Shown here: one piece after another, positions 1 through 64,000 of the stretch
Layout: the number at the start of each line of letters is the position of its first letter
How positions within the stretch are numbered: position 1 is the first letter of the stretch
Source: Candidatus Melainabacteria bacterium
GTDB taxonomy: Bacteria > Cyanobacteriota > Vampirovibrionia > Obscuribacterales > Obscuribacteraceae
Direction of reading: 5' to 3'
Length of the DNA: 64,000 nt
NCBI GenBank assembly: GCA_013288645.1
Contig: JABDBL010000003.1
Location: 62,001-126,000 of the forward strand
Notes under the pieces: generated by a model
Databases searched by the model: none
What the model was told of the DNA's origin: nothing
Seen by the model: the letters and a program-made list of their open reading frames with translations, nothing else
Program-made: the position numbers and the translations under genes

Positions 1-1
1 G

Positions 2-550
2 GTTACTGCAAAAATAGTGGTGACTAAAGTAAATCCAACTTCTTTTGCACTGAGCGATAAAGTAATCATAGAAGGACGCAATTTTAGTGATCATCCTGAT
101 GTTACACAAGTTGTTATAGGAGATAAACAGGCGACTGTAGTTTCGGCAAAAAGTAAAACCATACAGATAAAACCCCCCAGCGGATTAATGGGAGGCAAGA
201 CAAAACTTTATGTGATGATTGGTAACCAGAAGAGTAATCCTATCGAAGTAACTATAAAAGGCGCGCCAGAGATTGGGAGTGTAAGTATGATTTCGACTGC
301 ACCGGGACAGCCGCTAACTATTACGGGAACAGGCTTTTCTGATGTAGCGGGTGAAAATGAGGTAACGATAGGTGGTTATCCGGCCGAAATTAGATCTGTC
401 AGCTCTACGTCTATTACGGTTGAAGTGCCTTTGGGTCTGGATGCGATTAATCCCTCCTGGGGTGTTCCTATTACAGTGAAAACAAACAATATGGAAGCAA
501 CAGATCCAACCAACAGCGCTAAAATCAATATCCAATTGCGAGTTTTTTAA
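2..550 (+). CDS. IPT/TIG-domain protein (5'-truncated by window edge)
   Basis: Open frame runs to the left edge (VTAKIVVTKVNPTSFALSD...). Two IPT/TIG-like repeats (VNPTSFALSDKVIIEGRNFS; ISTAPGQPLTITGTGFS). Stop overlaps the prfB start (TAATG). Confidence 0.75.
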   Translation, partial: VTAKIVVTKVNPTSFALSDKVIIEGRNFSDHPDVTQVVIGDKQATVVSAKSKTIQIKPPSGLMGGKTKLYVMIGNQKSNPIEVTIKGAPEIGSVSMISTAPGQPLTITGTGFSDVAGENEVTIGGYPAEIRSVSSTSITVEVPLGLDAINPSWGVPITVKTNNMEATDPTNSAKINIQLRVF

Positions 551-1666
551 TGGCGATTGAGTTAAGCGAACTAAAGAACGAAATTGAACTTTTAGAGGAG
601 CGCCTGGCGAAAGTCAGCGAATTTCTTTGACCCAAATAGGATGCAAAAAGAGTTAGAAAAGCTAGAAAGCCAAACTCTTGAAAGTGATTTTTGGAAAGAT
701 CAAAGTCGCGCTCAGCAAACAACTCAAAAAATGAGTCGTCTAAAGCAACCGCTTGAACAATACCGTAAGTGGTGCCAAGAGGTTAGTGATTTTTCTGTTC
801 TTACACAAGTGGCATTAGAGGAAAAAGATGATTCTGTAACCGGTGAAATTGATAAAGGCTTAAAACGTATAAAATTTGAGCTCGAGCGTTTTGAGTTTAA
901 TAAGCTATTGTCAGGTGAATATGATAATTCGGCAGCTATTGTGACTATCAATGCCGGTGCCGGTGGTACTGATGCCCAAGACTGGGCTGAGATGATGCTG
1001 CGTATGTACTTTCGCTGGGCACAGAATAGGGGCTTCAAAACAGAGCTTATTGATCAATCGCCGGGGGAAGAGGCAGGCATAAAAAGCGCCACTTTTAAAG
1101 TAGACGGACCATATGCTTATGGCTATTTGTCCTGCGAAAAAGGTGTACACCGATTAGTACGCAAGTCGCCTTACAAGCAAGGAAATGATTCCCGTCAAAC
1201 AAGCTTTGCAGCAATAGAAGTAAGTCCTTTGCTCGACGATATTGATCATATTGTTGAAATTAAAGATGATGATATCGAAGTTGATACAATGCGTGCTGGT
1301 GGCGCTGGTGGACAAAACGTGAACAAAGTAGAAACAGCTGTGCGTATTGTGCATAAACCATCGGGAATTGTCGTTAAATGTCAGCAAGAACGCAGTCAAT
1401 TACAGAATAAGGCGCTAGCTATGGATCTCTTGCGCTCAAAATTATTGGCGATAAAACAAGCGGAAAGGGAAGAAGAATTAGCGAAAATCAAAGGTGAAAC
1501 TGTACAGGCTACCTTTGGTAATGCCATTCGGTCCTATGTGCTTGATGATCGCATGGTTAAGGATAATCGCACCAAAGAAGAAACCACCAATGTAGAAGCG
1601 GTTTTGAATGGCGATTTAGACTCATTCATTGAAGCCTATTTGCGCTTTAAAGCGACAAAACGATAG
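550..1666 (+). CDS. prfB: Peptide chain release factor 2, expressed by +1 programmed frameshift
   Basis: Zero frame ATG at 550 to TGA at 628-630, then +1 frame through 1666. GGQ loop present ([20 protein letters not shown]). Recoding site CTT TGA C. Confidence 0.97.
625..631 (+). promoter_or_regulatory. RF2 +1 frameshift site CTT-TGA-C
   Basis: Sequence gaa ttt CTT TGA Ccc; the upstream zero frame and downstream +1 frame are both coding for RF2. Confidence 0.93.
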
Positions 1667-1680
1667 AAAAAGGTGAAATA

Positions 1681-1721
1681 CCGGGATAAAGGCTGCTATA
1701 AAGCGAACGCCTTTATCCCGG
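1681..1721. terminator. Stem-loop, probable transcription terminator
   Basis: Perfect 13-bp inverted repeat ccgggataaaggc / gcctttatcccgg (1681-1693, 1709-1721) between prfB and a convergent gene; no strong T tract. Confidence 0.55.
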
Positions 1722-1783
1722 CATCTGCCTTCTGGGCTCCTTGGTCTGGGAGTGTCAAGTCTGGACCTTACGAGATTCTGAGG

Positions 1784-1806
1784 AGCGGTTGGCGGTCCCG
1801 CCCCGG
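1784..1806 (-). repeat. 3' hairpin motif copy 1 (consensus on minus strand GGGCGRGACYRCCRACCGCYY)
   Basis: gagcggttggcggtcccgccccg; lies 3' of the 1816-2451 gene. Confidence 0.6.
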
Positions 1807-1815
1807 GATTGCTCC

Positions 1816-2451
1816 TTAGTGTTCTTCATGTTCTGCCTCGGCGGCGCTCCCTTCGGGGCTGGTCAGTGCAATGTGGTGGAGCCAATCGTAGGCGGTGTGC
1901 AGAGTAGTCTCCTCAATAGGGGAAATCTCAATCTGGAACTCCTCCTGGACGTGTCTCAACAAGATGACTGGGTCGACTCTCAGGACGTTTGCAACATCAT
2001 CGTCGCAGCGAATGGACCTCATGTCCTTTGTGCCGAGGTCGGCGAGGATGGTGGCTAGAACATAAGCGTCACTGCTTAGAATCCAAAGTAGTGTGCCGTT
2101 TTCGCCCTGTCCGTCGCCATGGGATTGGTCCGAAATTCCGTGATTCAGCGGTTCGCCGTTAGACTCGACCGGGTCTTCCGGTGTTCCAGCGGATTGGGCC
2201 TCGACCAGGTCGATAAGGTCCTGCATGACCTTGGCATTCACGAGGTCGTCAGGTTGAAGCGAGGTCCTGAACTCGGCGTTGAGGTCGTGTGCCAGGTGTT
2301 CTCGGTCGGCGAACTCCAGGTCAGGCAAACGACTTCGTTCGGTAGGGACGAAGTCCAGCCAAAGGCTTTCAGAGGCTGTGGCCATGACGGCGTTTGCACG
2401 GGACCGTGAAGAAGGGACGTTAGCTGGGTCTTGGAATTCTGATGGGATCAT
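1816..2451 (-). CDS. Hypothetical protein with two degenerate acyl-carrier-protein-like domains
   Basis: GGAGA ribosome-binding site upstream. C-terminal part VLATILADLGTKDMRSIRCDDDVANVLRVDPVILLRHVQEEFQIEISPIEETTLHTAYDWLHHI follows the ACP pattern without the DSL serine; a weaker copy is at the N-terminus. Confidence 0.6.
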   Translation of the reverse strand: MIPSEFQDPANVPSSRSRANAVMATASESLWLDFVPTERSRLPDLEFADREHLAHDLNAEFRTSLQPDDLVNAKVMQDLIDLVEAQSAGTPEDPVESNGEPLNHGISDQSHGDGQGENGTLLWILSSDAYVLATILADLGTKDMRSIRCDDDVANVLRVDPVILLRHVQEEFQIEISPIEETTLHTAYDWLHHIALTSPEGSAAEAEHEEH

Positions 2452-2503
2452 CTTTTCTTGTCTCCGTTAAATCTGTGATTTGTCGATGAGATTGGTTGCC
2501 TCT

Positions 2504-2524
2504 GGGCGGTCGGCAGTCCCGCCC
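2504..2524 (-). repeat. 3' hairpin motif copy 2
   Basis: gggcggtcggcagtcccgccc; lies 3' of the 2553-2828 gene. Confidence 0.65.
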
Positions 2525-2552
2525 AATTATCGAATTTCTTAGCAAGTTCCAT

Positions 2553-2828
2553 TCAGGAACTGGGGTGTGACGATTCGATCCTGTCAGCAGGAATAAGGTC
2601 GAGCAAAACACCGACCGTAAGTTCCTCGGGGTCAAGGTTCCATATATCGGCGCCCAACCTCTCAGCCACTGCGTCGAGGAGATCGTTGAGAACTTGGAAC
2701 CAAGGCATGTGGAGATCTGCGACGAAATTCGTATCGTCGCTCAGACGAATGTCTTCCTTGCCGGTAACCCTGATTACGATCTCTTTCAGCCGGCCGCGCA
2801 GACTTTCTCGAGTTTGAACCGAAGGCAT
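2553..2828 (-). CDS. Small acyl-carrier-protein-like protein lacking the Ser attachment site
   Basis: AGGAGA ribosome-binding site. RLKEIVIRVTGKEDIRLSDDTNFVADLHMPWFQVLNDLLDAVAERLGADIWNLDPEELTVGVLLDLI aligns by eye to ACP (..[23 protein letters not shown]..). Confidence 0.65.
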   Translation of the reverse strand: MPSVQTRESLRGRLKEIVIRVTGKEDIRLSDDTNFVADLHMPWFQVLNDLLDAVAERLGADIWNLDPEELTVGVLLDLIPADRIESSHPSS

Positions 2829-2879
2829 GCTGATTCTCCTGATGATGTGAGAATGACCTGATCTGATGAATGTACGATA

Positions 2880-2899
2880 GGCGGTTGGTAGTCTCGCCC
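2880..2899 (-). repeat. 3' hairpin motif copy 3
   Basis: ggcggttggtagtctcgccc; lies 3' of the 2906-3316 gene. Confidence 0.6.
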
Positions 2900-2905
2900 G
2901 GTGCT

Positions 2906-3316
2906 CTAGCTATTTTTCCTCCTGTGAAATGGACGACCCTTGCCCTTTCCGCCACTGTGATCGTCGACAGTGGGTGGTGACTGCTGCTGATTTTCAAGAA
3001 GGTTTAGCGGGGAAGGCCGGCGTTGAGCCGCGCAACTCAGCAGGTGCTCCGCCAGGCGAATGCAATTGAGACTGGCATCGGGCTCCGGCGGGAGGCCATC
3101 GTCATCGATCAACCAGCCGGCGGTAACATCGCAAAGGAAGTCCGACCAGACAAGTTCTCTGAACCCTGCGCGGCTGAAGGATGTAGTCTCATCGAACGGT
3201 TGTTCGGCGAGCTTTCCGCCTTCTACTTGAAGCTGTGCCTGTGCAAGACGCAAGAGCTCACCGATGAGTTTTTGTTTGCCCGGCAAGGGTTGTTTGGTGT
3301 ACGGAGATTTTGCCAT
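2906..3316 (-). CDS. Hypothetical protein, possible degenerate ACP-like domain
   Basis: Start at MAKSPYTK with GGAG upstream. FDETTSFSRAGFRELVWSDFL...ASLNCIRLAEHLLS resembles an ACP pattern with REL replacing DSL. Confidence 0.5.
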   Translation of the reverse strand: MAKSPYTKQPLPGKQKLIGELLRLAQAQLQVEGGKLAEQPFDETTSFSRAGFRELVWSDFLCDVTAGWLIDDDGLPPEPDASLNCIRLAEHLLSCAAQRRPSPLNLLENQQQSPPTVDDHSGGKGKGRPFHRRKNS

Positions 3317-4153
3317 CGCTTCATGCTCCATCCTCATGAGTTTGAGGAAAACGATCCGTTAAGGGTTTACTGGTGTCCCCGGCTGACAAGGCTAAAGCGT
3401 TACATTCCTGACAATGGTGAACAAGCTTCTGCAATAGCGTGTCCTCCATTTGCAAATAAATTTCCCTTATCCGCCTCGATCAGGAAGTTTATTTACAAGT
3501 TGGGTGGTCGTTGGTATAGAAGTCTGAGTATTATCCGGTTGTAAAGCATTAGTTACGATACTTTCATCTTGTCATTTTGGTTTTTCGCGGATCAAGCAAA
3601 GGACCAAAATGCAGCAATAAATTACCGTATTCAAGAAGCTCATGGAATCAGCCATTTGAGTTGCCGAATCAAGAGTGACAAGATTCTGCTAGAAAAATGA
3701 GACAAAAATTCTTTCAATTGAGAATATTTTCTAAATTAAATAGGCTTCGAGCTAGTTAGCGCAGCTAGCAGAGGTATGGAAACTATTCCATATGATGCTC
3801 TAATGACATCTTGTGCAGAATTTTTAACGCGCTAGCCGTGCTAAGCAAAATATGCAGGATTAATATTCGGATTTTTACTAATCTCTTATCATGTAATAGC
3901 TACTGCATGTCCCTTAAACACCACAAAACTCATGTTCTCATTGGTCCGCAGTTGTCAGAGGTCTTTTTGTCTTCAACCTTGAACCATCCTTATCTGCGTT
4001 GCTTTATAAAAGCAATTTTTGCTAGTGGTTAAGAGCCTCGTTTTAATGGATTTTTTGGTTTACAAGGAAGTTGTACAGTTTTTAGTTTGAATCCTTTTTC
4101 GCGCCAAGTGCGTGCGGGTTCAGACCACACATCGCTTCGGAGGTATGAGTCGA

Positions 4154-5113
4154 ATGAGGAAATGTGTTTGTGCGTTCGCCTTGATGCTCATGCTCTGCTT
4201 CGTGCCGAGCGCGAGCGCTCAACGGGGCAAAGCAACGAGATCCAAGTCGGAAACCGCCACAGTCACCAATTCGAAGGGTAAGACCGCCAAGGTTACCGGA
4301 AGCGGGAACACCACCGTTAATCGGCAGGGCGGCTCGACAACGGCCACTCGCGATGGTACCGTCACAGCGACAGGTTCTAAGGGCGAGACGAAAACCGCTA
4401 CTGGCAGCGAAACCGCCACCGTTAATCGGCAGGGCGGCTCGACAACGGCCACTCGCAACGGCACCGTCACAGCGACAGGTTCTAAGGGCGAGACGAAAAC
4501 CGCTACTGGCAGCGAAACCGCCACCGTTAATCGGCAGGGCGGCTCGACAACAGCCACTCGCGATGGTACCGTCACAGCGACAGGTTCTAAGGGCGAGACG
4601 AAAACCGCTACTGGCAGCGAAACCGCCACCGTTAATCGGCAGGGCGGCTCGACAACGGCCACTCGCAACGGCACCGTCACAGCGACAGGTTCCAAGGGCG
4701 GGACGACGACGGCCACCGAAAACCGTACTACCACGGTCAATCGGCAAGGTGGTCCAACGACGGTCAATGCTTACGAGGCCTTTGGGCTTCGGGCGCCGTC
4801 TTCGACAACGGTCAATCGCAACACCAACACCGTGGTGATTGGGGGTGTCCACCACACCCTTTACCCAACACCGTTCGGGTCGATCCCAGTTCCGTCGGCT
4901 CGGCTCGGCATTCAGCCGCCTGTTACTGCCGCTGTTGTCAACCAGTCGGCGACCTCGGTCGTGGTGGGTCAATCGGCCACCCCTCCTGTTCCAGGTGCCG
5001 TTGGCGCAGCGATTTTACGTAGGAGAGCAGCGGAGGCCCTAGCTCCGGCTGCCGATCCGGTCCCCGAGGTCGTCGACCGTCCGATTTTACGACGGCGCCG
5101 CGGCGGACAGTAA
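4154..5113 (+). CDS. Secreted Thr/Gly/Ser-rich tandem-repeat protein
   Basis: Signal peptide MRKCVCAFALMLMLCFVPSASAQ. GGAGG at 4139-4143 fits ATG 4154. 35-aa repeats TVNRQGGSTTATRDGTVTATGSKGETKTATGSETA. C-terminus contains ILRRR twice. Confidence 0.8.
   Translation: MRKCVCAFALMLMLCFVPSASAQRGKATRSKSETATVTNSKGKTAKVTGSGNTTVNRQGGSTTATRDGTVTATGSKGETKTATGSETATVNRQGGSTTATRNGTVTATGSKGETKTATGSETATVNRQGGSTTATRDGTVTATGSKGETKTATGSETATVNRQGGSTTATRNGTVTATGSKGGTTTATENRTTTVNRQGGPTTVNAYEAFGLRAPSSTTVNRNTNTVVIGGVHHTLYPTPFGSIPVPSARLGIQPPVTAAVVNQSATSVVVGQSATPPVPGAVGAAILRRRAAEALAPAADPVPEVVDRPILRRRRGGQ
4311..4730 (+). repeat. Four tandem copies of a 105-bp (35-codon) coding repeat, plus a degenerate fifth start at 4731
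   Basis: ccaccgttaatcggcagggcggctc starts at 4311, 4416, 4521 and 4626; diverged ccacggtcaatcggcaaggtgg at 4731. Confidence 0.95.
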
Positions 5114-5124
5114 CACCACTCCTA

Positions 5125-5315
5125 TTGCGGACGGAGTGAGCTCGCGGTCCGCAAAGGAAGACTGAAACTGTAAATCCCTTGGTCGGTCACTGACCATAGA
5201 GATGAGCGAGCGCCGTGTGAAGCAGTGCTATTGCACGGCGCTTTCGACAAGCTGTAACCAGAAAGTCCTGGGTAGGACGATCATTTCGTTGCTACCCCGG
5301 GCTTTCGGTTTTTTC
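5125..5315 (+). ncRNA. Structured 3' UTR or small RNA candidate: consecutive hairpins ending in an intrinsic terminator
   Basis: Hairpins ttgcggac/gtccgcaa (5125-5154), ggtca-c-tgacc (near 5185), agcgccgtg/cacggcgct (5209-5242), aaagtcctgggtag/ctaccccgggcttt (5262-5305) followed by cggtttttt. Confidence 0.5.
5262..5314 (+). terminator. Rho-independent terminator
   Basis: 14-bp stem with G-U pairs followed by a T tract (cggttttttcgg). Confidence 0.75.
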
Positions 5316-5364
5316 GGCTCTTTTTATCACTTCATTTAGATGAGGCGGCTGGCTATTGTTTACG

Positions 5365-5628
5365 TTAATAAACTCTACGGCGGCACTCTTTGCAGAAAGC
5401 ACGTAAGCCTTTTGGGCGAAAATATTTTAGCTCTTGCCATTTTCTGTCATAGGACAAATAAAGACGGTCGTCACTCACACCTCTATAAGCAATATGTATT
5501 ATGTTGCTACAACAAGGGGGGGCATTTTCTTTGGTATTGCTTATAGACTGTGGGGACACAGCATGCTCGACTTTTGCAGAGCGTTTAGGGAATAACCAAT
5601 CAAATGGGTTATGAGGCATTATCGACAT
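5365..5628 (-). CDS. Small hypothetical protein, Cys-containing (possible zinc finger)
   Basis: Clear AAAGGAG ribosome-binding site 6 nt before ATG at 5628; CC...CKEC cysteine pairs. Confidence 0.6.
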   Translation of the reverse strand: MSIMPHNPFDWLFPKRSAKVEHAVSPQSISNTKENAPPCCSNIIHIAYRGVSDDRLYLSYDRKWQELKYFRPKGLRAFCKECRRRVY

Positions 5629-5790
5629 GTTTACTCCTTTACTGCCCTTGTTTTTGCTAAATCTGAGGCTTATTCAATTGTGTCATAATGTTTTCCTTGA
5701 CCGTAGGCCGCAAAATAATCCGACTGTTGCCAGCGGAGAAAATTGTGGTCTATTCTATTTTAGACTCTAATTATTACCAAAAGGAATTAT

Positions 5791-7089
5791 ATGACACAGT
5801 CGAGCGCCGAACTTTCTATTCGGCCATTGAGAGAGAAGGTTGTTCGTCTGGCGATATTTGGCTATATAAGTCTTCTGCTCATGTGGACAATTTGCCTTTT
5901 TGGAACGCTACTGTTCCTTTATTTTGCACACAGTCTTTCTTTGCCGCCACGTATCGATGCGAAAGGAGGCAGCTCGCTTGAATTTACTGATTTTGTGCAT
6001 TTCTATGTTGCGGGCAAAATAACTTTGTCGCCATTAAGGCACCTGTTTTATTCCTGGGACATACAAAAGCAGTTTTTGGAGAATATAACGCAGTGTGTGA
6101 TTGCTAATGAAGACTTTTACACTCAATATGTGCCCATTGTATTTTTACTAATGGCTCCTTATGCATTATTGCCGATAGATTCAGCGCATTTACTTTTTGA
6201 TTTTACTAACTTGTGTTTGGGTCTTGCAGGATATTGGTTTGCTGTAAAACGGATTCCACAAATAAATAACAAAATGCCTTGGCTAATATTGATTGGTGCT
6301 TTAGCATCAATGCCTTCATGGAATACTCTGATGTTGGGACAAATTTCTTGGCTGTATTTAGGCATACTTTGCTTATATTTTGCTTCTTTGCTTAAGGGCA
6401 ATGATATGCAAATGGGGCTGGCCCTTGCTTTATGCATTATTAAGCCCCAATATTTTCCATTTTTGTTGATCCCTGTTTTGTGTTTGGCACGCTATCGTGC
6501 CCTCCTTATCACCTTTGCCTGGGGTGCTTTATTTTTTATTATTAGCGTACTGGTTTTTGGGTTGAAGGCCATACTTGCTTATCCTTTCGCTCTTATCCAA
6601 TGTGAATCGGTATTCAAATCCACACATACTTATGCGATGTACTGTCTAGGAGCATTTTTTTCAAGCTTTGAATCACAACAATCGTTATACCGTTTGTCTT
6701 TAATGCTCCTATTATTGACTTTAATTGCAACTGCAATAATTATTATTCGCAAATTCAGAAAAGGATCAAAATCAAATAAAGCCGTTAATTGGATGATTGC
6801 TTCAGTAGTTTTAGGGGCGTTATTGTTTAGCCCACATACTCATTCGCACGATTGCCTTTTGCTTGTGGTGCCGGCTCTATGGACTTTGCCTTTTTATTCA
6901 CCTTCCAGAAACCAATCATTCAGCCTTAATTTATGGCAATGGACTTTTTATCTCATGCCAGTTATCACCTGGATTGCTCATTGGTTAGTCTATTTTTTCC
7001 ATCTTCCAGGAAATCTATTCTTCGCAATTTTAATGACCGTTCTTTTCGTTTGCGCTCTAAAGCAATTCTGGAAGGAAAGCCAAGTTTAG
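5791..7089 (+). CDS. GT87/DUF2029-like integral membrane glycosyltransferase
   Basis: AAAAGGA ribosome-binding site; about 10 hydrophobic helices; FTDFVHFYVAGKI...CIIKPQYFPFLLIPVL pattern of GT87 proteins. Confidence 0.75.
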   Translation: MTQSSAELSIRPLREKVVRLAIFGYISLLLMWTICLFGTLLFLYFAHSLSLPPRIDAKGGSSLEFTDFVHFYVAGKITLSPLRHLFYSWDIQKQFLENITQCVIANEDFYTQYVPIVFLLMAPYALLPIDSAHLLFDFTNLCLGLAGYWFAVKRIPQINNKMPWLILIGALASMPSWNTLMLGQISWLYLGILCLYFASLLKGNDMQMGLALALCIIKPQYFPFLLIPVLCLARYRALLITFAWGALFFIISVLVFGLKAILAYPFALIQCESVFKSTHTYAMYCLGAFFSSFESQQSLYRLSLMLLLLTLIATAIIIIRKFRKGSKSNKAVNWMIASVVLGALLFSPHTHSHDCLLLVVPALWTLPFYSPSRNQSFSLNLWQWTFYLMPVITWIAHWLVYFFHLPGNLFFAILMTVLFVCALKQFWKESQV

Positions 7090-7110
7090 TAAGAATTATT
7101 GTATAGTATT

Positions 7111-8658
7111 TTATTCCTGATTTACGCTAGCAAAAGCAGGTAAAAAGACGGGCAAACTAATTATAAAGACCGAACCCTTACCCAAAGTGGAGTCCACTTC
7201 TATAGTGCCATGATGACGAGCGACGATTTCCCGAGTGATAGCTAAACCTAGTCCAGTGCCACCGCTAGTTCTGCTACGAGCTTTATCAGCACGATAAAAG
7301 CGTTCGAAAATATGAGGCAAATCCCCCGGTTCAATGCCAGGACCTGTATCCTCGATTTTTATTTGTATTTGTTCATGCTCAGCCATTTCCAGAGTTATTT
7401 TGACTAAGCCTTCTTCGCGATTGTAGTTAATGGCATTAGTCAGGACATTTATTAGAGCGCGTTGCAGTTGAAGATAATTGGCCAGCACTGAAAGTCCAGC
7501 CAGTTTATTACTATCACCACTCTCAATCAGCCACTGCACAGACAATTTGATTTTCTTTTTTTCTGCTTGGTCTTTTATTTGTTCGATTGTGTCCTGAATT
7601 AGTTGCTGAACACTTACTGTTTCATGTTGTCCGTCAGTATCGCCACGACCGTCTAAACGTGTAATGTCAAGCAAGTCTTGCAACAAACTGGACTGTCTTT
7701 CTACCAGCTTTTCAAGAGAATTTAAAAACTGTCTTCGCATGATTGGGTCTTCGGCAGCACCGGCTCTTAGAGCTTCTACTACAGATCCTATAGCCATGGT
7801 GGGTGTTTTTAATTCGTGGCTGGCGTTAGCAAGAAAGTCTTGCCTCATACGCTCTTGTTCGGCTAGTCGTCCTATCATTTGGTTAAAAGATAGTCCTAGC
7901 TCACCTATTTCGTCTCTTCTTAAAACAGGTACGAACTCAGAAATGTCGCCTGAAACGGCAATTTTTTTGGCCATGGCGCTCATTTCTTGCAGTGGTTTGT
8001 TAACACGCCTGGCTAGCCAGAGACTGATTAATACTGTCATGGCGCCAGTAGCCAAAATGATTTCAAGGAAAACAATTAAATCGTGTCTTAGCCTCTGCTC
8101 AACGCTAGTTAAAGGTACTCCTACTCTAATTACCCCACTGGTTTTAATTACTCCGCTAGTTCTCTCAGCTGAGCGTACTGGATATGCGACATAAAACCAA
8201 TTTGTTTTGGTGGATTGAGACTGACGTGTATAAAAGGCTACGATGCCGGCCAATGCGTCATTAATTTCAGACTGATTAGCAATATTTTCACCGCTGCCTT
8301 TTTGTAAGTTAGCGCTTGAGTCAGCTAATATATTGCCGCTTTCATTGACAACCGTGATAGCCACATTTAATTTGGAGGCATGGCGGTCGACAGCTTTTTT
8401 AATGCGCATTTTTGCTTGCAATGAATCAAGAGCTAAGTCATTATCGATTTCTAGAGCTAAATTGACTGCTTCAACTTCCAACGAATTGCGTAAATCAGTC
8501 ATCGATTCGGTCTTAATCATAAATAGTGCCCAGAGGCTGACAGCGAGCAAGGCAACAGTAATAATTAGCAAATAACTAAATAACAACTGATTGGCCAGAC
8601 TTCTGACAAACCAGCGGTATATAGTTTTGAATAGTACGAACTCGAATAAATTCATCAA
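7111..8658 (-). CDS. Membrane sensor histidine kinase (HAMP, HisKA, HATPase)
   Basis: [23 protein letters not shown] (H box), [10 protein letters not shown] (N box), [34 protein letters not shown] (G box). Confidence 0.95.
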
Positions 8659-8790
8659 TATATTTTGTCTTTCTTCGACATAGAGCTTAAGATATGTGCA
8701 CCAATTTCAAAACAAGTTGACAAGTCTTACTATAATGCCTTTTATGCGGGAAAGTTTAATTTAGCAAAAATAATTGGAGGTCCTTACACA

Positions 8791-9114
8791 ATGTCTTCTG
8801 TGGCAAATGTAACCGATAGTAGCTTTGAACAAGAAGTATTAAAAGCTGAAGTACCAGTTTTGGTAGACTTTTGGGCGCCTTGGTGTGGTCCTTGCAAAGC
8901 TGTTGCTCCTGTAGTCGAAGATTTATCTCAAGAATATGCTGGCCGTCTAAAAGTGGTTAAGCTAAATACAGATGAGAATCCTAAAACAGCGCAGGCTTAC
9001 ACTATTAGAGGTATACCTAGTCTTTATCTTTTTAAAAGCGGTCAAGTAGTCGAGCAAGTAGTTGGGGCTGTACCTAAAGCTACTTTAACTTCAGCCATCA
9101 ATAAGCATATGTAG
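8791..9114 (+). CDS. trxA: Thioredoxin
   Basis: [28 protein letters not shown] before ATG 8791. Confidence 0.95.
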
Positions 9115-9722
9115 TGCTTAGTAGCTTGAATTTTGCCCTGCTTGATATAGGACAGGTCAATAGTCAGGAGGATTCTTCATTAGTGCGCGAGCTTTTAATA
9201 GCATTCATTGTGGCCCTTATACTGGGTAGCATTATTAATGGCATACAACAAAAGCCTAATAATAACGAAAAGCCAAATAATAACGCTCAAGGCGGTACTG
9301 CCCAAAACAGTGTGGCTGCTAGCTCGCAAGAAGTCAGCGCCAATACTAACAGGCGTGATTTTCCAGATTTTGCTGCTTTTGCCAATTTAAATACGGATAA
9401 TTTTGAGCAATTGGTTTTGAACGGTTCAAAGCCCATTTTTATTGACTGCTACGTGCCGAACAACCAAGCTTGCGATCAAATGATACCTTTGGTGGCAGCG
9501 GTAGGCAAAAAGCATGAAGATTCAATTGTTATGGCAAAATTGAATGTAATGGACAATATTTTGCTCGCTCATCGCTATGAGGTTGGCAGTGTGCCCACAT
9601 TTTTGTTATTTGATCATGGTGAATTAAAAGGTAGGTTGACCGGAGTTTTACCGCAAGATCGACTTGAGTCTTTGATTAATACGTCATTGGTAAGTACCGC
9701 AATTAATGGGCAGCAGCAGTAG
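9114..9722 (+). CDS. Membrane-anchored degenerate thioredoxin-like protein
   Basis: One N-terminal TM helix, then KPIFIDCYVPNNQACDQMIPLV...VGSVPTFLLFDHGEL; cis-Pro kept, first Cys of WCxxC lost. Overlaps trxA stop by 1 nt. Confidence 0.8.
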   Translation: MLSSLNFALLDIGQVNSQEDSSLVRELLIAFIVALILGSIINGIQQKPNNNEKPNNNAQGGTAQNSVAASSQEVSANTNRRDFPDFAAFANLNTDNFEQLVLNGSKPIFIDCYVPNNQACDQMIPLVAAVGKKHEDSIVMAKLNVMDNILLAHRYEVGSVPTFLLFDHGELKGRLTGVLPQDRLESLINTSLVSTAINGQQQ

Positions 9723-9759
9723 AAGCAAGAAAAGGAGATAAAACCTTTTTGCTTCTACT
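9718..9759 (+). terminator. Terminator-like stem-loop after the thioredoxin pair
   Basis: gtagaagcaa(g)aaaagg / cctttttgcttctac inverted repeat. Confidence 0.65.
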
Positions 9760-9851
9760 AATATGCATAATATGTGGTGTTCTACTTTGCACCATATATG
9801 GTTGTACCTTTGGAAATTGAATAGACCTAAAATCAAGTAAAAAAAGAAAAA

Positions 9852-9904
9852 TCCACAAAGGCGGCGAGTTTCAGGACGGTGGTCGGGCTAGCCGTCTTTG
9901 TGGA
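9852..9904 (-). terminator. Intrinsic terminator for the minus-strand GC-rich island
   Basis: tccacaaaggcggc / gccgtctttgtgga stem; on the minus strand followed by atttttctttttttac. Confidence 0.75.
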
Positions 9905-9975
9905 TCTGGGTTATGGCACCGGTTCAATTGAGCCCAACCCTATTACCTTATGTCCTGCGCGATGATACGGTCGGG

Positions 9976-10332
9976 TCAGCTTTCAGGCGATTCGGTGGTT
10001 TGTCGAACGGATTCGATCTCCGACCTCCAGTCGACGGTAAACTCTGTCAGGGCGGCGCTATCATCGTCGTAGATGAGATATTCCACGGTGACCCGGTGGT
10101 TTTTTTGCGCAAACACCAGGTCGCCTTCTCCTGGGATGCTCTCGACGAGCCTGATAACAGTTTTGTTATCATCCAGGACAATAGCCAGGGCGATTTTGTC
10201 TCCGTCCTTGAGTCCTATGTAAACTTCACGCATCAGCACAGTGCCTGAAAATTTGGCCGTTTGCCGATGGTCCTTATGATTATTCGGGAAAAGAGGTTTC
10301 CACGGCAACCCTCTGCGTGGTGACACTGACAT
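9976..10332 (-). CDS. Hypothetical protein, paralog A of the protein at 11529-12176
   Basis: MSVSPRRGLPWKPLFPNNHKDHRQTAKFSGTVLMREVYIGLKDGDKIALAI... collinear with MSLSPREALPWKKLYPEDPSDHRQKATFSGTVISRRLYLGLRDGDKIALAI... Confidence 0.75.
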   Translation of the reverse strand: MSVSPRRGLPWKPLFPNNHKDHRQTAKFSGTVLMREVYIGLKDGDKIALAIVLDDNKTVIRLVESIPGEGDLVFAQKNHRVTVEYLIYDDDSAALTEFTVDWRSEIESVRQTTESPES

Positions 10333-10779
10333 GACAGCATTCTCTTTCTGTGAAGGAGTTCTGATTTTGTACCCGCGGGTACCGTTACGCACTTCGGGGA
10401 AATTGCTGTAACTTCCATAGACAGTGTCCTGCGTTGATTTAAGGACACGATGGTAGCGAAGCACCTAAGAACGTCTTGATACTCATCGATGATCGCTGCT
10501 GTCCTCAAATTCCAAAGGTGCATGGCAACCGCATGCATCCAGTCAAACATCCATCCGTAGTGGGGCAAATCATAGGCCGGATTTGGATACATGCGCTTGT
10601 AGATGTCCACAGCACCAAAGGTGGTGAATCGCACCGCACTGTTATCTTGCCCTAAGACCGATTCGCCTTGTGCGTCTAAGGCCGTGCAAGAGCCTTGGTA
10701 TTGGCCTTCGCGTCTGCACTGCTCCGACCAAGACATCCAATGTCTTGGTTCCGAAAGCCGTGAGATCTGCGGTGGTCAT
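10333..10779 (-). pseudogene. Probable frameshifted gene remnant
   Basis: ATG at 10779 (MTTADLTAFGTKTLDVLVG...) and the segment LKSTQDTVYGSYSNFPEV... share one frame, while the protein-like middle (GESVLGQDNSAVRFTTFGAVDIYKRMYPNPAYDLPHYGWMFDWMHAVAMHLWNL) is in another frame. Confidence 0.4.
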
Positions 10780-10841
10780 TCACTCAAACAGGAGTAGGCA
10801 ATCCATTGCCCAAAACATCCGAACGCATCTGTCATGTGCTT

Positions 10842-11399
10842 TCAGTCTGCAGGGGTATTCTCCACCAGCCGCTGAAGGGGGTCCAGCAAGTCGAGTATCA
10901 AGAACGCTCCCGGCTTGGTGGCATTGGAGCCAGCTGCCTCAATCTGTCGCGTAATTTCTCTGCCCTCCTTCCTGATGATCCGCAAGAATTCGAGTTCCTC
11001 TGCGGTCGGAGATATTGAGGTGTCAGTTTCAGCGGGAATCTTGTATGCCTGAAACTGGCTGAATAGCTCGAACCAGTCTCTTGCCGAGGGCCTCTCAGCG
11101 CACCCAACTATCGGACGAGACACAGGCCACAACGCAATTCCTGCTTCTTTCATTGTTTGGATCAGACGATCTCCCTCCTCTCCTTCCTCCACCTCCAAAG
11201 TGACCACGCGGTTTTCCTCGCCATCATGAGTAGCACGAAGAATCCACCTAGTCTCTGAGCTTTGCGACTGTTGAATGAGTGTGTCGTTGCCCACAAGCAT
11301 GACCGAGTCATGCCCTGCTTTGAGAAGAGAACCAGCCAAACCCTCATATAGGTTATAGAGAGTGTTGGCGTCACAAACACCGATCAAAAACCTTCTCAT
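10842..11399 (-). CDS. Hypothetical protein
   Basis: MRRFLIGVCDANTLYNLYEGLAGSLLKAGHDSVMLVGND...; AAGGAG ribosome-binding site 7 nt before ATG 11399. Confidence 0.65.
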   Translation of the reverse strand: MRRFLIGVCDANTLYNLYEGLAGSLLKAGHDSVMLVGNDTLIQQSQSSETRWILRATHDGEENRVVTLEVEEGEEGDRLIQTMKEAGIALWPVSRPIVGCAERPSARDWFELFSQFQAYKIPAETDTSISPTAEELEFLRIIRKEGREITRQIEAAGSNATKPGAFLILDLLDPLQRLVENTPAD

Positions 11400-11528
11400 G
11401 AGAAGTCTCCTTGCATTGTTGTCGGAGTGGGTCTCAACAAATATCCCTGCTGCAAACGATGCAGCATGATAACACCGCCCGGGAGCATCCGCAGCGGTGT
11501 TATTCACTTCTGAAGGAAATCGGTTGCA

Positions 11529-12176
11529 TTACTGTTCAGGTTGGCTTTCCTGTCCTTCGACGACATGCGAAGGTGCGGCTACCGCACCCAAGCCTGTGCG
11601 GCGGCGACCAGACAGCTTAACAATACGCTCCAGGGCAGCCAGGCGATTGCCTGTAGTGCCTGGCAGAGCTGTTTCCACGACGCCGGGTGGCAATTTGAGG
11701 TGATAGGTCACCAGACGGATCTTGAGCCGGAGCGCCGCATCTGTTGCTCCCCACAGCGTGCAGTCGCTAACTGCTTGGACGGTATGGAAAAGTTCTAACG
11801 GTGCCTGGTCTAAGGCGTCAGAGAGAGTGAGCGGACTGGTTCCTGGAATGGCCTTGATGGCCGGCCCCCAGTCGACGGTAAACTTTGTCAAGGTGGGACC
11901 ACCATCTGCGCAGATGAGATATTCTGCGGTCACCTGGTGGTGTTCTTGCACATGCATCAGGTCATCATGGTGCGTGGGGATTGTCTCGACGAGCCTGATG
12001 ACGGTCGTTTTATCACCCAGGGCAATAGCCAAAGCAATTTTGTCTCCATCCCTGAGTCCCAGGTAAAGTCGGCGACTGATGACAGTGCCCGAGAATGTAG
12101 CCTTTTGCCGATGATCGCTGGGATCCTCTGGATACAATTTTTTCCAGGGCAATGCTTCGCGGGGAGACAGTGACAT
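11529..12176 (-). CDS. Hypothetical protein, paralog B, with a C-terminal extension
   Basis: See 9976-10332; the upstream leader (aactccttca...gaaa...gatgctg.c ATG) is also conserved. Confidence 0.75.
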   Translation of the reverse strand: MSLSPREALPWKKLYPEDPSDHRQKATFSGTVISRRLYLGLRDGDKIALAIALGDKTTVIRLVETIPTHHDDLMHVQEHHQVTAEYLICADGGPTLTKFTVDWGPAIKAIPGTSPLTLSDALDQAPLELFHTVQAVSDCTLWGATDAALRLKIRLVTYHLKLPPGVVETALPGTTGNRLAALERIVKLSGRRRTGLGAVAAPSHVVEGQESQPEQ

Positions 12177-12223
12177 GGCAGCATCCTTTTTCTGAAGGAG
12201 TTCCGACTTTCAGATAACGCTCC

Positions 12224-12246
12224 AACACCAACGCGGCGTTGGTGTT
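12224..12246. promoter_or_regulatory. 23-bp palindrome upstream of paralog B
   Basis: aacaccaacgc-g-gcgttggtgtt, about 48 bp before ATG 12176. Confidence 0.5.
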
Positions 12247-12987
12247 ATCTGCTTGGAAGATTTGGGCCGTTTGCAAATCCGCAATGGTTACGATGCGCTA
12301 GATGGATTGCGGAAACGGCATGACGAAAGCCGCTTCACTAATGAACTTGCCGATTGACTGATTGTTTTTATCCTTTCGTTTAGTCATGCTCAGACCAGTT
12401 CACCACAACACATATTGTGGTAAATCATTAGATTACAAACCCCCTTTCTGCTGTAGCAGATTGAAAAAATCCTTTTGGGTTGCTTTCTATACTGGTTTGA
12501 GAACTTCCCTGTTAATCATCATGAGATATCTTTGTTTAGCAAATTCACCAAAGTGAAATCAATCCTGACATCCAAGAGACAATGCCATCTGATAGCGCAG
12601 TCAACTCAATAACGCTTATTCAGCTTTACGAATAAGCTATGTGATTTATTATTTAAATGAGTTTATAGGCACAATGCGGTTTACAAGTTGCCCTGTGACC
12701 ATTAGTTGCAAAGAAATTGTTTGTGCTTCAAGTCAAATTGACTTGGTCCGAATATCAAAGCTGCTTTTTCGCACTTTACTGCAAAATGGTGTTTTATAAA
12801 TCGTTTGGGATCTCAGTGATTGTAGTTCTATGAAGAAACTAAAGATGTAGATAAGTACATAATGGGTGTCTATAATTTGTCCATATTTGCGACGGAAGAA
12901 ACGCTGTAATTCGCTTCAACCATTATTTAATATACGTTGTCAACTTGTGTTGTATCGTAGTGTTTAGCCAATTTTTGGAGAAACGAC

Positions 12988-13194
12988 ATGGGAGCAATTC
13001 GGCTAACTCAAAAAGAGATTAGAGAAGACGCTGAGCTTATAGCTCGCGAAGAGTTCAATATGAGCATTGGCGAATTTATTGGGGCAGTGCAGTCCGGCAA
13101 GCTAGATTATTATGATCAGCGTGTACGGGAACTATTGTTGTGGGTAAAAGCATTGCCTGAGGGTAAAAAGTTGATTGGACGAGCAAACAAATGA
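12988..13194 (+). CDS. Small hypothetical protein (possible antitoxin)
   Basis: 68 aa; EEFNMSIGEFIGAVQSGKLDYYDQRVRELLLWVKAL; GAGAAA upstream of ATG. Confidence 0.5.
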   Translation: MGAIRLTQKEIREDAELIAREEFNMSIGEFIGAVQSGKLDYYDQRVRELLLWVKALPEGKKLIGRANK

Positions 13195-13447
13195 TATCTT
13201 TTTTGTTGATCAGACTGTAAAAATATTGGTAAAAAGAGCGTCCGAGGGTGGACAGTATAACCCAAGAAATTCAGCTGAACTGATAGATAGACTGTTGAAA
13301 ATTACCCTATTAGAGAAGGGACATTCTGTCTCATATTTAAGATTGCTAGTGAATGACTTTGACATAGCGCCTAATAATCCTAATTGGCAACAAACCCTTA
13401 AATTTAGTGAAGACGACTTTATTAGGCGAAGTAAGTCAGCTTTTTGA
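13175..13447 (+). CDS. Small hypothetical protein overlapping the previous gene
   Basis: 90 aa, overlaps by 20 nt; typical translationally coupled pair. Confidence 0.5.
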   Translation: MDEQTNDIFFVDQTVKILVKRASEGGQYNPRNSAELIDRLLKITLLEKGHSVSYLRLLVNDFDIAPNNPNWQQTLKFSEDDFIRRSKSAF

Positions 13448-13635
13448 CAAGGATGAGGGTAGGATTTCTCAGGGGCGAATATGGCGAGGGCGCATGCTAG
13501 TGATTAGTAAGGGGAATGATTGTTTATAGATACTTTGAAAGGCGAAATTTAAGGGAAAAAGGGTTAGAATGAGCATATAATCTAGCTAGCGCTAGTTATT
13601 TTTAGCTTAAAGCAAGCCCAGCAGTTAGTAATTTC

Positions 13636-13890
13636 ATGAAGACTTACTTAATTATCCTCATATTGGCTCTTTGTTTCACTTGTTGGTTAGGTGATTCCGG
13701 TATGCCGCCCCAGGCAGTGCCGATTGGCATAAATCAAATGCAAGAAGGGGCCGCCGGTGTTGATAAGCAGGAAATGATGTATGCAGACTTTATGATTAGC
13801 GATAAGACACGAGACAGCGGTTATATTACAAAAATCGATGAAAAAAGCCCAGGTGATGGAATGGATTTTCCTTGGGGTACAGCACGATGA
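13636..13890 (+). CDS. Small exported hypothetical protein
   Basis: Signal-like N-terminus MKTYLIILILALCFTCWLGDSG. Confidence 0.5.
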   Translation: MKTYLIILILALCFTCWLGDSGMPPQAVPIGINQMQEGAAGVDKQEMMYADFMISDKTRDSGYITKIDEKSPGDGMDFPWGTAR

Positions 13891-13957
13891 ATAGTTGTAG
13901 AATCAGGGCATAAGCCAGGATAAAGCAAGCTGCTTATAGAAGAGGCATAGCAATTAA

Positions 13958-16900
13958 ATGAAAACATGGGCAAAATGGACATTATTGGTACTGTGGGTGG
14001 TGCTGCTTCTTTGTACTGCTAGTTTCTGGAATCCCTTCGCCTCTTTTCCCGCTTTGCTTAAATATTCGGTGGTGTCTGTAATCGGAGCAGCTCTGTTTGG
14101 TGCTTTGGTCATACTGATGCAATTTTATATTCTTATGTCTATTATTTTTCCGTTGCCGCCCAGGGCCGATTCAAAAGCACCTAAACCTTTCGGTAGAAAG
14201 TTTTTTCCTTTTTTATATAAAAATCCGCCAATTAACCCCAAAGCGCCGACTACGCTGGAGGAGCTAATCGGTAATGATAGAGCGAAGATAGAAATTCGCG
14301 AAGTAGCAGAGATGCTTTCTGATCCGACCAAATATAAAGAAAGTGGCGCCCAAATACCAAAAGGGATGCTATTTATTGGCCCGCCGGGAGTGGGAAAAAC
14401 TTTATTTGCCCGTGCCATTGCCAACGAAATTGGTGTTCCTTTCTTCGTGCTTGAGGGTTCTAGCGTAAGCGGCATTATCATGGGTTTAGGAGTTCTCAAG
14501 CTAAAAACACTATTTGCTAAATTACGCAAATTCGATCGCTCCATCTTGTTTATTGATGAAATCGATTCCATGGCCGCTAGGCGTAGAGGAGATCGAGGCT
14601 TCGGTGGGGTCTCAGACATGAATATGACACTGAACGCACTGCTAACAGAAATGGATGGATTTTTTGGTAGCAGCATGATGGTCATCGGTGCTACAAATAA
14701 CGATGGTATTTTAGATCCGGCCATTATGCGTGCCGGACGTATGGATAGAAGAATTTATTTTGAAACTCCAAATCCGGAGGAGAGGATAGAACTATTTCGC
14801 TATTATTTGAAAAAGGTAAATTGCGATATAGCCGCTGTTGATTTGGATGAAATTTCCATGCTAACTGCGAACTATTCTCCAGCTGAAATAGCGGGGGTTG
14901 TAAACGAGGCAGCATTAATAGGGCATAGACCGAATGGTCCTGGCAAAGTTACCACCGAAGTAATCATTCAGGCATTAGAACGTGTTTCCGTTGGGCTGGA
15001 ACGTACGATGGTGGGATCGGGTATACAGATAGCTAGTCAGGATGCAACAGTCCGCTTAAGTGACGTTATTGGCATTGACGACGTCAAACAAGATTTAGTA
15101 GAGGTGGTTGATTTCTTGCGTCATGGAGATGATTTACGAAGGATAGGAGCCAAGATCCCTAAAGGTGTTTTGCTTATTGGACCGCCAGGTGTAGGTAAAA
15201 CGATGTTGGCCAAAGCCGTGGCGAATGAAGCCGGGGTGCCATTTTATGGACTATCCGGTAGCTATTTTGTAAATGCTTTTGCTGGAGAAGGTGCTGAACG
15301 CTTGCGCGGGTTATATACCCAAGCACGCAAGAGCCCGGCTGCCATTGTGTTTATAGATGAAATTGATTCCATTAGCGGCACTGTGACCCCTACGGGAAGT
15401 GACCGTACCAGTGTGCTGAATCAGCTTTTGGTTGAATTAGATGGGCTTGGGCGCAGTAATGTCATTACCATTGGAGCAACCAATGCTGAGGAGAATTTAG
15501 ACCCGGCCTTTATGCGTTCTGGGAGGTTCGATCGCAAGGCCTATGTTGGTTTGCCTGACATAGAAGGCAGAAAAATGATATTTCAAAAATACTTGAAAAA
15601 TATAAAGCTTGAATCAGAACTGAATTTAGAAAAACTAGGCAAAATATCGGTGAATTTTTCTGGTGCGGACATTGCTGCCTGTGTAAACGAAGCAGCTATA
15701 ATGGCTGTCCGCCGTGGTAGCAAGCATGTGGAAGAGGTTGACTTGGAGAAAGCAGCTGAGCGTGTATCCATTACAGCCGGTCATAAATTGAATACTGCCG
15801 GTATGAATTTGTCAAAAGTGCCAGATATTGACGTAATGCTCGAGGATGTTAAAGGGATGGATTCGGCTAAAGCCGAAGCGGCTGAGGTTGTAGCCTTGCT
15901 AAAAAATGCAGATAAGGTACTAGCTAGCGGACTAAAGGCACCTAAAGGTGTACTTTTTGTCGGACCCCCAGGCACCGGTAAAACAATGTTGGCAAAAGCT
16001 ATAGCTAACGAAGCTGGGGTACCTTTTTATTCTTTGTCGGGTGGAGATTTTCAATCTATGTGGCAAGGAGTTGGGGCAAACAGGATCAAGGCGGTTTATG
16101 AGCAGGCCCGTCGCGGCGGCAAGCCTTGTATTGTGTTCATAGATGAAATTGATTCGGTAGGGGGAAGGCGAGCCATCGACAGAGGTTTTGGTTCGGTTTC
16201 AGATTCTAATAAAACCGTAAATCAGTTGTTGACCGAGATGGATGGTTTTGGTAAACATAAGGTTTTGACAATAGGAGCTACAAATCATGCTGATTTGTTA
16301 GACTCTGCATTGCTGCGACCAGGCCGTTTCGACAGACGTATAGATATTCCATTGCCCAATCTTGAAGGGAGAGAAGCAATCATCAAGTCGCACTTAAAGA
16401 ATGTTCAGTGTGATGAAACTGTGAACCCGTTGGATATTGCCAGAATGACTGTTTACGAAGCGGGAGCCGATTTAGCTAATATTGCTAATGAAGCTGGTCT
16501 TATAGCAATTCGAAACGGACGGTTCAAAATAAGCCAATCAGATATAATCCAAGCAATTCAGCGGGTGATGTTTGGTGTATCTTACGCTGGAAACATTCTT
16601 AGCGATGAACTTTTGAAAACTGCTTATCATGAGGCGGGTCACGCTATTATTTGCTATTTCCGCAACGAGAAAGACCGCATACAAGTTTTAACTATCGTAC
16701 CTGCCGGCTCGGCAGCTGGTTATATGTGGCCGGTCAAAAAAGAAGACTATCATCACACTACCAAAGAAGAATATATGGTGCGTATGGAAGTCGGCTTGGG
16801 CGGCTATGTTGCAGAAGAAATGTTCATAGGAAGCACATCTGCAGGACCTTGCTCTGATTTGCATACAGTGGCTACTTACGCCAGATCTATGATTAGAGAA

Positions 16901-17371
16901 TGGGGTATGGGTTCGTTCAAATTCAATGTGGATAAGGCCTACAGTGAGGTTTATGATTTTTATAAATTTGATATTTCCAGCGACACAGCTAGAGAGATTG
17001 AACTAGAAATCAAGGCGCTCGTCGATCAATGTTTGAATAATGTTCGAGGACTTTTGTCTCAACATAAGGACAAAATGAAAAATTTGGCAGAAGCGTTGAT
17101 CGAAAAGGAAACATTGAATTTCCGTGATATCGCCAGGATTCTTGAACCACATCGCTCTGAAATGGAAATTGAACGGGACTTACTTGTGATGGCAGAGAAA
17201 AGACTTGTGGGTAAAGTGCCTGTGATTAATTTAGAAGCAATCAAAGGCTTAGCGGTGCCCGATCAAGGAAACGGCAAAAAGAACGGTAGTGGTGAAAAAT
17301 CAGAAGAAGCTGACAAAAAATTACCGGAGCCTAATAAGGATGCAGACTCTACCAATAAAGATGCAACTTAG
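13958..17371 (+). CDS. Triple-AAA+ FtsH-like membrane metalloprotease (M41)
   Basis: Two N-terminal TM segments; three Walker A motifs (GPPGVGKT, GPPGVGKT, GPPGTGKT), three IDEID Walker B motifs, three R-GR-DR arginine-finger regions; single HEAGH with downstream SDLHTVATYARSMIREWGM. Confidence 0.95.
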   Translation: MKTWAKWTLLVLWVVLLLCTASFWNPFASFPALLKYSVVSVIGAALFGALVILMQFYILMSIIFPLPPRADSKAPKPFGRKFFPFLYKNPPINPKAPTTLEELIGNDRAKIEIREVAEMLSDPTKYKESGAQIPKGMLFIGPPGVGKTLFARAIANEIGVPFFVLEGSSVSGIIMGLGVLKLKTLFAKLRKFDRSILFIDEIDSMAARRRGDRGFGGVSDMNMTLNALLTEMDGFFGSSMMVIGATNNDGILDPAIMRAGRMDRRIYFETPNPEERIELFRYYLKKVNCDIAAVDLDEISMLTANYSPAEIAGVVNEAALIGHRPNGPGKVTTEVIIQALERVSVGLERTMVGSGIQIASQDATVRLSDVIGIDDVKQDLVEVVDFLRHGDDLRRIGAKIPKGVLLIGPPGVGKTMLAKAVANEAGVPFYGLSGSYFVNAFAGEGAERLRGLYTQARKSPAAIVFIDEIDSISGTVTPTGSDRTSVLNQLLVELDGLGRSNVITIGATNAEENLDPAFMRSGRFDRKAYVGLPDIEGRKMIFQKYLKNIKLESELNLEKLGKISVNFSGADIAACVNEAAIMAVRRGSKHVEEVDLEKAAERVSITAGHKLNTAGMNLSKVPDIDVMLEDVKGMDSAKAEAAEVVALLKNADKVLASGLKAPKGVLFVGPPGTGKTMLAKAIANEAGVPFYSLSGGDFQSMWQGVGANRIKAVYEQARRGGKPCIVFIDEIDSVGGRRAIDRGFGSVSDSNKTVNQLLTEMDGFGKHKVLTIGATNHADLLDSALLRPGRFDRRIDIPLPNLEGREAIIKSHLKNVQCDETVNPLDIARMTVYEAGADLANIANEAGLIAIRNGRFKISQSDIIQAIQRVMFGVSYAGNILSDELLKTAYHEAGHAIICYFRNEKDRIQVLTIVPAGSAAGYMWPVKKEDYHHTTKEEYMVRMEVGLGGYVAEEMFIGSTSAGPCSDLHTVATYARSMIREWGMGSFKFNVDKAYSEVYDFYKFDISSDTAREIELEIKALVDQCLNNVRGLLSQHKDKMKNLAEALIEKETLNFRDIARILEPHRSEMEIERDLLVMAEKRLVGKVPVINLEAIKGLAVPDQGNGKKNGSGEKSEEADKKLPEPNKDADSTNKDAT

Positions 17372-17380
17372 AGAAGGAAT

Positions 17381-18577
17381 GTGGCTGCTAAAATAATCGA
17401 AAAGTCGATTAGTACGCTTATTGTTGTTTGCGCCATTATTGTGCTGGCAGTTTTGCTCTCGTCTGCTCAAGACGCTGTATATAATTTTACTGATTTTCCT
17501 GAATATTATACTGCAGCAAAGTTAATAGTGGCAGGCAAAGGGGCAGCTGCTTATGTTCTCAGTGAAATGGCTCGGACACAACATGACCTTTTTCCCGCTT
17601 TAGGTAAACGTTTTATACCAATATATTTGCCGCCACCAGGGTTGATTCTATTCACACCAATAGCTTTATTCGGACTACCTATGGCTTTTTATGTGTGGAA
17701 AGTAGCCTCCATTGCTTGTTTAGTGGCATCAGTGTTCTTATTGGTTTGCACTTTCTCTTTGGATTATAAAAAAACTTGCTACCTTGTTGCGGGTTTGGCG
17801 CTCTGCCATGCTTTTTTTGAAATATTGCATATAGACCAAATAGGGACAATGCTTCTTTTATCTCTTTCTGCCGGGCTATATTTTTTACAAAAAGATGAAG
17901 ATATAAAAGCTGGTTTGGCTTTGTCCTTCATGATAGTAAAACCACAGCTCATTCTGCCCTTTTTGGTTTATTTGGTTGGTTTGCGACGTTGGCGCCCCGT
18001 GATTGTATTTATTAGTCTGGCGTTAGGCTTAACGGCTTTGGCATATTTGCTTATAGGGGAGATCGGTTTCAGTAATTATTTAACTCTTTTGCGAGCGCCC
18101 GAAAGCGCCTTTTATATGCAGGCTGAATTGATGCCCACGTTTCGCGGACAATTATTGCGACTTTGGCCAAGCTTGAGCAAAGAAATATTCTATATATCGG
18201 CAGCGGTTTTCTTTGCTGTAGCTTTTTGTTCCTGGTTTTGCGGCGCTGACAATCGCAAAAATGCAAAGGCTATTCTATGGGCATTTTTGCTTACGATACC
18301 ATTGACCCTGATTACTTCTTTGCATTGTCATAGCTATGATCTGATTTTGCTTGGGCCAACAATGGTTATTATTTTCACTGACGGGGTTGTGAGCTTTAGT
18401 CAGCGTTTTAAATTGATAATTATTGTCGGCAGCATAGTATTTATGATACCGCTCGCTATTTATATTCATTATTTTTACTTGCTTCAAGGTGGCCCAATTA
18501 ATATTTGGTTTATAGAGTTGCTAGTTATGGAAATGGCTATTATTATGAGGATAATGTTTAACAAGGAAATTGAATGA
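17381..18577 (+). CDS. GT87/DUF2029-like membrane glycosyltransferase
   Basis: GTG start with GAAGGA upstream; FTDFPEYYTAAKLIVAGKGAAAYV..., FMIVKPQLILPFLVYLVGL; multiple TM helices. Confidence 0.75.
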   Translation: MAAKIIEKSISTLIVVCAIIVLAVLLSSAQDAVYNFTDFPEYYTAAKLIVAGKGAAAYVLSEMARTQHDLFPALGKRFIPIYLPPPGLILFTPIALFGLPMAFYVWKVASIACLVASVFLLVCTFSLDYKKTCYLVAGLALCHAFFEILHIDQIGTMLLLSLSAGLYFLQKDEDIKAGLALSFMIVKPQLILPFLVYLVGLRRWRPVIVFISLALGLTALAYLLIGEIGFSNYLTLLRAPESAFYMQAELMPTFRGQLLRLWPSLSKEIFYISAAVFFAVAFCSWFCGADNRKNAKAILWAFLLTIPLTLITSLHCHSYDLILLGPTMVIIFTDGVVSFSQRFKLIIIVGSIVFMIPLAIYIHYFYLLQGGPINIWFIELLVMEMAIIMRIMFNKEIE

Positions 18578-19275
18578 AGAAATTGTCGATTCTTATGCCC
18601 GTGTTTAATGAGAAGGCGACAATTATGTCTATTCTTGAGCAAGTTGTGGCAGCTGACACAATTGGCCTAGAAAAAGAATTGATAGTTGTGGATGATTTTT
18701 CTTCAGACGGCACTGGCGATATTTTGCGCCAGCTCGATGCCTCGAAATACAATGCCAAAATATTATTTCACGAAAAGAATATGGGCAAAGGAGCAGCTTT
18801 ACGAACAGCCCAAGCAGCTGTTACTGGCGATATTGTTATAATTCAAGATGCGGATCTTGAATACGATCCACGCGAATATATCAATCTGCTACCGCCTGTT
18901 ATGCAAGGACGGGCAGATGTTGTTTATGGTTCCAGGCTCTCTGGCGGAAAGATTACTCGCGCCTTTAAATTTCGGCACTTGCTAGGGAATAGAGTTTTGA
19001 GTTTACTGACTAATATTCTTTTTGACAGCACAATTACTGATATGGAGACTTGCTATAAAGTATTTCGGGCCGACTGTTTTAAAAGAATCACAATACGCTC
19101 CAATAGATTCGACTTTGAGCCGGAGATTACGGCCAAGGTATTGAAGCAGCATATGCGGCTTTATGAAATGCCGATAGCTTATTATGGACGTGATTATTCA
19201 GAAGGAAAAAAAATTACTTGGAAAGATGGCGTTATAGCTATCTGGACACTATTTAAATTCCGTTTTGTGGATTGA
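18574..19275 (+). CDS. Family 2 glycosyltransferase (dolichyl-phosphate-mannose-synthase-like)
   Basis: LSILMPVFNEKATIMSIL...ELIVVDDFSSDGTGDIL...VIIQDADLEYDP; ATGA overlap with the previous gene. Confidence 0.93.
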   Translation: MKKLSILMPVFNEKATIMSILEQVVAADTIGLEKELIVVDDFSSDGTGDILRQLDASKYNAKILFHEKNMGKGAALRTAQAAVTGDIVIIQDADLEYDPREYINLLPPVMQGRADVVYGSRLSGGKITRAFKFRHLLGNRVLSLLTNILFDSTITDMETCYKVFRADCFKRITIRSNRFDFEPEITAKVLKQHMRLYEMPIAYYGRDYSEGKKITWKDGVIAIWTLFKFRFVD

Positions 19276-19401
19276 TGATTTGACCGATTTTAATGTAGGG
19301 GCAGCCTGCAAAGCAAAATTGATATTTGAATAGATGAGTAAGATAGTTAGAAGAGATGGAAGGGCAGTCACTTTTATTTGTTTTTGAAAAGTCATGCAAA
19401 C

Positions 19402-21147
19402 TTATTTTTCGGCTAAAGGACTCGGTAAGATCGGCAGTTTATCTGTTTCTTTATCAGGTTCATGTAATTCAATTTCACTAAATAATAAAGAAGGGCAAAC
19501 TAAATGATAATAAGCCAATTCACCAGGATCTATAGCCAGAGTGAAATATGGTTTAGCGTCATTACCTGTACAGACAATGTCTCTTAATTTATCTATAGAA
19601 ATGGCGCTGAAAAGAGCCCCGCGTACTAATTCTTCATGTCCATCATCAACAGAAACAGAATATAGAAGTAATGGCGAGCGAACAAATAGTGAATTCGAAC
19701 TAGAGTTGGAGGCATTAGCTCTTATCTCAGCTGCTAAAGAAGAGGGGTTAAAGATGGCTGAATCATAGGTTGAAAGTCGTTTGGCTATCATTACTTGTTT
19801 CAATCCAGCTTTTTTGCCTAAATCGATAAGTTTTTCTTTCAATTCTTTTGCGCTTAATTGATTATCTGAGTTGACATAAAGAATGCTTGCTTCACCTATG
19901 TTTCCAATGGCGTGGCCGTTACTCTGCTTGGTATAGAGGGTTGGTGTGCGGCTGGTGCAAAATGTTTTAAGCACGCCTTTATCAACTAAAACAATCTTTT
20001 GTGCCGGTACCCCTTCTTCATCAATCTTGTAGCCACCGATTATTGGGCGACCATGGAATTTCTCACTTAAAGGATCATCTACTATACTTAAAAATGAGGG
20101 CATGATGGATTGTCCCAGCAAATTCTTTAGAGGATTGCGCTTAGACGAAGACGAATTCTCACTGGAGCTGAGAATTTCTTGAGCATGACCAAAATTATAA
20201 CGGAGTAATTCATTGACAAATTCTGCGGATGCTTGTCCCTCGAGCAAAATAGGTCCTCTGTATTCTTTTGCTAAGGGAGCCGATTTTAAAGCAATGAGAT
20301 TGTCAATCATGTCTTTAATAGCGTGTTTGATCTCTTCTTCTTTTGCTAGATCACTCAAAGAATTGCTACAAAATAGGCGATTGTCTGCTAATTGCATGCC
20401 GTTGTCTGCTTGCAAGCTGGCCATGACTATTAACGAATATTGGTTTTCGCTCTGCCGAACCTTAGTACCCTCGCTGTTAACAAGCCAATTAGTAACTTTA
20501 TTAGTAGTAAAAGTGGCGGTCGAACGTTGAATAGCGGGATATTGTCTGAAAATAGCTGAAAGTGACTTAGTGATAGATCGCCAATGAGTACAATCTTCTT
20601 CTTTAGTAGGTTTTTCTACTGATACTGTGGCCACCTCTTGTGAAAAATCATCTGGACGCTCTTGTATGTTATTTTGTTCTAAAAAATTTTTCTTGGCTTC
20701 GAAATTTTTAATTGCTGTTTTATAAGCAGTATCGGTATGTAACCAGAGTGCATTGCGGATGGCGTCGTAATCATTATCTATTGTTATTGCTCCACCGACA
20801 CTGCCCGAAAGAGCGGATAAAGCAGCAGTTGGGCGCATATTAAAGCCAGAACTATCGAGATGATAATTTCCTTCTCTTACGTCAACCCTGAGATTGCGCC
20901 AATGGGTATCTGTATTATCGGTAATTGCTCCACTTGCAGCAGCAAATCGCGCAGTGTCGTATTCGGTCACTCGATAAGAAATAAAATAAGGTCCTTCGTG
21001 TCCATTTAGTTTGAGATTCTTCATAGAACGGGCAATTTCGTCTTGCATAGCTTTAAAAACAACATCAGTTGTTTCAGCAAAACCGACGAGAGGATGAGCA
21101 AATAATAGAAAAACTATTGATATTGATTGAAAGATAGCTTTTTTCAT
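19402..21147 (-). CDS. Exported TldE/PmbA-like protein (no HExxxH)
   Basis: Signal peptide; GGYKIDEEGVPAQKIVLVDKGVLKTFCTSR; position of the HExxxH motif reads NELLRYNFGHAQ. Confidence 0.8.
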   Translation of the reverse strand: MKKAIFQSISIVFLLFAHPLVGFAETTDVVFKAMQDEIARSMKNLKLNGHEGPYFISYRVTEYDTARFAAASGAITDNTDTHWRNLRVDVREGNYHLDSSGFNMRPTAALSALSGSVGGAITIDNDYDAIRNALWLHTDTAYKTAIKNFEAKKNFLEQNNIQERPDDFSQEVATVSVEKPTKEEDCTHWRSITKSLSAIFRQYPAIQRSTATFTTNKVTNWLVNSEGTKVRQSENQYSLIVMASLQADNGMQLADNRLFCSNSLSDLAKEEEIKHAIKDMIDNLIALKSAPLAKEYRGPILLEGQASAEFVNELLRYNFGHAQEILSSSENSSSSKRNPLKNLLGQSIMPSFLSIVDDPLSEKFHGRPIIGGYKIDEEGVPAQKIVLVDKGVLKTFCTSRTPTLYTKQSNGHAIGNIGEASILYVNSDNQLSAKELKEKLIDLGKKAGLKQVMIAKRLSTYDSAIFNPSSLAAEIRANASNSSSNSLFVRSPLLLYSVSVDDGHEELVRGALFSAISIDKLRDIVCTGNDAKPYFTLAIDPGELAYYHLVCPSLLFSEIELHEPDKETDKLPILPSPLAEK

Positions 21148-21165
21148 AACCTTTGATATTGGCTC

Positions 21166-22905
21166 TTACTTTGTCTCGTTAGTCAGGGTTTTGTTCTCGG
21201 TCAGTGGTGCCGATAAAATGGGTGGTTTTTGTTGGAAATTGGCTTTTCGTTCTACTTCGATAGTTTTGATTAGCAAGCTAGGTGAGGAAGCTGACACAGG
21301 CACCCAGCCAGATTGTGCACCGCAGCTGCCGTTAAAAACATCTGTATCATCGGCTGCTTGCATAATATTTTCTAGTGATGTAAGCGGCGTGCCTACTAAA
21401 TCAGCACCGCGTATAAGCTCATCTGGCTTACCATCAACATAAACGCGCTTAACTAAAAGAGGCATTAACTTAAAGGTTTGGGGTGTAGCGGTTTGTGTGA
21501 AAGTAAAACCGCCGGCAATTTGATCGAAAACGAGTGCATAAGGCTTAGCTTGCTTTTTTGCTTCCGCTATTAGAGCCAAGCGCAAATCCGTAGCGGGGAT
21601 ATGTTTGTCTGCTATGACCATTAGATTGCCTTGACGGGCCATAGGAGCATAACCAGGGGCACAGCGGCCGTGTCCATTAGAATGGTTACAGCCTTTAACA
21701 GGCAAACGACTAGTTAGGAATGTTTTTAATATACCGTGATCAACAAGAGTTACCTTTTGCGCTGGTACTCCTTCATCATCGATTTTATAGAAGCCGTTTA
21801 AGCTTTTACCTGCGAATTCTCCACAAGTGGGGTCATCAAGGACTGAAATAAATGTGGGCAAAATTTGCTGGTCTAACTTCTTAGTAAAAGTGCGTCCCTC
21901 ATCCATATCTTTTTGTCGACTTCCTTCTAATCGATGTCCAAGTGTTTCGTGGAAATAGACGCCAGCTGCTTTAGGATTCAAAATAGCTGGGCCCGTGTAT
22001 GGTTCAGCCAAGGGGGCTTTACGCAATTTCTCCAGCGTATTGGCTACATCGCGTACGGTTTGAGCAAATTGTTCTTCCGGTGGTAATTTATCCAGTGTAT
22101 CCACTTCAGCACCATCATAGAGCCAAAGTTTCATACCGTCTGGAGCCAGAGTTTCAGCCCTTGTATAAAGACGATAGTGCAAATTTTTGTCTTCTACTTT
22201 GCTGCCCTCAGTATTGACAAAATAGCGGTGGGTTTTACTGGCTGAAAAGTCTACATAGGAATGTAAGATATTAGGATAATTCTTGTAAATGGCGGATAAA
22301 CGCTTTACCTTGTCTTCCCAGCTTTTTTGATCAACGGACAGAGACATTGATTGTCCATTCTCACCGGAATAAACACACTGTTTCTCGATAGAGAAATCTT
22401 CTGATGTGTCCTCTTCCTCAGTTTGCAAATCTTGATTGGCTTTTACTATTGCGTAATGCTTCTGAGCATTTTTAAAGCTACCGTCTGTTTTTACCCATAT
22501 AGCTTGTCGTACAGCTAATTCATCATCTTCAATTGGTATTGATGCCATAGCCTGCGAAATCAAAGCAGCAAGATTAGGCTTCAAATCATCGCGTATTTTG
22601 TGAGTGTTGTCCAATAGCGGGCTGCCCACTCGCAAATCTATATTGAGAGTACGGCTATGTTTTGGAGCTGCTTCTATACTTAGAGCACCGTAAGAAGCTG
22701 CTAAGTCTAATGTCTCTGTATCATACAATCTATAGCCGATGAAATATGCAGGAGCATCTTTAATTGATCTGAATTTGGAAAACGAACGATTTAGCTCCTT
22801 TTCCATAGCTGTCACTACGGCACTATCTTGTGCTCCAGCAGGAATAAGAGTCTGCAACAATAAAACGACAGTCAATAAAATGGAGGAATATTTTTCTTTT
22901 TGCAC
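21166..22905 (-). CDS. Exported TldD-like metallopeptidase
   Basis: Signal peptide; AAGVYFHETLGHRLEGSRQKD (HExxxH), FYKIDDEGVPAQKVTLVDHGILKTFLTSR. Confidence 0.87.
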   Translation of the reverse strand: MQKEKYSSILLTVVLLLQTLIPAGAQDSAVVTAMEKELNRSFSKFRSIKDAPAYFIGYRLYDTETLDLAASYGALSIEAAPKHSRTLNIDLRVGSPLLDNTHKIRDDLKPNLAALISQAMASIPIEDDELAVRQAIWVKTDGSFKNAQKHYAIVKANQDLQTEEEDTSEDFSIEKQCVYSGENGQSMSLSVDQKSWEDKVKRLSAIYKNYPNILHSYVDFSASKTHRYFVNTEGSKVEDKNLHYRLYTRAETLAPDGMKLWLYDGAEVDTLDKLPPEEQFAQTVRDVANTLEKLRKAPLAEPYTGPAILNPKAAGVYFHETLGHRLEGSRQKDMDEGRTFTKKLDQQILPTFISVLDDPTCGEFAGKSLNGFYKIDDEGVPAQKVTLVDHGILKTFLTSRLPVKGCNHSNGHGRCAPGYAPMARQGNLMVIADKHIPATDLRLALIAEAKKQAKPYALVFDQIAGGFTFTQTATPQTFKLMPLLVKRVYVDGKPDELIRGADLVGTPLTSLENIMQAADDTDVFNGSCGAQSGWVPVSASSPSLLIKTIEVERKANFQQKPPILSAPLTENKTLTNETK

Positions 22906-22945
22906 TTGTAATTTCTATTTAATAAGAGAAAAAGTACTTAATATA

Positions 22946-23983
22946 TTATGGATTAAATGAAAACAAAAAAGTAGTGACAAAATTAAAACCAGCATGTCCA
23001 ATTATGGTTGTTGTTGTATTGGTGTAGCGCTTAACCAACCCCATAAAAGTTGACCAGATTGCCACTTGCAAAATGAAGATTGGAGCATGAGCAAATTGTC
23101 CATGCAACATACCGTGTAATATTGCAGCAGGCAGGATACCAAAAGCTGGTTGCAGAGCACCTCTTATAAGGGTTTCTTCTCCAATGCCGGCACAAAGGGC
23201 GGTTGCTAAAGCGAGGATAACAGAAGGGACAAAGCCACCAGCTACAGCGAACGTGCCAGAATTATAGAATGACAATTTGGTAGCCAAGTCTTGTCCACCT
23301 AGTTTGTGTGTATAAACTGCCCAAAGAGCATCATAAGTGAAGCTGGCGATTATTAAAGCAATGCCAATACCTATTTGTACTTTACTGGGTTTGACTAAGG
23401 CTAATCTTGTTAAAGCGTCTTTATAAGACCGGCTTATATAAATGCCAATGCCGCAGAAAGATAAAATGATTAAACCAATGCCATTGTAAGATAGTAATTG
23501 TCCTAAAATTAAAGGTATTGGCAAAGGCATATAGGGCAATTTGAAACCCTCAGGATCAATACATATAAGCAAATAGGCAGCTGTATTTATGTAAATGAAT
23601 AGAGCTATCAAATGTGGAACGGAGCTAGGGACAAATATTTTATATTGAGAAAAATACTCGAGCGCTTTCAATTTCCTTCTTATTAGAGGAAGAAAAATTT
23701 GACCGGTAACTGTTAGGTTTAATAAGGTCAAGATCCAAGAAAGGCAGCGACGAATCGGTATAAATAAGCAAAGTATGCTGGTCAGCATGGCTGAGTTTAG
23801 AACCGAAGTGATCCATGGATTGAAAAACAGTTCAGCACTGGCGCTAAAGACCGAAAGCCCTTCTAGCAGAGCGACAAGTATGATCAGCCCGCGTAAAACC
23901 ATTTCTAGCCAGCGTCTTGTTTGGGCGACATGAGCGAGGATGCCTAATAAGGCAAGAATCATAATAAGGAGAAAATCTAACAA
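22946..23983 (-). CDS. CPBP-family intramembrane metalloprotease
   Basis: GIGEETLIRGALQPAFG (EExxxR), ILHGMLHGQF, IIGHAGFNF; multiple TM helices. Confidence 0.87.
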   Translation of the reverse strand: MLDFLLIMILALLGILAHVAQTRRWLEMVLRGLIILVALLEGLSVFSASAELFFNPWITSVLNSAMLTSILCLFIPIRRCLSWILTLLNLTVTGQIFLPLIRRKLKALEYFSQYKIFVPSSVPHLIALFIYINTAAYLLICIDPEGFKLPYMPLPIPLILGQLLSYNGIGLIILSFCGIGIYISRSYKDALTRLALVKPSKVQIGIGIALIIASFTYDALWAVYTHKLGGQDLATKLSFYNSGTFAVAGGFVPSVILALATALCAGIGEETLIRGALQPAFGILPAAILHGMLHGQFAHAPIFILQVAIWSTFMGLVKRYTNTTTTIIGHAGFNFVTTFLFSFNP

Positions 23984-24150
23984 AGTTGCTACCTAAAAGG
24001 GATAATTTTATGTTTCAGTAGTTTACCTTTTGCATCTTCGTGCTATTATATTGTCAAGATTGCGCCAAGCTCTGGTTGATATCATACTTTAACTTGAATA
24101 TGAGCAACTAGATGATTTGGCAATACTAAAGTTCGGAGGTAAATCCAAGC

Positions 24151-24375
24151 ATGGTTACTAAAAAGAAAATATTACTAGCAGCTGTCGTTTTAGGCACGCT
24201 CGCGCTAGGTGCGTCTTCAAGTTTTGCCAGTGGTCCCATTGTGCTTAGTCCTGCTGCGCCAGTAATGCCAAAGATGGCTGCAACTGTGGCAGTGCATTCA
24301 ACAATGCAAACTAAGGCCTTATCTACATATAGGCAAATTCGTGAATTTTGGTTATCGAGAGCAATTGTTCGCTAA
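24151..24375 (+). CDS. Small exported hypothetical protein
   Basis: CGGAGGT ribosome-binding site; signal peptide MVTKKKILLAAVVLGTLALGASSSFA. Confidence 0.65.
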   Translation: MVTKKKILLAAVVLGTLALGASSSFASGPIVLSPAAPVMPKMAATVAVHSTMQTKALSTYRQIREFWLSRAIVR

Positions 24376-24414
24376 CCATTAGTTAATTAATTATATCTTC
24401 GAACTATGCGTTTT

Positions 24415-24449
24415 AGACGAGTCAGTTTATTTTGGCTCGTCTTCTTTTT
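24415..24449 (+). terminator. Intrinsic terminator
   Basis: agacgag...ctcgtct stem followed by tctttttg. Confidence 0.75.
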
Positions 24450-24496
24450 GTAGTCTAGCAACTTTATTATTTGGCTGGATTAGGCACACATTAAAT

Positions 24497-24778
24497 TTAT
24501 TTGCCTATGCGAATCATAATTTCATCTTTGCCGACTAGATTTAATCTTTCGCGAGCCAATCTTTCCAGTCCGGCGTCTGAGCTGTAATTATTTAGCCCAT
24601 CGGCCAAATCTCTATTGGCCTCTAAGGCCTGCTTTTGAGTAATCTTTAGGGCTTGTGTTTGCTCGTATAAGAACATTTGCCTTTCGACGCTACCATAAAT
24701 GGATTTCAAAGCGTGGTAACTGGCGAAACAAATAATTGCCATAATAAACAGCTCTTTTACTAATCGTTGTTTTGTCAT
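24497..24778 (-). CDS. FtsB/DivIC-like septum formation protein
   Basis: One TM plus coiled coil; ...DAGLERLARERLNLVGKDEIMIRI typical C-terminus. Confidence 0.8.
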   Translation of the reverse strand: MTKQRLVKELFIMAIICFASYHALKSIYGSVERQMFLYEQTQALKITQKQALEANRDLADGLNNYSSDAGLERLARERLNLVGKDEIMIRIGK

Positions 24779-25560
24779 TATTTAACTTCTGTCTCTAACC
24801 AACCCCTAATTTGTAGTGATTCTGCCATGCGTATGCCTGTATTTCGCTCATCATACATAGCTACCATAAATTGAGGCATCGTGATTTTGCCTTGTCTAAA
24901 CAAATATTCAGCGAATTGTAGAGACTTCAATTCTGTTTCGGTGACGTAGCCAGCACTTAAAATAAGATCTTCTATTGGCACTTCTGGAGCGAGTTTTGTT
25001 TGATTAGTAAGGGCAAGCACTTCCGGAGATCCTATTATTTGTGCTCTTTCCATTAAGTGAACCAGCTGCGGTAATTGAATTGGTTCAGTATCAAGCACAG
25101 GTTGCAATACTTTTTCTCGTACTGTTTCCAGAAAATCGATTGTGCCATCAATGGGGATAGCTGCGTTTTGAAGCAACCAATTTCTCACAACAACTAAATC
25201 ATGACTCAGCCTGAGTCTTGGTTTGCGCAAAATATAACCTGCATCAAGCAGCATTCGATATTCATCCGCTTTTTCATAAGCATTATAATTGTGCAAAAAA
25301 TTATTTATTGTCTGAAAATAGCAACTAACCACTACTTCTTGTGAGGCGTCGCAGCGCATACCAAAATAATCGTAAAGATTAGTTGGTTGATTGGCAAGAG
25401 ACGCTAAAGGGGTTATCAAGTCGGGGAAAAGCTCACAGAGTTGCTTTGCGACGACAATAACACCGTGAACATCATCCTGTGCCCAACTCTGACGCAAAGA
25501 AGCGCACAGAATCTGACTTTCTAATTCAATACGGTTTGGGCTAAGGCCCCCCTCAACCAT
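24778..25560 (-). CDS. Protein with a degenerate J-like domain
   Basis: LYDYFGMRCDASQEVVVSCYFQTINNFLHNYNAYEKADEYRMLLDAGYILRKPRLRLSHD resembles a J domain without HPD. Confidence 0.5.
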   Translation of the reverse strand: MVEGGLSPNRIELESQILCASLRQSWAQDDVHGVIVVAKQLCELFPDLITPLASLANQPTNLYDYFGMRCDASQEVVVSCYFQTINNFLHNYNAYEKADEYRMLLDAGYILRKPRLRLSHDLVVVRNWLLQNAAIPIDGTIDFLETVREKVLQPVLDTEPIQLPQLVHLMERAQIIGSPEVLALTNQTKLAPEVPIEDLILSAGYVTETELKSLQFAEYLFRQGKITMPQFMVAMYDERNTGIRMAESLQIRGWLETEVK

Positions 25561-25585
25561 ACTTCATCCTACCCGAATGTTTATG

Positions 25586-26047
25586 TCAATTATTTTCAAT
25601 TTGGAATGTGAGCTCTGTATGCCCCACCCTAATTTTATCTCCAGCGGACAACCTTTGTCTTCTCACAACTGGATGTCCGTTTAATAAAGTACCATTAGTA
25701 GAACCTAAATCTTCAATCCAAAAATCACCATCTTCATAAGTAATCCAGGCATGATGCCGAGAGGCATAAGTGTCTTCTTGCACGACCAATTGGTTGGAAG
25801 GATCCCGACCAATTTTCATCTTCATACTTCTCAAGGGCAATTTTTGTCCGGTTTTTTCAATTACTACTACTGAATGGGGAACCCCCTCTTCCTGTAAGTC
25901 AGCTTCTGGTGTTCGAATTTGGTCTAGCTGCAAATTTTGTAAATCCAAATCGTTCAAAGTCGAACAGTATATGCAACGAGTCCCTGCCGGCGTGGGTCGT
26001 CCGCAACTAGGGCAGGAGCTTATAGGGGAATTTGCTATTTCTGTCAT
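25586..26047 (-). CDS. Zinc-ribbon plus FHA-domain protein
   Basis: CPSCGRPTPAGTRCIYC; KIGRDPSNQLVVQEDTYASRHHAWITYEDGDFWIEDLGSTNGTLLNG. Confidence 0.93.
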   Translation of the reverse strand: MTEIANSPISSCPSCGRPTPAGTRCIYCSTLNDLDLQNLQLDQIRTPEADLQEEGVPHSVVVIEKTGQKLPLRSMKMKIGRDPSNQLVVQEDTYASRHHAWITYEDGDFWIEDLGSTNGTLLNGHPVVRRQRLSAGDKIRVGHTELTFQIENN

Positions 26048-26332
26048 TGTTTTATTGTTTCAAAAGGACTCTTTGAGTTAAGTTACAGAAAAATATTATA
26101 CGAGATAGAATTGTTAAACCCAAAGGTGGTTAGTAATTAACTTCAATCTTGAAGGAAATTTTCAATAGTTATTAGGTTCTTCTGCACAAAGCCAAGCGCT
26201 TAATTAACAACAATACAGAAGAATGAAGAAAAAAGTGCTTGATCTAACGTGATAAAAAGGTTCAGATGCTAAGCTGAAAAAGAGCATCATGCTGCAAAGG
26301 CAGAGCTAAAGAACCTACTTGTAGAAAACCAT

Positions 26333-26665
26333 CTAAATAGTTGCTACTTGTTGTATTTCTTTGTTGACAGCCTCAATTTCCAAAGATATTTTCTTGGATC
26401 GGAAACAGGCGCTGCAATAGACAGGTCTATAACCCTTTGGCTGAAAGGGTACCCGAGTAGGGATTCCACATTCTGCACAATTGACTTCGGCGGTTTGTTT
26501 TGGATCTTCGCCGTTTCTTTGCACACGCATCAGAATGCGACAATTTGCACAGCGCTTTGGTTCGTTGATTAACCCCTTGGCACTGAAAAATTCTTGCTCG
26601 CCGGCTGAAAATACAAAAGTTTTCTGGCAATCACGACAAATAAGATCTTTGTTCTTGAATGGCAT
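26333..26665 (-). CDS. Multi-CxxC zinc-ribbon protein
   Basis: CRDC, CANC, CAEC and CSAC pairs. Confidence 0.75.
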   Translation of the reverse strand: MPFKNKDLICRDCQKTFVFSAGEQEFFSAKGLINEPKRCANCRILMRVQRNGEDPKQTAEVNCAECGIPTRVPFQPKGYRPVYCSACFRSKKISLEIEAVNKEIQQVATI

Positions 26666-26970
26666 AAGCACAATACTTCAGAAAACAATTCCCTCAGTCC
26701 TTGCTTTCTAGAAAGCCTCCTGTTGCAAAAGTATCCAATATTACTAAATACCGGGGATGCCTATATGATCGATACATGCTAGCATGCAAAAGTAATTATA
26801 AAAAGATTGTTCATAAGTATGTAGATTAAATAGTACTTTAGGCTGCGAAACCCTTATCCAGTCAAGTTTCTCTTTTCAATAATCGTGAAGGATGATTTGG
26901 TAGTTATCAAACTATCGATTATTGCAGCCCTTGATGTCTAGCTAGTTTTAACCGTGCAAATTATGTTTGT

Positions 26971-27969
26971 TTATTTTTGCTCTGAACAACTGCGTGAATA
27001 AGCCATCAGATCAGAGTAGGCATTACCTACAGCAGTTTTAATATTTTTCTGTTTGAAATAGGCCGCAGCAGCTACCATGGCAGCATTGTCTGTACAAAGG
27101 TGGTTCTGAGGAGACAAAACAGGTACAGTCGAAAGAGCTTGCATTTGCTCTTTTAAATAAGAATTAGCGGCTACTCCGCCTGCTAAAACGATTTTGGGTG
27201 CTTTAGTGTATTTCTGAGCTTGCAAAGTCTTTTTGACCAATGCATTTATGACGGCGAACTGAAAAGAAGCCGCCAAGTCCTCTAGTGGCCAAGGTTTTTC
27301 TAATTTTTCTAAGCAACGTAATACTGCCGTTTTAACTCCGCTAAAGCTAAAATTGAAACCCTCAACTGTTGCTTGAGGAAATTGAAACTTAGCACTGTTG
27401 CCCGTTTTAGCTAATTTATCAATAATAGGTCCGCCCGGATAGCCCAAGCCTAAAAGCCGTGCCACTTTATCGAAAGCTTCACCAGCTGCATCATCTATTG
27501 TTTGTCCAATAATCTTTGCTTCAACAAAATCAGTAAAATGCATCAATTGACTGTGTCCACCACTGACTAAAAGGGCTAGAAATGGTGGCTCTAGATCTGT
27601 CTCTAAGTAATTGGCGCATACATGGGCTGTTAAATGGTCAATGCCAATCAGTGGAAGGTCCCAGGCAAAAGATAGAGATTTTGCTGCTGATAAACCTACT
27701 AATAAAGTACCAATGAGCCCAGGTCCAGTGGTACAGGCAATAGCGCTTAAATCAGTTGCTTTAACCTTTGCTTCATTTAAGGCTAAATCGATTATCTGAT
27801 TGATTGACTCCAAGTGTTCGCGGGCTGCAACTTCAGGTACGACGCCGCCAAATTTTTGATGTAAATCTATTTGTGAAAGCAAGCAATTAGAGAGTATTTT
27901 TCGACCGTCAACTACCACTGCTGCTGCTGTTTCGTCACAGCTGGTTTCGATGCCTAAATAAGTAGCCAT
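26971..27969 (-). CDS. tsaD: tRNA N6-threonylcarbamoyladenosine synthase subunit TsaD
   Basis: MATYLGIETSCDETAAAVV; VPEVAAREHLE; LALLVSGGHSQL; VLAGGVAANSYLKEQM. Confidence 0.97.
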   Translation of the reverse strand: MATYLGIETSCDETAAAVVVDGRKILSNCLLSQIDLHQKFGGVVPEVAAREHLESINQIIDLALNEAKVKATDLSAIACTTGPGLIGTLLVGLSAAKSLSFAWDLPLIGIDHLTAHVCANYLETDLEPPFLALLVSGGHSQLMHFTDFVEAKIIGQTIDDAAGEAFDKVARLLGLGYPGGPIIDKLAKTGNSAKFQFPQATVEGFNFSFSGVKTAVLRCLEKLEKPWPLEDLAASFQFAVINALVKKTLQAQKYTKAPKIVLAGGVAANSYLKEQMQALSTVPVLSPQNHLCTDNAAMVAAAAYFKQKNIKTAVGNAYSDLMAYSRSCSEQK

Positions 27970-28161
27970 AGTGCTTCCTAGTTTTCGCCATGATTAAAAT
28001 GTTGTTGACAAGCCTACCGACGGGGAGTACCATTTTTCCACAAGGATAATGGCCAAATGCCCCAAATTAATAAATTCTCTTACCAGTAATTATTAATTCG
28101 GCTCAAGAAATATATTAATTTCACATTCTAATTCAATAGAATTCGGCTTACTAATTTTTAA

Positions 28162-28938
28162 ATGCAAAATCAATACTTCAGTCTAAAGAGTTCTAGATAT
28201 CCTTTATTTTTAAGGGTTAGCTTGTCGGCTGTTTATGCTTTAAATTTTAGTCTTTTGACTATGAATCCTTGCTTAGCGGCTAGCTATGACATGAGTGATA
28301 GTTCTAGTTCCTCGACAAATTCTAGTGCTGCCGGCTCTAGTTCTTCTATTCCAGGTTCAGTGAATGTAAATCTATCAGGGGGTACAGGGGTGGGACTGAA
28401 TGGAGCTACCAATAAAGGAAACACCAATTTAACGTTTAGTGATTTCGGTGTTGTTCCGGATTCTGATCCACGCTCTAATGATGCCCGTAATCCTGCAGAT
28501 TTGCTGCCTATCAGTCATCAAAACACAGTAACAACTAGCAATGGCGAACAACTGCAAATCGATAGTTATAATTCCAGTCAAATTAAACCAAGCGAATGGG
28601 CTCCCGGAGTGAGTGGTACAAGTTTTAATCAATTTCCTATGGGTAATCCAGGACAGGCTAACTTCTATCCTGGTTCAAGAGGCAGTTTGCCTCCTGTAAG
28701 TTCAGCATTGCAAGCTACTTTGATGCCTAACGCCTTTGTGCCGATAACTTCTGGAAAATCTACCGATTATCAGCATTATAGTTTTGGTTTTGGTTCCAGT
28801 CCTTATAATCTTTATCAGGGCCCCTATGGTCAGCCTATCCCGCTTCCTGGCCCCATAGGTTCAATCGGGCTTGGAAACAGCAATTCTCTTCCGCCGACTT
28901 CTTTAGGCTCGGTAGACTTTAATATACGGAGCAAGTGA
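28162..28938 (+). CDS. Exported Ser/Gly-rich hypothetical protein
   Basis: Signal-like N-terminus; low-complexity SSSSSTNSSAAGSSSS; ends LPPTSLGSVDFNIRSK. Confidence 0.65.
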   Translation: MQNQYFSLKSSRYPLFLRVSLSAVYALNFSLLTMNPCLAASYDMSDSSSSSTNSSAAGSSSSIPGSVNVNLSGGTGVGLNGATNKGNTNLTFSDFGVVPDSDPRSNDARNPADLLPISHQNTVTTSNGEQLQIDSYNSSQIKPSEWAPGVSGTSFNQFPMGNPGQANFYPGSRGSLPPVSSALQATLMPNAFVPITSGKSTDYQHYSFGFGSSPYNLYQGPYGQPIPLPGPIGSIGLGNSNSLPPTSLGSVDFNIRSK

Positions 28939-28943
28939 AAGAA

Positions 28944-29570
28944 ATGAATAAGAGAATAATATTTAGCTTAGTAATACCCTGCATAATGACTGGACTTAGT
29001 GTGCCGGCAAGAGCTCAATGGGACTTGGGTAATAGTTCTGCAGTTGATTCTATCAATTCCGGTGGTACCGGTGATCTTGGGTCGACTAGTGGTCTTGGGT
29101 CACCGCATTCAAGCAATGGTGGACTAAGTATCAACCAAGCTTATAACACAGGATCTAATGCCATGATGCCTAACCAGACGCCAACTCAATATGATCAACG
29201 CGGAGGACAGCAAAACGTTTGGGTACAAAACCAAAATTGGGCAGCTCAGGCAGTAGGGCAGCAGCTTATGCCTGCATCCACACGAAGGCTGAGCCTTATG
29301 CAATATGGTGCACTACCAGGAGGCTTGAGGGGTGTTGTAAACGGCTTACCGCCGACAAGTTTAGATAGCTTTGTAAGAAATGCTGGTGGACATGCTGAGG
29401 CTATTTATGGTGATGAAGGAACTGATTCATGGCCTCGTTTAAGTGGTTTTGGTCGGGGAAATACGATCAATGCTGGCATTGTCGGACAAAGAAGTAAAAC
29501 CCTAACGACTGGACATAGTGGCGAGAAATTGCCGACAGCGTCTGGGAATGGTAACGAAAAGACTCGTTGA
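28944..29570 (+). CDS. Exported hypothetical protein
   Basis: GGAG before ATG 28944; signal peptide MNKRIIFSLVIPCIMTGLSVPARAQ; contains LPPTSLDSF. Confidence 0.65.
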   Translation: MNKRIIFSLVIPCIMTGLSVPARAQWDLGNSSAVDSINSGGTGDLGSTSGLGSPHSSNGGLSINQAYNTGSNAMMPNQTPTQYDQRGGQQNVWVQNQNWAAQAVGQQLMPASTRRLSLMQYGALPGGLRGVVNGLPPTSLDSFVRNAGGHAEAIYGDEGTDSWPRLSGFGRGNTINAGIVGQRSKTLTTGHSGEKLPTASGNGNEKTR

Positions 29571-29601
29571 TACCATATTTGGTGCAGCTAGCATAGTCTT
29601 A

Positions 29602-30026
29602 TTAGTGTAGTGAAGGGCGACGGTGAGGCGTCCGAAGCGGAACGACCAAGGATACGCGCGTTGAGGCGAGGAACGAAGCCGAGGCAGCGCATAAATCAGG
29701 ACTGATACAAATTAGTGTAGTGAAGGGCGACGGTGAGGCGTCCGAAGCGGAACGACCAAGGATACGCGCGTTGAGGCGAGGAACGAAGCCGAGGCAGCGC
29801 ATAAATCAGGACTGATACAAATTAGTGTAGTGAAGGGCGACGGTGAGGCGTCCGAAGCGGAACGACCAAGGATACGCGCGTTGAGGCGAGGAACGAAGCC
29901 GAGGCAGCGCATAAATCAGGACTGATACAAATTAGTGTAGTGAAGGGCGACGGTGAGGCGTCCGAAGCGGAACGACCAAGGATACGCGCGTTGAGGCGAG
30001 GAACGAAGCCGAGGCAGCGCTTAAAT
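29602..30026 (+). repeat. Tandem array, about 4 copies of a 110-bp unit
   Basis: ttagtgtagtgaagggcgacggtgaggcgtccgaagcgg starts at 29602, 29712, 29822 and 29932. Confidence 0.97.
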
Positions 30027-30116
30027 ATTGATCCTAAATAAGCCTCTTTGCTAGTTAAGTGTTGGTCTTGAGCTTTACTGAGTTATAATTGGCACATTTG
30101 GTTTTGGGAGATTTCT

Positions 30117-30494
30117 ATGATTCAAACAATTACGACGGATAAGGCACCAAAGGTGGTTGGTCCTTATTCTCAAGCAATATTAGCCAATGGACTGGTTTTT
30201 TTATCTGGGCAAGTAGCAATAGATCCCAAAACCAATCAATTTACTGGTGGTTCGATAGAAGAGCAAACGAAACTGGCTTTAGATAATCTTTCAGCTGTTC
30301 TGCAGTCAGTTGGCAGTAATTTAAATAAAGCTCTTAAGACGACAGTATTTTTAAAGGATTTGGCAGATTTTGAAGTTATGAATAAAGTCTATGGTGAATA
30401 TTTCCCTGACTATAAACCGGCGCGGTCTACAATACAGATAGCCCGATTACCAAAGGATGCATTAATAGAAATTGAGATGATAGCTTTGTCTTAA
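30117..30494 (+). CDS. RidA-family (YjgF/YER057c) enamine/imine deaminase
   Basis: APKVVGPYSQAILANGLVFLSGQVAIDP...; PARSTIQIARLPKDALIEIEMIA. Confidence 0.95.
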   Translation: MIQTITTDKAPKVVGPYSQAILANGLVFLSGQVAIDPKTNQFTGGSIEEQTKLALDNLSAVLQSVGSNLNKALKTTVFLKDLADFEVMNKVYGEYFPDYKPARSTIQIARLPKDALIEIEMIALS

Positions 30495-30533
30495 TCTTAA
30501 GGGTATATTGCAGATAAATAATTGGGGTCGTCT

Positions 30534-31106
30534 ATGGATATAGATCTTTTTAAGAATATTCTTCTGCTGCTGATAATTTTGATCGCTAATGTTATCGATT
30601 GGCGCACAACTAAAATACCTAATCTTTTGACGTTTCCAGCTGCTGCTTGTGGAATTGTATTAAATTACGTTATCGCTGATGGGCATGGTGCATTGATGGC
30701 TTGTGCGGGCTGGTTTTTGGCTGCTTTGATAGTGGTATTTTTAGGCAATTTGCCATTGGGTCCCGGCGGTGTTTCCAGTGGCATTGGAATGGGAGATGCA
30801 AAATTATTAGCAGCCGTAGGAGCATTTTTAGGTCCAAAAGCTGTACTGATAGTCATTCTTTATTTTTGCTTTTTCTTTGGTTTGATGTCTTGCATTGCTT
30901 TAGCAATGAAATTACCGTGGAAACAACTGGGAGTTTTAGTTTCAACAGCAATATTCGAGGGGGATACAAGTGGAGTAAGTATAGACACTACTAAGCTGGC
31001 GAAGCAGCTAAAGGCTCCAATGCCAATTAGTTTGGCTATTTTTGCCGGTACTCTAATAACTATATGCTTTGAGAAACAGACATTGGCGTTTTTCGGGTTT
31101 CAATAA
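30534..31106 (+). CDS. A24 prepilin peptidase (CpaA/TadV-like)
   Basis: VIDWRTTKIPNLLTFP and GMGDAKLLAAVGAFLG aspartate motifs; TM-rich. Confidence 0.87.
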   Translation: MDIDLFKNILLLLIILIANVIDWRTTKIPNLLTFPAAACGIVLNYVIADGHGALMACAGWFLAALIVVFLGNLPLGPGGVSSGIGMGDAKLLAAVGAFLGPKAVLIVILYFCFFFGLMSCIALAMKLPWKQLGVLVSTAIFEGDTSGVSIDTTKLAKQLKAPMPISLAIFAGTLITICFEKQTLAFFGFQ

Positions 31107-31462
31107 TCGGTAAATTGCAATTGATCTCCAGGCATAGTGCCACTATTGGCTATGGTACCGGCGGGAAGTTCTAAGCAAGTACGGGCTTGCCAGTAAATTG
31201 ATGATAAGTGCCAAGGTTTTAGATTTGCTAAAGTGGCAATTACTAAGTTTTCTTTGTTGAGAAAAATTGCATCAATAGTATAAGTCATACCTATGGCGTG
31301 AATAGAATTGCAAGGCGTAATCAATAAACCTTGTCCGATGGGCAAAGAGTCAGTGAAGAGAAGTCCACGCAAACGCTTGAAAAAATTATCGGCCAGCAGA
31401 ACATGTTCAGCTAATAGCTGACGGCGGCTTATATTCATGGCTTGAATTTTTTGCACAGCCAC
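31100..31462 (-). CDS. DUF192-family protein
   Basis: RLRGLLFTDSLPIGQGLLITPCNSIHAIGMTYTIDAIFLNKENLV...; CLELPAGT. Confidence 0.85.
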   Translation of the reverse strand: MAVQKIQAMNISRRQLLAEHVLLADNFFKRLRGLLFTDSLPIGQGLLITPCNSIHAIGMTYTIDAIFLNKENLVIATLANLKPWHLSSIYWQARTCLELPAGTIANSGTMPGDQLQFTDY

Positions 31463-32410
31463 TTACTTTGGTCCGCCACCCATCATTGGTGCTAAAGCTT
31501 GCGCAACTGTAATGACGGCTGGACCTAACATAGGACACATCAGCAAAGGCATTACGAAGACCATGATAACGGGAATCATCTTAACTGGAACTTTGGCAGC
31601 TTCCTCTTCTTTCTTGCGCTTTAATTTGTCAACAAGAGCTTCTCCTTGTTGTTTTAACGGATAGCTTATATCGGCACCTTTAGCTTCAGCAGCAATCAAT
31701 GCGCTAGCCATGCTGATCAAATCATCTACACCACAGCGTTCTCCCATCTCTCTCATAGCGATTGGCACCGATTTGGCAAATATTTTTACATCGTTGATTA
31801 GTTGTTCTAGTTCTACAGCAAGGGTGGGACAAGAATCTTTTGTCTCTTTTGATACCTTGTCTACTGCCATAAGCAATCCCAAACCGGCTTGAGCGCAAAC
31901 AATAAGTAAATCAATTATTGTCGGCAACTCTGATAATATAACTTCTTGTCTTTTCTTAGCTCGGCCAGCTAGAAAGAAATTGGGCATAAACCAAGCGCCG
32001 CCAACAGCAGGGATGCACATCAATAAAACCATAGGACTGCTGCCAGCAGCCATTAATCCCAAGCAGGCTATAAGTGCTACAAAGGTTGTTTTTATGCCCA
32101 TGTAAATGGCTAAGTGGGATGGAGTGCGATAATTTGCTTCAGTTAAGTACTGAATTGTGCGTCTGTCAGCAAGAGCGGGCATCATACTTAATACCAACTC
32201 ACCCACCGTGCGCATCAAGTTCAAAATAAGAGAATCATGTGGTTTTGCAGCCGAGGTTTCGTCGGTCACTTTTCGAGGGCGGACTCTTACAGCATAAGAA
32301 TCAACATAATGAGCAAAAACGGGACGCATTAACAAAAGCGCGAACCCTGTAACGCCTAAAAAAGTCAATAAACCAACAAAAAAGGATGATCCCAAGTTAT
32401 TAAACCTCAA
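31463..32410 (-). CDS. tadC: Tad pilus inner-membrane protein TadC-like (T2SSF)
   Basis: ELPTIIDLLIVCAQAGLGLLMAVDKVSKE; downstream of TadB-like gene. Confidence 0.85.
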   Translation of the reverse strand: MRFNNLGSSFFVGLLTFLGVTGFALLLMRPVFAHYVDSYAVRVRPRKVTDETSAAKPHDSLILNLMRTVGELVLSMMPALADRRTIQYLTEANYRTPSHLAIYMGIKTTFVALIACLGLMAAGSSPMVLLMCIPAVGGAWFMPNFFLAGRAKKRQEVILSELPTIIDLLIVCAQAGLGLLMAVDKVSKETKDSCPTLAVELEQLINDVKIFAKSVPIAMREMGERCGVDDLISMASALIAAEAKGADISYPLKQQGEALVDKLKRKKEEEAAKVPVKMIPVIMVFVMPLLMCPMLGPAVITVAQALAPMMGGGPK

Positions 32411-33332
32411 AAGTAGTCATTTTAATAAGAATCCACGCTCCTATTGCTTCCCAGATAATAAGAGCCAGGAGCACCATGCGAGCTATGGGGTGATTAAGAA
32501 ACGGAACGATATAACCAGGTGAAATTAAATAAGTCAAAAGTGTAACCAGATAAGGCAAAGAACCAATAAACATGGCGGTCATTTTACCTTGAGCAGTTAG
32601 AGCATTCATATAATCCCGGAGTTTGAAACGGTCTCTTATCGCTATTGCAATTGTTGCAACTACATCCGCTAAATTTCCACCTACGTCTTGGCTAATAAAA
32701 ATTGCTGTTGTGAGTAATTTAAAATCCGGTGTAGGGATGCGGGTCGCCATTTCAGCCATTACTTCACGAAAAGGTTTTCCTAGTTGAAGAGAAACCAGCC
32801 CTCTTTTAAACTCTGACTTAATTGGATCAACAGCAGTCTCGGCTAATACTTTCCAAACTTCTATAACTGGTGAACCGGCCCTAAGTGAGCTCACCATTGT
32901 CTCTAGAATTTGGGGTAATTGTTCCATAATTCTTGTTTGTCTTTGCTTAGCCAAGAAGCCTATGTATGCTACAAAACCCCCTGCTCCAACTATCAGACCA
33001 GCAATGAAGCCTATAACCATCAGTTCAGGCAAAGCAAGTAAAGCCAACCCGGCACCGGCAAAACCGCCTATGACTGTGGTTACTCCCCATTGCACCTTCA
33101 TTTGGTCGTACTTTGCCTCTAATCCGGCCTGGGCAAGCTTTTGTGCGAGAAAATTAGTGCGTTTAGTAAGAAATATATTTACTTCTTCGTCTTCATGATA
33201 TTTGGCCCTCATTTTCTTTTTATGCTTATCGAGGCGTATTAATTCTTCACCCCAGGGTTTCCGCATAAAAATGAGGACCGCTCCCCCGGCTAGGATAATC
33301 AAGAAAAAAATTAAAGCTCCAATCATTTCCAT
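32400..33332 (-). CDS. tadB: Tad pilus inner-membrane protein TadB-like (T2SSF)
   Basis: QLPQILETMVSSLRAGSPVIEVWKVLAE...TPDFKLLTTAIFISQDVGGNLADVV. Confidence 0.87.
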   Translation of the reverse strand: MEMIGALIFFLIILAGGAVLIFMRKPWGEELIRLDKHKKKMRAKYHEDEEVNIFLTKRTNFLAQKLAQAGLEAKYDQMKVQWGVTTVIGGFAGAGLALLALPELMVIGFIAGLIVGAGGFVAYIGFLAKQRQTRIMEQLPQILETMVSSLRAGSPVIEVWKVLAETAVDPIKSEFKRGLVSLQLGKPFREVMAEMATRIPTPDFKLLTTAIFISQDVGGNLADVVATIAIAIRDRFKLRDYMNALTAQGKMTAMFIGSLPYLVTLLTYLISPGYIVPFLNHPIARMVLLALIIWEAIGAWILIKMTTFEV

Positions 33333-33369
33333 AAATAAATAATCTCAGTTTTCAAAGCAAAGCACTTAA

Positions 33370-35007
33370 TTATCTTAACCACTCTAGTTTAAACGGAATG
33401 GATTCTTGTTCAAGTTGTTCCAGGAATTTAGGCGGTAAGCCAGATCCAACGTGACGACATTTGAAAAATCCGCGGGCATCTCTGCCTTCTCTCTCTAAGT
33501 GGAATAGAGTACTGATGGCAATAATCTCGCCTTCCATCCCGGTTATCTCGGAAATTTCAGTTACTCTTCTAGTTCCATCTTCAAGACGACGAATTTGCAC
33601 GATTACTTGAATTGCAGAAGCAATTAATTCCCGTGCTGCCTTAGCGGGCATATCCATGCCTCCCATAAGAATCATATTTTCAAGACGTTTTGTACAGTCA
33701 CGTGGATTATTAGCGTGAATAGTTGTCATAGAACCAGAGTGACCCGTATTCATGGCCTGCAACATGTCGAATGCTTCTTCTCCCCGACATTCCCCCATTA
33801 TTATCCTATCGGGTCGCATACGGAGAGTATTTATAACTAACATGCGCTGTGTGATTTGACCTTTACCCTCAGTGTTGGCTGGTCTTGTTTCCATCCTCAC
33901 CCAGTGATCATGTTGTAGCCGCAATTCAGCTGCATCTTCGATTGTAATAATGCGTTCTCTTGGATTAATATGGGCAGATAGCGCATTAAGTAAGGTAGTT
34001 TTACCAGAACCTGTACCTCCAGAGATAATCAAGTTGATGCGTCCTTTTACGCAGGACTTGAGCACTTCAGCCATCTGTACAGACATGGCACCTTTTTCTA
34101 CCAATTGGCCAAGTGAGAGGGCATTAGCACCGAAACATCGTATGGTAATAGTCGGACCATCAATAGTTACAGGTGGAATGGTGGCATTAACACGGGAACC
34201 ATTCGGTAGGCGGGCATCCACCATTGGTGAGTTATCATCAAGTCTTCTGCCTAGAGGCTGAATAATTTTGTCGATTGTTTGGCGCAAGTGCTTTTCGTTT
34301 TCGAAAGCCACGCTGGTCTTCTCTAAGCGTCCATGACGTTCAACGTAAATGTTATTGACACCGTTAACACAAATATCACCTACGCTTGGATCACGAAGTA
34401 GTGGACCTAAGGGACCAAAACCAAATACTTCATCCAGTACATTCTGAAGCAATATACCTTTTTCCATCATGGTCAAAGGCGCTGGGTCAGAGTTTACAAT
34501 TTCACGAATACGGGCGCGTACCTGAGCTTGGGTATCTTCTGATATATTAGTCAGCCTTGAAGTGTCAAGTTCACGTCTTAATTGGTCAATAATAAACTTT
34601 TCTCGTTCACGAATCAGTCCTTGATTTGCTGAAAACTTGGCGTTTAAATCTCCACTTACGGCTGCGTTTTCCGCAGCACCGCCATGTCCGTATCCGCCTT
34701 CCTCTTTAGCATCAATGCGTTCGATATCTGATCTGCTAGGAGCAGCTGTGCTCTCTACCCCTGAGCCTGCAGCTTTGGCGCCACCAATACCGGTAGCAGG
34801 AGCACCTGGGCGTGCCATACCACTTTGTCCGGGTGGCGGAGCAGAAGAACGCCCACCCATACCGGTAGAACCTTGTTGTCCGGAAAGGCCCATTTGTTGC
34901 GGTTGCGCTGGTACAACATCAGCGCCTTGTCTTTGTCTGACCAACTGCCCCATCAATGAAGATGCTGGCTTAGCTGGAAGATTGGAATCTTTTCTATCGT
35001 CACCCAT
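33370..35007 (-). CDS. tadA: Tad pilus ATPase TadA/CpaF
   Basis: [85 protein letters not shown]. Confidence 0.96.
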
Positions 35008-35030
35008 GGCCCAAATTCACCATCCTTATT

Positions 35031-35413
35031 ATTAAACGCTGCTTCAGCTTCGTTCCTCGCTTCAACGCGTGTATCCTTGTTCGTTCCGTTTCGGACGCCT
35101 CACCGTCGCCCTTCACTGCACTAAGTTGTATTGTTCCTTCTATTAAACGCTGCTTCAGCTTCGTTCCTCGCTTCAACGCGTGTATCCTTGTTCGTTCCGT
35201 TTCGGACGCCTCACCGTCGCCCTTCACTGCACTAAGTTGTATTGTTCCTTCTATTAAACGCTGCTTCAGCTTCGTTCCTCGCTTCAACGCGTGTATCCTT
35301 GTTCGTTCCGTTTCGGACGCCTCACCGTCGCCCTTCACTGCACTAAGTTGTATTGTTCCTTCTATTAAATGCTGCTTCAGCTTTATTTATTGTTTCGACG
35401 CGCGTATCTTTAG
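35031..35413 (-). repeat. Tandem array: three 111-bp units plus a degenerate partial copy
   Basis: attaaacgctgcttcagcttcgttcc at 35031, 35142 and 35253; diverged start at 35364. Reverse complement is related to the 29602 array. Confidence 0.95.
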
Positions 35414-35471
35414 AAGTTTTCTTCGACGCTTTTGGCAGTTGCCGTTAAATCTATATTACTCCTTGCTTTAA

Positions 35472-36653
35472 TTAGCGTTTGAAAAATGCAGGTAATTTGA
35501 ACCCTTTAGTAGCCGGCTCAGAATCTTTTTGTCCAATTAGAAGTTGTTCGCCTCCTCCTAATCTTCTTGCTAATGAATCAAGAGATTTGCCTAATGCTGA
35601 TTGCGGAGGAGAAATTTGTCCCTGGTTATTTGCCCATTTAGCTGTTTTTACATCATTAGGAATTTCGTGAAAAATAGGATAGTTTAAACTGGCGCGACAC
35701 TCACTTAATACATCTTGTGGCTGCCATTCCGAGCGGTTAATTATCAGCAATAATTTTTCTTGATTATAATGTGCCTTAAAAGTGTCAAGACATTTGCGAG
35801 CATTAACAATGGCGGCCCAGTTGTACTCCGTTACAACCAATACTTCGTCAGCTAAATCAAGGGTGGCGATTGCACGTTCATCTAGAAGATTTTTGGGTAA
35901 ATCAACCAAAGTAAATCGGAATTCTTGTTTGGCAGTGTATAAAATTTCTTGTACTTGGGCAGCGTAAATATCGCCAATATCTTCTAAGTCTGGTGGAGCG
36001 GCAAGAATACTTAGCTTTTCATCATATCTAGTCATCAAGTTACGCAAATAAGTGGCATCAAAATTAGTATGTGAAAAGTCTATAGTGCTAAGACTGAAAG
36101 AGGGTTCGAGATTTAAATATTGAGCTACCATGCCGAATTGCAGATCGAGATCCACTATGCATGCTTCGCCATATTTGCCTAAATAACCAGCTAAATTGGT
36201 GCAAATTGTTGTAGCACCGATACCGCCAGTGGGGCTAAAGGTAGCAATTACTTTACCGGCGGCTGTAGATATGGATTCACTTTGATGTTTCAGTTGGATA
36301 CTTTGGACAGCGGCGGGTAAATCTGTTCGCCAACGTTCGGCATCCAGGAAGTCCGAAGCCCCTAATCGATAGGCTGTCCTAATCAATTCAGGGTCTGGGA
36401 CTTCATAACTAACGAAAAAATAAACCTCAGGGAAGGTTTCTCTCAATTCGGCTAAAAGTGAAAGGCCACGGACGGGAGCAGGGCTAAGCTCGATCCATAC
36501 TAATTTAGGATGTAGGCTGCCTATCTGTTCTCGCGCCATGCTGCCTGAAACAGTACTTACCAAAGCTAAAGAAGGTTGACTGTGAATCAAGTCTTCAATT
36601 GTTTGGCGTTTGTCCAAACCAGCGTCACAAACTAATAATGTGGTCAGTTTCAT
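35472..36653 (-). CDS. TadZ/CpaE-like pilus localisation protein
   Basis: Receiver-like N-terminus plus ParA/MinD-like domain KVIATFSPTGGIGATTICTNLAGYLGKYGEACIVDLDLQFG. Confidence 0.87.
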   Translation of the reverse strand: MKLTTLLVCDAGLDKRQTIEDLIHSQPSLALVSTVSGSMAREQIGSLHPKLVWIELSPAPVRGLSLLAELRETFPEVYFFVSYEVPDPELIRTAYRLGASDFLDAERWRTDLPAAVQSIQLKHQSESISTAAGKVIATFSPTGGIGATTICTNLAGYLGKYGEACIVDLDLQFGMVAQYLNLEPSFSLSTIDFSHTNFDATYLRNLMTRYDEKLSILAAPPDLEDIGDIYAAQVQEILYTAKQEFRFTLVDLPKNLLDERAIATLDLADEVLVVTEYNWAAIVNARKCLDTFKAHYNQEKLLLIINRSEWQPQDVLSECRASLNYPIFHEIPNDVKTAKWANNQGQISPPQSALGKSLDSLARRLGGGEQLLIGQKDSEPATKGFKLPAFFKR

Positions 36654-36667
36654 GCTTTACCCTTTAA

Positions 36668-36761
36668 ATTAAACGCTGCTTCGGCTTCGTCCCTCGCCTC
36701 AACGCGCGTATCCTTGTTCGTTCCGTTTCGGCCGCCTCACTGTCGCCCTTCACTGCACTAA
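36668..36761 (-). repeat. Single dispersed copy of the same repeat family
   Basis: attaaacgctgcttcggcttcgtccctcgcctcaacgcgcgtatccttgttcgttccgtttcggccgcctcactgtcgcccttcactgcactaa. Confidence 0.93.
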
Positions 36762-36856
36762 TCCGTATTACCTCTTCCGGTATTAACTATTAATTTTGTA
36801 CCCAACCGGATAGAGATGAATCCCTTCCCTAAAGTCAACATTAATTAAGTCTATGC

Positions 36857-37804
36857 TTAGCTACTAGGTACGGATATCACATCCTTTTTGCTGCCTGACC
36901 ATATTTCTACTTCATGCAGTGGAGGTGGTGGAGGGGCAGCTGAATTCATAGCACCTGGCATACCGCCCATGTCTGGAGCACCAGGAAGAGGAGGAGGAGG
37001 TAATGAACTTGGTGGTTGAAGAGCGAGATCGTCCTTGCCACCTGGTCCGCCGCCACTAAACATAGAAGTTACATCGACAGTAGCAACAGGAGTGCGATCC
37101 TTGTCGTTTCTGAGTGTCAAATAAAGTTTGCTAGCGCTAATTGCTTTAATCAATTTAGTAGCATCGTCTGGTGACACACAAACGGTAACTGAGCTTGTTG
37201 GCATAGCAGCAGATTGTCCAGGAGCCTTTTGATAAAGTTGGCCTACAGCGATAACTTCAACGTCCGATAAAATCGGGGAAGCTTTTGTATCAGCTCCTGT
37301 ACCGACCATGGCGATGACATCAACATGGCTATCTGGGGTAACGAAACCAGCAACGCCGGAATTATTATCTATACCGAAAGTTACTGCTCTCATACCTTGT
37401 TTGAGCTTTGATTCGAAACCCAAAGAAATACCTTGTGGTGCCAAATCATGCTGAGAAACAATCTGTCCAGCCAAGATGCCGTATTTTGCAATGCGGCCAG
37501 TAGCAAGACTGGCAGAAGTAATAGCGTCTTGGGGGATTTTGCTTTGCTCAATTTCTTTTTCTTCAAGGGCATCCCCTGGGATGGGTTGTCCTTCTGCAAT
37601 GTCGTGGACTGTATAGACTACTTTACCTTTGGCATTAGCTTTTTGCTCTAATTCAGCCTTTCGGGCTTCATATGTTTTTTGTGACTCAGTAATAATGCTT
37701 GTCACACCCATAGCTATGACACCTGCCACAACCACGATAATAACTAATAGCAAAGCAATCGGTATTCTTGAGAGTTGTAATACCAGAGCTCGTAACGGAT
37801 TCAT
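36857..37804 (-). CDS. cpaB: Flp pilus assembly protein CpaB/RcpC
   Basis: VVYTVHDIAEGQPIPGDALEEKEI (SAF domain), GMRAVTFGIDNNSGVAGFVTPDSHVDVIAMV. Confidence 0.9.
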   Translation of the reverse strand: MNPLRALVLQLSRIPIALLLVIIVVVAGVIAMGVTSIITESQKTYEARKAELEQKANAKGKVVYTVHDIAEGQPIPGDALEEKEIEQSKIPQDAITSASLATGRIAKYGILAGQIVSQHDLAPQGISLGFESKLKQGMRAVTFGIDNNSGVAGFVTPDSHVDVIAMVGTGADTKASPILSDVEVIAVGQLYQKAPGQSAAMPTSSVTVCVSPDDATKLIKAISASKLYLTLRNDKDRTPVATVDVTSMFSGGGPGGKDDLALQPPSSLPPPPLPGAPDMGGMPGAMNSAAPPPPPLHEVEIWSGSKKDVISVPSS

Positions 37805-38114
37805 TTAGGTTTCCCCCTTTTTTAAACTTCTTATCTATCAACAGCGATAAGTATTCTAGCCAACAAACCATATATCATAAATGTATTGCTTATATCATTC
37901 CCATTATGCCGCTAAATTAGTTTTCAAAGCAATTATGCAGCTTGGTAGACTAATTTTTCAAACCTTAATCTATATACCCAATCACTTCTTGCCACAGCAA
38001 CATAAATTTTATTCTCAACCAATGTATTTGCCGTTATGGATTTTGACTTCGTAAATATTGTTGTATGGAATAGAAGTATTATCAGTCAGATTGCTAATGC
38101 CTTGTCTTAAATAA

Positions 38115-38148
38115 CAATATAGGGAAGGTTTTCACCTTCCCTATATTG
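38115..38148 (-). terminator. 15-bp perfect stem-loop downstream of the Flp pilin gene
   Basis: caatatagggaaggt-tttc-accttccctatattg. Confidence 0.8.
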
Positions 38149-38205
38149 CCACCATAATTGGTTTGAGTTTCCCCAAATTGTTTATTACGCTGCAGATTAC
38201 GCAAA

Positions 38206-38403
38206 TTACGACGCTGCTGCCAATGCATTCAATTGAACAACTACAGTAGAGAACGCGTTGCTGATGGCATTTTTCAAACCACCTTGTGTCATTGCAAACA
38301 CTAGGGCAACTAGACAAGCAACGAACGCCAGAATGGCGCCGTATTCTGTAATACCTTGTCCTGATTCATCGGTTATAAATCGCTTTAGTGAACCTGTAAA
38401 CAT
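38206..38403 (-). CDS. flp: Flp-family type IVb pilin
   Basis: RFITDESGQGITEYGAILAFVACLVALVFAM; G/ITEYG pilin motif. Confidence 0.93.
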   Translation of the reverse strand: MFTGSLKRFITDESGQGITEYGAILAFVACLVALVFAMTQGGLKNAISNAFSTVVVQLNALAAAS

Positions 38404-39159
38404 AGTAACCTCCTAAATAAATATCCGTTTTAAATAATTCGGATTTGCTCAACTACCAACCTAATTTTCAAAACCTGGTTCTAAATACAGGCTTGAGTTT
38501 GTGAAAACATTAAAATGAAATAGTAACTCTAACAGAACCAAAAAATAAAACGATTGTGTTCTCCCAAGCCTATTCATTACCTCCCGAATACCTCCCTATG
38601 GGAACCTAAGTATTTAAAACTAGCATTTGATAACAGGCTGCTTTCTTTATACTACCCGCTGAATCAGCAACCGCCAAGATAAGAACGGCAATTTTAATTT
38701 TCAAGAATCACCCTTTAGGTTGGTTTGTAGCCAAAAATAAGCCTTGATTACGGCAATGGGAATAATAAAACACCATCAAATTTTGTGATTCAGTAGGGGT
38801 TTTTTGTCCTTTCACCCCACAATAATACCACAAAGATTAATAAAAATTCATAAAATGGAAAATGAGGATGAAAGACACCTTTTGGAGCAAATACTTAATT
38901 CAGCGAACCTATTGCCGTCTTGTTGGAGAGAAATTTAGCCTAAATGTTAAAAAACGGAACCCACACACGAATGTGAGTTATAATTAACCGCGGTGTATTT
39001 TGAGGCAATAGTGGTCAAAAATATTTTTTTGCTTCAGATCTAAGCTTTACTAAATTATATTGATTCGTACATTTTCTACTATAGTTTCAACCTTGAACTC
39101 GTTGATAACAAGTTCTTAGTGGTGCACCTATTACGCTAAGTTCAGTTAAACTATTTAGT

Positions 39160-40113
39160 ATGGTTGCAGAGCAGTTATCTAAAACTGAAATCTTTTTGGC
39201 TACTGCTCTCAGTGATGGTAGGTGTTCCTATTCTTTCTCCCCTGCTAACCTGTGTATGCAAGAAGCATCTACTGAAGCTACAGCTTGGGCTGCTATAGCA
39301 ATTTGTCATAGGCAGCCAAAATTAGCAAAAAAAGCAATTGATTTTTTAATTGCTAGCCAGAATAAGGATGGTGGTTGGTCTACCGGCCCCGATTTGGGGA
39401 AGTCAGACTGGACGTCTGGACCCGCCACATTAGCTATAAGGCTTGTTTGCTCATATCAAAAGCAATATTTTGACGCTGGACAAATAAAGCGAGTTTTGAC
39501 AGATGCTTTTCACTATTTAATAAATTCGCGCACAGATTTTTTATCTCCAGTAGCGCGACTTTTGCTTTTGTTATCGCAAGGAACTTCAAGTTTACATTAT
39601 GGTAGGGGCTGGCCGTGGACAGCAGGATGTTATAACTGGGTAGAACCCACAGCTTATAGTCTGATGGCTTTTAAATTGCCAGATTTGATAAAAGAGGATC
39701 TAAGCAAACGTGTTGTTTATCATGCCAATAAATTTTTGTTGGAACATTCTTGTCGTGGAGGCGGTTGGAATCATGGCTCCTTCTATTGTCTTGGACAATC
39801 TTACCCCCCTTATGTTGTTACTACGGCGGAGGCGCTTTTGGGACTTATTGATATACCCATGGATCATAGAGTGAAAGCTAGTTTGGATTATCTAAGTGAA
39901 GTTTCGCATAAAGAATCGTCTGCTATGTCCTTAGCCTGGACTATTTTAGCTCTGGACGCCCATAATTATAATTGCCAGAAAGAAATAGACTTATTGGTAA
40001 ATTTACAGAATAAAGATGGTGGCTTTGGCATGAATTATTTTGTAACAGCACTTTCTTTGCTAGCCCTTAATACCGTAAATGGTATTAACTATTTTAAGGT
40101 GGTATCAAAATAA
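39160..40113 (+). CDS. Terpene-cyclase/prenyltransferase-like (alpha/alpha toroid) repeat protein
   Basis: Repeated QNKDGGWSTGPDLG, QNKDGGFGMNYFV and GGGWNHGS motifs; only 317 aa. Confidence 0.75.
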   Translation: MVAEQLSKTEIFLATALSDGRCSYSFSPANLCMQEASTEATAWAAIAICHRQPKLAKKAIDFLIASQNKDGGWSTGPDLGKSDWTSGPATLAIRLVCSYQKQYFDAGQIKRVLTDAFHYLINSRTDFLSPVARLLLLLSQGTSSLHYGRGWPWTAGCYNWVEPTAYSLMAFKLPDLIKEDLSKRVVYHANKFLLEHSCRGGGWNHGSFYCLGQSYPPYVVTTAEALLGLIDIPMDHRVKASLDYLSEVSHKESSAMSLAWTILALDAHNYNCQKEIDLLVNLQNKDGGFGMNYFVTALSLLALNTVNGINYFKVVSK

Positions 40114-40114
40114 T

Positions 40115-41164
40115 ATGATTCAAAGACGCTCATTTCTCCAGGCCACCGTTGCCTCTTTAGCGCTAGGAAGTTGCGCCAATCCTCCGCCGCTGATAAAAAA
40201 ATTACCCGAACCTAGTCAGGTGCAAAAATCTGCACGACGATTGGCGCCTTCCTCCGTCGGTATTCTTAGAGCAAAGTCTTATGCGGACGATCTTTTTGCC
40301 ATCCTAAAAGAAAATATTGACCTTTTCAATACTGCTGATTTCAAAGGCAAATTTTTGATTTTGAAGCCTAATATGGTTGAATGCCCGGCAGGTAAACCAG
40401 TAACGACTAGTCCAGAAGTACTTAAAGCTGTTATTAAGTTGGTTGATTATTTGGGAGCTGCCAAAATAGCGGTTGCTGAAGGTCCTGGTCACATGCGGGA
40501 CACTGAGGCTATTTTGGCAGCTACTGGTATTGGAAAAGCCTGTGGCGAAATGGCGGTGCCTTTTATAGACTTAAATTTAGACGATGTAATTAAAGTACCT
40601 ATTAAAGAGAGCTTTGCTGAGGTTGATCATTATTTTTTGCCTAAAACGATTTTGGAAGCGGATGGTCTAATTAGTCTACCTAAGTTAAAGACACATCACT
40701 GGGTTGGTATGACTGCTGCGATGAAAAATCTTTTTGGGCTTGTACCAGGACGTAAGTATGGCTATCCTAAGAATTTTCTCCACTTTAAAGGTATTCCACA
40801 ATGTATTCTTGATCTAAATCGACTTGTGCAGACCAAATTATCGGTTGTCGATGCGATTGTTGCCATGGAAGGAGACGGTCCTATCAATGGTACACCGCGC
40901 GAAATGGGTTTGATGATCGTGGGACAAGATCCGGCTGCCGTAGATGCTACGTGTGCGAGAATTATCGGTTTTGAAATTGATGAATTAAATTATATTCAAG
41001 CAGCAGGACAAGTTATTGGCAATGTTGACCAATCGGAGATTAAACTGACAGGGGTGCCTCTGGATGAGGTGAAAACACAATTTAAACGGCCAATAACTTA
41101 TTTGAAAGATAAACAACTTTCGGCGAAGCTACTTTACGAAAGCGAAAGATCGGCTGGCAGCTAA
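40115..41164 (+). CDS. DUF362-family protein with Tat/lipoprotein signal
   Basis: MIQRRSFLQATVASLALGSC; FLILKPNMVECPAGKPVTTSPEVLKAVIKLV; PKLKTHHWVGMTAAMKNLFGLVPG. Confidence 0.8.
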   Translation: MIQRRSFLQATVASLALGSCANPPPLIKKLPEPSQVQKSARRLAPSSVGILRAKSYADDLFAILKENIDLFNTADFKGKFLILKPNMVECPAGKPVTTSPEVLKAVIKLVDYLGAAKIAVAEGPGHMRDTEAILAATGIGKACGEMAVPFIDLNLDDVIKVPIKESFAEVDHYFLPKTILEADGLISLPKLKTHHWVGMTAAMKNLFGLVPGRKYGYPKNFLHFKGIPQCILDLNRLVQTKLSVVDAIVAMEGDGPINGTPREMGLMIVGQDPAAVDATCARIIGFEIDELNYIQAAGQVIGNVDQSEIKLTGVPLDEVKTQFKRPITYLKDKQLSAKLLYESERSAGS

Positions 41165-41178
41165 GATTGTGGGTCTGC

Positions 41179-41520
41179 GCTGAACTTCATTCCCATTATT
41201 AACATAAGCGCTGCCTCGCTCTCGCACTGCTCGGCTCAACGCGCGTATTAACGCTACACTACCGCCGCTTCCCCAGCGCCGTTCGTTACGCTGAACTTCA
41301 TTCCCATTATTAACATAAGCGCTGCCTCGCTCTCGCACTGCTCGGCTCAACGCGCGTATTAACGCTACACTACCGCCGCTTCCCCAGCGCCGTTCGTTAC
41401 GCTGAACTTCATTCCCATTATTAACATAAGCGCTGCCTCGCTCTCGCACTGCTCGGCTCAACGCGCGTATTAACGCTACACTACCGCCGCTTCCCCAGCG
41501 CCGTTCGTTACGCTGAACTT
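41179..41520 (-). repeat. Three tandem copies of a 111-bp unit plus partial, abutting guaA
   Basis: gctgaacttcattcccatt starts at 41179, 41290, 41401 and 41512; the last copy runs into the guaA 3' end. Confidence 0.96.
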
Positions 41521-43127
41521 CATTCCCATTCTATAGTGGCGGGGGGTTTGGAGGTTATATCGTATACAACCCGGTTAATACCAGCTACTTCATTAACAAT
41601 GCGAGAAGAAATTTTTTCCAACAAATCGAAGGGTAGTCGGGCCCAATCTGCTGTCATACCATCTTCCGAAGTAACTGCTCTAATAACGATTTGATTTTGA
41701 TAGGTTCTTTGATCGCCCATTACACCGACTGACTTGGTAGGCAATAATACACCGAAAACTTGCCAGACTTTTCTGTATAATCCATGAGCTTTTATTTCTT
41801 CCCGAATAATCCAGTCTGCTTCGCGCAGAACTTTTAGCCTTTCTTTTGTTACTTCACCAAGCACGCGGATAGCCAGACCTGGTCCAGGGAATGGATGCCT
41901 TCCGCGAATGCTTTCCGGTACATCTAATTCTTTTGCTACTAGGCGCACTTCGTCTTTGAATAATTTAGCGAAGGGTTCGATGAGCTTAAATTTCAAATCT
42001 TTTGGTAATCCACCAACGTTGTGATGAGATTTGATTTTTACTGCTACGCGTTCACCTGTCTTAGGATCAATTTGAGTACCTGCTGATTCAATGACATCTG
42101 GATATAATGTGCCTTGAGCTAAATAATCAAAAGGACCTAGCCTCTTAGATTCTTCCTCAAATACACGAATAAATTCAGAGCCAATGGCTTTACGTTTTTC
42201 CTCTGGATCTATTACGCCGTCTAATTTGGCTAGAAAACGATCGCGAGCTTTAACGTAATGAACATGTATTTTGAAATCGCGTTCGAAAGTATCCACTAAC
42301 CATTCGGGCTCGTTTTTACGCATGAATCCTTGATCTATGAACATACAAACTAATTTGTCGCCAATAGCCTTATGTAATAGAAATGCTAAAGTTGAACTGT
42401 CAACTCCTCCAGAAAGAGCAAGCAATACTCTTTTATCTCCTGCTTTTTTGCGAACTTCAGCGATTGCCTCGTCTATAAATTCTTTCATTGTCCAATTTTG
42501 TTGACTACTGCAAATGTCGACAACAAAATTGCGCAGGATTTGTAAGCCTCCTTGTGTATGTGCTACTTCTGGATGGAATTGAACGCCGTAAAAATTCCTG
42601 TCTTCGTCAGCTATAGCAGCAACAGGGGTAACTCGTGTATTGCCAATAAGGCGAAAACCGACTGGCAAAGCAGCGACACTGTCGCCATGGCTCATCCAAC
42701 TTTCAATGCTGGCATCGAGGTTAGCGAATAATTTGCCATGGTGAACGATTGTCAGCAGGGCTCGGCCATATTCTTTTACTTGAGCTGCTTCAACCTGACC
42801 TTGAAGGTCTCTGGCCATTAATTGCATGCCATAACATATGCCTAATACCGGTACACCTAGCTTCCAGATTTCTGGGTCAACTTGTGGTGCTCCAGGATCA
42901 TAAACGCTATTAGGGCCACCCGATAAAATTATGCCCTTAACTTTCATTTCACGAAGCTTCTTAGCAGTCGTATTATAAGGAAGAAGCTCTGAGTATGTTT
43001 TTAGCTCCCGAACCCTTCTAGCGATTAATTGCGAGTATTGGGCGCCAAAGTCAAGAATGGCAATTCTATCGGCATTAGTTACATGAGCAGAATTTGTTTC
43101 GGACAATTTCTCTTGTTCCTTGATCAT
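41520..43127 (-). CDS. guaA: GMP synthase (glutamine-hydrolysing)
   Basis: [56 protein letters not shown]-term [13 protein letters not shown]. Confidence 0.98.
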
Positions 43128-43330
43128 TAATAAGTACCTATAATTGAGTAGAATTACAAATCAAGTGCTAACTAGTTGTCTTAACTGATAGTTATAGAGA
43201 ATTACTTGATAAAAAAGACATTGCGTAAAGCATAATTGCTAAAGAATTAAACACAATTAGCCCTAAAGACACCAATATCGGGCAAAAATATAAAGGAATT
43301 AGTGGCATCCGGTTATATGGGATTAAGGCT

Positions 43331-45634
43331 TTGAGGCAATATTTTCTATTCAGCTTTTTTTTGGCGATCGTATTCTGTAGTGGCTGTGTCAGAGAAAATC
43401 AGAAACCCATAAGTAACCTAACCTATAATCAGCAATTATCGACATTGCCTTCAGAGTTACAAAAAGAGCATGTTTATCTCAATGAACTGCTGAATGACTA
43501 CGATAATCTTAATGGCGAGCAGCGGGCCGTGGCTTTAGAGCATGTATTGACACAAGCAAATCTGCCCAACGTAGAGCAGTCAGAAGCCGCTTATATGCTC
43601 GGAAGAATTTATCAACAGTGGCTAGAGAAAAACAAAGACAAACAGGTCGATCAGCTAGTAAAAAAACAAAAATGCAAGGAAGCTCTCGCGTTATTTGACA
43701 AGGCCAAGACAAATCCCGCCTTAAGAAATAATTCACTTTGGCATATAAGTGAGATTGCAACTATATATGGTGAAGAAAAGATTGTGCGGCAAGCGTTAAA
43801 TGATTTGCTCAGCGGAGCAAGCAATCCAAATGTTATAGCTGCTGCTCGATATGGGCTTGCTCAGTCCTATTTAAGAGCAAATCAAATGGATAATGCTGCT
43901 GATGCTTTCAAAAAAATACGTGTTGAGTTTCCTGATACTAACTATGCCCTTGGAGCAATGTATTACCTAGGTACTTTGGCCTACACACAATTTGATCAAG
44001 AATATAAACTGCGAAATAGCCAACAACAAAACAGTCTGAAAACCCAAGATTATCGGGTCCAATTAAAAATAGCCTTACAGTATTATTTGGAATATCTGCA
44101 AAAAAGCCCTTCTGGCCGCTTTGCTACAGATATATTGGCCAAACTGGAAATTATATACAAACTCGACAAAGATTTTATCAATGCAGACAAATTAGCAATA
44201 ATTGCCAACGCTTATTTTGTTAATAGTCAATACAAAGCAGCGCTCAATTATTGGCTAAAGGTGGATGCTGATAAACATATTTTTGAGATAGCTGACTGTT
44301 TTATGGAACTTGGCCAAATTAAGCTTGCTCAAGAAAAGTTGTTTCAAAGTATCGAGAAGTATCCAACGGATAAGCGTTATTTGACTCTCTCCAAGGCTAT
44401 ATGCGAAAAACTAAATAAGCAAGATGCTTATGAGTTATGGCAAAAATTGTCTAAATCAAAAATTTGTAATAAGGATGAAGTTATTTGGAATTTGGCCAAA
44501 AGAACGAGTCTGCCTCAAGCGCTCAATTATTACCAACAAATCGTGACTTATTATCCTACTTCGGTTTATGCAGCGGAAGCACAGTGGCGTATGTTCTGGC
44601 AGCGGATTAGACAAAGCAAAGGCAAATCGGTGATTGCGATTGGCAATTGGTGCTCCGCTGCGGCTAAAAAATATAGCCATTCAAGGTTAGCCCCGCGCTT
44701 TTTGTTTTGGGCTGGCAAACTGAGTGAAGTTGCCTCTAACAAGCAGCAAGCAGCAATCTATTATCAACAGAATCAAGAATTGTACCCGACAGACTATTAT
44801 GGACAAAGAGCAAAAGCTCGATATGCTTACATAAAAAATGGCAATAAAGATAATTATTTTGAATTGCAATTACCTGTGCGAATGAATAATCAACAGTGGG
44901 ATTGGCCATTGCCAACAAATATTGTAGAAAGCCTACAAATGAAAGAGAAAGATACCATCAAAGAGCTTATCTATTTAAAACAATATGATGAAATATTGGC
45001 GCAAAATTTAGATTTACCGGTTGAAGTGCTTGCTTGGCTAAAAGGCAAAACAAAACAAGCAATGGAGGCGATAAATATGGCAGCCAAATGGTTGCAAGAG
45101 GAAGGCTCAAACAAAGAATCATCCAAGCTTTCTGATGATAACTTACTTTGGCAGTATTCCTACCCGTTGCTGTATAACAGAGAAATTATCACTTATTGCC
45201 AAGGCGCGGGTATTGTTGATCCATTCTTTTTGCATGCTCTAATTAGAGAAGAATCGCGTTACGAAATACGTGCGGTGAGCAGTGCCAAGGCACTTGGACT
45301 ATGTCAATTGATGCCTGCTACCGCTACGGGTGTTGCTAAAAGTCTAGGCATAAATATAATTGATTCTAGCCAGCTCTTTGATCCAGACCTCAATATTAAA
45401 TTGGGGAGCTTATACTTGTCTTCTGTGTTGAAAACCTTTAACGGTAATGGGCTTTTGGCGATTGCAAGCTATAATGCTGGTTCCAATGCAGTAAAAGGAC
45501 AAATTCAGAATCAGCAGGGACTATTAACGGGAGATCCTGATTATTTTGTGGAAGATTTTCCTTATAGAGAGACGCGGGATTATATTCGCAAAGTATTTAG
45601 CAGCTACTATCGATACAGACAGATCTATCATTGA
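43331..45634 (+). CDS. Slt-type lytic transglycosylase lipoprotein with TPR-like repeats
   Basis: Lipobox-like FCSGC; C-terminal DPFFLHALIREESRYEIRAVSSAKALGLCQLMPATA...LFDPDLNIKLGSLYL...ASYNAG. Confidence 0.92.
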   Translation: MRQYFLFSFFLAIVFCSGCVRENQKPISNLTYNQQLSTLPSELQKEHVYLNELLNDYDNLNGEQRAVALEHVLTQANLPNVEQSEAAYMLGRIYQQWLEKNKDKQVDQLVKKQKCKEALALFDKAKTNPALRNNSLWHISEIATIYGEEKIVRQALNDLLSGASNPNVIAAARYGLAQSYLRANQMDNAADAFKKIRVEFPDTNYALGAMYYLGTLAYTQFDQEYKLRNSQQQNSLKTQDYRVQLKIALQYYLEYLQKSPSGRFATDILAKLEIIYKLDKDFINADKLAIIANAYFVNSQYKAALNYWLKVDADKHIFEIADCFMELGQIKLAQEKLFQSIEKYPTDKRYLTLSKAICEKLNKQDAYELWQKLSKSKICNKDEVIWNLAKRTSLPQALNYYQQIVTYYPTSVYAAEAQWRMFWQRIRQSKGKSVIAIGNWCSAAAKKYSHSRLAPRFLFWAGKLSEVASNKQQAAIYYQQNQELYPTDYYGQRAKARYAYIKNGNKDNYFELQLPVRMNNQQWDWPLPTNIVESLQMKEKDTIKELIYLKQYDEILAQNLDLPVEVLAWLKGKTKQAMEAINMAAKWLQEEGSNKESSKLSDDNLLWQYSYPLLYNREIITYCQGAGIVDPFFLHALIREESRYEIRAVSSAKALGLCQLMPATATGVAKSLGINIIDSSQLFDPDLNIKLGSLYLSSVLKTFNGNGLLAIASYNAGSNAVKGQIQNQQGLLTGDPDYFVEDFPYRETRDYIRKVFSSYYRYRQIYH

Positions 45635-45665
45635 AGTTACATTTTGCGATCTTGAGCTGCAAATG

Positions 45666-46286
45666 CTAGCGCCAATGGTAGACAGGTTCAAAGCTGTTTG
45701 TTAATTTTTGCCGTCGTGTTGATCCAATAAAATAGCTAGCTAGCCAACTGGGCATTATTTTTATTTGTTTGCGCAATTCCTGCCTATCGTCTCTAATGAA
45801 TGGGCAAAGAGAGTCGCAAATTAATTGGGCAGAGCACATTGGTTTTCCTAGATGCCAGAGAGCCCTTATAGTTAGACCAGCTAAGCTATTTCCTAAACTT
45901 ATTTTTCTTGGACTTGAGCTGGTGAAGCGGATACGAATGTTGCCAAAACGGAAAGAACTGGAAGCGCCGCTGCAAGCAAAAACCGGTTCGCCGTCTGTAT
46001 TTGTAGAGAGTCTCAGTTGATAGGCAGCTTGCGATCCATGTGTGACTAGCATTTTACCAAAAGCCGTGGCTTTGACTAAAGCAACATCTAAAATTGAAGG
46101 CATAGGGGAAGTATCCTTTATGAATAGCCCTCTTGCGACACGTATAATTTGGTGTGATTTAACAAGTCGGTGAAATACTTGGTCGACAGCATTGCGAGAA
46201 CCATAATTTAGAAAATCCCTTATAGAGAAGGGTTTATCTTCTTTAAGCTGGTTAATGTGGCGGCGGATTAAAGTGGCGGTATACAT
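45666..46286 (-). CDS. AbiEi/DUF6088-like transcriptional antitoxin
   Basis: PFSIRDFLNYGSRNAVDQVFHRLVKSHQIIRVARGLFIKD winged-helix pattern; AAGGAG before ATG 46286. Confidence 0.7.
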   Translation of the reverse strand: MYTATLIRRHINQLKEDKPFSIRDFLNYGSRNAVDQVFHRLVKSHQIIRVARGLFIKDTSPMPSILDVALVKATAFGKMLVTHGSQAAYQLRLSTNTDGEPVFACSGASSSFRFGNIRIRFTSSSPRKISLGNSLAGLTIRALWHLGKPMCSAQLICDSLCPFIRDDRQELRKQIKIMPSWLASYFIGSTRRQKLTNSFEPVYHWR

Positions 46287-46308
46287 ATGTGTTTTCTCCT
46301 TTTTCATC

Positions 46309-46338
46309 ATATAAGAAATTCTCTTGTTTTTCTTATAT
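46309..46338. promoter_or_regulatory. Operator-like inverted repeat upstream of the AbiEi-like gene
   Basis: atataagaaa - 10 nt - tttcttatat, 23-52 bp upstream of the start codon. Confidence 0.6.
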
Positions 46339-46550
46339 ACGAAAAAAGTGCCGGAATAGTTCAAGCAAGAGAGTTTAAATTATCTGATGCGGCGCTGGTG
46401 GAATTAGACAATTGAGCTCAAGCTACGCCAGAGGACACTCAAAGCCCTGGTAAGAAGTTGATAAACCCTCTATTAGGGTTCTGCAAATAAAAGGCGTGCC
46501 AGCAAAAAAAGGCCGATTAAAGCGTTCGGAATTTCACCTTGGTCAATAAT

Positions 46551-47408
46551 TTAACCGGTAAATTTATTCTTTGGCGCTGAAGAAGTTTTGAAATTAGCAA
46601 AAATTCCAGCATAAGAGGCTCGAGTGAATAATTCGACCAGAGCTTGTTGTCCCTCTTCGCCATAGGCGAGAGTGAACTTGTTAACATAGCGCCCAATAAA
46701 CTTCAATGCTTGTTCTTCGGACATATCCTGTGCGAAACGCATGGCGTATTTAACTGTTTGCGGACGATTGTCGAGGGCATATTGAATAGATTTTCTGAAA
46801 ATAGTAGTTAGATTGTCGATTATTTTTTCTGGTAAATCTTTTCTGACGATATTGCCGCCTAAAGGCAAAGGCAGCTTAGTTGTTTCATACCACCATTCTC
46901 CTAAATCAACAATTTTTTGTAAGCCGTGTTGACTAAAGGTCATTTGACTACCGTCAATGATGAGACCTGCATCAACAGCGCCGTCTTTGATGGCATCAAT
47001 AATTTCATTACTGGGAATAACTTTTGTGTTTACTGCCGGACAGAATATTTTAAGCAGCCAATAAGCGGTAGTTAATAGGCCGGGTATGGCGATTGTTTTT
47101 TGCATAATTTGGCTTTCAGTAATTGGTTTTTTAGCCACTAAGATTGGTCCAAACTTATACCCCATGCAGGCCCCGCAGTCCATGAGATCATATCGGTCAG
47201 ATATGTGGGGGTAGGCGGCAAATGAAATTGCTGACATTTCATATTTTCCTGTTAGAGCGGCATCGTTAAGATTTTGCATACTGGTCAATTCATGCTTTAT
47301 TGAATAGCCTACTGGCTTAACTATGCCCGTTGTCAGCGCATAAAACATAAAAGCATCGTCAGCATCTGGTGTGTGGGCAATAGTAATCTGAGAGAATTTA
47401 CCTGGCAT
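46551..47408 (-). CDS. MqnA/MqnD-family protein (futalosine menaquinone pathway)
   Basis: ITIAHTPDADDAFMFYALTTGIV...MSAISFAAYPHISDRYDLMDCGACMGYKFGPILVAKK. Confidence 0.75.
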   Translation of the reverse strand: MPGKFSQITIAHTPDADDAFMFYALTTGIVKPVGYSIKHELTSMQNLNDAALTGKYEMSAISFAAYPHISDRYDLMDCGACMGYKFGPILVAKKPITESQIMQKTIAIPGLLTTAYWLLKIFCPAVNTKVIPSNEIIDAIKDGAVDAGLIIDGSQMTFSQHGLQKIVDLGEWWYETTKLPLPLGGNIVRKDLPEKIIDNLTTIFRKSIQYALDNRPQTVKYAMRFAQDMSEEQALKFIGRYVNKFTLAYGEEGQQALVELFTRASYAGIFANFKTSSAPKNKFTG

Positions 47409-47447
47409 GTTGGCGGTTCAGCTGGTGGTATCTATTTTGTCTTGGTA

Positions 47448-48398
47448 TCATTTATGGTGCGGCAGAAAGACTATCAATTCATTATTGGAAAGCCAATATA
47501 AATATGCCAGCATGCCTGCTAAGCTAAAGTAAGCTATAGCAATTAAAATACGCTGTTCGAGGGTAGCTGGTTTTTGATCAGACAGTGTGGTTACAGTGTT
47601 TAGCGGTTTGGGGGTAAGAATGGACCCAGTAAGTGCTAAGGCTGGATCAGAAGCCTTTGGCGATGTGTCAAAAGGTCCTGAGGGGGACTTTTCAACTTCG
47701 TATCCATATCTATCAGCTAGGCTTTTTTGCTCAGCTCGGATGGACCGTTCTCTGGAAAGCTGACCGAATAATGACACAACTGAGATAACTGAGATGATCA
47801 ACAAAAGAATTGAGTGAAAGAGATATGTTAAGACAAATAACAGGGCTGTGCCAGGAATTAGAAGCCATTTATAAACGGCTTGAATAATGAAACCACCGTC
47901 AAAAGGTTTTGCTGGGACAAGTTGAAAAAGATTGAGAAAAAAGCCCGTGCTGCCTGCTGCCATAAGCCAGGCATTGGAATAATTGACGCCAAACCAAAAA
48001 AGAGCCCCACTGGTTAATCCGCCAATCAGAGGTCCGGCAAGAGCTACCCAAGCGTGAGTAGCTTCATCAGCAGGTAATTTTGTCATAGCAACGTAAGCGC
48101 CAATACCTGGGATGAAGACAGGTGCCTTTGGCTCCAATCCCAGAGCTTTCATCCAGACCCAATGACCCATTTCATGGGTCAACAATAAGATAAAAACGGC
48201 TATGGCGTATGGCAAACCGAAGAGCATTGCATAGACGCCAATAGTAATTAGAGGGCTTATTACCCAGCCCATCTTGATTAAGGCCACGGCTTTCCAAGCT
48301 GCGAGTAAATAGGCTTTTCCTTTAAGCAAAATTATGCCTAAAACACCCAGACTACCCAAAAGAGTTTTTTTGTTTGATTTATCTTTGTTTAAAGCCAT
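47448..48398 (-). CDS. M50-family (site-2 protease-like) membrane metalloprotease
   Basis: LLTHEMGHWVWMKALGLEPKAPVFIPGIGAYVAM; LFQLVPAKPFDGG. Confidence 0.87.
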   Translation of the reverse strand: MALNKDKSNKKTLLGSLGVLGIILLKGKAYLLAAWKAVALIKMGWVISPLITIGVYAMLFGLPYAIAVFILLLTHEMGHWVWMKALGLEPKAPVFIPGIGAYVAMTKLPADEATHAWVALAGPLIGGLTSGALFWFGVNYSNAWLMAAGSTGFFLNLFQLVPAKPFDGGFIIQAVYKWLLIPGTALLFVLTYLFHSILLLIISVISVVSLFGQLSRERSIRAEQKSLADRYGYEVEKSPSGPFDTSPKASDPALALTGSILTPKPLNTVTTLSDQKPATLEQRILIAIAYFSLAGMLAYLYWLSNNELIVFLPHHK

Positions 48399-48422
48399 TG
48401 TTTTGTCGTTTAGAATAAGGCA

Positions 48423-49241
48423 ATGACGTTTTCATTTCCCCGTAAATCTTTAGCTAAGATTCACTTATCTCCTTGGTCCTTTATAGAGGAGCAATTTGGT
48501 AGTGGGGTGGAGCTTATCGGGCAGTGCATCATACTATTCTGCCAGACTCTTTACTACATAGCAAGAGCAGAAATAGACTGGCGCGAAGTATTTAGGCAAT
48601 GTTATATGATTGGCGTTAAATCTTTTGTGGTTGTCAGTGTGACTGCATTATTTGTCGGCTTTGCCATGTCATTGCAAATAGCGCGCGAACTGGTTCTTTT
48701 TGGTGCTGATACCGCTATTGGTGGCGTTGTTTCATTGGCATTGGTAAGAGAGATTGGACCGATTACAGCTGGTGTAATTGTAGCAGGTAGAGTAGGCTCG
48801 GCTATTTCTGCAGAATTAACTACCATGATGATCACTGAACAAATTGATGCTCTCAAAATAATGAGAATTGACCCGGTACAATTTCTGGTAGTGCCTAGAT
48901 ACTTGGCTGGATTTCTTATGATGCCAATATTGTCTATTTATGCCATGTTTATCGGTTTATTGGCAGGCATAATGATTGCCCACAGTGCAGCCAATGTTCC
49001 CCCAGCAACATTTTTAGATTCGGTTAAGCAGACTATCTTAGATCGCGATTTCTTTGTACATTTTCTAAAGGCTGTTTTGAATGCCACGATTGTAATTATT
49101 TTTTCTTGCGCTATTGGTCTGCATACACGGGGCGGGGCGGAAGATGTTGGACTTGCTACCACCCGTTCTATTGTTTGGACAATGACTGTAATTTTTATTG
49201 TTAACTATATTGTTACTTCACTCACATACGCACCAAGATGA
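48423..49241 (+). CDS. mlaE: MlaE-family ABC permease
   Basis: LVREIGPITAGVIVAGRVGSAISAELTTMMITEQIDALKIMRIDPVQFLVVPRYLAG. Confidence 0.96.
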   Translation: MTFSFPRKSLAKIHLSPWSFIEEQFGSGVELIGQCIILFCQTLYYIARAEIDWREVFRQCYMIGVKSFVVVSVTALFVGFAMSLQIARELVLFGADTAIGGVVSLALVREIGPITAGVIVAGRVGSAISAELTTMMITEQIDALKIMRIDPVQFLVVPRYLAGFLMMPILSIYAMFIGLLAGIMIAHSAANVPPATFLDSVKQTILDRDFFVHFLKAVLNATIVIIFSCAIGLHTRGGAEDVGLATTRSIVWTMTVIFIVNYIVTSLTYAPR

Positions 49242-49999
49242 TAAGACGACGGAAACCCATTAGTCCTGAGCGCAGAGCTGAAGCTGGCGAGCTTATGATA
49301 GAGGTGAAAAATCTCTCTAAGCGCTTTGATGACCGGCCTGTCCTAGACGGCTTGAGCTTTACAGTTAATGCCGGCGAAACACTAGGCATTATTGGACCCT
49401 CTGGTTGCGGCAAATCAACAATATTGAAATTAATATCCGGTTTAATTGTTCCGGATTCCGGTGAAATTATCGTTCACAGCAAAGAACTGGGATTGGTCTT
49501 TCAAGGATCTGCTTTGTTAAATTCATTGACTGTAAGAGAGAATATGTCCTTAGCTTTAAGGTCGAAAAGACTGGGGCGTAAAGAAGAAGAAAAAATAATT
49601 GCTGACAAACTCAAGCTTGTGGGCTTGGGTGATTATATGTATGCTTTTCCTACGCAATTATCAGGTGGTCAACAAAAGCGAACCGGCTTTGCTAGGGCAA
49701 TAGCCAACGATCCAAAGGTAGTTCTTTACGATGAGCCGACAACAGGATTAGATCCTGTGATGTCAACAGTGATAGAAGATTATATTATTGAAATGGCTGA
49801 CGAACTTAACCCGGCGTCAATTGTGGTAACACACCAGTTCTCTACGTGGCAACGTACTGCTGATCGCATTATTTTGTTACACGCAGGACAAATCCAGTGG
49901 CAGGGGACCCCAGAGGAAGCATTAGTTTCAGATAATCCGTATATGAAGCAATTTGCTCACGCTACTCGTGAAGGTCCGATGCTTATAGGTGAAATTTGA
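49238..49999 (+). CDS. mlaF: MlaF-type ABC transporter ATPase
   Basis: GIIGPSGCGKSTILKLISG; LSGGQQKRTGFARAIANDPKVVLYDEPTTGLDP; ATGA overlap with mlaE. Confidence 0.96.
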   Translation: MIRRRKPISPERRAEAGELMIEVKNLSKRFDDRPVLDGLSFTVNAGETLGIIGPSGCGKSTILKLISGLIVPDSGEIIVHSKELGLVFQGSALLNSLTVRENMSLALRSKRLGRKEEEKIIADKLKLVGLGDYMYAFPTQLSGGQQKRTGFARAIANDPKVVLYDEPTTGLDPVMSTVIEDYIIEMADELNPASIVVTHQFSTWQRTADRIILLHAGQIQWQGTPEEALVSDNPYMKQFAHATREGPMLIGEI

Positions 50000-50029
50000 T
50001 CCCAAAAATAGATAAGAGGTTATTAAAAG

Positions 50030-51295
50030 TTGGAAGCAGCGAGTAAACCGAATATACCAAATTATGAATATAGAGTAGGACTATTCGTTGTCATTGCTCT
50101 TATATTACTTTGTTGGGGTTGGTCCTGGCTAAAGGGTTTCTCTTTCCATCAACCACAGCAATTTAAAGTGCAATTTCACGATATTGCTGGATTGACAAAA
50201 AACGCGCCAGTGCAAGTTAATGGTGTGCGAGTCGGTACGGTAGAGAAAATTGAATTAAGTGGAGAAGGGCAAGTACTTTGTTCGTTAGCCATTCCAGTAG
50301 AAAACACAACCATTCCCCAGGGTTCAACAGTGACAATTCAAACTTTAGGCCTGGTCGGAGCAAAATATATAGAAATTTCTTTGCCTAAATTTAAGGCTGA
50401 CGAGCCTGCTCCACCTCCTATAGAGACGGATGCGATAATAGTTGGACAAGATCCAGTGAGAGTAGAATTGCACATGAATCGCATTGCGACAAATTTTAGT
50501 CGACTAAGTGATTGCTTTGGGGATGCAGAAGCTAATGACAGCATTACTAAAGCTGTACGTGAGGCTGGTCCTGCTATGAGCAATATCAAAGATGCAGCAT
50601 TTAAATTTAGAAATAATATGGATCGTTTATCGGAGGCTACAACCGACATTCGACAAGGGGCTGTTAGTGCTCGTGGATTTTTCAATCAAGGTCAATCAAC
50701 TATGGGACGCTTTTCTGAAGCTGCGAAAGAATGGCAATCGACTGGACATAAGATCAATCATTTAATTGACGAACCGACCTTTAATTCGAGTGTCAAACAA
50801 ACAGTGCAAATGGCCAAGGAAACTGCCTCTAAAATACAAGAAGCTATACACGAATTGAATGGGACGCTTGCCGATAAAGAAATGCGTGGCGATATTATAG
50901 CTATGCTAGGCAAGCTTACTGATTCTACAGAAAATATCAATAAGTCAATGCAGGTGGTCAGACAATTAGCAGATGATAAGGGTTTGCGAAGCGACCTCAA
51001 AGAGGCAATGACAAACGCCAAAGAGGCAATGAGCAAAGCAAATGAAGTCTTGTCCAATCCTAATTTGGTCACTGATGCGCGCGAGACGATGGCTCAACTT
51101 AGAACAGCGTCGGCAAAAGTGAGCAAGATGGCACAAACGATTGATAAACTACTTTCCAAAAAGCACCCTCTGATGAGAATGCTTTTCTCCAGTGCTTTTG
51201 ATGGTTCTGAAAAAACAAAAGTCGAAACGACTGTAGATAGTGTGGATGCACCACAGAATACGGAAGCGGTTCAAATGCATGGTGAAATAAAATAA
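50030..51295 (+). CDS. mlaD: MlaD/MCE-domain substrate-binding protein
   Basis: TTG start; one TM; QFKVQFHDIAGLTKNAPVQVNGVRVGTVEKIEL...IPQGSTVTIQTLGLVGAKYIEI. Confidence 0.92.
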   Translation: MEAASKPNIPNYEYRVGLFVVIALILLCWGWSWLKGFSFHQPQQFKVQFHDIAGLTKNAPVQVNGVRVGTVEKIELSGEGQVLCSLAIPVENTTIPQGSTVTIQTLGLVGAKYIEISLPKFKADEPAPPPIETDAIIVGQDPVRVELHMNRIATNFSRLSDCFGDAEANDSITKAVREAGPAMSNIKDAAFKFRNNMDRLSEATTDIRQGAVSARGFFNQGQSTMGRFSEAAKEWQSTGHKINHLIDEPTFNSSVKQTVQMAKETASKIQEAIHELNGTLADKEMRGDIIAMLGKLTDSTENINKSMQVVRQLADDKGLRSDLKEAMTNAKEAMSKANEVLSNPNLVTDARETMAQLRTASAKVSKMAQTIDKLLSKKHPLMRMLFSSAFDGSEKTKVETTVDSVDAPQNTEAVQMHGEIK

Positions 51296-51346
51296 GTAAC
51301 TCAAGAAATAATAGACAATATTGCATAAAGGAATTGATAGACTAAT

Positions 51347-52792
51347 ATGACTGAATACGAACCAGTAATTGGGCTTGAAGTACACGCTCATCTAAAAACT
51401 AAATCCAAAGCCTTTTGTGGCTGTCCCACTAGTTTTGGTGCCGAACCTAATACACAAGTATGTCCTGTTTGTCTTGGAATGCCAGGGGTTTTGCCTGTTG
51501 TAAACAAATCAATGGTAGCCTTTGCTATAAAAGTAGGATTGGCATTAGATTGCACCATCAGTAATACTACTAAATTTGACAGAAAGAATTACTTTTATCC
51601 AGATTTACCCAAAGGTTACCAAATTTCTCAATATGATGAACCTATTTGTAAGGCTGGACATATAACAATCAAGAACAAAAAAATCCGCGTTCATCGAGCG
51701 CATATGGAAGAAGATGCTGGTAAACTTGTGCATGCTGGTGCAGCGGGCTTGCATGGTTCGGACTATAGTCTTGTTGACTATAATCGCGGTGGTGTGCCGC
51801 TGTTAGAAATTGTTAGTGAACCTGATATAACCAGTCCAGAAGAAGCAAGGCTTTATTTGACAGAGCTACGTAATATTTTGCGATACATAGATGTTTGCGA
51901 TGGCAATTTAGAAGAAGGCAGTTTTCGCTGTGACGCTAATGTTTCTATACGTCCAGTTGGTACTAAAGAACTGGGCACACGCACAGAAATTAAAAATTTA
52001 AATAGTTTTAGAGCAGTGCAACGGGCGATCCAATATGAGATTGAGCGCCAAACCACTCTAGTAGAAAGCGGAGAAAAGGTAGTTCAACAAACAAGACTAT
52101 GGAATGATGGTGACGGGAAGACCCATCCTATGCGCTCAAAAGAAGAGGCGCATGATTATCGATATTTCCCAGAACCAGATCTGGTGCCATTAGTCATAGA
52201 TAAGGTTTGGATAGAAGAATTAGTTAAACAAATGCCTGAGTTGCCTGAAGCAAGGCGTCGACGTTATGTAACTGAATTAAAATTAGCGCCTGATGATGCC
52301 TATGTTTTAGTGGAATCTAAGGAAATGAGCGACTTTTTTGACCGGGCAATTAAATTGGGCGCATCAGCTAAAGAAACAGCCAATTGGTTAATTGGTCCAA
52401 CGCAAGCTTATTTAAAGGAACAAAAGTTAGGATTTGACGAGCTGCCACTAACGCCAGAAAATGTACGTGATTTGGCAACAGCAGTGTCTAGAGGCACAAT
52501 TAGCAATACTGCAGCTAAACAAGTGTTGAGCGAGTTGTTAGCTAAAAAATCAGATGTTGCAGCTTTAATAGAAAAGCTGGGCTTAACACAAGTCAGCGAT
52601 GAAGGCGATTTGCGCAAAGCGGTATCAGAAGTGTTAGCGGCTAATCCCAGCCAAGTAGCAGAATTTCATCAAGGACGAACAAAAGTAAGACAGTTTTTCT
52701 TTGGCGAAATAATGAAAGGAACAAAAGGCAAAGCCAATCCGCAAGTTGTAAATAAGCTATTAGATGAAATCTTGGCTACAGCCAAGATTTAA
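51347..52792 (+). CDS. gatB: Asp/Glu-tRNA amidotransferase subunit B
   Basis: YEPVIGLEVHAHLKTKSKAFCGCPTSFG...CLGMPGVLPVVN; YRYFPEPDLVPL; PQVVNKLLDEIL. Confidence 0.98.
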   Translation: MTEYEPVIGLEVHAHLKTKSKAFCGCPTSFGAEPNTQVCPVCLGMPGVLPVVNKSMVAFAIKVGLALDCTISNTTKFDRKNYFYPDLPKGYQISQYDEPICKAGHITIKNKKIRVHRAHMEEDAGKLVHAGAAGLHGSDYSLVDYNRGGVPLLEIVSEPDITSPEEARLYLTELRNILRYIDVCDGNLEEGSFRCDANVSIRPVGTKELGTRTEIKNLNSFRAVQRAIQYEIERQTTLVESGEKVVQQTRLWNDGDGKTHPMRSKEEAHDYRYFPEPDLVPLVIDKVWIEELVKQMPELPEARRRRYVTELKLAPDDAYVLVESKEMSDFFDRAIKLGASAKETANWLIGPTQAYLKEQKLGFDELPLTPENVRDLATAVSRGTISNTAAKQVLSELLAKKSDVAALIEKLGLTQVSDEGDLRKAVSEVLAANPSQVAEFHQGRTKVRQFFFGEIMKGTKGKANPQVVNKLLDEILATAKI

Positions 52793-52842
52793 ACATCACC
52801 TTTAACTGGTCCCATATCGACTAGAGATAGTAGATCCGCAAA

Positions 52843-52870
52843 CAAAGGGGACGCCCATGCGCCCCCTTTG
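52843..52870. terminator. Stem-loop downstream of gatB
   Basis: caaaggggacgc-ccat-gcgccccctttg; no T tract. Confidence 0.5.
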
Positions 52871-53155
52871 GGCAAAACCGATCATCGCCCTTAAGTGGTA
52901 TTTTTGGTTTATTAGCGATCATGTCTGATAATCAACTGTTATTTCATTGTCTTTTTATTTTACTGGAAAGGATCTACTTTATTGGTTTTGGTTCAGCTCC
53001 TTCTTGGTATAGGATTAATGGTGTGGGCGAAAAGCTATAAATTGCTTGTTCAAATTTTTAAATAAATCAGACTTGCGACAGCGGCTCTTATCCATTTTGA
53101 TAGACCGAGTATCATTTGTAGAAAAATAGTATTAAGTATAGAAGGTGATAAGTAT

Positions 53156-54094
53156 ATGAAAATTAGAATAAGCCTGTTGGTGGCATGCCTGGCTATTGTG
53201 GGAATCGCAAGACCAATAGATGCTGAAATAATTAAAGATGCTTTGCCCTCTCAAGACTTAACAAAAGCGAAAAGCTTAGAGACAATTCTGCGTGATTCTG
53301 GACTATGTAAGCAATATCCTATTGCAATAAAAATTTTAAATGACAATACGGCCGAAATCGCAACCTATGCAGACAGACGACTTTCAGACGGAGAGACCAA
53401 ACTCTTAGCTCTCAATATAGCCAAGGTCATTTCGACTAATATCAATAAAATTGTGGAAGTAAAAGTGAGACTTTGTGATCCAGCCAGCATTAAGTATTGG
53501 AGGGACATAGTGCTAAGTGCAGCACAAATAGAAGGTGGTTTAAAATCTGGACCAGAACAAGAGGAAACCCTTAACTCTATCAAAATAGTGAATAATATGG
53601 GACTTATAGATAGTCCTAACTTAGAACCTAAGATTGGAGTGTATAAGCGTATTCTTAAGCTTAAGGCTGCAGGAGTTGATGTGCGTCCTTACCTTAAAAA
53701 GCTTGCAGGGATAGAAACGGCAGATAAAAAGAAAAAGAAGATTGCTACTCAATTGACTGAATTAAATGCCTCCCTTTCAGAGGTTGATGCAACATTCAAC
53801 AAGCCGATTTCGAGTCGCGTCAATGGCAATGACTTAGAAAGTACATTAAGGCAATCCTGGCAAGACGCATGTAACAGCGCGAACACCGCTCTGAAAGCAG
53901 TGGAAGAGGCAGAGCAAGAGCAAAATAATTTAACGTCACCATCAGTCTATGATAACGATGCTCAGGCACGTTATCAGAATGACTACGAAGGACGGCAACG
54001 GAAAATCGATGCGGCGCTAGCAGCTTGGCAGGAAGCTTGTCGATACCGTGAACTTACCCATGACCAGCTTAAGCAAGCTACGGAACACTATTGA
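53156..54094 (+). CDS. Exported hypothetical protein
   Basis: Signal peptide MKIRISLLVACLAIVGIARPIDA; helix-rich charged C-terminus. Confidence 0.7.
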   Translation: MKIRISLLVACLAIVGIARPIDAEIIKDALPSQDLTKAKSLETILRDSGLCKQYPIAIKILNDNTAEIATYADRRLSDGETKLLALNIAKVISTNINKIVEVKVRLCDPASIKYWRDIVLSAAQIEGGLKSGPEQEETLNSIKIVNNMGLIDSPNLEPKIGVYKRILKLKAAGVDVRPYLKKLAGIETADKKKKKIATQLTELNASLSEVDATFNKPISSRVNGNDLESTLRQSWQDACNSANTALKAVEEAEQEQNNLTSPSVYDNDAQARYQNDYEGRQRKIDAALAAWQEACRYRELTHDQLKQATEHY

Positions 54095-54118
54095 CCTGTT
54101 GTATTGAAATCTGAATGG

Positions 54119-54817
54119 TCAGTCTAAATATTTATGCAAGAAGGCGGCGCTGCGGGAATAAGCTAACATGGATGCCTGGCGGTTATATGTGCTTCTTTGA
54201 TCGCAATTGAAACCGTGATCAGCTTCATAAGTATGAATGGTGACATTGGATTTGTTAGCTAGAGCATTACGAATTTTTTCTACTGCTGCAGGAGTGATGT
54301 GTTTATCTAATGCGCCGAAATGCATTAATAGCGGGCGATTTAAACTTTTTGCTTCATCTAAAGCTTGGTCTATGCCTCCGCCATAGTAACTTACGGATGC
54401 ATCGACTAAACCTCGACATGCTAAATAATATGCAATGTATCCGCCTCGACAAAAACCAACTGCGCCTGTTTTGCCCGAAACGGATGGTAAATGATGAAGT
54501 GTATCAATAGCATCTTTTAGATCTGTCATGGACTGATCAATGTCTAATTTACTGGCGAGGGCTATCCCTTTAGCCATATCTTTTTCACCATAACCAAGTT
54601 CTACACCAGGCTCAGTGCGCCAAAAAAGATCAGGTGCTAAAACTACGAAACCTTCTTGGGCATATAATTCGGCAACATCTCTGATATGGCTATTAACACC
54701 AAAAATTTCCTGAACAAGGATCAATCCGGGACCCTCTTTGTCTTGAGGAGGCTTAGATAAATAACCCGAAAACTCTTTATTGTCCTTTGTCTTGATTTTT
54801 ATATATTCGCCTGGCAT
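54119..54817 (-). CDS. Dienelactone hydrolase-family protein
   Basis: GPGLILVQEIFGVNSHIRDVAELYAQEGFVVLAPDLFWR; GAVGFCRGGYIAY; YEADHGFNCD. Confidence 0.94.
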   Translation of the reverse strand: MPGEYIKIKTKDNKEFSGYLSKPPQDKEGPGLILVQEIFGVNSHIRDVAELYAQEGFVVLAPDLFWRTEPGVELGYGEKDMAKGIALASKLDIDQSMTDLKDAIDTLHHLPSVSGKTGAVGFCRGGYIAYYLACRGLVDASVSYYGGGIDQALDEAKSLNRPLLMHFGALDKHITPAAVEKIRNALANKSNVTIHTYEADHGFNCDQRSTYNRQASMLAYSRSAAFLHKYLD

Positions 54818-54900
54818 GTTAAAACTCCATGAATTGACTGGACGTAATAGAATACTGATTATCCTTATTAGCGGTTAAAGAGCTTGCACTTGGTGTCTGA

Positions 54901-55572
54901 TTGTTAAGGTTGAAGTCTCCAATATCTATCGTTTTAGCAATGCTACTGGCAGTTTCTATGCCATGTGCTTCTGCTAATAATTTCCATGGTTATTTTTGTC
55001 CGGTTATAGAAATATCTCCTATGCATGACGATGTTATTTACACGCCAGCTGGTTTGGGAGTTGTTACGTCAAAAGCTGGTTTCCGTATTCATCCAGTTAC
55101 TGGTAGAGGCGATTTTCACAGCGGTGTTGATTTAGCGGCTAATTTGAACGATCGCGTATATTGCTTATTGGACGGCATAGTAACGAAAGTAGGTTGGCGC
55201 GGTGCTTTGGGAGTGGCGGTGGAGGTTTATCATCCTTATCCAAATATACGTACTATTTGTGGACACTTGAATGCGTATTCAGTTTTGCCGGGACAATGGG
55301 TGAAGCGCGGACAAGTGTTGGGTTTTGCTGGCACGACAGGCAGATCGACAGGTGTGCATGTGCATTATACGATTATAAAAGAGGACACAAAAGAGTATAT
55401 CGAGCCTATGTCGTTTTTAGTGGCGGTGCCAAAATATGTCGGTGCCTTAAGAACCGCTCGGGCAAGATCTATGCAAAGCGAGAATATAAAAAAACATAAG
55501 GAAAAAGCGGCTGAGGATAAGTTAGTAGATGAAAATCTGCCTGCTGAAAATGGTGAAGTAAAATCGCCCTAA
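54901..55572 (+). CDS. M23-family peptidase (exported)
   Basis: GRGDFHSGVDLAANLNDRVYCLLDGIVTKVGW...TTGRSTGVHVHYTI (HxxxD and HxH). Confidence 0.87.
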   Translation: MLRLKSPISIVLAMLLAVSMPCASANNFHGYFCPVIEISPMHDDVIYTPAGLGVVTSKAGFRIHPVTGRGDFHSGVDLAANLNDRVYCLLDGIVTKVGWRGALGVAVEVYHPYPNIRTICGHLNAYSVLPGQWVKRGQVLGFAGTTGRSTGVHVHYTIIKEDTKEYIEPMSFLVAVPKYVGALRTARARSMQSENIKKHKEKAAEDKLVDENLPAENGEVKSP

Positions 55573-55673
55573 TTTAAGCGTTGTGGTAGCGCTTAATACT
55601 TCAGCTCCTCGACAAGTTTCAATATTTGCTTTTTGACATCTGTATTTGCCGAAACTCATTTTAGGCAAAAAAG

Positions 55674-55707
55674 AGAGAATTGCGAACCAGGAGTGTCGCA
55701 ATTCTCT
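55674..55707 (-). terminator. Intrinsic terminator for the WG-repeat gene
   Basis: Perfect 12-bp stem agagaattgcga/tcgcaattctct; on the minus strand followed by cttttttgcc. Confidence 0.8.
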
Positions 55708-55830
55708 AATACTTCTATTCCTTACTGCTGTGTATATACCCGGGGAAGTTGCTTTCTAGCGCATATTGCCAGGTAGAAAGATTAAATTTTATTAGCAGCT
55801 TGCCGAAGCTAGTCTGGTGTTTGGTCAAAG

Positions 55831-57003
55831 TTATTCTACAGCCACTCTAACGCCAGCAAACCCATCTGAAAAAGGACGTGCATTTTCAAATTGCAAATTG
55901 ATTACAACTTTTCCGTCTTTGTCGATATAGCCTTTTTTCAGCCCTGATCTTACACACGCTAAGCCGTCTGAGAACGATTCGACGGAATCATAAATGGGAT
56001 CAACGACAGTTTTTCCCTCTTCATTGACAAAACCCCAGCTGCTGTGACGTTCAAGCATTGCCATCCCTTCAACAAAGTTTTGTCGGGTATGAAGCTGGTC
56101 AACAAAAGTTACAATGCCATTTTTGTCAACCAAAGCATTCTTTACTCCGCTTTTAGGAATTGCCACTTCTACGTCCGCCAGACTATTTTTAAAGGAATAT
56201 GCCTTTAAAAATGCCGGTTTTATAATCATATTGCCTAGGTCGTCTATGAATCCCCAAGTATCTTTGACTTCTACTGGAGCTAAGTCTTCAGAAAAGTCAC
56301 CAACATCAGTATATGTGGGCTTGATGAGCATCGTGTTGCGCTCATCTATAAATCCCCAAGTTTGATCAGGCTTCACGGCAGCCTTGTGTTCTGAAAAAGG
56401 ATGTACTTCTACGTACTGAGTATTAACTACCATAAGATTATCTTTCCGGATAAAGCCCCAGTGATCACCCATAAGGACTGCGGCAAAACCGTTAACGAAT
56501 TTAGTTACATTGTCATAATGAGGCTTTATGACAATGTTGCCCTTTTTGTCGATGAAGCCCCAAAGCCTGTCTTTTTTTACGCCAGCTAAGCCTTCGGAGA
56601 AAGGCCGAACGTCTTCAAACTGTGGTTTGATAATTATGGTACCGGTTTTATCAATGAACCCCCAAGAGAACGTTTTAATTTTTTCTTCACCAGTGCCTAC
56701 CGCTGGAGAATTTCCCGGATTAGTAGTTTGTCCTGTGCTTGTTGTAGTCGAAGACTGGTTATTTGCTGAGGTGCCAGGAGCAGTGGCATTCGGAGCTATC
56801 GGCTGGCTACTACTGCCAGAAGCGGAAACAGGAGCTGTTGTTGGTGTATTTTGAGTTGCGCTGCCAGAGGTGGAAACAGGGGGAGGCGCTTGCGTAGTCG
56901 GAGCGCTGTTTGGCGCTTTTGTGCCACCACATCCGGTGAGCATCAAAATAAGAGAAAGTGTAGATAGTAAAGAGGAAAAACGTTTCGTGCTAAGAGTATC
57001 CAT
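55831..57003 (-). CDS. WG-repeat lipoprotein
   Basis: Lipobox LMLTGCGG; about 7-8 WGFIDKxGxIxIKPxF repeats; Thr/Ser/Pro-rich linker. Confidence 0.9.
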   Translation of the reverse strand: MDTLSTKRFSSLLSTLSLILMLTGCGGTKAPNSAPTTQAPPPVSTSGSATQNTPTTAPVSASGSSSQPIAPNATAPGTSANNQSSTTTSTGQTTNPGNSPAVGTGEEKIKTFSWGFIDKTGTIIIKPQFEDVRPFSEGLAGVKKDRLWGFIDKKGNIVIKPHYDNVTKFVNGFAAVLMGDHWGFIRKDNLMVVNTQYVEVHPFSEHKAAVKPDQTWGFIDERNTMLIKPTYTDVGDFSEDLAPVEVKDTWGFIDDLGNMIIKPAFLKAYSFKNSLADVEVAIPKSGVKNALVDKNGIVTFVDQLHTRQNFVEGMAMLERHSSWGFVNEEGKTVVDPIYDSVESFSDGLACVRSGLKKGYIDKDGKVVINLQFENARPFSDGFAGVRVAVE

Positions 57004-57080
57004 AAAAAATGCCTAATTAAATTTACGAACATAGTTAGTTTAACCGATAGAACCGATACTAAAATAGTATTATTTTCAGT

Positions 57081-57905
57081 CTACCTATTTTTTATTAAAT
57101 CAATTGTATTAGTAAAGGCACTTTTAAGTTCTCTCACGCGTTCTGCATCAACGGGATTGTCTATTACACCTTGACGTTTCAGAGAGCTACCAACAATTGC
57201 CCCATCAGCGACATTAAGGATTTGAACTATATTGTTTTTATCAACGCCGCTGCCAGCAAATATTGGGCATTCAGGCAATAGAGTACGCACAGAATTTAAA
57301 TCCTCTAATAGCGGTGGGTCGCCTGTGCTATGCCCGCTAATGATTAAAGCATCAGCCAAGGCCCGAGTTTTTGTGTCGTGCGCAATACGTCCTATGTCAT
57401 TGCTAAATGCTAAAGGGCTAGCATGTTTAACTAAAATGTCGGCAAAGATTTTGATAGATTTATTTGCTCCCAGATGCTGACGATATAAAAGCAGCTCGTG
57501 TGCAATGCCTTCTATTAGCCCTTGATCCGTAACCATAGCGCCGGTCAGAACATTCACTCTAATAAAATGAGCTTGCGTAGCTAAGGCGATTGCTAAGCTT
57601 GATAAACCATCATTACGTAAACAATTTATGCCAATTGGTTTATTAGTAAGAGCCATAACACGGCTAACGGCAAGGGTAAAACTACTTATAGTGGCTGGGT
57701 CAAGGCGCCCCTTGGTAAAAGGCGCATCAAAAAGATTTTCTATTATAATTCCGTCAATGCCACCGGTGGATAGAGCTATAGCTTCTTGTTCTGCACGTTC
57801 ATAGATAGGACTTAATTGCCCATCCCAGCGTACTGAGCCGGGTAAAGGGAGCAGGTGAATAACGCCAATAAGAGGCTTGTCAGTACCAAATAAATTTTTG
57901 AGCAT
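57081..57905 (-). CDS. BtpA-family protein
   Basis: LIGVIHLLPLPGSVRWDGQLSPIYERAEQEAIALSTGGIDGIIIENLFDAPF; IFAGSGVDKNNIVQIL. Confidence 0.88.
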   Translation of the reverse strand: MLKNLFGTDKPLIGVIHLLPLPGSVRWDGQLSPIYERAEQEAIALSTGGIDGIIIENLFDAPFTKGRLDPATISSFTLAVSRVMALTNKPIGINCLRNDGLSSLAIALATQAHFIRVNVLTGAMVTDQGLIEGIAHELLLYRQHLGANKSIKIFADILVKHASPLAFSNDIGRIAHDTKTRALADALIISGHSTGDPPLLEDLNSVRTLLPECPIFAGSGVDKNNIVQILNVADGAIVGSSLKRQGVIDNPVDAERVRELKSAFTNTIDLIKNR

Positions 57906-57974
57906 ATTGTGCTGCTGTTTACATGTCCTTATGTATTATCTCTTAGCGCTGACCGAAGTATAAAATTTTACTCT

Positions 57975-59060
57975 ATGGGACTTATATCTTATTTAAATCA
58001 CAACAATTTCCGCCTGCATGAGAATCCTGTTATGCATCCAGAGAGCGCAGATAGGCTTAATGCCATTGATAAGGCTATCGCTGAATCAAATCTTTTATCT
58101 ACTCTAGTCAATGTTACACCGCGCACAGCGCAAAATGCAGATCTTTGTACTATTCATAGCCAATCTTATATTGAGCATATCGAGAAATCCGCCCATATGG
58201 CGCAAAGTGAAAATAAGCTCATTCAATTAGATGGTGATACATTTATGAGTCCAAGGACCTATGAAGTAGCAAAGTTGGCTGCTGGTGCTAGTTTTACTGC
58301 CATAGATAGTCTAGAGCAAGATAATATTTCCAGTGCCTTTGTGGCTGTAAGACCGCCTGGACATCATGCTATGGCTCAAAGACAGATGGGCTTTTGTATT
58401 TTCAATAATATTGCTTTAGCAGCTGATTATGCGCGCAAGCATTTGGGCCACAAGAAAGTGTTGATTATAGACTGGGATGTTCATCATGGCAATGGCACTC
58501 AAGATATTTTTTATAACGATCCAGAGGTATTTTTTATTTCCATGCATCAATATCCACATTGGCCTTATAAAACAGGCTGGCTAAGTGAAGATGGGGCAGG
58601 CGATGGTAAAGGCTTTAATTTAAACATTCCTTTGCCACCAGGAACGGGAGATAAAGGGCATTTGATGGCCTGGGATTCTATTGTTGCCCCAGTAAGTGCC
58701 GAGTATAAACCGGATATTATTCTTGTTTCGGCTGGCTATGACGCTCATCAAAGCGATTATATGAGTAATCAGAACGTGACCACAAATGGGTTTGGTTTGC
58801 TTGCCGGTCGTTTGCAAAATTTAGCCCAGAGTCTTGATGTGAAAACAGCATGCTTTTTAGAGGGTGGTTATAATACAGAAGCCTTGGCAGACTCAGTTGT
58901 AGCTACGCTAAATGCTTTAAGCAAAGATGCTAAAGATCAAAAGACAAAATCTGAACCAGAGCTGCAGCCGATTACAGACGATCAGTCACCAGAAGAATTA
59001 AAAAGCCGATTGTCTTTAGTACAAAAGCATTTTGCCAAATATTGGCAATCACTAAAATAA
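57975..59060 (+). CDS. Histone deacetylase/acetoin-utilisation family hydrolase
   Basis: HPESADRLNAI; AVRPPGHHAMAQRQMGFCIFNNIALAADYAR; LIIDWDVHHGNGTQDIFYNDPEVFFISMHQ. Confidence 0.95.
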   Translation: MGLISYLNHNNFRLHENPVMHPESADRLNAIDKAIAESNLLSTLVNVTPRTAQNADLCTIHSQSYIEHIEKSAHMAQSENKLIQLDGDTFMSPRTYEVAKLAAGASFTAIDSLEQDNISSAFVAVRPPGHHAMAQRQMGFCIFNNIALAADYARKHLGHKKVLIIDWDVHHGNGTQDIFYNDPEVFFISMHQYPHWPYKTGWLSEDGAGDGKGFNLNIPLPPGTGDKGHLMAWDSIVAPVSAEYKPDIILVSAGYDAHQSDYMSNQNVTTNGFGLLAGRLQNLAQSLDVKTACFLEGGYNTEALADSVVATLNALSKDAKDQKTKSEPELQPITDDQSPEELKSRLSLVQKHFAKYWQSLK

Positions 59061-59276
59061 TAATAGTATCTTCATTACTTAGGTAATAGCTAAATGGTGC
59101 CAAGGCCAATTCGACTTTTCTTTTGAGTTATAGATCGTGGAGCAAAAGGGACGCACTCTAACTGGTCGCCTTTCCCGCAGACCATTTAACCCTCTTGAAT
59201 GAAAGGGTATCGCACCTGACAGATTAGCAAAGTGTAATCTGTTACGATCTTGGTTGTTTCGATCGGAGGAAGATTC

Positions 59277-59795
59277 ATGTCCGCTTTAGCGCGAATAGAT
59301 GATGGTCTGAAGACAATAAATCGGGTGGTTGTATCTTGTATGGAGCGAAATCTTTCCAAACCAAAATGGTATTGGATCACTTTGTCTTTATTGCAGTCAG
59401 TGATTTGTTCATTCTTGTTTGGTTTATTGTTTGAGACGGTAACATTTGAAGATTGGCGTATAGCGGTGCTTAGAGGAATTCCCCTCGGCTTTCTCTTCGG
59501 TTGTTTTTTGCAGGCTTTCAGTCTGCATTATAGCCGCATAGCTCTTGATGGCTTAGAGAAGGGGAAAGTAACTTTGAATGATTATTTCAGCCCTTCTGCA
59601 AGTCTCATTAAATTGCTAAAAGTTTTTGCGGCTAGTCTCATAGCGATGATTCTATCAGAGCTTTTTCTTAGCTTTGGTTTTCCATGTTCAGATATTCAGG
59701 GATTGTGGATTGTGATTGTAGTTTGCACATTGATTATCGTGACCGGCATATTTGCAACGCCCGTTTCACTAAATTTTTTCCTTCGTTCTAAATAG
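59277..59795 (+). CDS. Membrane hypothetical protein
   Basis: GGAGG ribosome-binding site before ATG 59277; about 4 TM helices. Confidence 0.65.
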   Translation: MSALARIDDGLKTINRVVVSCMERNLSKPKWYWITLSLLQSVICSFLFGLLFETVTFEDWRIAVLRGIPLGFLFGCFLQAFSLHYSRIALDGLEKGKVTLNDYFSPSASLIKLLKVFAASLIAMILSELFLSFGFPCSDIQGLWIVIVVCTLIIVTGIFATPVSLNFFLRSK

Positions 59796-59807
59796 TATTT
59801 TGTGACA

Positions 59808-60212
59808 CTATTCCACTTCAAATTCGACTTTTATTTTGCGTGATGAATCGACTGCCTGTCCATCTAAAGTGGCTGGTTTAAACTTCCAATGGCGTAAAGT
59901 ATTTAGAGCAATATCATCAACTTCCTGACTGCCAGAGGAGCTAAGCAAAGAAACAGATGTCTGACCATCTTTTTTAATGACAAATTTTGCTACACAGCTG
60001 GACTTAAAACATTGCTCGTGCAATTCAGGGCTAATTTCTGGTTCAGGGTGATAGGTTGGTTCGGCGATCTTATAAGTAGAGGCATATTCAGTCCCTAAAG
60101 TTAGTGTGGTTGCGCCGGCGCCATGAACACTGACTGTAAGGAATAGCGCCATTATCGCAAAGCTCGCTAAAACTTTTGCCCGAATTTTTTGCAGATGCGG
60201 AATTATTCTCAT
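59808..60212 (-). CDS. TonB C-terminal-domain protein
   Basis: CVAKFVIKKDGQTSVSLLSSSGSQEVDDIALNTLRHWKFKPATLDGQAVDSSRKIKVEFEVE. Confidence 0.85.
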   Translation of the reverse strand: MRIIPHLQKIRAKVLASFAIMALFLTVSVHGAGATTLTLGTEYASTYKIAEPTYHPEPEISPELHEQCFKSSCVAKFVIKKDGQTSVSLLSSSGSQEVDDIALNTLRHWKFKPATLDGQAVDSSRKIKVEFEVE

Positions 60213-60321
60213 AATGGACTAGACCCAAGCTAAAGAAATTAATCAGAAAAAATATGAGGAGCATAATAACATGTCAAGGTTTTTAAATTCAGTGATTTTA
60301 GTTAAGGTTGAATAGGTATTT

Positions 60322-63108
60322 CTAAATTTTTGCATCTGTTGTTTTAGTGTTGTTTACTAGAACCGGCTCTTTGCCCAAAGTCCAATTGCAGCCAATAAGA
60401 AAGCGAAAAGGCAATAAAAACCGGGTGCCTTGGAAGGGGCTGCCGGCGTTAGTAGCTGCTCTTGTATCTAGCAAGTTTTGTATTCTGAGGTCGAAAGCCT
60501 CAGGCATAAAAGCAAATCTTCGTTTTATCTTTTGCGGCACGCGGAAGCCAGTGCTGATATTGAACAAAGCGATATTCGGAGTGCGCAAAGGGTAAGCGTA
60601 AAACATTGCTATAGCAGTCTCGTTTTGCAAGCCGGTCATAAATTGCATGTCTGCTAAAACCCAGAAATTCTTTTTTGTTTTATAGCCTAAGCCAGCGACG
60701 AGCGAAACACGGCGGTCGTGGTCAGGGTATTTGTCTTCTACTGGGGTGCCCTGAATATCGTAAATGCCGCCGGAGACTTGCTTGGAGCCTCGTAAATAAG
60801 CAACAGAAACAGTATTAGAAACAAATCCATAAAAGCCTTTGCCTTCTTTGCCGGGTTTAAGATCCAATCTTGTCTCTACACCATAGGCTTCTTGAGCAGC
60901 TACGCTCTGGCGATTGTAAAGGGTAGAATTGCCAATAACACCCGAGTCGCCATAATTTGTCAACGTTTTATAGAAGAGGTTGTTTCTAGCAACGAAACGC
61001 GGTCCTATCTGTTGTTCCAGGCTAACGTCGATAAGTCTGCCACGGGCGGCTCTCATAGGTCTGACAGTGCCGTTATAAATGCCATTGGCGATACCGTTGA
61101 AGGGTCCATTAATAAAGCCACCAGCGACAAAGGGAGGGGTGGAGAATACGTCAGTCTGCGGTGGTTCAAATATATCTGAATAAGAGGCGCGTAACACTGT
61201 GGTTTTGGTGAGGACGAATGAGGCACCGAAACGGCCATTGACTGCTGCATCTGTAACTTGCTGGGCTAAAAATGGTTGGATATTAAAGGGAGACGCACCA
61301 GGTATAGTGGCAATGGCATTAGCCACTGGCAAAGTATTGCCAAAATAGCCGTGATAAACATCGAGTCGTACTCCAGTATCCAAAGTAAGTCTTTTTAGAA
61401 CACCCTTTTGAGGACGCCAGCTATCCTGCAAGTAGGCGCTTTGCAAATAACGAGATGAATGCAGTTTGCCCATAGCAGAAGTAAACTGAGGTCCGCTTGT
61501 TGTGCCAGTAAAAGGACTGATAACGGCACCATAGGGCACACCAGGAGTATTTGGATTATTGTTATAATATGTGCCACCAAAATCAGTATAACAAGGACGG
61601 AATTCACTTAAGAAACCAGCTTTCAAAAAGTGAGTATGCCAGAGGATTTTGCTAATATCACCTTGAGCGGAAAAAACATAATCGAAACGTAAAGCATTAG
61701 GGGCAATTGACCATAATGGCTGCCCACCATTGATTACTGGATTGGGGTCGAAGACATTGTTGCTGTGGAAATTTGTATAGTAAAAGGCATTGAGAATGTG
61801 CAAATTGCCTTCGTCGAAAAAATGGGCGAACTTGTGTTTGTAATTCAAAATAATGTAATCCTGAGCATCGTGCTGATGTTCGTCTACCCCAGCTGCTGCG
61901 GATTGCGGTGAAGTGGGAACGCGCATAAATGATTCATTGATCCCTAAAGTCACATTGACACGGTCACGCTCAGTGATTAGATATTCTAATTTGCTTAGAA
62001 GATTAAGCTGACAGCGATTATTATCGACATAGTTTTTTATTGGGGGAGCATTGCCCATAGATGTGCCGACCACAGAGCCGGAAGACTCAACCCGTAGCTT
62101 ATATAGAGGACTGTCTGGATTTTGACTAAAAGCCGTACTGCCGCTATACCAGAAACTGCCAGCAATAGGACTGCCCATTTGCATGCCACTGGTAAAATAT
62201 GGTTGGGGTTGGATAGGTAAAGACTTCATGTGGACAACAGCACCCATAGGACCGCCACCGTCTTCGGCTTGATAACCGCCAATGTCTACCTTCATTGATT
62301 GTAAAGAACGTGGACTAACAAATTGGCTTTGTTGCAGGACACCTGCTGCTTCTGGAAGCACAACGTCGTCCAATACGTAATTAATTGAGTTGTGTTCGCC
62401 GCGTGTAATAATATTGCCGTATGTATCGCTGACGACTCCAGGAGTGCTTTTTATAAGTGATTGCAAGTCGTTGACTGATTGATACTGATTGATTATGTCG
62501 TGATCTAAATTTGTTTCGCTACCGATATTGTGCGGATGGATTAGAGTTCTTTTGCCTGTCACGCGCAAAATATCTGTACCTTCTAGCTCCTCTAATTTAA
62601 AGTCTAATGTTTCAGTTGTTCCGGAGGCTACAGTAACATTGCGTGTTTCGGAAAGTTTATCGGTAGCCGAAACTGTCACTGTATATTGGCCTGGTGCAAT
62701 ATTGGTAAAGGCGTAAATGCCATTTTTTAGGCTTTCTGTCTGATATCTTTTGTGTTCTTCACCGACTTTTGATAAAACAATATAAGCGTTTAGTAAGGGT
62801 TGATCAGTGAGAAGCTCGATAATTTTTCCGCGAATTTCCCCCAGAGTGATAGATTGTGCGACACTGTAAGTGGTGTCAGTATTTTGGGCCAATAATCTGG
62901 GAAGATGCTCTTGCGGGTCGAGTTTGATTACCTCTATTGATGAGAGTGGCGCTTGATCATCGGCAATAACTGGAGGCAAGGCATTTGCGGCAGATGCAGA
63001 ATATTGAGCAGTGTTTGATGAACCAATCAAGGCGTAAGATACTAATAGCCAAATTGCCACCTTGATTGCTAGGGCGGAGCTGTTTTTGGACCGAGGATAG
63101 ACTTGCAC
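60322..63108 (-). CDS. TonB-dependent receptor with N-terminal carboxypeptidase-regulatory-like domain
   Basis: GEIRGKIIELLTDQPLLNAYIVLSKVG...; plug QSLIKSTPGVVSDTYGNIITRGEHNSINYVLDDVVLP; beta-barrel C-terminus. Confidence 0.9.
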   Translation of the reverse strand: MQVYPRSKNSSALAIKVAIWLLVSYALIGSSNTAQYSASAANALPPVIADDQAPLSSIEVIKLDPQEHLPRLLAQNTDTTYSVAQSITLGEIRGKIIELLTDQPLLNAYIVLSKVGEEHKRYQTESLKNGIYAFTNIAPGQYTVTVSATDKLSETRNVTVASGTTETLDFKLEELEGTDILRVTGKRTLIHPHNIGSETNLDHDIINQYQSVNDLQSLIKSTPGVVSDTYGNIITRGEHNSINYVLDDVVLPEAAGVLQQSQFVSPRSLQSMKVDIGGYQAEDGGGPMGAVVHMKSLPIQPQPYFTSGMQMGSPIAGSFWYSGSTAFSQNPDSPLYKLRVESSGSVVGTSMGNAPPIKNYVDNNRCQLNLLSKLEYLITERDRVNVTLGINESFMRVPTSPQSAAAGVDEHQHDAQDYIILNYKHKFAHFFDEGNLHILNAFYYTNFHSNNVFDPNPVINGGQPLWSIAPNALRFDYVFSAQGDISKILWHTHFLKAGFLSEFRPCYTDFGGTYYNNNPNTPGVPYGAVISPFTGTTSGPQFTSAMGKLHSSRYLQSAYLQDSWRPQKGVLKRLTLDTGVRLDVYHGYFGNTLPVANAIATIPGASPFNIQPFLAQQVTDAAVNGRFGASFVLTKTTVLRASYSDIFEPPQTDVFSTPPFVAGGFINGPFNGIANGIYNGTVRPMRAARGRLIDVSLEQQIGPRFVARNNLFYKTLTNYGDSGVIGNSTLYNRQSVAAQEAYGVETRLDLKPGKEGKGFYGFVSNTVSVAYLRGSKQVSGGIYDIQGTPVEDKYPDHDRRVSLVAGLGYKTKKNFWVLADMQFMTGLQNETAIAMFYAYPLRTPNIALFNISTGFRVPQKIKRRFAFMPEAFDLRIQNLLDTRAATNAGSPFQGTRFLLPFRFLIGCNWTLGKEPVLVNNTKTTDAKI

Positions 63109-63350
63109 AAGGCACCTTGCTTAGCTGAGCACAACAAAGTAATGGCACAGGTAGATCCCGGTGCCAATTTAGGAATCGATCTATAGATTAAGCCAATGGA
63201 AACCGTTAGAAAATGGCAACCGTTTTCATTGTAAAATATGTTAACAATATATGTGGAGGAAGCGAAAGTAACTTGAGGGCAACAAGTATAAAGCAATTAG
63301 ACTGGCAACAGTCTCTCAACGAATCGAATTATGGTATGAGAACGTAAAAA

Positions 63351-63393
63351 CCCCGAGCTCAATGGCGTCTAAGTTATGCCGTTGAGCTCGGGG
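63351..63393 (-). terminator. Intrinsic (probably bidirectional) terminator for dnaJ
   Basis: ccccgagctcaatggc / gccgttgagctcgggg stem (one G-U), followed by gtttttac on the minus strand. Confidence 0.85.
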
Positions 63394-63414
63394 TTTAGAG
63401 ATTTATGTCGGTGA

Positions 63415-64000
63415 TTAATTGCGACTAGTTATATAAGCCAGATTCCCTTGTGAATTAGGTTGATCAGCTAATTCTCTTATTTTTTCGAAGAGGCGTATTT
63501 GTTCCGGGCTGAGCACTTGCGGCATATTGATCTCAATGGTCAATAATTGATCACCGCCACCTATGCCAAGTCCTCTCAGTCGGTATACAGTACCTGGTTG
63601 AGTTAGTGGTTGTAAGGTCATAATCACCTTACCATTGGCAGTTGGTACTTCAATCTCACTTCCTAGAGTGGCTTCATACAGCGATACTCTTAAAGTGCAT
63701 GTGACATTTTTACCTTCTATATTGAAATAAGGATGCTCGCTCACTTTAATTTTGACAGTCAAATCGCCATTTTTGCCGGAGCGAATATCATTAGCGCCTA
63801 AGCCTGGGTAGCGGACTTCTTGGCCGGTTGAAAGACCGGCATCTAAGCTTACTTCAACTTGTCGTTCATTGAGTGTATAGCCCAAACCTTTGCATTCCGG
63901 GCAGTGCAAGCGATTAATTGGTTTGGCATTTACACAACTAGTGCAAGCAGTCTGATCCTTAATAACAAATGAACGAGTTGTGCCTTTACAAGCTTCTTTA
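63415..64000 (-). CDS. dnaJ: Chaperone DnaJ, C-terminal part (truncated by window edge)
   Basis: CTSC...CPECKGLGYT zinc motif; LDAGLSTGQEVRYPGLGANDIRSGKNGDLTVKIKVSEHPYF; frame continues to the right edge. Confidence 0.87.
   Translation of the reverse strand, partial: KEACKGTTRSFVIKDQTACTSCVNAKPINRLHCPECKGLGYTLNERQVEVSLDAGLSTGQEVRYPGLGANDIRSGKNGDLTVKIKVSEHPYFNIEGKNVTCTLRVSLYEATLGSEIEVPTANGKVIMTLQPLTQPGTVYRLRGLGIGGGDQLLTIEINMPQVLSPEQIRLFEKIRELADQPNSQGNLAYITSRN

Follow-up and report, generated by a model that had tools for sequence, protein, structure and literature searches.

The ERIC/IRU repeats of enterobacteria have a length of about 127 bp. As summarised in PMC2229807, they are intergenic, co-transcribed and folded as RNA, and have an orientation-dependent effect on the upstream mRNA in Yersinia. 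Correia/NEMIS elements are transcribed stem-loops (PMC2229807), and the BOX elements of Streptococcus pneumoniae are modular, copy-variable structured repeats beside genes, which are transcribed in untranslated regions (UTRs) and in which the effect of boxB depends on orientation (PMC3049150).

The element described here, which occurs in the Tad pilus gene cluster of a Melainabacteria genome, resembles each of these systems in part. While ERIC is one long palindrome, the element has two separate hairpins, occurs in tandem arrays whose period is about 110, has a start codon or Shine-Dalgarno (SD) motif at its 3' edge, and is found in one Melainabacteria family only; its 55:10 sense bias would nevertheless be compatible with an ERIC-type orientation-dependent effect on mRNA stability. 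Unlike in BOX, whole two-hairpin units are repeated instead of an inner boxB, the boxA-boxBn-boxC modularity was not observed, the sense bias is strong, and matching IS ends were not found. REP/BIME/REPIN sequences are likewise dispersed intergenic hairpins in operons, but the element is not composed of inverted pairs, and Y1 transposase was not found in the copy-rich genomes. With the Correia/NEMIS and RUP MITEs the element shares the size class (~105-155 bp) and the many copies, whereas its fold is strand-asymmetric, and neither long terminal inverted repeats nor target duplication was demonstrated. Finally, a compensated fold just before start codons with an SD beside a stem recalls the riboswitches and other leader-type cis-regulatory RNAs, but the element stands before unrelated genes, in dozens of copies per genome, and has no Rfam match.

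Repeat units in the Tad cluster and beyond

The DNA analysed (the window) is a stretch of 64,000 nucleotides, G000:C3:62001-126000, in which G000 is a Melainabacteria MAG (assembly of 2.78 Mb, 72% complete); G001 is its sister species. An earlier note on this DNA had placed a 111-bp array between the tadZ-like and tadA genes and a single copy between the cpaB and tadZ-like genes, all reading with Tad transcription. TRF and a covariance model located both, and every copy in the cluster lies on the minus strand, which is the transcribed strand (Table 1). By TRF the tadZ-tadA array spans 35030-35383 (period 111, 3.2 copies, 99% match), and an 18-mer of the motif that had been quoted for the repeat occurs eight times in the window at up to three mismatches, as compared with none in 100 shuffles. 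The listing of repeats was right for the two Tad sites and incomplete otherwise, as it omitted the plus-strand array and the divergent-subtype array of Table 1. The latter immediately follows the 3' end of the GMP synthase gene (41520-43127, minus strand). Two T2SSF proteins are encoded downstream in the Tad cluster (Pfam). An unrelated 105-bp x3.8 tandem repeat at 4253-4777 of the window has a period divisible by three and is probably coding. A coding origin of the element was rejected. One reading frame of the tadZ-tadA array is open (ORF 35000-35338), but elsewhere the frame is lost through unit lengths of 110-113, and other copies contain stops.

Table 1. Element copies, hairpins and neighbouring genes in the window (CM, covariance model)
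Feature	Position	Strand	Evidence and context
Four units, period 110	29599-30025	+	Upstream of RidA-family gene (30117-30494, +); TRF 29601-30026, x3.9
tadA (T2SSE ATPase)	33370-35007	-	Pfam; array ends 23 nt before start codon
Three near-identical two-hairpin units	35253-35349, 35142-35238, 35031-35127	-	Period 111, tadZ-tadA gap; CM 104.7 bits each
Decayed fourth unit, tadZ-side 5' end of array	35364-35457	-	CM 23.6 / 21.2 bits
tadZ-like ParA-type ATPase	35472-36653	-	Pfam
Single copy, cpaB-tadZ gap	36668-36764	-	CM 99.6 bits; tadZ start codon 14 nt past its end
Hairpin H2 of single copy (ACGCG...GCAGCGT), GA/GA internal loops	36673-36709	-	RNAalifold, pair counts
Hairpin H1 of single copy (AGTG...GAACGA)	36718-36759	-	RNAalifold, pair counts
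cpaB/rcpC (RcpC/CpaB)	36857-37804	-	Pfam
Three units of divergent subtype, period 111	41203-41519	-	TRF 41178-41530, x3.2

The tadZ-tadA array is present in both sister species, strongly diverged and folding alike, with three intact units in G000 and two in G001. In other genera the element is absent beside tadA, and thus the insertion in the tad cluster arose within the genus; since the gap in the two genera where it could be read is only ~20-25 nt, the array amounts to a longer intercistronic spacer. The copies had been described as interrupting the cluster, and it is the spacer that was lengthened, with no gene interrupted. At the cpaB-tadZ site G001 has no element, but an unaligned 22-nt stretch there may be a remnant.

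It had also been proposed that single and tandem forms could modulate transcript processing or phase variation of the pili. Both forms are present in transcript orientation, and a role at the RNA level is plausible. Pilus-specific control found no support, as many of the downstream genes are housekeeping genes, including ribosomal protein genes, gyrA, glmS, nuoB/C, aspS, plsX and others. Switching of pilus expression by changes in copy number of the 111-bp array would agree with the three intact units in G000 versus two at the equivalent site in the sister species, and with near-identical units that could recombine; however, the units are 110-112 bp and not simple-sequence repeats, no sign of switching was seen, and the element is spread genome-wide, mostly before housekeeping genes. 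Phase variation is therefore unsupported, and we consider it very unlikely.

About 80-90 copies in ~50 places or clusters were found in G000: BLAST with one unit gave 48 places, the covariance model R1 (built from 18 copies) gave 97 matches at E <= 1 and ~85 at E <= 0.01, and the broader covariance model R2 gave 88 matches at E <= 1e-4. Array periods in G000 are typically 108-113 despite differing linkers and arms, and tandem copies repeat the whole unit, linker included. With R2, the element was found in 20 of the 40 genomes sampled from the window's bacterial family (77 copies in G008), in which copy number is patchy (0 to ~88). A class-wide sample had matches in 21 of 146 genomes, every one within that single family. 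When R1 was run over 292 genomes of the phylum, G000 was the sole match, in a sample that may hold few family members and under stricter filters. The H2 core pattern had no match in a viral contig collection, and its matches in the contig collection were only to 'Candidatus Melainabacteria bacterium isolate clean16' contigs. Rfam gave none at gathering level in the window and nothing related at a relaxed E-value (a chance snoRNA match at the relaxed threshold falls outside the repeats and was set aside), and nothing relevant was found in the literature on Obscuribacterales or Melainabacteria repeats. The element is a family not previously listed of ~100-nt RNA hairpin modules, confined, as sampled, to one Melainabacteria family.

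The two-hairpin fold

The element is represented by a 97-nt model of two separate hairpins (H1 and H2), after which comes an AU-rich tail. With no structure supplied, RNAalifold on alignment A1 returned H1 around a GGTGA loop together with H2, which is drawn as ACGC GUU GA GGC ... GCC GA RGC A GCGC, and 9 of its 17 pairs had changed on both sides and were yet kept. The named 24-pair structure was 89.9% paired, as compared with 26-43% for slid controls, and had 14 doubly changed pairs, whereas shuffles had 6.4 (none of the 500 reached 14) and slid controls no more than 4; as the aligned copies are related, non-independent sequences, covariation p-values are indicative only. By the generic measure of a structured RNA, compensatory changes exceeded those of the controls. 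An alignment of 24 copies from other genera (MAFFT, sequence only, ~61% alike) gave the same core, with 10 of 13 pairs compensated, and in both alignments the strongest covarying columns were mostly base pairs of the model. GA and GGA purine mismatches recur between the stems. Other pairings, of the element ends or at the H1/H2 junction, did not occur among the covarying pairs. Single units, on either strand and as RNA or DNA, folded no better than shuffles; the fold thus rests on comparison.

The strand that folds could also be determined. G-U pairs outnumbered A-C mismatches by 108 to 30 in alignment A5, which had been fitted to the model, and by 10 to 1 in the structure-blind alignment A6. 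Because selection on both DNA strands should give equal counts, the gene-sense strand is the folded one. Taken together, the comparisons of aligned sequences demonstrated that the element has a conserved, strand-specific two-hairpin fold as predicted for its RNA.

Two further structural observations concern individual copies. In a long variant of the element in G000 (C16; L106:14465-14603), the arms are expanded in a paired fashion by a 17-nt unit x2.9 and a 25-nt unit x3.1, and since CAATGG in one arm stands opposite CCATTG in the other, pairing was apparently kept as the stem grew. Another hairpin, GGCGTATGAGTTACGCC or a sequence close to it, recurs as an insertion within or beside the elements in L099, L106, L107, L108, L114 and L119 (C10, C16, C17, C32, C37).

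Orientation and ribosome-binding motifs

Placement was counted on gene models and starts from a codon-usage caller written for this analysis. In co-directional gaps, 55 copies are sense to both neighbours and 10 are antisense to both (p ~1e-8); the earlier note had named the absence of a genome-wide orientation bias as evidence against its proposal, and the bias is present. In divergent gaps, the closer of the two genes is the one in sense orientation to the element for 22 of 26 copies. Overlap with a called gene exceeds 40 nt in only 6 of 188 copies. The bias is strong in G000 (27:2), but the sister species has a weak one (10:4). Replication direction is argued against as the cause, because arrays of the window that are separated by only 5 kb are on different strands, each matching its own genes. 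A bias purely from Rho would arise if antisense insertions exposed a C-rich strand and thereby terminated transcription, and the antisense strand is indeed C-rich and G-poor. The Rho RNA-binding domain, however, was found in none of seven genomes of the family (five of them 89-98% complete), while the controls were positive. Rho-dependent termination therefore cannot explain the sense bias, and we regard this explanation as extremely improbable.

The position of start codons relative to the element was not uniform. Among the 59 copies that end at most 60 nt before a sense start, 19 have the start codon 1-3 nt past the element, and a second spacing group has it ~11-15 nt past. All 19 have a single suitably placed SD-like motif, namely the GGAG/GAGG that the element itself carries in the 3' arm of H2, 9-13 nt ahead of the start codon. 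An ATG at the 1-3 nt spacing occurs in 17 of 60 copies before a sense gene versus 2 of 44 copies without one (Fisher p 0.002), and in several cases the start is pinned by catalytic residues (MCGIVGY in GlmS; MCGIAGY in an asparagine-synthase-like protein). The second group, to which tadA (23 nt) and tadZ (14 nt) belong, has a separate AAGGAG-like motif after the element. These sequence features suggest that the element sometimes supplies the ribosome-binding site of the downstream gene. Four predicted genes start inside H2 (L093:2464-2554, L122:2578-2713, L144:2378-2473 and L217:11948-12175); their products, one of them DnaE-like, begin with MK-x-(T/P)-E-R-L, as if the element had provided the start codon as well as the first seven codons.

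Downstream genes in common are almost all shared by G000 and G001, with just one pair between other genera, and no conserved regulon was therefore seen. An action on initiation is impossible for the many copies in convergent gaps, which are located at the 3' ends of genes. Many copies have the 3' end GCGCTTAA, at which convergent genes often stop exactly (distance 0 to -6 nt), and the TAA stop of such genes is the reverse strand of the element's TTAA. By eye, several copies adjoin tRNA genes in either orientation: L183, L184, L189 and L199 in G008, L130 in G001 and L118 in G000. A promoter reading of the TATA-like tail was rejected, as flank profiles had no conserved -35 at the correct distance.

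Spread and proposed role of the element

In ribosomal protein operons, several sites with gaps of ~11-48 nt in G001 correspond to gaps of 138-569 nt with 1-5 elements in G000, and tandem growth proceeds in ~110-nt units in a lineage-specific manner. At the element-free sites in G001 the junctions are strongly diverged, and clean target duplication was not seen. In a check for MITE-type inverted repeats, the element ends had an 8-9 nt similarity, TTTA(A)GCGC, which does not covary.

The main rival explanation is that the copies are purely selfish, non-autonomous MITE-like DNA repeats, in which the fold would serve mobility through recognition of a single-stranded or RNA intermediate, the sense bias would reflect the loss of harmful antisense insertions, and the host function would be nil. 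The patchy copy number in the family (0 to ~88), the element-free sites in the sister species, the near-identical tandem units, the weak terminal similarity (TTTAGCGC.../...GCGCTTAAA), the few downstream genes common between genera, and the copies in convergent gaps are all in its favor. On the other hand, the strand-specific tolerance of G-U and the link to the gene strand fit RNA better than DNA, and random insertion leaves the 1-3 nt start spacing with an internal SD unexplained. Clear target duplication was not found, nor was a candidate source of mobility: reverse transcriptase was absent in G008, G017, G018 and G022, and Y1 transposase (Y1_Tnp) in the copy-rich G000 (72% complete), G001 (96%), G008 (98%, 77 copies), G018 and G022 (97%), with control genomes positive. 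Mobility of the REP/RAYT type or by reverse transcription is thus unsupported. REP/REPIN-type repeats that depend on a RAYT (Y1) transposase for their mobility would also be intergenic hairpin pairs in many copies, but H1 and H2 are not inverted copies of each other, and we consider that identity extremely improbable. A purely selfish repeat is considerably easier to accept, and we still judge it on the whole unlikely.

The best explanation as a whole, and one that we consider somewhat probable, is that the elements are ERIC/BOX-like structured repeats that turned into UTR modules affecting translation initiation and/or mRNA processing. Each unit would be transcribed with the neighbouring gene and fold into the GA-mismatch-rich H1 and H2; in the mRNA, the element would act in cis as a leader or an intercistronic module. 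Initiation of downstream translation would be set by access to the SD beside H2, and the element possibly marks a cleavage or stability boundary between cistrons. Since the SD in the tadZ-tadA gap lies outside the array, the effect expected there is on stability, processing or the decoupling of tadA from tadZ, and it would be graded with unit number for tadA relative to tadZ, with no switch. The spread was probably that of a non-autonomous element. A further proposal, in our opinion doubtful, is that the element is a translation-initiation module that is portable: a structured RNA that spreads by itself and would bring its own SD, and sometimes a start codon, to genes. Unrelated housekeeping genes, dozens of them, would thereby come under a common RNA fold controllable by a trans-acting protein, temperature or the ribosome itself.

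Small bacterial repeats have mostly been described as DNA palindromes with occasional mRNA effects. In contrast, the element covaries in a strand-specific way, is biased to the sense strand and has a fixed spacing to start codons, all of which points to selection on RNA. The modules entered ribosomal protein, gyrA, glmS, nuo and tad clusters in a lineage in which Rho was not found, and they provide a clear and testable case in which essential genes would have obtained their ribosome-binding region from an interspersed repeat. For the annotation of Melainabacteria genomes, the element adds an uncatalogued RNA family.
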